Program-made: the position numbers and the translations under genes | Source: a virus | DNA: 37,970 bases | Direction: 5' to 3' (one strand) | Virus record (IMG/VR): IMGVR_UViG_3300042566_000283 | Location: 1 to 37,970 of that record | Shown: piece after piece, positions 1 to 37,970 of the stretch | Layout: each line of letters starts with the position of its first letter | Numbering within the stretch: position 1 is the first letter of the stretch | Notes under the pieces: model-generated | What the model saw: the letters and a program-made list of their open reading frames with translations, nothing else | Told to the model about the DNA's origin: nothing | Database searches by the model: none

Positions 1-21
1 GCTACGCAAGGTACTCGATGA
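1..21 (+). CDS. C-terminal end of tail nozzle gene (continued from right edge)
   Basis: The first seven codons (Ala-Thr-Gln-Gly-Thr-Arg-stop) are the terminal codons of the gp10-like gene at 36203-37864. The TGA at 19-21 overlaps the ATG at 18 of the next gene. It is not a separate gene; it shows that the ends join. Confidence 0.9.
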   Translation, partial: ATQGTR

Positions 22-127
22 CTAAGTTTCGTACTCTTCCGATGTTTGGCAACGATCCGCGTAACGTTGCGGAAGTTGTCAGGGGCATCATGGATGGCAA
101 AACTAACAACACAGGAACAATCACGCT
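1..127. repeat. 127-bp direct terminal repeat, left copy
   Basis: Bases 1-127 are identical to 37844-37970. A coding frame enters from the left edge and is the same as the end of the gene at 36203-37864, so the two ends are one locus. A 127-nt exact overlap is the expected product of a k=127 de Bruijn assembly of a circular or circularly permuted molecule. It is therefore more likely an assembly overlap than a biological terminal repeat. Confidence 0.95.
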
Positions 128-806
128 TGCTACCGGCAACTCAGCAACAACTACGCTGTATGACGAGCGTATAGGCTATGAGAGCCTTATTTACTTTGTC
201 CCAGTATCTAACGCTGCTTACGATGATAATGCTCCCTATGGCGCGTTTGCTAGTTCTGCATCTCAGTCCGCGGCAAACACAACAACGGGATACGCATTTA
301 CTTACAACACGACAGAGCAAAGCAACGGCGTATACATATCAAACAGTTCTCAGCTAAATGTCAGAAACTACGGTATTTATAACGTCCAATTCTCTGCGCA
401 ATATAAAAATACGACGAATGACGGACAAGATGTAGACATTTGGTTTGCTGTTAACGGAGCGAACATTGTCGATTCAAACAGCAAATTTCACATTCCAGCC
501 AGAAAAAGCACGGGCGACCCGTCTTACCTAATTGCAGCACTAAATATATTTCTTGAATTGCAAGCTGGAGATTATGTTGAGATATTTTGGAGCACAACCA
601 GCACAAGCGTAACGGTTGAGGCTCTTTCTGCACAAAGTAGCCCAACAAGGCCAGCAACGCCGTCAGTAATTGCAACAATACAGTATATAGCGCCATCGGC
701 AACTTCCAATCTTTATATTTCAGCGCAGCAACAAGGGCAAGCCACAATTTCACATTGGGCTAACGATACTGCTGACAAAACTTATGGATATATAATCGTC
801 GGATGA
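18..806 (+). CDS. Virion protein, beta-rich jelly-roll-like (possible head/tail decoration or fibre)
   Basis: This 262-residue protein starts with a conserved-looking N-terminus (LPMFGNDPRNVAEVV, residues about 7-21). The rest is Ser/Thr/Asn-rich and beta-strand-like, with alternating hydrophobic stretches such as YGIYNVQFSAQY and GDYVEIFW that resemble C1q/TNF-like jelly-roll phage structural proteins. It has no membrane segment and no catalytic motif. Its ATG overlaps the stop of the nozzle gene (ATGA) and its own stop overlaps the next start, so it sits inside the tail operon. A virion role is inferred from that position; the exact structure it forms is unknown. Confidence 0.6.
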   Translation: MTKFRTLPMFGNDPRNVAEVVRGIMDGKTNNTGTITLATGNSATTTLYDERIGYESLIYFVPVSNAAYDDNAPYGAFASSASQSAANTTTGYAFTYNTTEQSNGVYISNSSQLNVRNYGIYNVQFSAQYKNTTNDGQDVDIWFAVNGANIVDSNSKFHIPARKSTGDPSYLIAALNIFLELQAGDYVEIFWSTTSTSVTVEALSAQSSPTRPATPSVIATIQYIAPSATSNLYISAQQQGQATISHWANDTADKTYGYIIVG

Positions 807-1204
807 TTGAATTCAAATACATTGCTCCGAATGATTTGCGCTCTTGGTGGCCTAGTATTCGTGAAGGGCTAAACAAGATTAAATCACACAGTCCTGAAAA
901 TTGGATACCTGAAGACGTTTACACTGATTGTTTTAACAAAGCGTCTGATTTGTTTGTAATTATCAATAATCAGCGATTTGCTGGTTTTTTTGTGTTGCAG
1001 CCGATGCAGAATACAGTTCATGTTTGGGCGGCATGGACGGTAGAAAATGATTATCAAATAGTTGACGCTGGTTTAAAATACATAAAATCTTTAGCTGGTC
1101 AAGCCGGCGCTAAATACGTGACATTTTCAAGCCATCGAAAAGGATGGCAACGCAGGGCGGCAGCATATGGGTTCCGTCCTAAACAGTACATTTGCGAGGT
1201 GTAA
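803..1204 (+). CDS. T7 gp13-like/GNAT-fold small protein
   Basis: A 133-residue protein overlapping the previous stop by ATGA. It reads like the phage family of GNAT-related proteins that includes T7 gp13 (DUF2833): an N-terminal helical part, then strand segments (DLFVIINNQRFAGFFVLQP, about residues 49-67), a central Trp-Ala-Ala-Trp, and a C-terminal RRAAAYGF-type motif (about 117-124) typical of the end of a GNAT domain. In such phages the protein is encoded beside internal virion proteins and is needed for particle assembly. No acetyl-CoA P-loop is obvious, so enzymatic activity is doubtful. Confidence 0.5.
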   Translation: MIEFKYIAPNDLRSWWPSIREGLNKIKSHSPENWIPEDVYTDCFNKASDLFVIINNQRFAGFFVLQPMQNTVHVWAAWTVENDYQIVDAGLKYIKSLAGQAGAKYVTFSSHRKGWQRRAAAYGFRPKQYICEV

Positions 1205-1206
1205 TT

Positions 1207-2226
1207 ATGGGTGGCGGTGGCGGAACTACAACCACGAAGCCGTGGAAAGAGGCGCAGCCTTATATTTTGCAAGGCTATCAGCAAGCGCAAAATCTATTTA
1301 ATCAAGGCCCGGCAGAATTCTTTCCTGGCCAAACCTATATTAGCCCGTCTGAAGCAACGACGAATGCGCTAAACATGGCAGAGCAACGAGCTATGGCCGG
1401 TTCTCCGCTTGTGCGAGAGGCTCAAGGCTCTGTTAGCAATCTAATGAGCTTTACAAACCCATACGCAGCGCGAACTGCGGAATTGGGCGCTACCGCAAAT
1501 GACCCTAGCGCAGACTTTTATCGTCAGCTGATGGAGGGGCAGATCGGCAAAGATTCTGAGTCTCTTGACATGCTTCGGCGTACTGCCTCTGGCGAGTACC
1601 TTAACGGCAATCCTTATCTTGAAGGCGCTCTTTCTCGCGCCAATCGCCTTGCAACTGAGTCTTATCAAGAAGGTCTGCGCGGGCTTCAATCTCAAGCTTC
1701 TGCGTCTGGCCGTTACGGTTCTGGCGCAATGGGTCAGCAAGTTGCAAAAGGTCAGGATGTTTTTGCCCGCGCATTGACTGAGCAGAATCAGCAAGCTTAC
1801 GCACAGAACTACGCGCAGGAACGAGCAGCGCAAGAGGCTGCAATTGCTCGAATGATGGGCTTTGAACAGCAAGGCATTCAGAATCGTATGTCTGGAGCTA
1901 GTGCGCTTACGGCTGGCCAGCAACAGGCTTTGGCGACTCAGTTGAACGCATTGGTTAGTGCTGGTCAAATGACTGCGGCAGATGCTAATCGTCAACTGCA
2001 AGCGGCTCAACTGGCCCCGACTCTTGCCGAGCAATATTACGCCGATATGCAAAAGCTTTTGATGGTCGGTCAAGCGCGAGAAGGTTATGATGCTGCGGCC
2101 CTGCAAGACGAAATGGCACGATGGAACTATCAACAAACAGCGCCATGGGAAAACCTGCAACGCTATCAATCTGCGATTAGTGGGTATCCAATGGGTACGA
2201 TTAGCGCGGCTGGAGGGGGTAAATAA
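1207..2226 (+). CDS. Internal virion / tail-associated protein
   Basis: The ATG at 1207 is preceded by GAGGTG at a good distance, so I prefer it to an upstream in-frame ATG at 1192; the product is 339 residues. After a Gly/Thr-rich N-terminus (MGGGGGTTTT) the protein is almost entirely helical and rich in Ala, Gln and Met (repeated QQ, AQNYAQERAAQEAA), with no membrane segment. This composition is typical of podovirus ejection or tail-needle-base proteins that follow the fibre genes. The next gene starts inside its stop codon (TAATG). Function is assigned by composition and position only. Confidence 0.5.
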   Translation: MGGGGGTTTTKPWKEAQPYILQGYQQAQNLFNQGPAEFFPGQTYISPSEATTNALNMAEQRAMAGSPLVREAQGSVSNLMSFTNPYAARTAELGATANDPSADFYRQLMEGQIGKDSESLDMLRRTASGEYLNGNPYLEGALSRANRLATESYQEGLRGLQSQASASGRYGSGAMGQQVAKGQDVFARALTEQNQQAYAQNYAQERAAQEAAIARMMGFEQQGIQNRMSGASALTAGQQQALATQLNALVSAGQMTAADANRQLQAAQLAPTLAEQYYADMQKLLMVGQAREGYDAAALQDEMARWNYQQTAPWENLQRYQSAISGYPMGTISAAGGGK

Positions 2227-2846
2227 TGGCTGATCCTGTAACGATGGCTGTTGTTGGTGGTACTGCCGGCGCTCTTCTTAGTCCGAAAGACCCGCTTAAA
2301 GGCGCTTTGCTTGGCGCTGCTGGTGGTTACGGCGGTGGCGCTTTGCTTGGTAGTCTAGGCGCTACAGGTACTGCAGCCGGTACTGCCGCAGCATCTAGCA
2401 CTGCTGGCGCTGCATCTATGCCGGGAGTCGCGTCTCTTACTGCTGGCGGCACATCGCTTGGCGGCGGAGTCGCTACGTCTGGTTTGGCGGCTCCGGCAAT
2501 GACCGGTCTTGGCTTGGCTCCGGCTGGCGCTGGATTGTCTGCTGGTACTGCAAGTTTGGCCGCTCCAACGATGACTGGACTCGGTTTGATGCCAGCAGCA
2601 ACAACTGCTGGACAAGGCGCTCTTGCTGGAACAATGGCCGGCCTTGGTACTGATATGGCAATGGCTAGCAAATGGATGGGGCAAAATCCAGTGCTAACCG
2701 AAATGGCAATGGGCACTGGTATGCAAGCTTTGCAGCCCAAAATGCCTCAGACCGGGAGCCTAATTCAAGGCGGCGGGAATCAAATGCAATTTACGCAAAT
2801 GCCAACGCAGCCGTTTATGCCTAATCGCAAAATCTCGCTTATCTAG
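2226..2846 (+). CDS. Gly/Ala-rich hydrophobic protein, putative DNA-ejection protein
   Basis: A 206-residue protein dominated by Gly, Ala, Met, Thr and Leu with long glycine-zipper-like runs (residues 10-150) and repeated APAMTGLGL / APTMTGLGL segments (about 89-97 and 113-121), followed by a Gln/Met/Pro-rich tail. The composition fits a small membrane-active ejection protein that enters the cell envelope during infection. It is translationally coupled to its upstream neighbour (TAATG) and lies between two other long helical virion proteins. No enzymatic motif is seen. Confidence 0.5.
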   Translation: MADPVTMAVVGGTAGALLSPKDPLKGALLGAAGGYGGGALLGSLGATGTAAGTAAASSTAGAASMPGVASLTAGGTSLGGGVATSGLAAPAMTGLGLAPAGAGLSAGTASLAAPTMTGLGLMPAATTAGQGALAGTMAGLGTDMAMASKWMGQNPVLTEMAMGTGMQALQPKMPQTGSLIQGGGNQMQFTQMPTQPFMPNRKISLI

Positions 2847-2853
2847 GTGACAT

Positions 2854-4527
2854 ATGGCTTGGGAAGATTACATACCTAATATTTTTGGCGCTGGTATGCC
2901 TCAATACTTGCCCGGCCTATTGGGTGATAAAGAGGCGGCAGAACTACAGAATCGCGCTAAAGTTCAAGGTCTGCTTGGTGCTGGTCTTGCGTTGGCTCAG
3001 GGCATGAGTTCTGCTGGCCCGCGTAGAAGTGCAGCGCAAAACATTCTTGGCGCACTTGCCGGTGGCGTTTCTGCTGGCCAAGGCGCATATCAAGGCGCAA
3101 CGCAAAACTACCTGATGCAGCAAAAGATTGCTGAATCTATGCTTGAGCGTGAAAAAGCTAAGCTTGAAATTGAAGGCCGCAAAAAGTTTGCTGAGATGTA
3201 CCCAAATCTTGCGCCTATTGCAGCTATCAACCCAACAGAGGCCGCAAAAATTGCTGGTGAAATTGAGTCGTTCAAGCCAATTCAAGAAATTTTTTCTGGC
3301 GGTCAAGCAAAAGCAACTGTGCCAACTACTGCTCCTGCAATGCCTATTCCAGCGCAACCGCTTGAAATGCAAGGGGCGGCAACTTCTGCCCCAGTAATGC
3401 CTCCAGAAGTTAGCGCGCCAACTACAGACAAAGTTCTTCCGCAAGTGCCTGTTGAGGCAAAAGCATCTGTTCCTCAAGTGGCAGATCTTATGCGTGAGCG
3501 AGACAGACTAATTGCAATCAATTCTCAGCTTCGAGGCGTTCGCGGCGGGAATAAATATATTGAAGAAAACAATAAAAGCCTTGAGGCAATTGATAAGCAA
3601 CTTGGCGCATACACTACGCAATCCTTTGATTTCCAAACATTCAAAGGAATGCTTCCCGAGCAGTTCAGACCAATGGCAGACAATCTTGAGTCGCTTGCTT
3701 ATTCTGGGGCAATTAATCCAAAAGATTTGAATAAAGAAATTGCTGACATTAGTAAATCAGCCTATGAGTTCCAGCAAAAACAGGCCGACTACACTAACGA
3801 AGTGCGGCGCGTTGCAGCATCAATGTTCCCGAATAAGCAGTTGAATCAACTCACGCCGGTTGAATTGGCGCAATTGGATGAGAAGCTTCAAGCAAAAGAT
3901 GTTGCTGCGAGAAAAGCGGGCGCTGCAAGTGTTAATGTCGCCGTTACTGGCGAAAAGAAGATGGCTGAGAAACGTGCAGAAGGCGCTGTTAAAGCCGAAG
4001 ATGCAGCATTCTCTGCAATGTCTGCTGCTGGGGATGTGCGCGCTATTGTTGATATTCTTAAGCCATATCGCGGCGGCCCAATTCAGTCGTTTCAAGCTCA
4101 AATTGGCGCATATTTTCCTGGGACTGCTGCCGAAAAACTCGCAAGCGCATCACAAGTTGCCGAGTCTATTCGACAGCGAATTGCCCCAACTATTCGAGTT
4201 GAGGGTTCTGGCGCAACGTCTGATTTTGAGGCGCGCAGCTATCTTAATGCCATCCCAAATCTCATGAATACAGCAGAAGGCCGTGAGTTGATGGCGACGT
4301 ATGCTGAAAAACTTGCCAATAGAGCGGCGGCAGCGGCAGATATTCGTGCGCGAATGGTTTCTGAAGGCGATTTCAGTGTACGACGATTCCAAGAAGAACT
4401 TAAAAAACAAGGTTTGATGCAAGTGTTTACGCCTGAGGAGCTAAAGATTCTTCGAGGTGAATCTTCTTCAAAGGCCAATCCGTCTATTGCGCCGGGCGTT
4501 ACTGTTCGGAGGGTAAATAATGGCTAA
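2854..4527 (+). CDS. Internal virion / DNA-ejection protein
   Basis: A 557-residue, mostly helical protein. Residues 1-90 carry a Gly/Ala-rich amphipathic part, about 160-205 form a Pro/Ala-rich linker (TAPAMPIPAQP type), and the C-terminal two thirds are long charged helices, with a Gly-Pro-Ile-Gln-Ser-Phe-Gln motif at about 405. An RBS-like GGTGA lies before the ATG. Large helical proteins at this place in podoviruses are usually ejected with the DNA. It overlaps the next gene by 8 nt. I see no lytic transglycosylase signature. Confidence 0.5.
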   Translation: MAWEDYIPNIFGAGMPQYLPGLLGDKEAAELQNRAKVQGLLGAGLALAQGMSSAGPRRSAAQNILGALAGGVSAGQGAYQGATQNYLMQQKIAESMLEREKAKLEIEGRKKFAEMYPNLAPIAAINPTEAAKIAGEIESFKPIQEIFSGGQAKATVPTTAPAMPIPAQPLEMQGAATSAPVMPPEVSAPTTDKVLPQVPVEAKASVPQVADLMRERDRLIAINSQLRGVRGGNKYIEENNKSLEAIDKQLGAYTTQSFDFQTFKGMLPEQFRPMADNLESLAYSGAINPKDLNKEIADISKSAYEFQQKQADYTNEVRRVAASMFPNKQLNQLTPVELAQLDEKLQAKDVAARKAGAASVNVAVTGEKKMAEKRAEGAVKAEDAAFSAMSAAGDVRAIVDILKPYRGGPIQSFQAQIGAYFPGTAAEKLASASQVAESIRQRIAPTIRVEGSGATSDFEARSYLNAIPNLMNTAEGRELMATYAEKLANRAAAAADIRARMVSEGDFSVRRFQEELKKQGLMQVFTPEELKILRGESSSKANPSIAPGVTVRRVNNG

Positions 4528-6109
4528 ATACAGCTATGAAATAACTATTCCAGACAAAGGTACATTTGTTATTGATTCTGACAAAGAGATGTCAGATGCT
4601 CAAGCGTATCAGGCTGTTATGCAGTCAGGAAATGCTCCTGAGCAACGTACAGCCGTGCAAGATATTGTACGTGGCGCTGGCATTACTGCTAGGGGTCTAG
4701 CTCCTGTTGCTCTAGGTGCAGGTGCTGGTGCATTGCTTGGCGGCCCACCTGGAGCGTTGGTGGGATCGTTTACGGTTCCTGCTGCTGAAATTGCATCAAG
4801 GGCTGCTAATGTAATTCTTCCTGAATCAATGCAGATCCCATCTCCGTCAGGAACAATTCAAAACTTCCTCACTCAAGCTGGCCTTCCAGTTCCTGAAACA
4901 ACTAGCGAACGTGCAATGCAAGCAGCAGCAGAGGCTGTTGGCGCAACTGGAACACAAGTTGCAACTGCTCCCGCAATGGCACAAAGGGCAATTACTGGTC
5001 TTGGAAAAGGCATTGCAGAATCTATTGGTTCGCAGCCTGTTAGACAAATTGCTGCTGCGGCTCCGTCTGCTGTTGCCTCTCAAGTTGTTGGGGAAAGATT
5101 TGGCACGATTCCTGGCATGTTTGCTGGAATGGCTGCATCTGCTCCATTTGCTATTGGCGCGAAACCAACGCAGCAAGACTATGTGCCAAGCACTCAAGAT
5201 CTAAAACAAACCGCTGGGCGGCTTTACGATATTGCAGATCAATCTGGAGTTCAATTTAAGCGAAATGAGTTTTCTGCTTTCGCCGCAAAAACAATTAATG
5301 AACTGCGAAAAGAGGGGGTAGATCCAACGCTTACGCCAAAGGCTAACGCTGCTCTTCAAAGAATTCAAGATTCCGTAAATGAACCAATGACTCTTAGTAA
5401 TGTTGATCGTTTGCGAAAGATTGCATTGATTGCAGCAACAAGCAACGATCCTGCTGACCGTACATTTGGCGGAAAGCTAATTGAGCGGATTGATTCATTT
5501 GTTGAAAACTCCGGCCCTAGTCAGTTTGCCGTTAGTGATCCCAAAGCAATTGAGGCGCTTAAAGAAGCCCGTAGTCTTTGGAAACAAGGTAAAAAAGCAC
5601 AAGTTCTTGAAACAATTTTTGATGTAGCAGAACTTCGTGCAGAGGCAAACTATACACAATCCGGCATGGAGCAAGCCCTTCGCAGCCGCCTTGTAAACCT
5701 TGCCGCTAATGAAAAGCTAATGAGGTCTTTTAATAAGACTGAACAAGCAGCGATTCGAGAAGCAGCAAAAGGCGGAAAGTTGCAGAACTTTATGCGCTAT
5801 GTAGGTAAACTTGCTCCAACTAGCGTTATCCCTGCTGTTGGTGGTGCGTATCTTGGCTCTCAAATGTTCGGCCCGACTGGTACGCTTGCGGGCGCAATTC
5901 CTGCCGTTGTAGGCGCTGGTGCAAAAACAATTGCAACGAAGATGGGGATTGGCAACTTCAAGCGTCTTGAAGATATGCTGAAGCTTGGGCGAGAGCCTAG
6001 GACTCCTGTTTCTGGAGTTTCCCCAATTATTATGCGCGGGCTTCTTTCTTCGCCAAATCAGCAGCTTGATGTTACCGAAGAACAATTGCAACAAATTTAC
6101 GGTAGGTAA
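4520..6109 (+). CDS. Large internal virion / ejection protein with membrane-like segments
   Basis: A 529-residue protein. Residues 1-40 form a small beta-containing domain (YSYEITIPDKGTFVIDSD) resembling N-terminal domains of other phage virion proteins. A glycine-zipper hydrophobic stretch follows (GLAPVALGAGAGALLGG, about 58-74), then a second Ala-rich stretch, a charged helical middle, and a C-terminal hydrophobic Gly/Ala stretch near 435-475. The pattern suits a protein that inserts into the host envelope to extend the short tail. It starts 8 nt inside its upstream neighbour and ends just before the tail fibre gene. Confidence 0.5.
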   Translation: MAKYSYEITIPDKGTFVIDSDKEMSDAQAYQAVMQSGNAPEQRTAVQDIVRGAGITARGLAPVALGAGAGALLGGPPGALVGSFTVPAAEIASRAANVILPESMQIPSPSGTIQNFLTQAGLPVPETTSERAMQAAAEAVGATGTQVATAPAMAQRAITGLGKGIAESIGSQPVRQIAAAAPSAVASQVVGERFGTIPGMFAGMAASAPFAIGAKPTQQDYVPSTQDLKQTAGRLYDIADQSGVQFKRNEFSAFAAKTINELRKEGVDPTLTPKANAALQRIQDSVNEPMTLSNVDRLRKIALIAATSNDPADRTFGGKLIERIDSFVENSGPSQFAVSDPKAIEALKEARSLWKQGKKAQVLETIFDVAELRAEANYTQSGMEQALRSRLVNLAANEKLMRSFNKTEQAAIREAAKGGKLQNFMRYVGKLAPTSVIPAVGGAYLGSQMFGPTGTLAGAIPAVVGAGAKTIATKMGIGNFKRLEDMLKLGREPRTPVSGVSPIIMRGLLSSPNQQLDVTEEQLQQIYGR

Positions 6110-6111
6110 TT

Positions 6112-7167
6112 ATGGCTAATACAAAGATCAGCGAATACAGCAACATCCCTGCAAACAATACCGAAATTGATGGCATTAACATTGCTGAAGGCTGCGCTCC
6201 GTCGGGCATTAATAATGCCATTCGTGAGCTTATGGCGCAACTTAAAGACTTTCAGACTGGTGCTGCTGGTGATAGCCTAACTGTTGGTGGAACTCTGTCG
6301 GTTACTGGTGCTGTTAACCTAACGTCTGTTCTCACCGTGGCTAACGGCGGTACTGGCCTATCTGCTGCTGCTGCTGGCGATATTCTTTATGGTAGCGGTG
6401 TAAATACTTATGCCCGTCTCGCTAGTGCAAATACTACAACAAGCGTTTTGCTTTCTGGAAGCACCGCTCCATCATGGGGTAAGGTTGGTCTTACTACTCA
6501 TGTAACAGGTACTTTGCCTATTGCTAATGGTGGTACTGGCGCAACATCTGCTTCTGCTGCTATTAATGCGCTTTTACCGTCTCAGACTGGCCAAGCAAAC
6601 AAGATTCTTCAGACTAATGGAACTAACGTTTCATGGGCAACTGTAGCGGCTGGAAGCAGTGGAACTGTTACATCGGTAACCGCTGGTGATGGTCTTAGTG
6701 GTGGAACCATTACTACAACCGGCACTATTTCTATGGGTACGCCGGGGAGCCTTAGCGCAACAAGCACTAATTCCGCAAGTGGCTCAACTCATACACATGC
6801 CGTTACATTTCCTGTAACATCTGTTAAAGGTGCTAGTTCTGACTCACAATCAGGTACTGGCAACGTTCTTTTAAGTGGCCTTGATTCATTTGCCAATACT
6901 AAATCTGGCAATGGAATGCAAAAACTACCCGGCGGCGTAATGATGCAATGGGGTAACGTTGATGTTGTTAGCGGTGGTATAGCCTCAATTAGCTTCTTGT
7001 CTGGATTTACTGCTGTTTATAGTGTGCAACTAACTGCATATCGGTCTGGTAGTACTGATGGTGTCGGAAACGATACTGTTTTGGCGGGAACATTGTCTAC
7101 TTCTGGCGTATCCGTTTCTTCTGCTAACGGTAATAAAGTTTATTGGTTTGCTATAGGCACGTATTAA
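6112..7167 (+). CDS. Tail fibre protein with gp53-like C-terminal domain
   Basis: A 351-residue fibre. The N-terminus (MANTKISEYSNIPANNTEIDG) is a typical virion-attachment end. The shaft holds repeated collagen-like/beta-prism motifs, with VANGGTGLSAA and IANGGTGATSA about 60 residues apart. The C-terminal domain begins with QKLPGGVMMQWG (about residue 267), the signature of the gp53-like tail-fibre tip. It is the last structural gene before the holin and is probably the receptor-binding or side-fibre protein. The C-terminal domain is the part most likely to vary between relatives. Confidence 0.8.
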   Translation: MANTKISEYSNIPANNTEIDGINIAEGCAPSGINNAIRELMAQLKDFQTGAAGDSLTVGGTLSVTGAVNLTSVLTVANGGTGLSAAAAGDILYGSGVNTYARLASANTTTSVLLSGSTAPSWGKVGLTTHVTGTLPIANGGTGATSASAAINALLPSQTGQANKILQTNGTNVSWATVAAGSSGTVTSVTAGDGLSGGTITTTGTISMGTPGSLSATSTNSASGSTHTHAVTFPVTSVKGASSDSQSGTGNVLLSGLDSFANTKSGNGMQKLPGGVMMQWGNVDVVSGGIASISFLSGFTAVYSVQLTAYRSGSTDGVGNDTVLAGTLSTSGVSVSSANGNKVYWFAIGTY

Positions 7168-7184
7168 AAATGAAGGGTGATACT

Positions 7185-7397
7185 ATGACAGCACACGATC
7201 AAGCGATGGCCGCTCTTGGAAGCAAGGTCACATATACCGGCGCGTCTACTAGCGTTGTTAGCTGGATTCTTTCTAGCCAATTTGGTGTACTCGTTGGTAT
7301 TTTGATCGGTGTAGCCGGTCTTTTAATCAACTGGTATTACAAAGCAAAACAAGACCGCCGTGAAGAGCGTGAGCATAAAAAGCGCATGGCAGAATGA
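7185..7397 (+). CDS. Holin, class II-like small membrane protein
   Basis: I start this 70-residue protein at the ATG at 7185 because AGGGTG lies six bases upstream; in-frame codons further up lie in the fibre gene. There is one clear hydrophobic segment (FGVLVGILIGVAGLLINWYY, about residues 31-50) preceded by a weaker one, then a highly charged Lys/Arg/Glu tail. Length, topology and the VLVGILIGV...NWYYKAKQDRRE pattern match small phage holins of the HP1/P21-like types. It overlaps the endolysin gene by 4 nt. Confidence 0.8.
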   Translation: MTAHDQAMAALGSKVTYTGASTSVVSWILSSQFGVLVGILIGVAGLLINWYYKAKQDRREEREHKKRMAE

Positions 7398-7849
7398 ATC
7401 GCGTCCAGATTGCATCGTTAACGTTATCTGCCGCTACATTAGTCGGCATAGCGGTGCATGAGGGTTATCGATCTGACGCTTATACGCCTGTTCCGGGTGA
7501 TGTTCCTACGATTGGGTTCGGGACTACAGAAAACGTTAAGCTAGGCGACAAAATCAGCGTAGAACGTGCCTTAGTCCGGCTACTTGATGATGCGTCTGAG
7601 TTTGAACAAGCAGTTAAGAAATGTGCGCCAGTGCCTATGTATCAGTATGAATTTGACGCGTATGTGTCTCTTTCTTACAACATTGGTTCTGGCGCTTTTT
7701 GCTCGTCAACGCTTGCCAAAAAGTTAAATTCTGGCGATTATATTGGTGCTTGCGAACAAATATTGCGTTGGGACAAATTTAAAGGCAAATCTCTCCCCGG
7801 ATTAACGAAGCGTCGTCAACAAGAGTATAAACAATGTTTGGGTCTTTGA
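7394..7849 (+). CDS. SAR endolysin, GH24 lysozyme (muramidase)
   Basis: A 151-residue T4-lysozyme-family muramidase cutting the glycan strands of peptidoglycan. Residues 5-21 form a weakly hydrophobic Ala/Ser/Thr/Leu/Val segment that fits a signal-anchor-release domain, so export would be Sec-dependent and activation would follow release from the membrane. The catalytic Glu23 (HEGYRSDAY) and the downstream PGDVPTIGFGTT stretch with Asp36 and Thr39 are in the right arrangement. A C-terminal SLPGLTKRRQQEYKQC motif is also typical of GH24 phage enzymes. It overlaps both holin and spanin genes. Confidence 0.88.
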   Translation: MNRVQIASLTLSAATLVGIAVHEGYRSDAYTPVPGDVPTIGFGTTENVKLGDKISVERALVRLLDDASEFEQAVKKCAPVPMYQYEFDAYVSLSYNIGSGAFCSSTLAKKLNSGDYIGACEQILRWDKFKGKSLPGLTKRRQQEYKQCLGL

Positions 7850-8286
7850 ATATTCTTCCTTATGTAATTATTGCCTCAATTGTTTTTACTGTTGGTGGCT
7901 ATTTTAAAGGTCGTGCTGACGGTAAATCTGCTATCGCTGTAGAGTTTGCACAATACAAAGAAGAGCAAGCTAAGGCGCACTCTGACGCATTAGAGCAAGC
8001 GAGAGAAAAGGAACAAAAGCTACAGCAATCTGCAAACAAGATTCGAGAGGAAAAAGACCGTGAAATTCGCAAAATTAATGCTCTTAACTCCTCTCTTGTT
8101 GACAGCTTGCGCGACAGGCCAGGTCGTCAAATGCCCGACTATCCCGACGCTAGACAAGATTCATGTACCGGAAACAAGCTATACAGAGAAGATGCAGAAT
8201 TTCTTGCAAGGCTCGCTGGAGAAGCCGATCAATTGATGATTGCCTTAAAACAATGTTATTCACAATATGATTCATTAACCAAATAG
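7834..8286 (+). CDS. Rz: Rz-like inner-membrane spanin subunit
   Basis: A 150-residue protein with an N-terminal transmembrane anchor (about residues 8-24), then a long charged coiled-coil periplasmic region (EEQAKAHSDALEQAREKEQK and onward) and a C-terminal globular end containing two Cys residues. This is the architecture of the i-spanin, which links with the o-spanin to fuse inner and outer membranes in the last step of lysis. It starts 16 nt inside the endolysin gene and carries a second reading frame coding for Rz1. Confidence 0.85.
   Translation: MFGSLNILPYVIIASIVFTVGGYFKGRADGKSAIAVEFAQYKEEQAKAHSDALEQAREKEQKLQQSANKIREEKDREIRKINALNSSLVDSLRDRPGRQMPDYPDARQDSCTGNKLYREDAEFLARLAGEADQLMIALKQCYSQYDSLTK
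8060..8236 (+). CDS. Rz1: Rz1-like outer-membrane lipoprotein spanin, embedded in Rz (+1 frame)
   Basis: A 58-codon frame entirely inside the Rz gene, shifted by +1. It starts at GTG with GAGAGG about nine bases upstream. The peptide has a positively charged start (MKFAKLM), a hydrophobic core and a lipobox LLLTAC with the lipidated Cys at residue 17, followed by a short Pro-containing mature part (PTIPTLDKIHVPE). This is the expected o-spanin design: lipidated, sorted to the outer membrane and pairing with the C-terminus of Rz. Confidence 0.88.
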   Translation: MKFAKLMLLTPLLLTACATGQVVKCPTIPTLDKIHVPETSYTEKMQNFLQGSLEKPIN

Positions 8287-8294
8287 GTGAAATC

Positions 8295-8513
8295 ATGAAG
8301 CGTCTAGCAATATCTCTAGCTTTTGTTAGTTCTGTAGCTATAGCAGCAGTTCAAAATGAAGATGGAAGCGTTTTTCTAGAGGCTAATGAAGCGCAATATA
8401 TTGTTAGAGTGTTTAATGATATGACTGAAAAAATAGCTTTGCAGCAAATGTATATTAAAGAGCTAGAAGGCGAGAATAAAGCAATTAAACAATCTCACTG
8501 CGCCAAATGGTAA
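8295..8513 (+). CDS. Small secreted protein of unknown function
   Basis: A 72-residue protein with an AGGTGA ribosome site. The N-terminus is a classical Sec signal peptide (MKRLAISLAFVSSVAIA, cleavage likely after Ala17-Ala18), and the mature part is a short acidic helix with one Cys near the end. It directly follows the spanin genes, so a periplasmic role at lysis or superinfection exclusion is possible, but nothing in the sequence proves it. I do not recognise the family. Confidence 0.65.
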   Translation: MKRLAISLAFVSSVAIAAVQNEDGSVFLEANEAQYIVRVFNDMTEKIALQQMYIKELEGENKAIKQSHCAKW

Positions 8514-8710
8514 AAAAGAAGATAGATCCAGATTTACTTCCTAAGTGTGAGCATTGCGCATTCTTCCAAATAGAGAAAAACGAAGAAGTTGGAGAGTGTC
8601 GCAAAAATCCTCCTCAAGCATTTGCCGAAGATGACCAAATAGGCTATTGCTTTCCTATCGTTCCGCCCGACGAATGGTGTGGACAGTTCCAACGCAAACT
8701 TTCCTCTTAA
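8507..8710 (+). CDS. Small Cys-rich, probably metal-binding protein
   Basis: A 67-residue protein overlapping its upstream neighbour by 7 nt. Four cysteines are arranged as CEHC (residues 14-17), C31 and C58, with C48 extra, in the pattern CxxCxFF...GECRKNPP...YCFPIVPPDEWCGQF. This Cys/Trp pattern recurs in small phage proteins and suggests a zinc ribbon or iron-sulphur site. No Shine-Dalgarno is visible, so translation is probably coupled to the gene before. The role is unknown. Confidence 0.65.
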   Translation: MVKKKIDPDLLPKCEHCAFFQIEKNEEVGECRKNPPQAFAEDDQIGYCFPIVPPDEWCGQFQRKLSS

Positions 8711-8711
8711 C

Positions 8712-9671
8712 ATGGTAAAACCAATATGTTCTGAAGATGAATTCATCCGATTGTGGAATGAACTTCAATCTGCGTCACTAATGGCAAAACATCTCGGAAT
8801 TTCAAATAGAAATATCCAACTAAGGCGCAGAAACATTGAAAAAAAGCGAGGAATAATTTTGTCTTCGCCAGACAAAAGAAGCCCTACATTTAACGTGACG
8901 ATACCTAATAATGGAGTAAGGGTCAGCGTTGAGGTGGATAATGGCTCTATCGTAGTAGGTTCAGATGCCCATTATTGGCCTAACATTGTTAGCACAGCGC
9001 ATCGCGCATTTGTAAAGATCATCAAAGAGCTAAAGCCGCAGATGGTCATTATGAATGGCGATGCCTTTGACGGAGCCAAGATCAGCCGCCACCCTGTTTC
9101 AGGCTTTGAGACTCGCCCTAACGTAAAGCAGGAACTCGAGGCAGTCACAGATCGGTTAGCAGAGATTGAGGCGGTATCTGGAAATGCTAGATTGCATTGG
9201 ACGTGGGGCAACCATGATATGCGATTTAATGCTCGTATAGCGACTGCCGCTCCAGAGTACGAAGGTGTTACAGGGTTTTGCTTAACCGATCATTTCCCGC
9301 GCTGGAAGTTTTCTACTAGCGTTATGGTAAACGGCCATACGCAAATAAAGCATCGTCTATACAACGGCATCCATGCTTCTTACAACGCTACACTAAAGTC
9401 AGGGGTTTCTACAGTTAACGGCCATCTACACAGCCTGAAGGTAATGCCTTGGACTGATATGACTGGAACTCGATATGGTGTTGATACTGGCTCTCTGGCT
9501 GACGTATGGGGCGATCAGTTTGCTTATACGGAGGACTCAACCAGGAACCATAGGTCTGGCTTTGCTGTGCTGACGTTCTACAAAGGCAAACTAATGCCGC
9601 CAGAGCTTTGCGAAGTTATTAGCGAAGATGACGGATTAGTTTATTTTAGGGGTCAGGTATTAAGTGTTTGA
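8712..9671 (+). CDS. Calcineurin-like metallophosphoesterase with HTH-like N-terminus
   Basis: A 319-residue protein. Metal-binding motifs occur in order: SDAHYW (about residue 83), NGDAFD (about 116), WGNHD (about 170) and NGHLH (about 241), which together define the calcineurin/Mre11-like phosphoesterase fold. Residues 5-50 hold a helix-turn-helix-like stretch (SASLMAKHLGISNRNIQLR). Phage members of this family are often annotated as DNA repair or capsid-associated phosphoesterases; the substrate is unknown. The start is uncertain: an in-frame GTG at 8679 adds 11 residues and neither start has a clear ribosome site. The 3' end overlaps a convergent gene by 19 nt. Confidence 0.85.
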   Translation: MVKPICSEDEFIRLWNELQSASLMAKHLGISNRNIQLRRRNIEKKRGIILSSPDKRSPTFNVTIPNNGVRVSVEVDNGSIVVGSDAHYWPNIVSTAHRAFVKIIKELKPQMVIMNGDAFDGAKISRHPVSGFETRPNVKQELEAVTDRLAEIEAVSGNARLHWTWGNHDMRFNARIATAAPEYEGVTGFCLTDHFPRWKFSTSVMVNGHTQIKHRLYNGIHASYNATLKSGVSTVNGHLHSLKVMPWTDMTGTRYGVDTGSLADVWGDQFAYTEDSTRNHRSGFAVLTFYKGKLMPPELCEVISEDDGLVYFRGQVLSV

Positions 9672-9886
9672 GACTTATAAAACGCCTCATTAATCAAGGT
9701 TTCAATTTCTCGATTAATGTACCAAGCTGCTTTATGAAGGTCTTCCAATTGATTGCCTTTGTATTTGCATCGCGAAATATACTTAACTGCATTCCCTAGA
9801 TTGTAGTTAAGTTTTTTCGCTTCAATAAAATCAATTGTTTCAATGCCGCCAGTAGTGTAATGAGATGGGTTATTGATATTATCCAT
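9653..9886 (-). CDS. DUF3310 family protein
   Basis: A 77-residue protein with the DUF3310 signature: PSHYTTGGIETIDFIEAKKLNYNLGNA in sequence (residues 7-33), then VKYISRCKYKG and EDLHKAAWYINREIE. This family is widespread in phages and is sometimes linked to nucleotide kinase-like or nucleotide-metabolism functions; its biochemical role is not settled. It is the last gene of the leftward operon, overlaps its upstream neighbour by 8 nt and its 3' end overlaps the convergent phosphoesterase gene. Confidence 0.85.
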   Translation of the reverse strand: MDNINNPSHYTTGGIETIDFIEAKKLNYNLGNAVKYISRCKYKGNQLEDLHKAAWYINREIETLINEAFYKSQTLNT

Positions 9887-10073
9887 TTATTTCCCTTTCT
9901 GCTGCGTCTGCATATTGTTTGCAAGTTTTAATGAGCAAATCTTCAGAAAGCCCTCCCCTCGCAATTAGCCCAGACATTGCTGCCGCAAAGTAAAACTTCC
10001 ACTCATCTGACCGTTTATTATCTTGTACAAATTCAATAGGGTCATCTGTTTTGATTTTGCGCGGTCGTCCCAT
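9879..10073 (-). CDS. Conserved small phage protein, unknown function
   Basis: A 64-residue protein starting MGRPRKIK, a basic AT-hook-like tip (GRPRK), followed by a helical part with WKFYFAAAMSGLIARGGLSEDLL (split here by family style: aromatic, then Gly-Gly-Leu). Proteins of this type recur in phage early operons. Its ATG overlaps the upstream stop (TAATG). No function is known to me; DNA contact through the GRPRK tip is only a guess. Confidence 0.6.
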   Translation of the reverse strand: MGRPRKIKTDDPIEFVQDNKRSDEWKFYFAAAMSGLIARGGLSEDLLIKTCKQYADAAEREING

Positions 10074-10255
10074 TATCCTAATCCCATTTCGTGATTGCGC
10101 TCTTGGATAATTTCGTGAAGACGTTTAATTTCCATTCGCATAGCGTTTAGCTTTGTCTCAGATAGTTCTTTGCCGGCTTGATATGCCATATAGGAATCCA
10201 TTGTTGGGCGTATATCTGCTTTCATTGCCCACTCGAAGAACTCTGCATAATCCAT
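10073..10255 (-). CDS. Small helical protein, unknown function
   Basis: I start at the ATG at 10255 (60 residues) rather than the in-frame TTG at 10267. The protein is acidic at the N-terminus (MDYAEFFEWAMKADIRP) with a C-terminal charged helix that could form a short coiled coil (ETKLNAMRMEIKRLHEII). It overlaps the upstream gene by 34 nt and the downstream gene by one base, so it belongs to the leftward operon. The family is not recognised. Confidence 0.5.
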   Translation of the reverse strand: MDYAEFFEWAMKADIRPTMDSYMAYQAGKELSETKLNAMRMEIKRLHEIIQERNHEMGLG

Positions 10256-10707
10256 GCTGCTGTCCAATCAGGTTTAACTTTTATTCTCTTGTTTCTACGC
10301 TTTGCATTTTGTATAGAAACTTTATGCACATCTTTTTTTAATTTTTCCCTATATCTTTTGCTTTTTTCTGCATTAGACAAATTTTCTGGTTTTGGCTTAG
10401 ATTTTTTGCTTCCAGCCTTGTAATAAGGCCAGTGCATAGTTCGTTTGCCGTGCTTTTCGAGCTTCCACGAACTAATGTAGATAAGCTTTTCCCCAAGCAA
10501 ATAACTCAAGTAATTTACTGAATGGCTGTATGCAATGCACGCTTTTTCTCTAATATCCATAGCGCACATTTCTTTTTCAGACAGCATTGCAAGCAATTTA
10601 TCAATCCTGGCCTTTGATGCGGCTGAGGTAAACGAATATCTATCAAGCCGCCTTGATAAATACTCCGTTTTCGTTTGTTTTCCCTGTTCTGTTTTTGATT
10701 TGTTCAT
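10222..10707 (-). CDS. Basic protein, putative winged-helix-like early protein
   Basis: Starting at the ATG at 10707 (a TTG lies four codons upstream) the product is 161 residues and strongly basic. The middle (residues about 50-100) reads IREKACIAYSHSVNYLSYLLGE then a strand pair (KLIYISSWKLEKHGKRTMHWPYY), a pattern that suits a winged-helix fold in which the strands form the wing. The C-terminal third is Lys/Arg-rich with SNAEKSKRYREKLKK. Nucleic-acid binding is plausible but unproven. It overlaps the MazG-like gene by 65 nt, an unusually long overlap for this genome. Confidence 0.5.
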   Translation of the reverse strand: MNKSKTEQGKQTKTEYLSRRLDRYSFTSAASKARIDKLLAMLSEKEMCAMDIREKACIAYSHSVNYLSYLLGEKLIYISSWKLEKHGKRTMHWPYYKAGSKKSKPKPENLSNAEKSKRYREKLKKDVHKVSIQNAKRRNKRIKVKPDWTAAWIMQSSSSGQ

Positions 10708-10951
10708 AAGCTTCAGCAAAACATTTTTTTACATCCAAGTCTTCAATAGCAGCAACCATAGTAAGGCATACAAGAACGTCGCCAATTCCATCAATAATTC
10801 CTGCTCTGTCTCGTTTGATAATCGCATCTGCTAGTTCTCCCATTTCAGACAAGGCTTTTAGCAATTGTGTTTTTGAATCTGAGTCTTGAATGATGCCTTT
10901 TGCCTCACCCCATCGCACAACATGCATTTCTGTAATTTCGTAGCTAGTCAT
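10643..10951 (-). CDS. MazG-like nucleotide pyrophosphohydrolase
   Basis: A 102-residue all-alpha protein. The MazG-type metal-binding pattern is present: SEMGELADAII (about residues 35-45, the ExxE element) and GIIDGIGDVLVCL (about 51-63, the ExxD-like element with Asp residues). Such phage enzymes hydrolyse NTPs or dNTPs, or possibly alarmones, and may adjust nucleotide pools during infection. The start at 10951 forms an ATGA overlap with its upstream gene, supporting it over the ATG three codons earlier. Confidence 0.78.
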   Translation of the reverse strand: MTSYEITEMHVVRWGEAKGIIQDSDSKTQLLKALSEMGELADAIIKRDRAGIIDGIGDVLVCLTMVAAIEDLDVKKCFAEAYEQIKNRTGKTNENGVFIKAA

Positions 10952-11151
10952 TTCCCACATATCCTTTTCTTAACTGTTTTCATATTTGATTCAAACATCC
11001 ACTTAAGGCACATTTTGTCTTTATCTTCAGGAACAATAGACTGAACGCCAGCATCAAAACCTGATCTATAAGCGTTTTCTATTAAGCTGTCTTGCTGATA
11101 GATAACGAGCATTGAAAATGCTATTGAGCAGATTGCGATGGCATATTGCAT
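10948..11151 (-). CDS. Small single-pass membrane protein
   Basis: A 67-residue protein whose first 18 residues (MQYAIAICSIAFSMLVIY) form a transmembrane anchor or uncleaved signal, followed by a charged soluble part with one Cys near the middle and one near the C-terminus. The start lies 31 nt inside the XRE gene. Topology suggests a type II inner-membrane protein with a periplasmic domain. The function is unknown; phage early membrane proteins of this size often act in superinfection exclusion. Confidence 0.5.
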   Translation of the reverse strand: MQYAIAICSIAFSMLVIYQQDSLIENAYRSGFDAGVQSIVPEDKDKMCLKWMFESNMKTVKKRICGK

Positions 11152-11336
11152 AGCGATTTAATCTCAGCGATAGGAATTCCGAAAACTTCGTGAATACGGA
11201 TCATCATTTCTGCGCTGACTTTTGTATGTCCGTTGCGAATACGGCTGATAACTGGCGTAGATATATCAAGTTTATCTGCCAAATGTCTATCGTTTTTTAG
11301 ATCATAATTACCAATAATAAAATCAAGAAGCTTCAT
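11121..11336 (-). CDS. XRE/Cro-family helix-turn-helix regulator
   Basis: A 71-residue single-domain DNA-binding protein. The HTH is clear: DRHLADKLDISTPVISRIRNG (residues about 16-36), with Ser-Thr-Pro-Val in the recognition helix turn and a following SAEMMIRIHEVFGI helix. It has no dimerisation or protease domain, so it resembles Cro rather than CI. An AGGAGT site precedes the ATG. It sits just downstream of a tRNA gene in the leftward operon; the palindrome at 13553-13568 is a candidate operator for it. Confidence 0.85.
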   Translation of the reverse strand: MKLLDFIIGNYDLKNDRHLADKLDISTPVISRIRNGHTKVSAEMMIRIHEVFGIPIAEIKSLCNMPSQSAQ

Positions 11337-11351
11337 TGTTACTCCTGTTTG

Positions 11352-11427
11352 TGGCGCTCTTTGCCGGAATCGAACCGACTGTCTCCTGATTACAAGTCAG
11401 GCGCATCGCCAGCAATGCTTAAAGAGC
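11352..11427 (-). tRNA. tRNA-Thr (anticodon UGU), CCA encoded
   Basis: On the minus strand a full cloverleaf folds: acceptor GCTCTTT/AAAGAGC (7 bp), D-arm GCAT/ATGC, anticodon stem CCTGA/TCAGG with loop CTTGTAA (anticodon TGT at 11394-11392), T-arm GTCGG/CCGGC with loop TTCGATT, and an encoded 3' CCA. The G1-C72 and C2-G71 pairs and G35/U36 match threonine identity. The discriminator base is G, which is unusual for tRNA-Thr. The 3' end is 16 nt upstream of the XRE start, so both are probably on one transcript. Confidence 0.93.
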
Positions 11428-11445
11428 TTTGTTTACTACAAATAA

Positions 11446-11514
11446 AAATGATCTAGTTGCAGTCCACACATAGCCGGTTACAAAATGTACCTGTCGCTCT
11501 TGGCTAGATCATTT
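11446..11514. repeat. 11-bp perfect inverted repeat around a 47-nt loop
   Basis: AAATGATCTAG (11446-11456) is repeated in inverted form as CTAGATCATTT (11504-11514). The loop contains a near-palindrome around TAGCCGGTTA. Read leftward, the stem is followed by TTTTTATTTG and then the tRNA, so it could be a weak terminator, an RNA-processing stem 5' of the tRNA, or a pair of protein-binding sites. The region has no convincing gene. Confidence 0.6.
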
Positions 11515-11614
11515 GTATTTTCCCTGTCTTTCCAGGGTGTCATTAGCTTCAGCATGGGAGATTTGCCAGCTAATGCCGATGTTATTACCGCCACTATCGG
11601 CTAGGCGGCGCTGA

Positions 11615-11770
11615 TCAAAAACAGGTTGTGTTGCAATTTCCGCCGTAATAGCAGCAGGTAGTGCAAACAACCATTTTGCCGTTATACATATATGTATGCG
11701 TAGAGCATTGTTGCGCCCATGCCAGCGTAGCGACTCCGGCCAACATTGATCCAATCAACAATTTAAGCAT
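11615..11770 (-). CDS. Secreted Cys-rich microprotein
   Basis: A 51-residue protein with GGAG nine bases before the ATG. The signal peptide is MLKLLIGSMLAGVATLAWA, with cleavage expected before Gln20. The 32-residue mature part contains six cysteines in the pattern QQC...VVCTTCCYYGGNCNTTCF, ending in Phe, so three disulphides could form in the periplasm. It is in the leftward operon between the SSB-like gene and the tRNA. The function is unknown; a toxin-like, inhibitor-like or envelope-acting role is possible. A competing 81-codon frame (11509-11754) begins with TTG and has no ribosome site. Confidence 0.75.
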   Translation of the reverse strand: MLKLLIGSMLAGVATLAWAQQCSTHTYMYNGKMVVCTTCCYYGGNCNTTCF

Positions 11771-11783
11771 ATTAATCTCCTAA

Positions 11784-12032
11784 TCAGAATGGAGCGTCTA
11801 GATCGTCATTAATAAAATCGTTGCTTTGTTTTTTTACTGGCTTTGCTTTAGCTTCTTTTGGCTTAATGGATAGACTAAGAAACTTATTTCCTGCCTTGCT
11901 TTCTTTAGTCCATGCTGACAGCCAAAACTCTTGTCCATCAACATTAATTGAACCTGATAGGTCTGGGTGATTATCTGCGGTCTTATTCGGGTTTTTCATC
12001 AACATACCGCGATTAGTATTGTCGTATTGCAT
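11784..12032 (-). CDS. SSB-like small OB-fold protein (DUF736-like)
   Basis: An 82-residue protein preceded by GAGGAAAT. The core (NHPDLSGSINVDGQEFWLSAW then KAGNKFLSLSIKPKE; the two parts are separated by a short Lys-rich turn) reads like the small phage OB-fold family related to DUF736. The C-terminus is a disordered Lys-rich linker ending in the acidic tip NDDLDAPF, closely resembling the SSB tail that recruits replication and repair partners. It is encoded directly downstream of the annealing protein, which supports a role in ssDNA metabolism. Confidence 0.65.
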   Translation of the reverse strand: MQYDNTNRGMLMKNPNKTADNHPDLSGSINVDGQEFWLSAWTKESKAGNKFLSLSIKPKEAKAKPVKKQSNDFINDDLDAPF

Positions 12033-12038
12033 ATTTCC

Positions 12039-12695
12039 TCATTTAACAGTTAGTTTTTTAATAGCAGAGCGTTGCTTAGAATCAAGCTGGCTCCATAGTG
12101 CAGTTTTCCAGTCTGCATCTAGGTCAAGGCTGTTGATGTACTCTAACGCGCCTTCAATGTCTCCATCGTTTGTCAGACTAGTTACCTGCATTGCAAACGA
12201 CAGAATCATTTCTTTTTCATCTTCAGCCATGTTTTCAAAAACATCTCTGCTTACTGATTTTGCTGTTTTCTTTTCAACGATTGGTTCTGATGAGTCAATT
12301 GCGTCATGCTCTACGATAGCAAGAGCCATTACGAGCAGGTATCGTGTGATATAAGTAATTGATGCGCCCAAATTCTGTACTGGATGGCATCCTTTAAGTT
12401 CAGCCTCGGCCATCGGGCATGCGAACTTAGCATCTCCTCCGTTTTCTGTATCAATTACGCGAAGAATTGCAACTTCTGGATAGAACTCTAACGTATGGCA
12501 AAGTTTCAGATCAGCGAAAATCTTGTTTACTGTCGGCAGGAAGTCTGAAAGTTCGAAATACTTGTACCCTGCGAACTTATTGTGTCCTGACTTTTTAAGA
12601 TCCTGGCTTTGGAGAGCGATGCGAGCAGCTTGAAGCTTGTCGTACACAATCCACTGTTGACGTTCTTCCTGCTCTTTTTGACGGTAGTCTTCCAT
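12039..12695 (-). CDS. ERF-family single-strand annealing recombinase
   Basis: A 218-residue protein. The ERF-like core runs from about residue 20 to 130: LQAARIALQSQ, KKSGHNKFAGYKYFELSDFL, then the conserved GASITYITRYLLVMALAIVEHD-type segment (residues about 110-131, with the Gly-Ala-Ser/Tyr-x-x-Arg-Tyr pattern). The C-terminal part is an acidic helical tail. ERF proteins pair complementary ssDNA and allow RecA-independent recombination and genome circularisation. With the SSB-like gene next to it, this forms a small recombination pair. No separate 5'-3' exonuclease is evident beside it. Confidence 0.78.
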   Translation of the reverse strand: MEDYRQKEQEERQQWIVYDKLQAARIALQSQDLKKSGHNKFAGYKYFELSDFLPTVNKIFADLKLCHTLEFYPEVAILRVIDTENGGDAKFACPMAEAELKGCHPVQNLGASITYITRYLLVMALAIVEHDAIDSSEPIVEKKTAKSVSRDVFENMAEDEKEMILSFAMQVTSLTNDGDIEGALEYINSLDLDADWKTALWSQLDSKQRSAIKKLTVK

Positions 12696-12700
12696 TTTAT

Positions 12701-12868
12701 TTACCCGAATTTTTTATTGATGACAATATTGAGTGATTTGCTTTCCTGTACAGCTTGAATTTTTGAAGCCTCTTTTTGCTCCTTCCTAATACGATCAAAA
12801 GTTTTTTGAATATTCGTTTTAGAAGATGGCACATATTTAAATGTAGTATCTAAAATTGATTTATTCAT
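12701..12868 (-). CDS. Small basic protein, hypothetical
   Basis: A 55-residue frame between the ERF gene and the microprotein upstream; its stop lies 5 nt before the ERF start and its start overlaps the preceding gene's stop by 8 nt, so it fits the operon spacing exactly. The product (MNKSILDTTFKYVPSSKTNI then a Lys/Arg/Glu-rich helix and SLNIVINKKFG) is basic and probably helical. There is no clear Shine-Dalgarno, so coupled translation is likely. The family is not recognised. Confidence 0.55.
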   Translation of the reverse strand: MNKSILDTTFKYVPSSKTNIQKTFDRIRKEQKEASKIQAVQESKSLNIVINKKFG

Positions 12869-12962
12869 AAGAAGATAAAACTATCAAAACAAACATTATA
12901 AAGAACGTTGTGCCAGGGTTTCTATCAACAAACCTTGCAAGCCAGTCGTTAGCGTTAAACAT
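12861..12962 (-). CDS. 33-residue single-pass membrane microprotein
   Basis: GGAGGGG lies just upstream of the ATG, which overlaps the preceding stop (ATGTAATG). The peptide has a polar N-terminal half (MFNANDWLARFVDRNPG) and a hydrophobic C-terminal half (TTFFIMFVLIVLSSYE) long enough to span the membrane once. The strong ribosome site and exact fit between two genes support it as real despite its length. The role is unknown. Confidence 0.6.
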   Translation of the reverse strand: MFNANDWLARFVDRNPGTTFFIMFVLIVLSSYE

Positions 12963-13282
12963 TACATCCCCTCCGCTTGACGGTCTTTTTTATCGTCATA
13001 GTAACGATCGCACTCCTCAAGCCAGTTTCCTTCCTCATCAACGCAATTGCTGTCCAATCCATCAATTTTTGAAAGATGATCTGCAATACGCTGGCACATA
13101 GAATGAATGTGCCTGGCCATAGCCCCTTGGAATCGTTCTGATTTGTTAAATACCGACCACGTATACAAAAAGTCGGCAAATTCGTTTTCCAGCATATCCT
13201 TGGGCATCTTGCTTGTTACTTCATAAACATCGCCGTTTAGTATGTTGGTAAGCAGCTCGTCTTCAATGTCGTATTTGTTCAT
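12962..13282 (-). CDS. Acidic helical protein, unknown function
   Basis: A 106-residue acidic protein (MNKYDIEDELLTNILNGDVY onward) that is largely helical, with FADFLYTWSVFNKSERFQGAMARHIHS split over residues about 36-62 and a Cys/Trp/Glu-rich C-terminus (DEEGNWLEECDRYYDDKKDRQAEGM in pieces). It starts 12 nt after CTAGGAGATAAAT, the same leader found before the next upstream gene. Early acidic phage proteins can be DNA mimics or host-enzyme inhibitors, but no homologue comes to mind. Confidence 0.55.
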   Translation of the reverse strand: MNKYDIEDELLTNILNGDVYEVTSKMPKDMLENEFADFLYTWSVFNKSERFQGAMARHIHSMCQRIADHLSKIDGLDSNCVDEEGNWLEECDRYYDDKKDRQAEGM

Positions 13283-13291
13283 ATTTATCTC

Positions 13292-13456
13292 CTAGTAATT
13301 CCAAGGTTTTGCATTTGCTGCTTTTGCTGCTGCTTTTGCCGCCGGCTTTGTTTCATAAAAAACATCGCTAATTATGTTTTCCAATATAGGACTTATGCCA
13401 TTAACAATTGTTAATTTCCATCCGTTTTTTACTTTAGTCAAATGTGCAGTAATCAT
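13292..13456 (-). CDS. Small conserved phage protein ending in an Ala/Lys-rich helix
   Basis: A 54-residue protein and the first gene of the leftward operon. It has an N-terminal strand region (MITAHLTKVKNGWKLTIVNG) and an Ala/Lys helix ending KPWNY, a form seen in other phage early regions. CTAGGAGATAAAT precedes the ATG, identical to the leader of the next gene. It begins about 37 nt downstream of the predicted start site of the leftward promoter. Confidence 0.6.
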   Translation of the reverse strand: MITAHLTKVKNGWKLTIVNGISPILENIISDVFYETKPAAKAAAKAANAKPWNY

Positions 13457-13499
13457 ATTTATCTCCTAGTCGGTTGATATTGTGTGCTGCGATGGAAGA

Positions 13500-13528
13500 A
13501 TCATAGTCCAGCTGCGAAACTTTGAAAA
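13500..13528 (-). promoter_or_regulatory. Candidate sigma70 promoter for the leftward operon
   Basis: On the minus strand TTTTCA (13528-13523) and TATGAT (13505-13500) are separated by 17 bp, matching the sigma70 consensus at 4/6 and 5/6 positions. The predicted start would lie near 13493, about 37 nt upstream of the first leftward gene. No better-placed alternative was seen by eye. Confidence 0.5.
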
Positions 13529-13552
13529 CGAAAATATTCCTATAGCAAAAGC

Positions 13553-13568
13553 AATTTCTATAGAAATT
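13553..13568. promoter_or_regulatory. 16-bp perfect palindrome, candidate operator
   Basis: AATTTCTATAGAAATT reads identically on both strands. It lies between the two divergent promoter candidates, 6 bp from the rightward -35 and 24 bp from the leftward -35, so a dimeric repressor bound here could control both. The XRE-family protein at 11121-11336 is the only obvious phage regulator. Confidence 0.55.
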
Positions 13569-13574
13569 TTCTAT

Positions 13575-13603
13575 TTGCAACAATCTTTGGTGTTGTCTAT
13601 TGT
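13575..13603 (+). promoter_or_regulatory. Candidate sigma70 promoter for the rightward early operon
   Basis: TTGCAA (13575-13580) and TATTGT (13598-13603) are spaced by 17 bp; each matches consensus at 4/6. The -35 is the same hexamer as in the promoter at 17431. Transcription would start near 13610 and run into the replication genes. Confidence 0.45.
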
Positions 13604-13643
13604 TCGTCTGCGCCAGTTGACGCGGCTTTCGGAGGTTGTGACA

Positions 13644-13733
13644 ATGGACATTTGGGCATTCATAGATGTGTTTGAAATGTACGCTGCGCTTGGGCTTGCC
13701 CTGGTTGCAGTAATTTTATGGAGACAATCATGA
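13644..13733 (+). CDS. 29-residue membrane microprotein
   Basis: GGAGG (13631-13635) is eight bases upstream of the ATG at 13644. The product (MDIWAFIDVFEMYAALGLAL then VAVILWRQS) is acidic at the start and then hydrophobic, giving one transmembrane segment with a short basic cytosolic tip. An in-frame extension back to 13482 lacks a ribosome site and crosses the promoter, so I reject it. It is the first gene of the rightward early operon and overlaps the next gene by 4 nt. Confidence 0.6.
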   Translation: MDIWAFIDVFEMYAALGLALVAVILWRQS

Positions 13734-13903
13734 AATACGAACAAGCATTGAAACGGCTTCAAAAAGAATCGGCAGAGCAAGGCTGGTTTAAGCCGCTAAA
13801 AGTTACTTATTCGACTGAATCTCCTAGGGGACAACCAATTGAACGACGAACGCTCAAAACTCTCTACTCCAAAGTTAAGCCAAACTACCGGGACGAGCTA
13901 TAA
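13730..13903 (+). CDS. Small basic early protein, hypothetical
   Basis: A 57-residue protein starting at the ATG at 13730 with GGAG upstream and an ATGA overlap with the microprotein before it. The sequence (MKYEQALKRLQKESAEQGWF, then ERRTLKTLYSKVKPNYRDEL) looks like a helical nucleic-acid-binding protein. A zinc-finger frame overlaps it in the +1 frame, so the two could be separate overlapping genes or one gene split by a frameshift. The function is unknown. Confidence 0.55.
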   Translation: MKYEQALKRLQKESAEQGWFKPLKVTYSTESPRGQPIERRTLKTLYSKVKPNYRDEL

Positions 13904-14009
13904 CTTTAAGTTAAAGTTCTGTCCTGGCTGCAAGCGGTCACGCTCTGGCAGTCAGTTCGCAAACAGTAACGTGTGCCGGGTTTGCCAGTTACGCGGCGTT
14001 ACGATATGA
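13839..14009 (+). CDS. Small zinc-finger protein in an overlapping +1 frame
   Basis: A 56-residue frame beginning at TTG 13839, eight bases after AGGGG (13826-13830). Its C-terminal half has two Cys pairs, FCPGCKR and VCRVCQLRG, about 20 residues apart around SGSQFANSN, the layout of a small zinc ribbon in phage early regions. The first 65 nt overlap the preceding gene in another frame, and the non-ATG start makes the N-terminus uncertain. Either it is a real overlapping gene, or it is the C-terminal domain of the preceding gene reached by a frameshift or hidden by an indel error. Confidence 0.5.
   Translation: MNDERSKLSTPKLSQTTGTSYNFKLKFCPGCKRSRSGSQFANSNVCRVCQLRGVTI
13902..13918. promoter_or_regulatory. 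17-bp palindrome, possible binding site
   Basis: AACTTTAA-G-TTAAAGTT is a perfect inverted repeat of 8 bp around one base. It spans the stop codon of the 57-residue gene and lies inside the zinc-finger frame. It is too AU-rich for a terminator. A second regulator site is possible, but the AT-rich sequence makes chance occurrence credible. Confidence 0.3.
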
Positions 14010-14107
14010 TTTACCGGGAAGGGATAGGAAAACGTATCCGAAAAGCCGCTTAGTCACCGGCCTGCCCAACCTACCTACAGTGACTATAGCTTTTGACTGA
14101 GGCTACC

Positions 14108-14746
14108 ATGCATTACTACCAGCACCATATCGGTGACTTTATTAAGGCCACCGCTCGCCTTACAGACTTGCAGACAATGACGTATCTGCGAATGCTCTGG
14201 ATGTACTACGACATTGAAAAGCCTTTTGATAAAGACATTGAAACAATTGCGTTTCAACTTGGCGCTCAACCAAGAGACGTTGGGATGATATTGAATACGT
14301 TTTTTAAGCTTGAAAATGATGTTTGGCATCACACTCGTTGTGATGAAGAAATAGCAAGATTTCATTTGAAATCAGATCGTGCAAAGACAGCTAATAAGAT
14401 ACGTTGGGCATCCAAAATGGATGTGAAATCCGATCCAGATCAGATCGCAACCAATAACCATAAACCAATAACCAATAAAAAAACAAATACTACGCCTCAA
14501 CGTCCTGATGACGTTTCGGTAAGTGTTTGGGATGATTGGTTGAAACAACGTAAATCGATAAAAGCTATCGTCACTGAAACGGTGATAAAAAAAATTAGAA
14601 GCGAATGCGAGAAGGCAGGGATAAGCTTTGAGTCTGCACTTGAAATGATGTGCGTAAGGAATTGGAGAGGTTTTCAATCCGAATGGGTAAAACCGGGACA
14701 AGTTGCTTCTAACGTAAATATGTTGTCTGGGAGGCGCGTCATATGA
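14108..14746 (+). CDS. DUF1376-family replication protein (YdaU-like)
   Basis: I start at the ATG at 14108, which has GAGG upstream; a TTG five codons earlier is unlikely. The 212-residue product has the DUF1376 N-terminal domain: MHYYQHHIGDFIKATARL, YLRMLWMYYDIEKPF, and ELGA-type AFQLGAQPRDV followed by FFKLENDVWHH. The middle is a Lys/Asn/Thr-rich linker and the end has a helix with WRGFQSEWVKP, typical of phage replication initiator or helicase-loader-like proteins. Its place directly before primase and helicase genes supports that role. The stop overlaps the next start (ATGA). Confidence 0.75.
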   Translation: MHYYQHHIGDFIKATARLTDLQTMTYLRMLWMYYDIEKPFDKDIETIAFQLGAQPRDVGMILNTFFKLENDVWHHTRCDEEIARFHLKSDRAKTANKIRWASKMDVKSDPDQIATNNHKPITNKKTNTTPQRPDDVSVSVWDDWLKQRKSIKAIVTETVIKKIRSECEKAGISFESALEMMCVRNWRGFQSEWVKPGQVASNVNMLSGRRVI

Positions 14747-15165
14747 TCGGAAATTTGCTCAATCGCCTAGAGAAAGTTAAAGGCAAGAAAGGCCGTTGGA
14801 CTGCTTGTTGTCCCGCTCACGGCGACAAAAGCCCTAGCCTGGCTATCACGCAACTTGATGATGGACGAATCCTGCTGAAATGTTTTGCTGGCTGTTCTGC
14901 TTACGAAGTTGTTTCAGCCGTAGGCATGGACATGACTGATCTGTTTCCTAAAGACGATCTTTTAAAACCAGGTATCCACTGGCTGAAATCAGAGCGTAAG
15001 CCGTTCTATGCTGCTGACTTGCTGAAAATTATCCATTTTGAGGCACTTGTAACGTCGCTGGTGGCGTTTGATATAGCAGAGGGTAGGAAAGTATCAGATG
15101 CTGACAGAAAACGCCTTAAAACGGCTTTTGAACGTATCAACGAAGCGGCGGGGTATATGCAATGA
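14743..15165 (+). CDS. Primase-type zinc-binding domain protein (stand-alone)
   Basis: A 140-residue protein. Residues 22-51 carry a CHC2-like zinc ribbon: CCPAHGDKSPSLAI, then LLKCFAGCSAYEVV, giving the Cys-x2-His...Cys-x3-Cys pattern of bacterial and T7-type primases. In primases this domain recognises the priming site. No TOPRIM catalytic domain follows; the remaining 80 residues are helical. It overlaps both neighbours by 4 nt. It probably works with the helicase encoded next, or recruits the host primase DnaG. Confidence 0.8.
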   Translation: MIGNLLNRLEKVKGKKGRWTACCPAHGDKSPSLAITQLDDGRILLKCFAGCSAYEVVSAVGMDMTDLFPKDDLLKPGIHWLKSERKPFYAADLLKIIHFEALVTSLVAFDIAEGRKVSDADRKRLKTAFERINEAAGYMQ

Positions 15166-16157
15166 GTGTTTACGAAAGGGCATTAGACCTAGATGCCGCC
15201 AGAAAAGCGCGGATTATCAAATCAGATTCAATTGACGTAGAGAAATATCTTCACGCAAATGATGTAACGATAAGAGTAAAGAAAGCTATTGATTGGCTAG
15301 AAACGATTAAAGAAAACTATCTTTCTGAATCGTCTAATCATCAAATTACTTTGCCGTGGACAAAAACGCATAACGGTTTTGCGTATCGTACTGGAGAGGT
15401 AACGGTATATGCTGGTGGCAACGGTGGCGGTAAATCGCTGATTACTGGTCAGATTGCGTTAAACCTAGTGAAGCAAGGCCAAACCGTTTGTATCGCTTCG
15501 TTTGAGATGAAGCCTGAACGGACGTTAGAACGAATGATGCGCCAGTTTGCCGGTGAGTTTATTGATTCTCCGATGACGCATGACCGTAAGTCTTACATTG
15601 AAAAACTTGTTGGCAGGATGGATAAGTTCCTGTCTGACAAGATGTACATTTACGATCAACAGGGAACGACTTCAGCGGATAAAGTCATAGCGATGGCTAG
15701 GTATTGCGCGATTGAGTTAGGTGTACAACATATTTTTATCGATTCGCTGATGAAGTGCGTTAAGGGTGAGGATGACTTTAACGGCCAAAAGAGCTTTATT
15801 GATGAGCTGACGGCTATCGCTCGTGACCATAACGTACACATTCATTTAGTCCACCATATCCGCAAGCTGGTGAACGAGGAACAGCAGCCGAATAAGAATG
15901 ATTTGAAGGGTAGTGGAAGCATTTCTGACCAGGTTGATAACGTATTTCTAATGTGGCGTAACAAGAAAAAAGAAAATCTTAGAAACATGGGTGAGCATGT
16001 GGACGAAAACATGCCAGATGCTTATCTAATGTGTGAGAAGCAGCGTAACGGCGAAAGCCAGGAGTGGTATTCACTTTGGTATCACGCCAGCAGCCAGCAG
16101 TTTGTCGAGAAACTTGGTTCTTTGCCGCAAGACTTTGATAACGTTGGCCGGTTGTGA
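15162..16157 (+). CDS. DnaB-like replicative helicase (RecA-fold ATPase)
   Basis: A 331-residue ATPase. Walker A is VYAGGNGGGKSLITGQIA (residues about 82-99), Walker B is HIFIDSLMK (about 190-198), and a Glu-x-x-x-Arg-like CIASFEMKPERTLERMM follows Walker A, as in DnaB-type C-terminal domains. IHLVHHIRK and GSGSISDQVDNVFLMWR correspond to the later helicase motifs. The protein lacks the N-terminal DnaB domain, so it resembles the helicase half of T7 gp4 with the zinc domain on a separate gene just upstream. Confidence 0.85.
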   Translation: MSVYERALDLDAARKARIIKSDSIDVEKYLHANDVTIRVKKAIDWLETIKENYLSESSNHQITLPWTKTHNGFAYRTGEVTVYAGGNGGGKSLITGQIALNLVKQGQTVCIASFEMKPERTLERMMRQFAGEFIDSPMTHDRKSYIEKLVGRMDKFLSDKMYIYDQQGTTSADKVIAMARYCAIELGVQHIFIDSLMKCVKGEDDFNGQKSFIDELTAIARDHNVHIHLVHHIRKLVNEEQQPNKNDLKGSGSISDQVDNVFLMWRNKKKENLRNMGEHVDENMPDAYLMCEKQRNGESQEWYSLWYHASSQQFVEKLGSLPQDFDNVGRL

Positions 16158-16363
16158 TTGATACAAATAGCGAAGAATATCGCCATCAATGTGAAGTGCG
16201 CTATGTTTTGCAATGGCGCACAGCGGATAGGAACGTAGCAGTGAATTACCTATCTGACGTAAGACGAAAGCGCGGTGATGATGCTGCGGATAGGTTAGAG
16301 GACGATTGCAAGGATCAGTGGTCTAAGGGAAACAGAGGCGCAAAAGGAGATTGGCGTGAATAA
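16154..16363 (+). CDS. Small charged protein, hypothetical
   Basis: A 69-residue protein starting with GTG inside the helicase stop (GTGATTGA). It is charged and helical, with CEVRYVLQWR followed by VNYLSDVRRKRGDDAADRL and a Gly-rich basic end. This arrangement occurs in small phage proteins encoded next to replication helicases. The function is unknown. It overlaps the next gene by 8 nt. Confidence 0.6.
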   Translation: MIDTNSEEYRHQCEVRYVLQWRTADRNVAVNYLSDVRRKRGDDAADRLEDDCKDQWSKGNRGAKGDWRE

Positions 16364-16763
16364 ACAGCGAATATATGACGCAATGCTTATCAAAGCTTTT
16401 CGCAAAGACGTAAGGATGACTGATTTAGAGCGATGGCTAAAACCTTACGGAATAATGCTTGACTGCAATGAACTGAAAAGAGTGCCTGAATATATTTTTT
16501 GGCCTGGCAGAGTTCAAGAAATGGTCGGGCGGCATATGAAAATTTTAGCTGACAGGCTATGGGACACAGATTCATCAAAAGACGTTGAAACGCTTGATTG
16601 GATGGCAAATATTGAGTTTGGCAAAGCAAATAGAAAATGGGACACAGAGCGAGCCGCTTTGAAAAGAGATTCAAATTTAGCTAGGCGCAAAACAAAGTTG
16701 CTGGCTGAAGCAATTCGTAACGACAAGAATAGAGCATCAAATCAATGGAAAATCGTGAAATGA
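16356..16763 (+). CDS. Basic helical protein, hypothetical
   Basis: A 135-residue protein starting with GTG, with AAGGAG six bases upstream (16344-16349). It is rich in Lys, Arg and Trp; the N-terminal half contains FRKDVRMTDLERWLKPYG and the C-terminal third is a long basic helix (AALKRDSNLARRKTKLLAEA). Nucleic-acid binding is plausible from charge alone. The start codon and spacing suit the operon. I do not recognise the family. Confidence 0.55.
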   Translation: MNKQRIYDAMLIKAFRKDVRMTDLERWLKPYGIMLDCNELKRVPEYIFWPGRVQEMVGRHMKILADRLWDTDSSKDVETLDWMANIEFGKANRKWDTERAALKRDSNLARRKTKLLAEAIRNDKNRASNQWKIVK

Positions 16764-17044
16764 GAGCATACAGAGTAGATACAAACCAGCGGGAAATCGT
16801 ACATGGACTTCGTGAAGCTGGATACACAGTCCAGCATCTTCACAAAGTAGGGCAGGGTTGCCCGGATATTTTGGTCGGCGCAAAGAATGGATTGCGGAAA
16901 TTTAACTTGTTGCTTGAGATAAAAGAGGGTGACGGGAAAATGACGGCGCAGCAAATTGTATGGCACGCGGATTGGCTAGGTCAGGTTGCAGTTGTCCGTA
17001 ATCTTGCGGAGGCATTGGAGGCTGTAAAAAATGCCATCAAGTAA
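16760..17044 (+). CDS. VRR-NUC-type nuclease
   Basis: I choose the ATG at 16760, which makes an ATGA overlap with the preceding stop; an ATG at 16745 adds five residues. The 94-residue protein shows the VRR-NUC pattern: REAGYTVQHLHKVGQGCPDILVG in pieces at residues 18-40 (catalytic Asp after Gly-Cys-Pro), LLLEIKEGDGKMT (52-64, with the Glu-x-Lys), then AQQIVWHADWLGQVAVVR. Stand-alone domains of this type are structure-specific endonucleases that can cut Holliday junctions. The role is probably recombination or replication-intermediate processing. Confidence 0.78.
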   Translation: MRAYRVDTNQREIVHGLREAGYTVQHLHKVGQGCPDILVGAKNGLRKFNLLLEIKEGDGKMTAQQIVWHADWLGQVAVVRNLAEALEAVKNAIK

Positions 17045-17450
17045 AAAGCCCAGGAAGAAGCAAACAAAAGTCAGGGCAGGAATTCCGCTGACAATCAGGC
17101 ATGGAGCAGACGAAGAAACTGCGCTCCAGTTGACTCCGCATCTTGAGTTAATGAAATTTAGAGAAGGAATCGCAGATGAACAATCCTGGCACACGATAAC
17201 TGCTCGTCTGAACGTGGGCATGACAGCAGCTTGGCAAAATGATCTAGATATGACGGTTTTCCGGCGTGGCTTAGATGCTGTTATTAACGTCAGAGAACGG
17301 CATAAAAAGTCTGGTCGTTGGGCGTTGACTGGCGACGATTATCGAGACATTGGCGAGGCTTTAACTGAGACTGATAACTTACAACTATCACTAACTAGAA
17401 AGCAATTTGCAAAATCAATCGAATATGTCTTTGCAAATGCAGCTATGTGA
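17031..17450 (+). CDS. Late-replication-operon protein, hypothetical
   Basis: A 139-residue protein with GGAGG eight bases before the ATG. The first 15 residues are very basic (MPSSKKPRKKQTKVRAG); the rest is helical, with HTITARLNVGMTAAW and LDAVINVRERH. Similar proteins with a basic tip are found at the end of phage replication operons, sometimes where lambda-type phages place the antiterminator Q, but I see no Q-like zinc finger. It ends at the -35/-10 region of the promoter for the structured RNA. Confidence 0.55.
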   Translation: MPSSKKPRKKQTKVRAGIPLTIRHGADEETALQLTPHLELMKFREGIADEQSWHTITARLNVGMTAAWQNDLDMTVFRRGLDAVINVRERHKKSGRWALTGDDYRDIGEALTETDNLQLSLTRKQFAKSIEYVFANAAM

Positions 17451-17458
17451 TCTATAAT
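17431..17458 (+). promoter_or_regulatory. Strong sigma70 promoter for the structured RNA
   Basis: TTGCAA (17431-17436), a 16-bp spacer and a perfect TATAAT (17453-17458). The predicted start (about 17465) falls five bases before the first arm of the RNA stem at 17470. The promoter overlaps the last codons of the preceding gene. Confidence 0.75.
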
Positions 17459-17464
17459 TTTCTT

Positions 17465-17547
17465 GTCTATGTGTCAGGCGTAGATAATCTACCTAAGCCC
17501 TTAAAGCTTTGGTTTTCCTCCCTTAAGTGGGAACGTGCCTGACACAC
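17465..17547 (+). ncRNA. Structured RNA, C4-antisense-like
   Basis: A perfect 10-bp outer stem, TGTGTCAGGC (17470-17479) with GCCTGACACA (17537-17546), encloses a small hairpin GTAGA-TAA-TCTAC (17480-17492) and a second hairpin closed by CCC/GGG around TTAAGT (17520-17531). The unpaired segment 17495-17518 is complementary to 17550-17573, just 3' of the RNA (23 of 24 positions pair, three as G-U). A short structured RNA, its own promoter and complementarity to the adjacent downstream transcript are the layout of phage P1/P7 C4 antisense RNA, which represses the antirepressor gene. The assignment to C4 is by architecture, not a database match. Confidence 0.6.
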
Positions 17548-17549
17548 GG

Positions 17550-17573
17550 GGAAAGCCAAGACTTTAGGGGCTT
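17550..17573 (+). promoter_or_regulatory. Predicted target/anti-sequence of the C4-like RNA
   Basis: This 24-nt segment can pair with 17495-17518 at 23 positions (20 Watson-Crick, three G-U, one mismatch). It includes the purine-rich TTTAGGGG, which could serve as a ribosome site. Pairing in cis would be an alternative fold to the outer stem; pairing in trans would be antisense control. Confidence 0.5.
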
Positions 17574-17575
17574 TG

Positions 17576-17846
17576 TCATTTCCGGTACATAGACCGTACT
17601 GATCGCGTTAGCAGTGTGTCCAAGTTCGGGACTGCCATCAAGAAAACCGAATGCGCTATGTGACAGGACGGCGCGAGAACTCGTTACAGGTATCTCAGGA
17701 ACAGGGCAGCAAGGTTGATATACGGATGGGCCACGATACGGTCGCCCTGGAAATCGAATGTAACCCCGCGAGGGATTAGCTAGTGCGAGAAGAGCGTATA
17801 GATCAACCTCTCGTCCTGTCCTATTGTCCAATGAAATATTATTGCA
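17576..17846 (+). other. 271-nt stretch without a convincing gene
   Basis: It lies downstream of the C4-like target. The longest + strand frame with ATG is 17651-17779 (42 codons, MRYVTGRRENSLQVSQEQG...), without a ribosome site. Another frame beginning near 17596 (CTG or GTG) reads CPSSGLPSRKPNALCDRTAR and ends at a TGA near 17718. A local hairpin forms around GTCC/GGAC near 17620-17636. The stretch may hold a small regulated gene, the leader of the next gene, or further RNA structure. Confidence 0.35.
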
Positions 17847-18179
17847 ATGACAAAACAAATAGACCCTAACGAAGCAATCCTTTACATGATTAAAAACGCT
17901 GAAGCCTACGCTAAAGCCAAGGCTAATGTCACATTTTTATCAGAATACAGGAAATCAAAGAAAGCTATCATTTTCCAGAACGCATTGGGAAATACAATTG
18001 CGGACAAGGAATCATTCGCCTATAGTCATCCTGAGTACCTTGAAGTTTTGGATGGTCTTAAACAGGCTGTAGAAGAAGCCGAAAGACTAAGGTGGATGCT
18101 GGTAGCGGCACAAGCCAGGATCGACGTCTGGCGCTCACAGGAAGCGTCTAATAGGAATATAGATAGGAATACGCAATGA
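17847..18179 (+). CDS. Conserved helical phage protein, hypothetical
   Basis: A 110-residue, charged helical protein (MTKQIDPNEAILYMIKNAEA, AKANVTFLSEYRKSKKA, SFAYSHPEYLEVLDGLKQAV, ERLRWMLVAAQARIDVWRSQE). Proteins of this form are common in early regions of lambda-like phages and prophages, with a YSHPEY motif and a C-terminal helix ending in Arg/Trp-rich residues. The function is not known. There is no clear Shine-Dalgarno, so its translation may depend on the upstream RNA region. It overlaps the next gene by 4 nt and starts the accessory array. Confidence 0.65.
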   Translation: MTKQIDPNEAILYMIKNAEAYAKAKANVTFLSEYRKSKKAIIFQNALGNTIADKESFAYSHPEYLEVLDGLKQAVEEAERLRWMLVAAQARIDVWRSQEASNRNIDRNTQ

Positions 18180-18418
18180 AAACACCACACAAGCACGCAG
18201 AGCTAATCAAAGCATGGGCCGATGGCGCGGAGGTTGAGATGTGGGATGGTGAATCTTGGTTGCCGCGTGAAAGCCCGTATTGGAACGAGGCTATTGTTTA
18301 CCGCATCAAGCCCGAGCCGAAGCCGGATGTTGTGAATATGTACGACCTTCGCCTTCGCATTCGCCTGACTTTTGACGGCGATACATGCAAGTTGAAGAAC
18401 GCGGAGGTGCTGGAATGA
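18176..18418 (+). CDS. Accessory-array protein, paralogue 1 of the KHAELIKAWADG family
   Basis: An 80-residue protein: HKHAELIKAWADGAEVEMWDG at residues 5-25 (shown in parts), a Trp-rich centre, then VYRIKPEPKPDVV and a C-terminal LTFDGDTCKLKNAEVLE. The same order is found in the gene at 18648-18956, including nearly identical DNA at both ends, so the two arose by duplication. This family occurs in phages and prophages, often as substrate-like or DUF-type proteins of unknown role. Stop and start overlap both neighbours (ATGA). Confidence 0.7.
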   Translation: MKTPHKHAELIKAWADGAEVEMWDGESWLPRESPYWNEAIVYRIKPEPKPDVVNMYDLRLRIRLTFDGDTCKLKNAEVLE

Positions 18419-18651
18419 ACCAAGACGATGTTATCCGCATGGCGCGTGAAGCCGGCCTGCTGCGAGCAGGCGATATCTGGACAGAGCCGCATCGGTGGGG
18501 TGCGACCGAAGTCGAGCGATTTGCCGCTTTGGTCGCAGCGCATGAACGTGAAGAAGCAGCGGGGATTTGTGACCGATTTCAAGCTCGTGATGTAGGAATG
18601 CAACCGGCAGAGTGCGCTGCCGCTATCCGCGCAAGAGGAGAGACGAAATGA
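18415..18651 (+). CDS. Small accessory protein (DVIRMAREAG family)
   Basis: A 78-residue protein starting at ATG 18415 within the previous stop. The N-terminus MNQDDVIRMAREAGLLRAG and the middle VERFAALVAAHEREEAAGIC are common in phage accessory proteins, where they precede a Cys-x-Arg-Phe-like helix and an AAIRARGE tail. No catalytic site is visible and the function is unknown. GC-rich codons are more frequent here than in the structural genes. It is coupled to the paralogue that follows. Confidence 0.65.
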   Translation: MNQDDVIRMAREAGLLRAGDIWTEPHRWGATEVERFAALVAAHEREEAAGICDRFQARDVGMQPAECAAAIRARGETK

Positions 18652-18956
18652 AACAACCACACAAACACGCAGAGCTGATTAAGGCATGGGCCGATGGTGC
18701 GGAGATTGAATATTTTAATGGATATCAGTGGGAGAAATGGTCAGTTAACGCGTCCCCGTCTTGGTATGAAAATAACGAATATCGAATCAAGCCCGAGCCG
18801 AAGCCGGATGTTGTTCGGTACATGGCTATTAGCGCCCCAAAAACTGATTACGTTGAGACTTTTGTGCCTTCACTTTGTCCATCCCGTGCAACCAACCTTC
18901 GCCTCATCTTCGACGGCGAGACAGGCAAGCTGAAGAAAGCGGAGGTGCTGGAATGA
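18648..18956 (+). CDS. Accessory-array protein, paralogue 2 of the KHAELIKAWADG family
   Basis: A 102-residue protein starting at ATG 18648 (the upstream in-frame ATG at 18612 lies inside the preceding gene). It shares HKHAELIKAWADGAE, EYRIKPEPKPDVV and LIFDGETGKLKKAEVLE with the 80-residue protein at 18176-18418, but carries a different middle and an extra insert after the KPEPKPD motif (YMAISAPKTDYVETFV). This is a tandem duplicate separated by one gene. The role is unknown. Confidence 0.7.
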   Translation: MKQPHKHAELIKAWADGAEIEYFNGYQWEKWSVNASPSWYENNEYRIKPEPKPDVVRYMAISAPKTDYVETFVPSLCPSRATNLRLIFDGETGKLKKAEVLE

Positions 18957-19048
18957 CTGATTTAGGGGCAATATCAATAGCTATCGCTATCTACTGTGGA
19001 TTGAAGGCGGTCGCGGAATCGTTAAAGACTGAATGGGAGGGAAAATGA
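18953..19048 (+). CDS. 31-residue microprotein with a hydrophobic segment
   Basis: An ATG at 18953 overlaps the preceding stop and the TGA at 19046-19048 overlaps the next ATG. The product (MTDLGAISIAIAIYCGLKAV then AESLKTEWEGK) has one short hydrophobic helix and a charged tail. The exact ATGA junctions on both sides argue that it is translated. It also places a GGGAGGG ribosome site for the next gene at its 3' end. Confidence 0.55.
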   Translation: MTDLGAISIAIAIYCGLKAVAESLKTEWEGK

Positions 19049-19449
19049 TTACCCTAACACGCGAGGAAGCGCAGCTGGTAATGGATGCGCTTGGAAGCTG
19101 CGAAGAAGATTGGATACCTGATGGAGAATGGGAAACGCGAGTCGATCAATACGACCACAAGCTTGTAGCTAAAGCACTTGTAACCCTCCGCGCCCGTCTT
19201 GCTGAGAAAGAACAGGAGCCGGTGGCGTGGATAAGTAAACACGGCGTTGTTTACCCGTCAGACGCAAAGTACGAAGTTAACCCAGTTAATGAACTACAGC
19301 CCCTCTACACCGCCCCGCCGAAGCGCGAATGGGTAGGGCTGACGGATGAAGAGATACGCAACGAAGCCAACCATCATGTATTTGATGAGTCGTTTTTCAA
19401 TGGCGCAGTGTGGGCAAGAGGGAAAATAAAGGAGAAGAACAATGGATGA
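19045..19449 (+). CDS. Accessory-array protein with shared TLTREEAQ and PPxREWVGLTDEE modules
   Basis: A 134-residue protein; the ATG at 19045 follows GGGAGGG. Three recognisable modules occur in order: ITLTREEAQLVMDAL (residues 2-16), LRARLAEKEQEPVAW (about 48-62) and LYTAPPKREWVGLTDEEIRN (about 86-105). The same modules recur in the genes at 20001, 20706, 21304 and 21690, in other combinations. They are found in small accessory proteins of many Proteobacteria phages; no biochemical role is known to me. Confidence 0.65.
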   Translation: MITLTREEAQLVMDALGSCEEDWIPDGEWETRVDQYDHKLVAKALVTLRARLAEKEQEPVAWISKHGVVYPSDAKYEVNPVNELQPLYTAPPKREWVGLTDEEIRNEANHHVFDESFFNGAVWARGKIKEKNNG

Positions 19450-19792
19450 GAACAAGCCAGAGGTAAGGTCGGAAATAGACCAAATATATTCTGCAGTTAT
19501 GGCAGACACCGAAGCGTTAGAAGAAGCCAAAATGACTCTGGAAGTCATCAAAGGAACTGACCCAGGCGTTTACGATGAGATGATTGACGAAACGCTAGTT
19601 TTAATTCGTGCTGCGTTAAATACATCTATTTTGGGGATTATTGAAAAACTGCAAAAGTTTAAAAAATTATCAGAAGATGATTGCAAAGAAATATGGATAA
19701 AGGTAATGGTAGATACGAAAGGAATGACTTACTTGCCTATCTATGAGTTTGCAAAGGCTATTGAATCAAAGATAGTGGAGAAAAATAAATGA
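19442..19792 (+). CDS. Acidic helical accessory protein, hypothetical
   Basis: A 116-residue acidic protein with AGGAG before its ATG. It is predicted almost entirely helical (IDQIYSAVMADTEALEEAKM, YDEMIDETLVLIRAALNTSI, YEFAKAIESKIVEKNK). It has no shared array modules except the lysine-ending tail that resembles KIKEKN. The base composition is more AT-rich than its neighbours, suggesting a separate origin. Overlaps on both sides are 8 and 4 nt. Confidence 0.55.
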   Translation: MDENKPEVRSEIDQIYSAVMADTEALEEAKMTLEVIKGTDPGVYDEMIDETLVLIRAALNTSILGIIEKLQKFKKLSEDDCKEIWIKVMVDTKGMTYLPIYEFAKAIESKIVEKNK

Positions 19793-20004
19793 ATAATTGC
19801 GTTCATTCATGGATTTATATAGGCAGCATACGTCAAAAGGTTTTTCGATGCGCTCTTTGTGATGAGTATATGATTGATGGCCAAACACAAAATATTGAAT
19901 GGCGCGGATTAACTGATGAAGAAAGACTTTCTTGTTTAGACAAAATGACTTTTAAAGAAAGTTTGCTTGCGATAGAAGCCAAGCTGAAGGAGAAGAACAC
20001 ATGA
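19789..20004 (+). CDS. Small zinc-ribbon-like accessory protein with RGLTDEER module
   Basis: A 71-residue protein. The N-terminus has Cys4, His6 and then FRCALCDEYMI (Cys21/Cys24), which could bind one zinc ion. The middle contains WRGLTDEERLSCLD, a diverged copy of the shared REWVGLTDEE module, and the C-terminus AIEAKLKEKN matches the tail of the gene at 21690-22220. It is therefore a zinc-finger N-terminus joined to array modules. Confidence 0.6.
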   Translation: MNNCVHSWIYIGSIRQKVFRCALCDEYMIDGQTQNIEWRGLTDEERLSCLDKMTFKESLLAIEAKLKEKNT

Positions 20005-20375
20005 AAATCAGAATAAAACAATACGAGCAGGCCGCAGACGAAAGCGTTTCACTTGGCGGCATCAAGTGGCTGAACAAATGGGACGTTTGCGTGCAGTGCG
20101 ATTCGCGTGAAGAAGCAGAAGCGTTGAAAGCCCGTCTTGCGGAGCCTGAGCAGGAGCCGGTGGCGTGGCGCACTTGGTGGCCTAAGATGGGTGGCGGGTA
20201 TGCATGGGCATACGGCAACGCGCCGGCATTAGAAGACAACCTGAAAAACGAGCCACTCTACACCGCACCACCACAGCGCGAATGGGTAGGGCTGACGGAT
20301 GAGGAAAGGCGGTTTTTTGTCGCGTTAATTGGTTTTTGCACAGCCTGCTTTGCGGGGGGCATTGCACATGACTGA
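20001..20375 (+). CDS. Accessory-array protein with EPEQEPVAW and PPQREWVGLTDEE modules
   Basis: A 124-residue protein with AAGGAG before the ATG. The N-terminal part is an unrelated start (MKIRIKQYEQAADESVSLGG), followed by ALKARLAEPEQEPVAWRTWW, then LYTAPPQREWVGLTDEERRF. The C-terminus is hydrophobic (FVALIGFCTACFAGGIAHD) and could be a single membrane segment, unlike the C-termini of the other array members. It overlaps the next gene by 8 nt. Confidence 0.6.
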   Translation: MKIRIKQYEQAADESVSLGGIKWLNKWDVCVQCDSREEAEALKARLAEPEQEPVAWRTWWPKMGGGYAWAYGNAPALEDNLKNEPLYTAPPQREWVGLTDEERRFFVALIGFCTACFAGGIAHD

Positions 20376-20709
20376 CCGCGAACTGCTGGAACTCGCTGCG
20401 AAAGCAGCGGGTATTGACGGGGTATGGCAAGACTGGGACGGTATGGATATCCGTTACGGTTTTTCACAAGCAATTTATAGCAAAGATGGAGGGCACTGGA
20501 ACCCCCTGACTCATGACGGCGATGCGCTGCGGCTGGCGGTGACGTTGAATATGAGCGCCGACTTTTTCGACGATGAGATTGCAGTTGGCTACACACCTAA
20601 CTGCAACGAAAGTCAACAAGTGGTGGAATTTACAGGCGACGACCCCTACGCCGCTACTCGCCGAGCCATCGTGAGGGCGGCTGCTGAGATTGGGAAGGAG
20701 ATGAAATGA
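20368..20709 (+). CDS. Conserved accessory protein (TDRELLELAAKAAG family)
   Basis: A 113-residue protein starting at ATG 20368, preceded by GGGGGG. It begins MTDRELLELAAKAAGIDGVW, then GGHWNPLTHDGDALRLAVTL, and ends with RAIVRAAAEIGKEMK; these blocks recur together in many phage accessory proteins (sometimes placed in DUF2591-like families). The function is unknown. The ATGA overlap with the next gene and a GGAG just before that start favour coupled expression. Confidence 0.65.
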   Translation: MTDRELLELAAKAAGIDGVWQDWDGMDIRYGFSQAIYSKDGGHWNPLTHDGDALRLAVTLNMSADFFDDEIAVGYTPNCNESQQVVEFTGDDPYAATRRAIVRAAAEIGKEMK

Positions 20710-21074
20710 TTCAACTGACACGCGAAGAAGCGCAGCAACAAACTTTAAACATGGAGAAAACAATGAACACAATCGAAATCAATGGTGTTACTTATATCAA
20801 AGCAGATACAGTGCAACAACCAGTATTGGGCACACGCGCAGTCATTGTTGTAGATCGCGGCTGGATTTTTGCTGGTGATGTTATTCGTGAAAACGGGCGC
20901 ATCAAACTTTCTCGCGCCGTATGGTTGTTCCGATGGGAGTCAATCGGGTTTGATGGCGTAATTGCAAACCCAAAATCAAGTAAAGCTACGATCAAACCAA
21001 TGCCAAATGGCGTAGATATTCCAGAAGGCGCAGAGATTTTTTGCACACCTGTCCCTGATGACTGGGGGCTTTAA
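20706..21074 (+). CDS. Accessory protein with truncated TREEAQ leader, DUF6948-like body
   Basis: A 122-residue protein. It opens with MIQLTREEAQQQ, a shortened copy of the shared N-terminal module, and then continues from Met20 (position 20763, with its own GGAG site) as MNTIEINGVTYIKADTVQQP, a small beta-rich domain with VIVVDRGWIFAGDVI and a C-terminal DIPEGAEIFCTPVPDDW. Both starts have ribosome sites, so two products are possible. The leader looks like a fused remnant of a lost array gene. Confidence 0.6.
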   Translation: MIQLTREEAQQQTLNMEKTMNTIEINGVTYIKADTVQQPVLGTRAVIVVDRGWIFAGDVIRENGRIKLSRAVWLFRWESIGFDGVIANPKSSKATIKPMPNGVDIPEGAEIFCTPVPDDWGL

Positions 21075-21307
21075 TGTTTAAACCAATCGGCTACGGCAAC
21101 GGCTACGGCAACGGCAACGGCAACGGCTACGGAAACGGCAACGGCAACGGCGACGGCTACGGCGACGGCTACGGCTACGGCAACGGCTACGGCAACGGCA
21201 ACGGCTACGGCTACGGAAACGGCGACGGCAACGGCGACGGCGACGGCAACGGCGACGGCTACGGCTACGGAACAGTTTCGCTAAACAGGATACGGAGGGC
21301 TAAATGA
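21074..21307 (+). CDS. Gly-[Asn/Tyr/Asp] repeat protein
   Basis: A 77-residue protein starting in the previous stop (TAATG) after GGGG. Residues 6-65 are 30 uninterrupted Gly-X dipeptides where X is only Asn, Tyr or Asp; the flanks are MFKPI and GTVSLNRIRRAK. The sequence is of low complexity, with spaced tyrosines that could form a flexible or phase-separating/amyloid-like chain, or an antifreeze-type surface; no function is known. Its coding DNA is a hexanucleotide tandem repeat. It is coupled to the next gene by TGATG-type overlap. Confidence 0.65.
   Translation: MFKPIGYGNGYGNGNGNGYGNGNGNGDGYGDGYGYGNGYGNGNGYGYGNGDGNGDGDGNGDGYGYGTVSLNRIRRAK
21089..21268. repeat. 30 tandem copies of a degenerate hexamer (GGCNAC)
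   Basis: The 180 bp from 21089 are 30 units of GGC/GGA followed by AAC, TAC or GAC. Only the first base of the second codon varies in most units, and CAC (His) never occurs. Length changes by slippage would remain in frame. Confidence 0.9.
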
Positions 21308-21693
21308 TTAACTTAACACGCAAGGAAGCAGAAGAATTACATCAAAGAAATGCCGGAGCCGAGTTTGTTGAGCAAAGCTCGCTCCGTCATCGCCAAAGCC
21401 ACTGGGGAGGAGCTATGAGCGTCACACTGACGAAAGAGGAAGCGCAGCAGGTTTGTGTAACAGAGGAAACGCTGCCAGCGACTAGAGATAAAAACGGGCA
21501 TCTAGTGAAGTATCCGGGGCGAATCGTTTACGTTCATGACAACTGGCGGCTTGTATATTTAGGCACGGTAGATGGGAAACATAAATTTTTTGCAGAGGAA
21601 GTAACGCGAATCAATCTTGGCGGGCTTTCATTTAAGGATGCAAAGGCCGCAATGGTTGATCTTATCAATTACAACAAACAACACCAACTATGA
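21304..21693 (+). CDS. Accessory-array protein with two N-terminal TREEAQ-like modules
   Basis: A 129-residue protein. It begins MINLTRKEAEELHQRN and, at Met38 (21415, with GGGGAGGAG upstream), restarts as MSVTLTKEEAQQVCVTEETL. Thus one module copy is fused in front of another. The body (VKYPGRIVYVHDNWRLVYLG, FFAEEVTRINLGGLSF) looks like a small beta-rich domain. Both starts have ribosome sites; the inner one is stronger. The function is unknown. Confidence 0.6.
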   Translation: MINLTRKEAEELHQRNAGAEFVEQSSLRHRQSHWGGAMSVTLTKEEAQQVCVTEETLPATRDKNGHLVKYPGRIVYVHDNWRLVYLGTVDGKHKFFAEEVTRINLGGLSFKDAKAAMVDLINYNKQHQL

Positions 21694-22220
21694 CTGTTAC
21701 CCTAACACGCGAGGAAGTGCAACACGTGATGGATGCGCTGATATATGCAGAAAAAGAACTGGATGGTGAGTTTGTAATAACTGAAACCCTCCGCGCCCGT
21801 ATTTCTGAGAAAGAACAGGCGCCAGTGTCGTTAAAACAGATCGCTGCCGAACAAGGAATCAACATGCCAGATAACTACGTGCCAACAATAGATGATGCCA
21901 TTGCCGCTGCGGATGGTGTGTTGATGAACGAACAAGCGGTATTGTTACGTGAGTGTCGCGCTGCGCTTGATTCATTGATTACGCAAAAGCCGTCGCTTGC
22001 TGGACTTCACTGTGGGTCAACAACACTGGGGAATTTAAAAGCGTCGTTGTACGAATATCGACCCCGAGGTGTTTTCGGTGATGTCACCCCACCACAGCGC
22101 CCGTGGGTAGGGCTGACAGATGAGGAAATAAAGGGCGTTCTTGAAACTACGCACCCAGAAAACAGGTGGACGATAGCCGAACGAATCGAAGCCAAGCTAA
22201 AGGAGAAGAATTCTGTATAG
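21690..22220 (+). CDS. Largest accessory-array protein, all shared modules
   Basis: A 176-residue protein starting MTVTLTREEVQHVMDAL, followed by LRARISEKEQAPVS (about residues 34-47), a unique middle (QIAAEQGINMPDNYVPTIDD and LLRECRAALDSLI), then TPPQRPWVGLTDEEIKGVLE (about 131-150) and the tail IEAKLKEKNSV. The middle part resembles small phage proteins that also carry an ALDxxxxL helix. It has all the modules that other array members have singly. The role is unknown. Confidence 0.65.
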   Translation: MTVTLTREEVQHVMDALIYAEKELDGEFVITETLRARISEKEQAPVSLKQIAAEQGINMPDNYVPTIDDAIAAADGVLMNEQAVLLRECRAALDSLITQKPSLAGLHCGSTTLGNLKASLYEYRPRGVFGDVTPPQRPWVGLTDEEIKGVLETTHPENRWTIAERIEAKLKEKNSV

Positions 22221-22503
22221 AAACAAAAAACTATTAGAAATCCTTAGAAACTTTCCATGCCAGCACTGCGGCAAACAAGATGGAACTGTTGTCGCGGCTC
22301 ACTCAAATCAGTTGCGAGATGGCAAAGGAAAAGGTATAAAGGCTAGTGACTATAGGGTTGCTGGCCTTTGTTTTATTTGCCACTATGAATTAGATCAAGG
22401 GAAGAATCTATCCAAGCAGGAACGGATAGATATGTGGGAAGAAGCGCATAGGAAAACTATTGGGCTGCTATTTGAAAACGGCCATCTTGAGGTTAAGCCA
22501 TGA
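22213..22503 (+). CDS. YbcO-like HNH nuclease family protein with non-AUG start
   Basis: A 96-residue protein. The zinc/HNH-like pattern is FPCQHCGKQDGTVVAAHSNQ (Cys-x2-Cys and His) followed by RVAGLCFICHYELDQGK (second Cys-x2-Cys-His), the form of YbcO/DUF1364-like phage nucleases. Family members usually start just before YRNKKLLE; here that codon is CTG 22213 (or ATT 22210), with AGGAG at 22201-22205. No ATG, GTG or TTG precedes the first Cys pair, so a rare start is required. It overlaps its neighbours by 8 and 4 nt. Confidence 0.75.
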   Translation: MYRNKKLLEILRNFPCQHCGKQDGTVVAAHSNQLRDGKGKGIKASDYRVAGLCFICHYELDQGKNLSKQERIDMWEEAHRKTIGLLFENGHLEVKP

Positions 22504-22658
22504 AAAAGACCAAAGCAGAGAAAAAGATTAGTTCTGTAATGCGTGAATACAAAGGCGGTACGCTGCATTCTGGTAAGGGTGGGCCGGTAGTTAAACCACA
22601 AAAACAGGCTGTAGCTATTGCACTTTCTGAAGCTGGTAAAGCAAAAAAGAAAAAATGA
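22500..22658 (+). CDS. Small basic DUF6496-like protein
   Basis: A 52-residue, Lys-rich protein: MKKTKAEKKISSVMREYKGG, then TLHSGKGGPVVKPQKQAVAI and ALSEAGKAKKKK. The KIxxVMxEYKxGxLHSGxxGPxV...QAVAIALSEA pattern is that of short DUF6496 proteins found in phages and bacteria; the role is unknown. The ATG overlaps the preceding stop and its stop overlaps the next start. Confidence 0.75.
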   Translation: MKKTKAEKKISSVMREYKGGTLHSGKGGPVVKPQKQAVAIALSEAGKAKKKK

Positions 22659-23173
22659 GCCATCAAAGCCAGCTAGATTTTGTTAGGTCGCTGAAATTGC
22701 GATTCCCGATATTTTTTGCAGGGCAGAAAGTATTGGAAATTGGCAGCTTAGACATTAATGGTTCAATACGTCAGTTTTTTGATGGATGTGATTATATTGG
22801 CGTTGATCTTGGCAATGGGCCGGGCGTTGACTTGGTTGCAAAAGGGGAAGAATTAGATTTCCCTGATAAATCGTTCGCTGTTGTTGCATCTTGTGAATGT
22901 TTTGAGCATAACGAGCAATGGGAGGCGACATTTCGCAACATGATTCGTATGTGTCGCGGTCTAGTGTTTTTCTCTTGTGCAACAGAAGGCAGGCCAGAGC
23001 ATGGTACTAAGCGAACAAGTCCGTCAGACGCGCCGTTTTGCAATGACTATTATAGGAATTTGACGGAGCAGGATTTCAGGGGAAAATTCAGCTTTGATGA
23101 GTTTGAGTCATACGGATTTATGACAAACAAAAGCCCTGCTGACTTGTATTTTTGGGGACTATGCAATCAATAG
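22655..23173 (+). CDS. Class I SAM-dependent methyltransferase
   Basis: A 172-residue protein with a compact methyltransferase fold. Motif I is VLEIGSLDINGSIR (about residues 26-39), the acidic motif II is YIGVDLGNGPGVDLV (about 47-61) and the later motif reads SFAVVASCECFEHNEQW (about 73-89). No nucleic-acid recognition domain is visible. The substrate is unknown; it may modify a sugar or small molecule because a glycosyltransferase follows immediately. It overlaps the next gene by 13 nt. Confidence 0.8.
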   Translation: MSHQSQLDFVRSLKLRFPIFFAGQKVLEIGSLDINGSIRQFFDGCDYIGVDLGNGPGVDLVAKGEELDFPDKSFAVVASCECFEHNEQWEATFRNMIRMCRGLVFFSCATEGRPEHGTKRTSPSDAPFCNDYYRNLTEQDFRGKFSFDEFESYGFMTNKSPADLYFWGLCNQ

Positions 23174-23853
23174 TCATATGCTCAATTGGCAATCCTGGCC
23201 TTGATGTGCTGCTGGCATCAATCAAATGCTATGCGCCAGATTTGCCGCTTTACATATCGCATGTAAATCCGCATAAGTACCGACATTCTGTAAACGCCGT
23301 ATTGTTCCCAAACTTACAAAGTAACTTTGGCGATGCTTATAACGCAGCGACAGACGTAGCATTCCGAGATGGTTTTGATAGTGTAATCCTTGCAAATGAT
23401 GATGTGGTGCTTACACCAACAACTATTGCTCTAATGAAAGAGGATAGTGAGTTGCTGAGTAGCAGGGGATTCAAAGCAGGCTTCTTAGGTGCTAGGTCGG
23501 ATTATGTGTTGCCAGATCAAAACATTCGATTCCCTGTAGATAATGACGAGTTTATAGGGCTAAAGCGTAGGTCAGAGGAGCAGATTAAGCTTACAGATGT
23601 AGTCGCCCCGATATTTGCGTCAATAAGCCGAGAGGCATGGGATACGGCAAAGTTTCCTAGTACAAACTGGTATTCAGATAATATAATCTGTCATGACCTG
23701 CAAAAAGCAGGATTTCAGCATTTTGTAAGCAGGGCTTATGTGCATCACGCGGGGAGTCAGACGATAGGAAGTGACTTTGAAAGATGCCATGAGGAACCGA
23801 GAGCGTGGATAAAAGAGACCCGCCCGGATATATATGAAGTTATTTACGCATGA
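23161..23853 (+). CDS. Glycosyltransferase, GT-A/GT2-like
   Basis: I start at the ATG at 23161, preceded by GGGG; a TTG three codons earlier is in frame. The 230-residue protein has an N-terminal IVICSIGNPGLDVLLASIKC strand-helix start and the metal-binding motif ILANDDVVL (about residues 79-87), then a middle with VVAPIFASISREAW and a C-terminal helix. This is a nucleotide-sugar-dependent transferase fold. Its place between a methyltransferase and a DNA methylase leaves open whether the target is DNA, a virion protein or the host surface. Confidence 0.7.
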   Translation: MQSIVICSIGNPGLDVLLASIKCYAPDLPLYISHVNPHKYRHSVNAVLFPNLQSNFGDAYNAATDVAFRDGFDSVILANDDVVLTPTTIALMKEDSELLSSRGFKAGFLGARSDYVLPDQNIRFPVDNDEFIGLKRRSEEQIKLTDVVAPIFASISREAWDTAKFPSTNWYSDNIICHDLQKAGFQHFVSRAYVHHAGSQTIGSDFERCHEEPRAWIKETRPDIYEVIYA

Positions 23854-23872
23854 CACCTGAAAGGTAGTGCAA

Positions 23873-25006
23873 TTGGAAATCAAAAAAGTTAGCGTTGAGA
23901 AACTTATTCCTTACGTCCGAAATAGCCGCACACACTCGGATGCACAGGTAGCCCAAATTGCAGCCAGTATTAAGGAGTTTGGCTGGACTAATCCGATTCT
24001 TGTTGATGGCGAAAACGGAATTATTGCTGGCCACGGCAGGCTATTGGCTGCACGAAAGCTAGGCCATAGCGAAGTCCCGATAATCGAGCTATCGCACATG
24101 ACGGAGAGCCAAAAGAAGGCTTACGTTATTGCTGATAACCAATTAGCTATGAATGCTGGTTGGGATACGGCAATGCTGACGCTAGAGCTTGCAGACCTGA
24201 AGGATGCTGGATTTGATTTAGACATTATCGGTTTTGACGCTAAAGAACTGGACAAGTTGCTGGAGCCAGAGCAGGTAGAGGGTTTGACGGATGAGGATGC
24301 CGTTCCGGATGCGCCAGAGGAGCCAAAGACTAAGCTAGGGGATATATATCAGTTAGGCAATCATCGGTTGATGTGTGGTGATAGTAATGACACATTATCA
24401 ATTGATAAATTGCTTTATGGAATTGTCCCTAATGCAATAATTACTGACCCGCCATATGGAATTGGGATTGATGGTCAGAAACATTCAATTAGTTCAAATC
24501 CAAAGCATAACCGCAAATTTCACGAAAAAAAAGGTTGGGATTCAGAAAGACCAGACGAAGGTATATTTAGATGGATTGTTTCAATGAACGTACCATCTGT
24601 AATATGGGGGGGGAATTACTTTGCTGATCTTTTGCCAGCAACTAGAGGCTGGTTATATTGGAGCAAAGGTCAAGATGGATTAACAATGTCAGATGGTGAG
24701 CTTGCTTGGACTACTGAAAACAAGCCATTGAGAAGCAAGACAATTAATAGAGCAGCATTAAAAGGTAGTATTCATCCGACACAAAAACCTGTTGAAATTA
24801 TTGAATTTTCAATAGATTACTTAAAAGTTCCTACGAACGGGGCAGTGCTTGATCTTTTTGCAGGTAGCGGGACTATAGCTATTGCTTGTGAAAAACATCA
24901 AATAAAGTCTTATATGATGGAGCAAGACGCTGGCTACTGCGATGCGATAGTAAAGCGATGGGAAGATTTCACAGGTAAGAAAGCAGTATTGTTGACAAGT
25001 AATTAA
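23873..25006 (+). CDS. ParB-like domain fused to DNA adenine methyltransferase
   Basis: A 377-residue bifunctional-looking protein. Residues 1-90 form a ParB/Srx-like domain (KLIPYVRNSRTHSDAQVAQI, ILVDGENGIIAGHGRLLAAR). The methylase half has catalytic TDPPYGIG (about residue 192), then HPTQKPVE (about 304) and LDLFAGSGTIAIAC (about 326), the beta-class motif order, and DPPY points to N6-adenine. I prefer the TTG start at 23873, eight bases after AAGG; the GTG at 23867 is too close. Such orphan methylases protect phage DNA from restriction. Confidence 0.88.
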   Translation: MEIKKVSVEKLIPYVRNSRTHSDAQVAQIAASIKEFGWTNPILVDGENGIIAGHGRLLAARKLGHSEVPIIELSHMTESQKKAYVIADNQLAMNAGWDTAMLTLELADLKDAGFDLDIIGFDAKELDKLLEPEQVEGLTDEDAVPDAPEEPKTKLGDIYQLGNHRLMCGDSNDTLSIDKLLYGIVPNAIITDPPYGIGIDGQKHSISSNPKHNRKFHEKKGWDSERPDEGIFRWIVSMNVPSVIWGGNYFADLLPATRGWLYWSKGQDGLTMSDGELAWTTENKPLRSKTINRAALKGSIHPTQKPVEIIEFSIDYLKVPTNGAVLDLFAGSGTIAIACEKHQIKSYMMEQDAGYCDAIVKRWEDFTGKKAVLLTSN

Positions 25007-25023
25007 CAGTTCCCCTTAAGAAA

Positions 25024-25350
25024 ATGAGTCACGAGCATATTGCAACAGAGGAAAACAAAAGACTAGTCGAAACATCGGCTGGATTAGGCTTGCCTCATGA
25101 GCAGATAGCGGCGCTTATTGGCATAGATGATAAGACGCTGCGAAAGCATTATCGGACTGAGCTAGACGTAGGAAAGGCTAAAGCAAGCGCGCAGATAGCC
25201 AAAACACTGTTTAACAAGGCTCAATCAGGTGATACAACGGCATTGATATGGTGGACTAAAGCGCAAATGCGGTGGGCTGAAACACAGAAGCAAGAGGTAA
25301 GCGGCCCTGATGGTGGAGCGCAACAGCATACAATCACATGGCAGAAATAG
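25024..25350 (+). CDS. terS: Terminase small subunit
   Basis: A 108-residue protein with a helix-turn-helix: RLVETSAGLGLPHEQIAALI (residues 13-32) then GIDDKTLRKHYRTELDVGK. A helical oligomerisation region (AQIAKTLFNKAQSGDTTALI) and a disordered tail follow. Small terminases bind the packaging site and regulate the large subunit. Its 3' end overlaps the large subunit gene by 13 nt, as usual for this pair. The assignment rests on position and fold pattern. Confidence 0.82.
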   Translation: MSHEHIATEENKRLVETSAGLGLPHEQIAALIGIDDKTLRKHYRTELDVGKAKASAQIAKTLFNKAQSGDTTALIWWTKAQMRWAETQKQEVSGPDGGAQQHTITWQK

Positions 25351-26594
25351 TCATTCCTTACAAGCCGCGTAAGGAACAGGAGCAAATCCACGAGGCTATC
25401 GATAGCCATCGATTCTCTGTAGTTGTGGCTCATCGGCGTATGGGGAAGACCGTTAGCGCCATCAATCATCTCATCAAGGCAGCAGTCCAGTGCGATAAGC
25501 CTAACCCACGATTTGCCTACATTGCCCCAACGTACAGCCAGGCTAAACGAGTTGCTTGGGATTACGTACTAGAGTTCACCAGACCGCTAAAGGCACAGGC
25601 AAACATTGCTGAATTGCGGGTGGATTTTTGGGGTAGGCGTATATCTCTGTATGGCTCAGACAACCCTGACAGCCTTCGTGGACAATACTTTGATGGCGTT
25701 GTTATTGACGAGGTTGGCGACCAAAATCCTAAAATATGGAACGAGATTATCCGTCCTGCACTAGCTGATCGCATGGGCTGGGCTTTGTTCATTGGCACTC
25801 CTAAAGGCAATAACCACTTTAAAGACCTACGAGATAGGGCTGAAGAATCTCCAGATTGGGCGTTGCTGGAGTTCAAGGCATCTGAAACTGGTGTATTGCC
25901 ATCTGCTGAACTAAAGGCGGCGCAGCATGAGATGGGCGAGGATAAATACAACCAGGAATTTGAGTGCTCGTTTAACGCAGCAGTTGAGGGGAGTTACTAC
26001 GGCAAACTCATTAACGATATTGAGGGGCTTGGCCGCATTGCTGAGTTTCCTACTGACGATTTGTGCCGCAACTTTGTTGCGTGGGATCTTGGTATGGGGG
26101 ATTCGACTGCACTATGGGTTGCACAAATTGCTGGCAAGGAAGTCCGCCTAATTGATTGCGTAGAGAATCATGGCGTTGGGCTGGATTGGTACGTTAACTG
26201 GTTGCGCGAACACAAATACCAGACGTACGGACAGATTCTTCCGCATGACGTGGAGGTAAGGGAGCTTGGCACGGGAAGAAGCCGTAAAGAGGTGCTGATG
26301 GATGCGGGGCTAGATATTACTGTATGCCCACGTCTTAGCGTTGCTGACGGTATCCAAGCTGTTCGCAGGTTGATTCCGCGCTGCTGGTTTCATACTCGGA
26401 CAAAGGACGGAATTAACGCGCTACGCAACTATCGTCGTGAGTTTGAAGAGCGGCGCAATGTTTATTACGATAAACCTTTGCATGATTGGTCTAGCCATTT
26501 TTCTGACGCATTTAGATATTTGGCTATAGGTCTTGACGAAACAGATAGTTCGTGGCAATCAACATTGCCTATTAAAACAAATTGGATTGTATAA
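25338..26594 (+). CDS. terL: Terminase large subunit (packaging ATPase-nuclease)
   Basis: A 418-residue motor protein. The Walker A-like AHRRMGKT lies at about residues 31-38, the Walker B GVVIDEVGD at about 119-127, and a C-motif-like LFIGTPKG at about 149-156. The C-terminal RNase H-like nuclease starts at FVAWDLGMGDST (about 246-257) and ends with the acidic DAFRYLAIG (about 391-399). The length is typical of short podovirus and siphovirus terminases. The packaging strategy (headful or cos) cannot be read from this alone. Confidence 0.93.
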   Translation: MAEIVIPYKPRKEQEQIHEAIDSHRFSVVVAHRRMGKTVSAINHLIKAAVQCDKPNPRFAYIAPTYSQAKRVAWDYVLEFTRPLKAQANIAELRVDFWGRRISLYGSDNPDSLRGQYFDGVVIDEVGDQNPKIWNEIIRPALADRMGWALFIGTPKGNNHFKDLRDRAEESPDWALLEFKASETGVLPSAELKAAQHEMGEDKYNQEFECSFNAAVEGSYYGKLINDIEGLGRIAEFPTDDLCRNFVAWDLGMGDSTALWVAQIAGKEVRLIDCVENHGVGLDWYVNWLREHKYQTYGQILPHDVEVRELGTGRSRKEVLMDAGLDITVCPRLSVADGIQAVRRLIPRCWFHTRTKDGINALRNYRREFEERRNVYYDKPLHDWSSHFSDAFRYLAIGLDETDSSWQSTLPIKTNWIV

Positions 26595-26623
26595 TGGCAA
26601 AAATTCGCCATTAAGGGCAAGCT

Positions 26624-28723
26624 ATGGATTCAGGACAAATTAAAGGCATTCTTGATAATGAAATCGATAATGCTATTGGTTTTATCGAGACAGAAACGAC
26701 TGAGGCGCGTCGAAAAGCCCTTGATTTTTACCTGCGCAATCCATACGGCAATGAAATTGAAGGCCGGAGCCAGATTGTTACAGGAGAAGTTGCTGAAGCA
26801 ATTGATGGCGCACTGCCGCAACTAATCCGAGTATTTACGACTACGGAAGATATTGTTTACTTTGAGCCGCAATCCCCTGGCGATGAAGAAACAGCAAAAC
26901 AAGCCACTGATTATTGCAACTGGGTTTTCTACCGTGAAAACGACGGTCTGCTGATTCTCCACAACTGGTTCAAAGACGCGCTACTGCAAAAGGTGGGCGT
27001 GGTGAAAGCCTATTGGGAGAAGAAAGAGGACGTTAATGTAGAGAAATACAAGAACCTGTCAGAAGATGAGCTTGCAATGCTTCTGTCTGACGGGTCTCTT
27101 GAGGTTGTTGAACAGGAAGTGGAGTTTATTGAAGGTGGTATTGACCCTATGGGCATGCCGATTCAAGTTCCCGTTTATGAAGTTAAGGTTCGCTCTGTAA
27201 AGAAGTACGGCTGCGTAAAGATTGAGAACGTACCGCCGGAAGAATTCATTATCTCTAAATCCGCTCGGACTATTGGGGAATCGCCGTTTGTCGCGCATCG
27301 TCGTTTGATGACGCGCTCCGAGCTTATTGCGCTTGGCTACGATAAAAAGGTTGTGGACGGATTGCCGTCTTACGATGACCTGCAATTTACGCCTGAGCGC
27401 GTTGCTCGATTCTCTCAGGGTGAGCAGCCTGACGAAGACACTAGCCTTGACCCTGCAATGCAGACAATCGAGGTATTTGAGTGCTATATCCGCATTGATG
27501 AGGATGAAGATGGCATGGCAGAGCTTCGCCGCATTGTCTACGCTGGCTCAGAAATTCTAGATGATGACGAGTGTGATTACGTCCCGTTCCATGCAGTTTG
27601 CCCAATTCCTATTCCGCATAAGTTCTTTGGCCAGTCGCTTGCTGATCGGACGATCGATATTCAGCTTATCAAGTCTACGGTAACGCGTCAGATGCTGGAT
27701 AACCTGTATCTAACGAACAATGCTCGGGTAGGCGTTGTCGATGGGCAGGTAAACATTGACGATATGCTTAACGCTACTCCTGGCGGCGTTATTCGCATGA
27801 AGAATCCGAACGCAATGGTTCCGATTCAAGTTCCTGCGGTGACTGCTCAGGCGTTCCCGATGCTGGAATACCTTGATGCTGTACAGGCTAAACGTACTGG
27901 TGTTAGTGACGCGCAACAAGGTCTTGACCCTGACGTTTTGAATAATGTCAGCGCGACCGCTGTTGCTGCGATGATGAAGTCTAACTCGGGCAAGCTGGAG
28001 TTGATTGCGCGAATCTTTGCTGAAACTGGCGTTAAGTCCCTGTTTAAAGGGATTCTGCATCTGCTGGGCAAATATCAGGACAAACCTAAGCTGGTTCGCA
28101 TGCGTGGCAAGTTTGTTCAGTTTGATCCGCGCATGTGGTCTAACCAATACGATGTTTCGATTAACGTTGGCCTTGGCTCCGGTGACCGTGAGCAAAAATT
28201 GGCAATGTTGCAGATGATTATCGCAAAGCAAGAGCAGATTCTCCAATCATACGGCCCGTCCAATCCGCTTGTCTCTGTCCGGCAGTACCGCGATTCTATG
28301 GCGCGTTTGATTGAAGCCGCCGGATTTAAGGATGCTGGTGTATTCATGAGTGAGATTACGCCAGAAGTTGAGGCGCAACTTGCACAACCTAAAGAGCCGC
28401 CGCCGGATATGCAGGCAGAGATGGCTAAGATGCTGGCGCAGGTTGAGCGTGAAAAGACTGAGGCCAAGAGTCAGATTGAGGCTGCGAAACTTGATCTTGA
28501 GCGACAAAACCTAGAGGCTGAGTTTACCCGCAAGGGGATTGAACTTCAGATGCGCAATCAGCGGGATCAGTCAGAGATGCGGATTAAAGAGGCTGAACTG
28601 GCTGTTAAGCAGCTTCAGGCTATCTTGGCGATGGATATTGCTGACGAGGAAAGCCGTAATCGTCAGGCAGATATTGTGCTGAAGGCTATTAAAGAGCTTG
28701 GCAATATTACTAAAGGCGCATAA
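26624..28723 (+). CDS. Portal protein (P22-like, long C-terminal barrel)
   Basis: A 699-residue portal. The core contains GEVAEAIDGALPQLIRVFTT and the DNA-channel region with KMSNSGKLELIARIFAETG-type sequence (KSNSGKLELIARIFAETG, about 460-477), then NQYDVSINVGLGSGDREQKL. Residues from about 590 to the end form a long charged coiled coil (EVEREKTEAKSQIEAAKLDL in part), like the barrel of P22-type portals that extends into the head. AAGGGC precedes the ATG. It forms the dodecameric DNA gate with the terminase genes upstream. Confidence 0.9.
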   Translation: MDSGQIKGILDNEIDNAIGFIETETTEARRKALDFYLRNPYGNEIEGRSQIVTGEVAEAIDGALPQLIRVFTTTEDIVYFEPQSPGDEETAKQATDYCNWVFYRENDGLLILHNWFKDALLQKVGVVKAYWEKKEDVNVEKYKNLSEDELAMLLSDGSLEVVEQEVEFIEGGIDPMGMPIQVPVYEVKVRSVKKYGCVKIENVPPEEFIISKSARTIGESPFVAHRRLMTRSELIALGYDKKVVDGLPSYDDLQFTPERVARFSQGEQPDEDTSLDPAMQTIEVFECYIRIDEDEDGMAELRRIVYAGSEILDDDECDYVPFHAVCPIPIPHKFFGQSLADRTIDIQLIKSTVTRQMLDNLYLTNNARVGVVDGQVNIDDMLNATPGGVIRMKNPNAMVPIQVPAVTAQAFPMLEYLDAVQAKRTGVSDAQQGLDPDVLNNVSATAVAAMMKSNSGKLELIARIFAETGVKSLFKGILHLLGKYQDKPKLVRMRGKFVQFDPRMWSNQYDVSINVGLGSGDREQKLAMLQMIIAKQEQILQSYGPSNPLVSVRQYRDSMARLIEAAGFKDAGVFMSEITPEVEAQLAQPKEPPPDMQAEMAKMLAQVEREKTEAKSQIEAAKLDLERQNLEAEFTRKGIELQMRNQRDQSEMRIKEAELAVKQLQAILAMDIADEESRNRQADIVLKAIKELGNITKGA

Positions 28724-28953
28724 TGGATAAATCGCAATGGGCTATTAATCTTCTCCGCGACGATTATTTTAAAGAAATGATGGAAAATCTTCGTGGAATT
28801 GAGTTAAGCAAAATAACCATGAGTGATTATCCGGAAATTGACGTTAGAGAGGTGGCTTATATGCGGCTTCGAGTATTGGATAGTATTGAAGAGCATATTG
28901 AAGGCATGGCATCTCAAAAGACTATTGACGAAAAGCGTATTAAGGTTTTTTAA
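28723..28953 (+). CDS. Small acidic protein between portal and scaffold genes
   Basis: A 76-residue, charged, helical protein (MDKSQWAINLLRDDYFKEMM, IDVREVAYMRLRVLDSIEEH) whose ATG overlaps the portal stop (TAATG). Small helical proteins at this place occur in P22-like and SU10-like head operons and are usually uncharacterised. It could be a scaffold partner or packaging accessory. No catalytic motif is seen. Confidence 0.65.
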   Translation: MDKSQWAINLLRDDYFKEMMENLRGIELSKITMSDYPEIDVREVAYMRLRVLDSIEEHIEGMASQKTIDEKRIKVF

Positions 28954-28954
28954 C

Positions 28955-28979
28955 TGAGTCGGGCAGTTCCCGATATAAT
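28955..28979 (+). promoter_or_regulatory. Possible promoter before the scaffold gene
   Basis: A perfect TATAAT stands at 28974-28979, with a weak -35 candidate near 28950-28955 (TTAACT, 18-bp spacing). A short hairpin TCGGG-CAGTT-CCCGA (28958-28972) lies between them, and AAGGA precedes the ATG at 28990. The site would raise scaffold and capsid expression. The -35 is poor, so this is tentative. Confidence 0.35.
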
Positions 28980-28989
28980 TAAGGAAATA

Positions 28990-29967
28990 ATGATGAGCGA
29001 TACTCAAGGCATGGCCCCGGAAGGGAGTGCGGAGTTGGATGTGGGTGGTGCAGCCAGCGCTATTTTGGGACTAATGGGTGATGATTCTGGCTCCGAACAG
29101 GAACAACCAGAGATTCAAGCAGAGTCCAACGATAGCGAGGCCGAATCTGATGATTACGAGGAATCGGATGAGTCAGAGGTAGAACAAGAAGATGAGCAAG
29201 AAGAGCAAGAGCAGCCTCGATACCGCGTTAAAGCCGCAGGTGAAGAACGCGAGGTAACGCTTGAAGAGCTTATCAAGTCTTATCAGCTTGGCACAGATTA
29301 CACAAAGAAATCGCAAGCAGTCGCCGAAGAGCGTAAGGCGGTAGAAGCAGAGCGCCAGCGTATCGAAGAAGCGAAGATGTTGCGTGACCAGTACGCGCAA
29401 CGGCTGCAACTGATTGAGCAGATGCTTAACCAGCCGCAGCAAGAGGAAGATTTGGCTTACCTTAAGGAAAATGACCCAATTGGTTATGCCGTTAAGGTTG
29501 CTGAAATGTCGCAGCGAGAGAAACAACTTGCAGCCGTTAATGCAGAGCGCCAACGGATCATGGCGCAACAAATGCAAGAACAGCAGCAAAGCCTTGCTTA
29601 TCGAGTTCAGCAAGAGTCGCAAAAGCTTGCAGAAATAATTCCTGAATTTGTAGATCCTAAAAAGGGTGATGCGATTCGGCGAGATTTGCGAGAGTTTGGG
29701 ATGAAAGTCGGATTTTCTGAAGAAGAACTTGGGAGTATTTATGACTCTCGCCATGTACTAACGCTTTGGAAGGCTATGCAGTATGACAAGCTGCAATCTG
29801 CAAAGCCTGGGATTACGAAGCGGGTAGCAGAAGCGCCTAAGGTTATTAAATCCGGCGTTGCTCGCCCTAACGAAATCCAAAGCGAGGAAGTGAAAAAACT
29901 GAAGCAGCGTGCGCGAAACTCAGGACGAGTAGCAGACGCGGCTGCTGTATTTGAACGATTCTTGTAA
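28990..29967 (+). CDS. Scaffolding protein
   Basis: A 325-residue, very acidic protein at the N-terminus (residues 50-78 are mostly Glu, Asp, Ser and Gln), followed by YRVKAAGEEREVTLEELIKS and long Gln/Glu/Arg-rich coiled coil (about 100-220). A C-terminal basic end (KKLKQRARNSGRVADAAAVF) is typical of capsid-binding tips of scaffolds. AAGGA precedes two adjacent ATG codons at 28990 and 28993. Location immediately before the capsid gene agrees with the role in procapsid assembly. Confidence 0.82.
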   Translation: MMSDTQGMAPEGSAELDVGGAASAILGLMGDDSGSEQEQPEIQAESNDSEAESDDYEESDESEVEQEDEQEEQEQPRYRVKAAGEEREVTLEELIKSYQLGTDYTKKSQAVAEERKAVEAERQRIEEAKMLRDQYAQRLQLIEQMLNQPQQEEDLAYLKENDPIGYAVKVAEMSQREKQLAAVNAERQRIMAQQMQEQQQSLAYRVQQESQKLAEIIPEFVDPKKGDAIRRDLREFGMKVGFSEEELGSIYDSRHVLTLWKAMQYDKLQSAKPGITKRVAEAPKVIKSGVARPNEIQSEEVKKLKQRARNSGRVADAAAVFERFL

Positions 29968-29979
29968 AAAGGAAAGATT

Positions 29980-30924
29980 ATGCCTACTTATACCGCACAT
30001 TCGGCCATCGGCCAGCGTGAAGACCTGTCGGATGTTATTTATTCGATTTCCCCGACCGAAACTCCGTTTATGTCGTCGGTTGGCAAGACCAAAGCGACCG
30101 CTGTTTACCACGAGTGGCAGACTGACTCGCTTGCTGCTGCAACGACTGCTAACGCTGCTGTTGAAGGCGCTGACGCTACTTCGGCAACCCTGTCGCCGAC
30201 CGTTCGTCTTGGTAACTACACCCAAATCGTTCAAAAGACGATTCAAGTGTCGGGCACTCTGGATGCGGTGAACAAAGCTGGCCGTAAGTCGGAAAAGGCT
30301 TACCAACTGGCCAAAGCCTCGGCAGAACTGAAGCGCGATCTGGAAACCATCCTGCTGTCGAACCAAGGCCGTTCGGCGGGTAGCTCGACCACGGCTCGTC
30401 AAATGGGTTCGCTGCTGTCGTGGATTAAGACCAACTCGGACGTTGGTTCGGGTGGCGCAGATCCGGCGACCATTGGCGTTTCGACCCGCACCGATGGCAC
30501 TCAGCGCACCTTCACGGAAACCCTGCTGAAGACCGTTGTTGCTGAGGTGTTTACTTCGGGCGGCTCGCCGAAGATTCTGATGGTTGGCGCGGCTGGTAAG
30601 CAGAAGGTTTCGACGTTTGCAGGTATCGCAGCACAGCGATTCCAAGCTCCGTCGAACAAGCCGACCACCATCATCGGCGCTGCTGATGTGTATATGTCGG
30701 ACTTTGGCACGATGAGCGTGGTTCCCAACCGATTCATGCGTACCCGTGATGCGTTGATTCTGGATCCGGAATACGCTGCCCTGGCTTACCTGCGCCCGTT
30801 CCAGACCAACGAACTGGCAAAGGCTGGCGATAGCGAGAAGACCCAGATTCTTGCGGAAGTGACGCTGGAAGTGAAGAACGAAGCCGCTCACGGCATCGTT
30901 GCCGATCTGGACTTTAGCCTGTAA
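29980..30924 (+). CDS. Major capsid protein, SU10/DUF5309 family
   Basis: A 314-residue protein starting MPTYTAHSAIGQREDLSDVI and SPTETPFMSSVGKTKATAVY, the signature of the DUF5309/SU10 major head protein family, with an HK97-like fold expected. NYTQIVQKTIQVSGTLDAV and the C-terminal PFQTNELAKAGDSEKTQILA also fit. Codon use is more biased (repeated TCG, GTT, AAG, ATC, CTG choices) than in most neighbours, as expected for the most abundant virion protein. AAGGAAAG precedes the ATG and a terminator follows the stop. Confidence 0.93.
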   Translation: MPTYTAHSAIGQREDLSDVIYSISPTETPFMSSVGKTKATAVYHEWQTDSLAAATTANAAVEGADATSATLSPTVRLGNYTQIVQKTIQVSGTLDAVNKAGRKSEKAYQLAKASAELKRDLETILLSNQGRSAGSSTTARQMGSLLSWIKTNSDVGSGGADPATIGVSTRTDGTQRTFTETLLKTVVAEVFTSGGSPKILMVGAAGKQKVSTFAGIAAQRFQAPSNKPTTIIGAADVYMSDFGTMSVVPNRFMRTRDALILDPEYAALAYLRPFQTNELAKAGDSEKTQILAEVTLEVKNEAAHGIVADLDFSL

Positions 30925-30931
30925 TGTGATT

Positions 30932-30962
30932 GCCCCTCTGCTTAACGGTGGAGGGGCTTTTT
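30932..30962 (+). terminator. Rho-independent terminator after the capsid gene
   Basis: GCCCCTC (30932-30938) and GAGGGGC (30951-30957) form a 7-bp GC-rich stem around a 12-nt loop, followed by TTTTT (30958-30962). It lies 8 nt after the capsid stop and a few bases before the next ATG. Partial read-through would give high capsid and lower downstream expression. Confidence 0.9.
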
Positions 30963-30965
30963 AAC

Positions 30966-31256
30966 ATGCGAAAACAAACAGTACATGCAGACGATGACGG
31001 CGGGATTGTCATCGAAACCACTCAGGATGTTGGCGACATTATTGAAGCTAACAAAGCACAACTAGCTTTTGACAAAGAGCGAACCGGCCATCTTAATGAT
31101 CTTCATCATGTGGCGCGAATCCCGTTTACGGTTATTGATGTATTGAACCAACGAGGGATTATGCGTGGTTTTGCCGTTGTTGATGATGTTGGTTTTGCTC
31201 GATGGCTTAACGACCCTGAAAACGCTGTTTGGAAGACTTACAGAGGAACAATATGA
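30966..31256 (+). CDS. Small conserved head-operon protein
   Basis: I start at the ATG at 30966 (96 residues), which lies just after the terminator; an in-frame CTG-type extension to 30930 crosses the hairpin. The protein reads MRKQTVHADDDGGIVIETTQ, then HHVARIPFTVIDVLNQRGI and WLNDPENAVWKTYRGTI. This composition is frequent in small proteins next to DUF5309-type capsid genes. It may be a head-completion or decoration protein, but that is inference. It overlaps the next start (ATGA). Confidence 0.65.
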   Translation: MRKQTVHADDDGGIVIETTQDVGDIIEANKAQLAFDKERTGHLNDLHHVARIPFTVIDVLNQRGIMRGFAVVDDVGFARWLNDPENAVWKTYRGTI

Positions 31257-31906
31257 GAATCGGCGTATGTGTGCCGTGTAGGGATGAAGTTCATACTGGA
31301 TTTGCCTTTGATTTTGCTCGGATGACTGCACATGATGCGTCTACCAGATGCAAAGAAGGCGATAACGGGCTGAATCTTTATACGATGCCGGGGACGCTGA
31401 TTTTCGATCAACGTGAAAAACTGGTTGAAGTTGCGCTAAAAGAAGGGTGCGATGCGGTTTTGTTCATAGACTCTGATATGCGCTTCCCTCCTGACATTAT
31501 TGATATTCTGCTGAGTCGTGAAGTTCCTATTGTTGGTGTTAACGCCACGACCCGTAGAAAGCCTGTGATGCCAACGGCAAAGCTGCTCACGAAGCGGCAG
31601 GACGGCGAGAAAACGATCTTCAAATGGGAGAACGTGGATTCTCGCGGCAAAGAAGGCGTTGAGGAAATTACCGCTGTTGGTTTTGGCGCTGTGCTAATCC
31701 GTCGTGAAGTGTTTGATAACGTCCCGCGCCCTTGGTTTGATACTGGATGGGGGCCGACTGGCGTTTGTGGTGAGGATGTGCATTTCTGCGTCAAGGCTGG
31801 CGATAATGGATTCGCAACTTATGTTGACCATGAGCTTTCCATGCACATCCGTCACATTGGTACTTATGAGTACGGCTGGAAAGATTTTGAGCAAGTAGAG
31901 GATTGA
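31253..31906 (+). CDS. Glycosyltransferase-like protein in the head operon
   Basis: A 217-residue protein starting at ATG 31253 (ATGA overlap with the preceding stop, GAGG upstream). The N-terminal GVCVPCRDEVHTGFAFDFAR is followed by AVLFIDSDMRFPPDIIDILL (about residues 65-84), with an Asp-Ser-Asp motif for metal and nucleotide-sugar binding, and VGFGAVLIRREVF and CGEDVHFCVKAGDNG typical of GT-A glycosyltransferases. Such genes occur between capsid and adaptor genes in several phage groups and may glycosylate virion proteins. The sugar donor is unknown. Confidence 0.75.
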   Translation: MRIGVCVPCRDEVHTGFAFDFARMTAHDASTRCKEGDNGLNLYTMPGTLIFDQREKLVEVALKEGCDAVLFIDSDMRFPPDIIDILLSREVPIVGVNATTRRKPVMPTAKLLTKRQDGEKTIFKWENVDSRGKEGVEEITAVGFGAVLIRREVFDNVPRPWFDTGWGPTGVCGEDVHFCVKAGDNGFATYVDHELSMHIRHIGTYEYGWKDFEQVED

Positions 31907-31907
31907 T

Positions 31908-32522
31908 ATGGCACTAAGCACATATTCAGAGCTACAAACAACGATTGCAGCGTATCTTGCTCGAAATGATCTTGATAGCGTTATTCCGGACTTTATTCGC
32001 CTCGCGGAAGAACGGCTAAGCCGAGACCTGCGAATTCGGCAAATGCTGTCAGTTTCTACTGCTATTACTACGGCAGATGATAATACGGTTGGATTGCCAA
32101 CTGATTTTATTGAGATGCGTGATATTCATCTTGATACTAATCCGATTAGCGGCCTGACATATATGGCTCCGAATAACTTTTATCGCAAAGCGCGAGTAAA
32201 AGAGGCTGGCAAGCCGTTTAATTACACAGTTTTGGCAGCAGAAATGCAACTTGCCCCTATTCCAGACGCGGCTTATACTTTGCAAATGCTTTATTACGCA
32301 AAGCCATCGCCTCTAGGCATTAATAATCAAAGCAATACATGGCTTGCTTATTGTGCTGATGCGTTGCTTTACGGGGCTTTGGCAGAAGCAGAGCCGTATT
32401 TGATGAATGATGCAAGGTTGCAGACTTGGGGTGCATTGTATGAGCGCGCAATTACGGCGATCAACAACGCTGACCAGGGAAGCGAATATAGTGGTCAACC
32501 AATGTCTATGACTTTTAACTGA
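31908..32522 (+). CDS. Head-to-tail adaptor protein (SU10/gp4-like)
   Basis: A 204-residue, mainly helical protein: YSELQTTIAAYLARNDLDSV at the start, then FIRLAEERLSRDLRIRQML (about 24-42), VGLPTDFIEMRDI, and a C-terminal helical bundle (LYGALAEAEPYLMNDARLQT). This matches the adaptor family of SU10-like and other podoviruses that docks under the portal and starts the neck. A fibre-type small protein follows. The assignment is by pattern and position. Confidence 0.8.
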   Translation: MALSTYSELQTTIAAYLARNDLDSVIPDFIRLAEERLSRDLRIRQMLSVSTAITTADDNTVGLPTDFIEMRDIHLDTNPISGLTYMAPNNFYRKARVKEAGKPFNYTVLAAEMQLAPIPDAAYTLQMLYYAKPSPLGINNQSNTWLAYCADALLYGALAEAEPYLMNDARLQTWGALYERAITAINNADQGSEYSGQPMSMTFN

Positions 32523-32530
32523 GGTGAATC

Positions 32531-32917
32531 ATGGCAGAAATGTCGAATTATCTCGAAAACGCGCTTATTAATGCGACTCTTCGAGCAACTACCTACACAA
32601 GCCCGGCTAACGTTTATGTTGCCCTGTTTACTACCGATCCGACCGACGCAAACACCGGCACTGAAGTTTCTGGTGGTTCGTATCAGCGCACGGCAGTGAC
32701 GTTTGGCGCTCCGTCTAACGGCGTTTCGACTAATAGCGGCGCAGTAACATTCCCGACAGCTACTGGTTCGTGGGGGACGATTACTCATATTGGCATTATG
32801 GATTCCCAAACTACGGGTAACCTGCTGTTCCATACCGCGCTCGATACGTCGAAATCTGTTTCTTCTGGCGATATTTTCACCATTTCTACCGGCAACCTTT
32901 CCGTTACTCTGGAGTAA
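32531..32917 (+). CDS. Small virion protein, Gp80-like
   Basis: A 128-residue beta-rich protein with AGGTGA upstream. It reads MSNYLENALINATLRATTYT, VYVALFTTDPT, SYQRTAVTFGAP, then ITHIGIMDSQTTGNLLFHTA and a Ser/Thr-rich end. The ALINxxLRxTxYTxPxxVYVALFTTDP pattern defines a widespread family of small phage structural proteins (Gp80-like), found by mass spectrometry in some virions. It probably belongs to the fibre or tail-tip region. It is 3 nt from the next gene. Confidence 0.78.
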   Translation: MAEMSNYLENALINATLRATTYTSPANVYVALFTTDPTDANTGTEVSGGSYQRTAVTFGAPSNGVSTNSGAVTFPTATGSWGTITHIGIMDSQTTGNLLFHTALDTSKSVSSGDIFTISTGNLSVTLE

Positions 32918-32920
32918 TAT

Positions 32921-33955
32921 ATGGCGCTTGTTATTGCTGACCGTGTAAGGGAAACGTCCACCACTACCGGCACTGGCACTCTTACTTTGGGCGGCGCTGT
33001 AACTGGTTATCAGACGTTTTCTAGCGGTGTCGGCAATGGCAATACATGCTATTACGCCATTACTCTTGGTTCTGATTGGGAGGTTGGTCTTGGTACGTAT
33101 ACGTCGGCAGGAGCAACTCTGTCGCGAGATACGATCCTTGCGTCATCTAACGCAAATTCTGCTGTTAACTTTGGCGCTGGTACAAAAGATGTTTTTGTTA
33201 CATATCCTGCCGGAAAATCTGTATATAAAGACGCAAGCGGAAACGTTCCAGGGCTGACTATCGGGGCGGATATTCAAGCGTATGACGCAGATCTGACGAC
33301 ATGGGCAGGAAAAACTGCTCCCGCTGGAACGGTTGTTGGGACGAGCGACACGCAAACGCTAACAAATAAGACGATTGCGCTAGGATCTAACACAGTATCT
33401 GGCACGATTGCTCAGTTTAATACTGCTGTTACCGATGCTGATTTTGCTACGCTGGCCGGGAGTGAAACTCTTACCAATAAAACACTCACTACTCCGGTAA
33501 TCAGCACCATTAGCAATACCGGAACACTAACACTCCCAACGTCTACAGATACGCTTGTTGGTCGAGCTACCACTGATACGCTGACGAATAAGACTCTGAC
33601 AAGTCCGACGATTACAACGCCAGCAATTACAGATCCGGTTATTACTGGCGCGATCACGGAAGACATTTTTGCGCTGACGGACGGTGCGACCGTCGATATT
33701 GATCCGGGCAACGGTTCAATTCAAACGCTAACGCTTGCAGGTACTGGGCGCACGCTCACATACACCAATATGGTCAACGGCGAAGCTGTCACGCTAATGA
33801 TTAACGACGGCACGGCGGGTACGATTACGACGTGGAATGCGACGTTTGTGAATAATGGCGCAGCGGCTCCGACTCTTTCGACTACTGCTTACACGGTAGT
33901 TGTTGTGTGGAAGGTAGGCGGTGTTGTTTACGCAGCGGTCGTGGGGAATGCGTAA
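32921..33955 (+). CDS. Tail fibre / tail-tip protein with LTNKTL repeats
   Basis: A 344-residue protein. The first 110 residues form a beta-rich head (VIADRVRETSTTTGTGTLTL, YAITLGSDWEVGLGTY, LSRDTILASSNANSAVNFGA). Three diverged repeats follow: DTQTLTNKTIAL, SETLTNKTLTTPV and TDTLTNKTLTSPT (between about residues 145 and 230), a common fibre shaft motif. The end is a small beta domain. Its stop and the next start overlap in TAATG. It likely forms a trimeric fibre component. Confidence 0.75.
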   Translation: MALVIADRVRETSTTTGTGTLTLGGAVTGYQTFSSGVGNGNTCYYAITLGSDWEVGLGTYTSAGATLSRDTILASSNANSAVNFGAGTKDVFVTYPAGKSVYKDASGNVPGLTIGADIQAYDADLTTWAGKTAPAGTVVGTSDTQTLTNKTIALGSNTVSGTIAQFNTAVTDADFATLAGSETLTNKTLTTPVISTISNTGTLTLPTSTDTLVGRATTDTLTNKTLTSPTITTPAITDPVITGAITEDIFALTDGATVDIDPGNGSIQTLTLAGTGRTLTYTNMVNGEAVTLMINDGTAGTITTWNATFVNNGAAAPTLSTTAYTVVVVWKVGGVVYAAVVGNA

Positions 33956-35193
33956 TGCTTGCTAAACTATTAGCTGGTGCTGGTGGAAACTCTGCGCGAG
34001 CATTGCCGTCGTTTGTGTCGAGTAGCATTAACCGCGTTACTACGGCTGACAACACCGTTACCGCGCCATCCAACATTCAAAACGGCGATTTGCTGGTTGC
34101 GATTTGCTTTAATAATCAGAACGGAAAACTTGTCACACCGCCGTCAGGGTTTAATGTTTTTTACGCGGAAAATACGGATTCAAACTCGCTTTTCGTTGCA
34201 GCAAAAACAGCGGCAAGCGAAAGCGGAAACTACACGTTTACGTTTGATAGCTCCACAGCGAATAATACCGTTGCGATTCTTGTTTACAGGAATGCGACTC
34301 AAGTAAATACAATCGGCACAATCACAAGGGCGGCATCAGCAACTGCAACAGCAGCGAGCATAACTCCGACGTATTCCGGCACTCTATGCGCGGTATTCGC
34401 TAACGAATCATCTGCGTCTGTTTCTACTCCGCCGTCGGGATTGACTCAGCGGGCATTGCAATCAGGAACGACAGCATCTCTCGGTGTATACGATCTTTCG
34501 CCGCAAGCAGCGACAGCAACAAGTGCGCATTCTTTGGTGTGGAGTGTAAGCGGCAACGTAGCGTCCATTCAATTTCAGGTAACAAATGAACCATCCGTAG
34601 CGCCGGAATTTGTTGCAAGTGCAACAGGCAGCACTGCGTCAGGAACAACGCTGACGATTGACAAGCCGTCATCGCCAAACGCAACACTTGAAGGCGACCT
34701 AATGATTGCATTCATGTGCGCAAATAACAACAGAACGTGGACAGGCGATACCGGTTGGACAGAAATTTTAGATCAAGGGGCAAACCCTAGCATACGCGTA
34801 GCGTATAAAGTGGCAGGGGCATCAGAGGGGTCAAGCTACACGTTTACCGCTTCTTCCAGCGCTGCGCTTACCGGAGGGATTATTACCTACCGATATGCGT
34901 CCTATGACACTATCGGTACTATTACAACAGCGACCGACCCGCTGATTCTGCCTTCTGTTAGTCCTACTTTGTCGCAGTCGCTGCTGCTGGCTTTTGGGGC
35001 GCGAAGCGCAAGCACCACTGTTGGAACGCCAACAAGCATGACTTCTAGGATAAGCAGAACAACTTCTCTAAGCTACAACGTGGCAGAACAAGGCATGGCA
35101 AAAGGTCCGTCCGGAACGCGGTCTATGGCAGTCGGAAGCACGACGAACGTAGCCGGTGTTATGCTCGCCATCAAACCAACACGGAGTCTGTAA
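33955..35193 (+). CDS. Fibre-like protein with two homologous halves
   Basis: I start at the ATG at 33955 (412 residues), overlapping the preceding stop by one base; a 16-codon extension lies inside the fibre gene. Two related domains follow each other: NIQNGDLLVAICFNNQNGKL ... FTFDSSTANNTVAILVYRN ... and LEGDLMIAFMCANNNRTW ... SYTFTASSSAALTGGIITYR. Both share GDLxxAxxxxN, a PSG/TGW loop, a TFT strand and an IGTI strand. Thus an internal duplication created a long beta-rich virion protein, probably a fibre or tail decoration. Confidence 0.7.
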   Translation: MLAKLLAGAGGNSARALPSFVSSSINRVTTADNTVTAPSNIQNGDLLVAICFNNQNGKLVTPPSGFNVFYAENTDSNSLFVAAKTAASESGNYTFTFDSSTANNTVAILVYRNATQVNTIGTITRAASATATAASITPTYSGTLCAVFANESSASVSTPPSGLTQRALQSGTTASLGVYDLSPQAATATSAHSLVWSVSGNVASIQFQVTNEPSVAPEFVASATGSTASGTTLTIDKPSSPNATLEGDLMIAFMCANNNRTWTGDTGWTEILDQGANPSIRVAYKVAGASEGSSYTFTASSSAALTGGIITYRYASYDTIGTITTATDPLILPSVSPTLSQSLLLAFGARSASTTVGTPTSMTSRISRTTSLSYNVAEQGMAKGPSGTRSMAVGSTTNVAGVMLAIKPTRSL

Positions 35194-35738
35194 TGTACGC
35201 AAAAATTATCAACGGCGCGGTAGTCAAGTACCCGTATACGCTGAACGACCTATACGCAGATCATCCGAATACAACATTCCCGACAAACTGGACGGACGAG
35301 CTACTAGCACTTGCAGGCATGGCTCGTGTAGTGGTTACTGGAGCGCATGCGTATGACCCGGTTACACACTATGCGGTAGAGGGCACGCCGGTTTATAACG
35401 CAGACAAGTCGCGGTGGGAACAGTCGTGGCAGATTGTTGCGAAGTCCCCGGAGCAGATCGAAGAAGAGCGCAAAGCTGCTGTGCCCCGTGTTGTGTCGAT
35501 GCGGCAAGGGCGGCTTGCTATGCTGTCCACGCCGTTCGGTGAAGGAACGCTGCTTGATGTTATTGAGTCTATGCTTGCAAGTATTCCTGATCCTGTTCAG
35601 CAACGTGCAGCAAAAATTGATTGGGAATATGCTCAAGAGATTCGCCGTGATTTCCCGCTTGTGCAGCAATTGACGGCGCAGCTTGGCCTAACTGAGCGAC
35701 AGATTGATGATCTGTTTGTTTTGGCTGGTACTCTTTAA
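35193..35738 (+). CDS. Putative tail fibre assembly-like protein
   Basis: A 181-residue protein. The N-terminus (MYAKIINGAVVKYPYTLNDL, then DHPNTTFPTNWTDELLA) resembles the start of fibre-assembly or XkdW-like phage proteins, and a central VSMRQGRLAML (about residues 100-110) followed by helical SIPDPVQQRAAKIDWEYAQE supports that family. Such proteins usually help fold or attach the fibre encoded next to them. Its start overlaps the fibre gene stop (TAATG). Confidence 0.65.
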   Translation: MYAKIINGAVVKYPYTLNDLYADHPNTTFPTNWTDELLALAGMARVVVTGAHAYDPVTHYAVEGTPVYNADKSRWEQSWQIVAKSPEQIEEERKAAVPRVVSMRQGRLAMLSTPFGEGTLLDVIESMLASIPDPVQQRAAKIDWEYAQEIRRDFPLVQQLTAQLGLTERQIDDLFVLAGTL

Positions 35739-35750
35739 TTGGGATAAGAG

Positions 35751-36221
35751 ATGCTTGGTTTCATACCGCTATCTTCAGCGTCACTATCGTCTGCTGGTGA
35801 AAAGGCGGTACTGGCATCTGCCGCAATAACTGGTAGAGCAATTGTTACATGTTCTGCTGGATTTATTGAAGGATCTGCATCAATTGTCGGAATGGCGACA
35901 GTTGCTGCTAACGCTAACATTCTTAAAGTCGGCGTTGCATCAATTAATAGTTCGGCTACAGTTTCGGCAATTGGTGGATATACAATAATTGGCGCGGCAT
36001 CAATTGCTTCTTCTGGCTCATTGTCGGTTGATGCGTTTGTTCAGCAAGAACAGCCAATTTCAATAACATCACAAGCAATCGTGAGTTGTGATGCTAAAGT
36101 AAATCAATATGCTTCTGGCTCATTTGCTGGAAGCACAACAGTAGCAGCAATTGGTTACATTGTTGGCGAAGAGTGGATTAGAACGCAAGCGGAATCGGAT
36201 ATATGGCTAAAACAAGGCTAG
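35751..36221 (+). CDS. Ala/Ser/Ile-rich repetitive tail protein
   Basis: A 156-residue protein with repeated short alternating segments (ASAAITGRAIVTCSAGFI, GSASIVGMATVAANANI, VASINSSATVSAIGGY, GAASIASSGSLSVDAFV), each about 15-18 residues, resembling a beta-helix or stacked-strand shaft. GGGATAAGAG precedes the ATG. The C-terminus (EEWIRTQAESDIWLKQG) is different and acidic. Its 3' end overlaps the nozzle gene by 19 nt. The role is inferred from its place in the tail module. Confidence 0.6.
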   Translation: MLGFIPLSSASLSSAGEKAVLASAAITGRAIVTCSAGFIEGSASIVGMATVAANANILKVGVASINSSATVSAIGGYTIIGAASIASSGSLSVDAFVQQEQPISITSQAIVSCDAKVNQYASGSFAGSTTVAAIGYIVGEEWIRTQAESDIWLKQG

Positions 36222-37864
36222 TTTTTGGTGAGTGGACTCCAGACCAACCTGGAGTTACCGGATCTGTTACGGATGCTTTGAATTGCTATCCTGTTGCTAA
36301 CGGCTACGCTTCTCTTAATAAAGTACAGCCGTATCCTAACGCGGATATTGTTGCTGGCGAAACGTTGCTTAATGCGTTTTCTGGCAAATTTGCAAGCCAA
36401 AATACGCTTTTTGCCGCATCTGCTACAAAGCTTTATCGGTTTGATTCTGGCAATAACGAATACGACGATATTAGCAAGGCTGGAGGTTATTCTGCGCTTG
36501 CGTGGGACATTACGCAATTCGGCCCAAAAATGATTCTCGCAAACGGGATCAACAAGCTTCAGGCATATAACCTAGCTGGCGGCACTACGTTTGGAGACCT
36601 TTCTGCTGATGCGCCAACAGCAAAATACGTAACTGTTGTTCGAGACTTCGTTGTTGCAGGAAATGTTGCTGGTGCTGAGTCCACTGTTTATTGGTGCGAC
36701 ATTAATAACGAAACCAATTGGACTGCATCGGCATCTAGTCAGGCTGATTCTCAAGTTCTGCCGGATGGCGGGGACATTACTGGCGTGTCTGGCGGCGAAT
36801 ATGGATTGATTTTCCTTGAACGCGCGATTTATCGGATGACGTACTCTGGTTCGCCGTTCTTTTTCCAGTTTGACGCTATTTCTAGAGCGATTGGCTGCAT
36901 TTCTAACGGGTCGATTGCCCAACTTGCTGACAAGACGTACTTCTTGGCTGATGACGGGTTTTACATGTGTAACGGCCAAACAGTAACCCCGATTGGAGCC
37001 GAGAAGGTTAACCGATGGTTCTTTGAGAATGCTGCGCCAGATTTGCTTACAACTCAAATGAGCGCAACTATTGATCCAATTCGTTCGCTTATTATTTGGA
37101 TTGTGCCGACAAACTCTGGCAATAAGCTTCTTATTTACAACGCTCAAGTAAATAAGTGGTCATACTCTAACGAATCGCTGGAGTCGCTGAATTATTTGCT
37201 AACTTCTAGCGCAACGCTGGAGAGTTTGGACAAGATTTCGATTACTCCTGGCCAGAATACGCAAAGTGGTACGTATACACAGTCAACCACTACCGTAACA
37301 GTTACTTTGACAGCGCATAAGCTGCAAACTGGCGCATACATTTACTTTAATGCGACTTCTGGCGGCGCTACTGATGGTTTTTATCAAATCACAGTAACTG
37401 ACGCAAACACATTTACGTTTACTGAAACGATTTCGGCGACAATTACAACGTCAAATTGCGTAATTTCTTTGCCGTCCATAGACAACCTAACCGCAAGCCT
37501 TGATGACCGCGCATATGCTGGTGGTACTTGGTTCCTCGGCGGGGTAAAAACAAATCAGATTTACGGGTTTACTGGTGGGCGGCAAGACGCGTCAATATCT
37601 TCTAATGATATTGATATTGGACGGTCGTTGATTACTTTGGCAAAGCCTATTGTTGATGGTGGATCGGCCAATGTTTCAGTTGCGTCTAGAGTTTTGCTTG
37701 GCGACACTGTTAATTATGGGAATCAAGTTGCCGCAGACGCAGAAAATCGCGCTTCTTTGAGGTCTAATGGGAATTATCATCGCATTAGGGTTCAGCCAAC
37801 GGGCACTGGATGGAAAACAATTGTTGGTGTTGATATTGAATATGCTACGCAAGGTACTCGATGA
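36203..37864 (+). CDS. Tail nozzle / gp10-like packaged-DNA stabilisation protein
   Basis: A 553-residue protein. Repeated propeller-like blocks occur: TLFAASATKLYRFDSGNNEY, LAWDITQFGPKMILANGINK, YVTVVRDFVVAGNVAGAEST, VYWCDINNETNWTAS, and YGLIFLERAIYRMTYSG then QLADKTYFLADDGFYMCNG. This sequence style is that of P22 gp10-type tail hub/nozzle proteins, which plug the tail channel and hold DNA in the head. The C-terminal 180 residues are a beta-rich extra domain. The gene ends in an ATGA overlap with the protein that reappears at the left edge. Confidence 0.75.
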   Translation: MAKTRLVFGEWTPDQPGVTGSVTDALNCYPVANGYASLNKVQPYPNADIVAGETLLNAFSGKFASQNTLFAASATKLYRFDSGNNEYDDISKAGGYSALAWDITQFGPKMILANGINKLQAYNLAGGTTFGDLSADAPTAKYVTVVRDFVVAGNVAGAESTVYWCDINNETNWTASASSQADSQVLPDGGDITGVSGGEYGLIFLERAIYRMTYSGSPFFFQFDAISRAIGCISNGSIAQLADKTYFLADDGFYMCNGQTVTPIGAEKVNRWFFENAAPDLLTTQMSATIDPIRSLIIWIVPTNSGNKLLIYNAQVNKWSYSNESLESLNYLLTSSATLESLDKISITPGQNTQSGTYTQSTTTVTVTLTAHKLQTGAYIYFNATSGGATDGFYQITVTDANTFTFTETISATITTSNCVISLPSIDNLTASLDDRAYAGGTWFLGGVKTNQIYGFTGGRQDASISSNDIDIGRSLITLAKPIVDGGSANVSVASRVLLGDTVNYGNQVAADAENRASLRSNGNYHRIRVQPTGTGWKTIVGVDIEYATQGTR

Positions 37865-37970
37865 CTAAGTTTCGTACTCTTCCGATGTTTGGCAACGATC
37901 CGCGTAACGTTGCGGAAGTTGTCAGGGGCATCATGGATGGCAAAACTAACAACACAGGAACAATCACGCT
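37844..37970. repeat. 127-bp direct terminal repeat, right copy
   Basis: Identical to bases 1-127. It shows that the sequence closes into a circle or is circularly permuted. One copy should be removed for a non-redundant map. Confidence 0.95.
37861..37970 (+). CDS. 5' end of the jelly-roll-like virion gene (second copy, truncated by the edge)
   Basis: The ATG at 37861 begins the same gene as the one at 18-806, and the window ends 36 codons later. It is the redundant copy of that gene's 5' end, not a new gene. Confidence 0.93.
   Translation, partial: MTKFRTLPMFGNDPRNVAEVVRGIMDGKTNNTGTIT

Follow-up and report, generated by a model that had tools for sequence, protein, structure and literature searches.

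The locus considered here lies near the middle of a 37,970-base window that comprises a whole IMG/VR phage record, and it raises the question of what a promoter, a short folded RNA and two complementary segments in close succession are for. In the first-pass annotation, the segment at 17495-17518 was taken as an antisense arm and the segment at 17550-17573 as its target, in the arrangement of the C4 RNA of phages P1 and P7, which blocks translation of an antirepressor. Comparison with related phage contigs suggests a different answer: the element forms the 5' leader of a gene for a phage noncoding RNA and may work as a type-specific, self-recognising RNA attenuator, a reading to which a probability of about 45% is assigned. 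All window features described below lie on the plus strand unless stated otherwise.

The sigma-70-like promoter TTGCAA-16-TATAAT was recovered by promoter scan at 17431-17458, where it had been placed before, and matches the consensus at 10 of 12 bases. The number of promoter-like sites in 700 bp (2, vs 1.2 ± 1.1 in shuffles) is weak evidence alone; the -10 box (TATAAT/TATACT-like) recurs upstream of the leader in the first twenty-odd relatives, preceding a conserved first base by 6-7 nt. The transcript start is most likely the purine of RUCUAUG, 7 nt behind the -10 box and at about G17465 in the window. In several relatives, the promoter is closely preceded by another terminator-like stem.

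Relatives were gathered with neighbouring proteins as bait, which yielded 82 loci, about 20 of them with the leader, and by two pattern scans of IMG/VR that raised the total to 68 leader copies (distinct contigs or places). A leader of ~110 nt is thereby common to more than 60 related phage contigs, usually with one copy per near-complete record and with two in one record, and it is absent from six related long records. A scan of GTDB genomes with the leader pattern gave no match, nor did three DNA queries combining the leader with the sequence behind it (hereafter the cargo) against GenBank phages; a fourth such query gave one weak match, to a Betaproteobacteria-1-like RNA of Acidovorax phage AP1 that is not preceded by the leader. 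In AP1 (L152), this unannotated RNA lies at about 1,500-1,620, between the primase gene and the next gene.

The genomic position of the leader varies among phages: it may follow Cro-like genes, replication genes or small ORFs, and no conserved antiterminator gene adjoins it. A late-promoter/tR' reading, prompted by lambdoid gene order and by Q-like genes in two terminase relatives, was rejected as not general because the RNA gene elsewhere follows Cro-like genes and precedes replication genes. Among cultured phages, the nearest large terminase belongs to Methylophilales phage Venkman (65%). The window further holds a tRNA gene among the early genes (11355-11427, minus strand; Rfam, 55.4 bits), a 110-aa protein with more than 300 IMG/VR relatives and no PHROG or Pfam match (17847-18179), and a 77-aa ORF of nearly pure GYGNGD repeats (21074-21307).

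From its 5' end, the leader consists of hairpin A, the 5' arm of a long stem T, a small middle hairpin M, hairpin B, the 3' arm of T and a U-run. Hairpin A (17465-17485) has stem arms GTCTATG and CGTAGAT around the loop TGTCAGG, its first base being the predicted first transcribed base G17465; across copies it takes the general form RUCUAUG-loop-CAUAGAY, and its 7 stem pairs are 88% formed among the aligned relatives, with 3 changed on both sides. Hairpin M (17520-17531, CCCTTAAGTGGG) is a fold prediction, and hairpin B (17534-17548; CGTG and CACG around the loop CCTGACA) has a covarying stem (CGTG/CACG, CCTG/CAGG, AGCG/CGCT).

The loop of hairpin A (17472-17478) is fully complementary to that of hairpin B and is hypervariable among relatives. 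Complementarity between the loops, which are 6-7 nt long, is complete in 52 of 54 copies, with 21 different loop pairs represented, and in the 40 aligned copies (alignment A4) the loop-loop helix is 97.1% formed, 6 of its 7 pairs being compensated. Cognate loop duplexes average -19.5 kcal/mol vs -12.0 kcal/mol for swapped ones, a mean cost of 7.5 kcal/mol for exchanging partners between copies, and none of 5000 permutations reaches the real pairing. Extra copies of the loop sequence elsewhere in the window do not exceed chance. In the window, the perfect 10-bp outer stem that had been described (P1) pairs TGTGTCAGGC at 17470-17479 with GCCTGACACA at 17537-17546, and the predicted fold of 17466-17549, from which the second complementary segment is excluded, is C4-like and includes the two inner hairpins previously noted (-30.2 kcal/mol, z -4.3). 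The hypervariable, type-specific part of the element is this loop-loop (outer stem) sequence and not the supposed antisense arm, a point that the first-pass annotation had overlooked.

The two complementary segments are the 5' and 3' arms of stem T. The complementarity of 23 in 24 positions ascribed to them is right when G-U pairs are counted (20 Watson-Crick and 3 G-U pairs, with one C/A mismatch), and its recurrence with compensatory changes puts it well outside what chance would give. In the 40 aligned copies (A4), the ~22-bp stem has 22 pairs, 99.1% formed and 7 changed on both sides, a conservation inflated by the partial collection of later relatives with a T-arm pattern; the first ~20 relatives, found through the neighbouring protein, were collected independently of that pattern. 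When the arms were swapped between copies, the real pairing was matched in 0 of 5000 permutations. Taken together, 41 pairs are 96.3% formed in 40 aligned relatives, and changes on both sides of a pair amount to 147 cells vs 47.6 in shuffles (0 of 500 shuffles as high). The RNA of 17460-17600 is likewise predicted to be strongly structured (-55.7 kcal/mol, z -5.7, with 0 of 200 shuffles as good); in this longer fold, the C4-like outer stem is absent and both segments form one long hairpin instead.

In 52 of 54 copies, a U-run of five or more residues follows stem T, the layout of an intrinsic terminator; in the window and in L003, the run is only 3 long. Because the window has only CTTTGTCATTT behind the stem, termination may be weak there. 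As an intrinsic terminator, T is unusually long and has a structured apical loop, and a terminator scan with a loop limit of 8 nt did not list it. The leader module ends with a further helix, P0, in which the leader 5' end GUCUA pairs with UAGAC directly behind T (in the window, GTCTATGT at 17465-17472 with ACATAGAC at 17587-17594). Its pairs are formed in 252 of 255 cases (shuffle mean 238; 0 of 5000 shuffles match), with compensations such as AUCUA/UAGGU, GUCUU/AAGAC and GUCUC/GAGAC. Since P0 draws on bases that also form hairpin A, the two are alternatives.

A second, putative pair of alternatives emerges when folding is followed along the nascent RNA. As long as transcription has not entered the 3' arm of T, the C4-like outer stem is part of the nested MFE in 53 of 54 copies; once that arm has been made, stem T is the nested MFE in 54 of 54. 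By this succession, the C4-like fold resembles an early, antiterminator-like state and the supposed antisense:target pairing resembles a terminator, and in these models the outer-stem fold and stem T look like antiterminator and terminator. P1 and T share no bases; the proposed exclusion of T by P1 is a topological argument (the 5' arm of T would need to wind inside a closed ring), since nested (pseudoknot-free) software cannot show both.

Behind the leader, the cargo of the window is a large structured noncoding "core" RNA of ~240 nt (17595-17830) with covarying helices of its own, including a predicted outer helix (17663-17671 with 17810-17818); 17 of its 42 predicted pairs are compensated in 16 relatives, and it has no match in Rfam. 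A protein-coding cargo was rejected, as no frame is open throughout the relatives. The leader is modular: it precedes this core RNA, other large structured RNAs (longer but related ones, ones into which a domain is inserted, and further types), the Rfam Betaproteobacteria-1 RNA (RF02932), or HNH endonuclease genes. In L090, L102, L108 and L123, an extra structured domain closed by long complementary arms lies between leader and core RNA.

The RF02932 RNA, to which the window's own cargo shows no match, was recognised in eight relatives of either leader family (the second family is described below). Six contigs of the present family (L133, L109, L149, L135, L131 and L137) score 87-97 bits, with the RNA beginning about 10 nt behind the leader (for example, L133 2242-2357, L109 1785-1901 and L149 5837-5952); the Rfam model covers the cargo alone, the leader lying outside it. 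This connection with RF02932 suggests that the hosts are betaproteobacteria. In L044, L062 and the second copy in L104, the 3' arm of T runs directly into an HNH endonuclease ORF, with a Shine-Dalgarno-like AGAGGG inside the arm, 7-8 nt upstream of the ATG. As the neighbours of the L044 locus on both sides are those of the window, the cargo has been exchanged behind a constant leader. L104 carries two leaders of different loop type (9301-9408 and 9980-10085), which drive a noncoding RNA in one case and an HNH endonuclease ORF in the other.

The leader diverges much faster than its surroundings, the behaviour of a specificity determinant as judged from sequence comparison. Between the window and L002, identity is 98% in the promoter, 64% in the leader, 96% in the cargo and 96% downstream; between L096 and L132, it is 100%, 72% and 100% for promoter, leader and cargo, respectively. 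Where cargos are 94-97% identical, the loop is shared in 0 of 19 pairs, and where they are 97-99.5% identical, in 8 of 25 (the pairs are not independent in either set). Recombination without selection could also produce such fast loop turnover.

A second, sequence-unrelated leader family was found in L169, L170, L172, L173 (about 2,000-2,200, minus strand), L174, L175, L177 and L178. Its cargo is a core-type RNA in six contigs and the Betaproteobacteria-1 RNA in two (L177 1302-1417 and L178 3815-3929). Complete leaders of this family share the layout of a hairpin A (loop GUGGCA, 4-5 nt of which are matched in the loop of hairpin B), a long T stem with U-run and a hairpin B; in addition, the linker pairs with M over 6-10 nt, a pairing that is different in each distinct copy. 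Given the variability of this pairing and of the A-B loops in the first family, both families hold a variable self-complementary contact.

These pairings are established by comparison, as are the order of parts, the U-run, the modular cargo and the rapid change of the leader; taken in the order of synthesis, they suggest how an attenuator of this kind might work. Transcription would begin at about G17465 and hairpin A would be the first to fold; as hairpin B emerges, its loop would kiss loop A, a contact extendable to the 10-bp outer stem. The resulting C4-like fold would keep the 5' arm of T in a closed ring and hinder its pairing with the 3' arm, and RNA polymerase would then pass T into the downstream RNA (antitermination by A-B contact), after which the leader 5' end would pair with UAGAC behind T to form P0. 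Without the A-B contact in cis, T would form and transcription would end at the U-run, releasing an RNA of ~110 nt with the A and B loops exposed. This released RNA could use its loops to pair with either loop, A or B, of another leader of its own type while that leader is still nascent; such pairing in trans would block the cis contact and favour termination, which would make the leader a self-limiting, type-specific switch. The fast swapping of loop types among near-identical phages would then express selection against cross-talk with coinfecting phages. On the other hand, loop-loop kissing inside a single RNA might serve its architecture alone.

The C4 analogy with which the locus was first explained fares less well. 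A true C4-like antisense RNA, in which the arm at 17495-17518 is released as a short RNA and blocks translation of a target elsewhere, is very unlikely, even though the element resembles the C4 RNA of P1/P7 (RF01695, with c4-a1b1 RF03163) in being promoter-proximal, in having an outer stem around inner hairpins (17466-17549, before its replacement by T) and an unpaired arm complementary to nearby sequence, and in its type specificity. The type-specific differences seen here among near-identical phages recall the heteroimmunity of P1/P7. Membership in the C4 family, to which the first-pass annotation pointed, was rejected: the Rfam model detects P1 C4 as a positive control at 68.8 bits and gives no match in the window or in three relatives at E up to 10, nor in permissive scans that included 501 bp of the window at E up to 5. 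The claimed P1/P7 arrangement does not hold either, since in the P1 control (L154) a1b1 at 1381-1433 lies upstream of C4 at 1501-1586, whereas here the complement lies immediately downstream and forms one hairpin with the arm; with the U-run present in most relatives, the supposed antisense and target read as an intrinsic terminator. A second target of the arm within the window did not rise above the shuffled level: the best non-self match, at -24.3 kcal/mol, fell inside the range given by shuffled queries (-20.5 to -25.8 kcal/mol). Moreover, unlike in C4, the arm is the conserved part of the element, the outer stem and loops being hypervariable, and a structured RNA or an HNH gene takes the place of an antirepressor. 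The first-pass annotation was right that no antirepressor is recognisable downstream, that a promoter drives a structured RNA with an outer stem and inner hairpins, that a complementary segment, shown here to covary, lies directly behind it, and that the function under control would be new. The leader and C4 may share only the idea of a type-specific phage RNA.

Other readings account for the pairings without a switch. The leader might be a structural 5' domain in which the loop A-loop B kiss coexists with T and P0 closes the domain, the whole stabilising, oligomerising or positioning the large RNA in the manner of GOLLD/ROOL or of the phi29 pRNA kissing loops. This is possible, if doubtful: 252 of 255 counted P0 pairs join the leader 5' end to the bases that immediately follow T, the T-run is degenerate in the window and L003, hairpin A, kiss and hairpin B together (about 18 bp) are roughly as long as T (about 22 bp), and phage RNAs with covarying kissing loops are known (PMC12286853), but U-runs of 5-7 in 52 of 54 copies are unneeded for architecture, loops turn over fast beside near-identical cargo, and a leader that precedes HNH ORFs and several RNAs is a better fit to regulation. 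The ~22-bp near-perfect duplex of T, together with the additional terminator-like stem upstream of the promoter in several relatives, would also suit an RNase III site or a plain terminator that sets the RNA gene apart from the genes before it, the kissing loops acting as a stabiliser; leaving 21 covarying loop types, P0 and the leader-only divergence unexplained, such processing or insulation is a decidedly unlikely account. Chance inverted repeats or a functionless remnant, in favour of which the weak U-run of the window and nothing more can be cited, are refuted by the covariation (0 of 500 alignment shuffles) and the fold (z -5.7), and their probability is negligible. Extending the attenuator instead of replacing it, an RNA-only self-antisense immunity may be imagined, in which a resident leader pairs with the incoming nascent leader of the same type and silences its noncoding RNA, loop types diversify by frequency-dependent selection, and the leader serves as a portable module for large RNAs and HNH genes; this is an unlikely, though not far-fetched, proposal.

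Plasmid antisense-controlled attenuators and RNAI/RNAII-type kissing loops are known for type-determining complementary loops of 6-7 nt. The type-specific attenuator favoured here shares with them fully complementary, type-determining loops of that length and the logic of terminator vs read-through; it differs in that both loops reside in the same sense transcript, the RNA recognising itself without a separate antisense gene. The lambda late leader (pR'-6S RNA-tR') and the HK022 put RNA are alike in layout, combining a phage promoter, a short structured nascent RNA and a terminator-like signal, while the present leader varies in location and adjoins no conserved antiterminator gene. Large ornate RNAs borne by phages, such as GOLLD and ROOL, also exist with covarying intra- and intermolecular kissing loops (PMC12286853); in contrast to these large structured phage noncoding RNAs, the present ones are smaller, have a constant leader and show no Rfam match to such families.

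In summary, a family of leader RNAs without an Rfam match (some of its cargo aside) occurs in many uncultured phages, and two sequence-unrelated leader families have one architecture in common. The orphan Betaproteobacteria-1 RNA is thereby placed in phages, behind a promoter and a leader. If the switch is real, the leader would be a self-regulating RNA whose hypervariable specificity lies in homotypic recognition between loops, and the natural loop pairs, more than 20 in number, would lend themselves to use as orthogonal parts.
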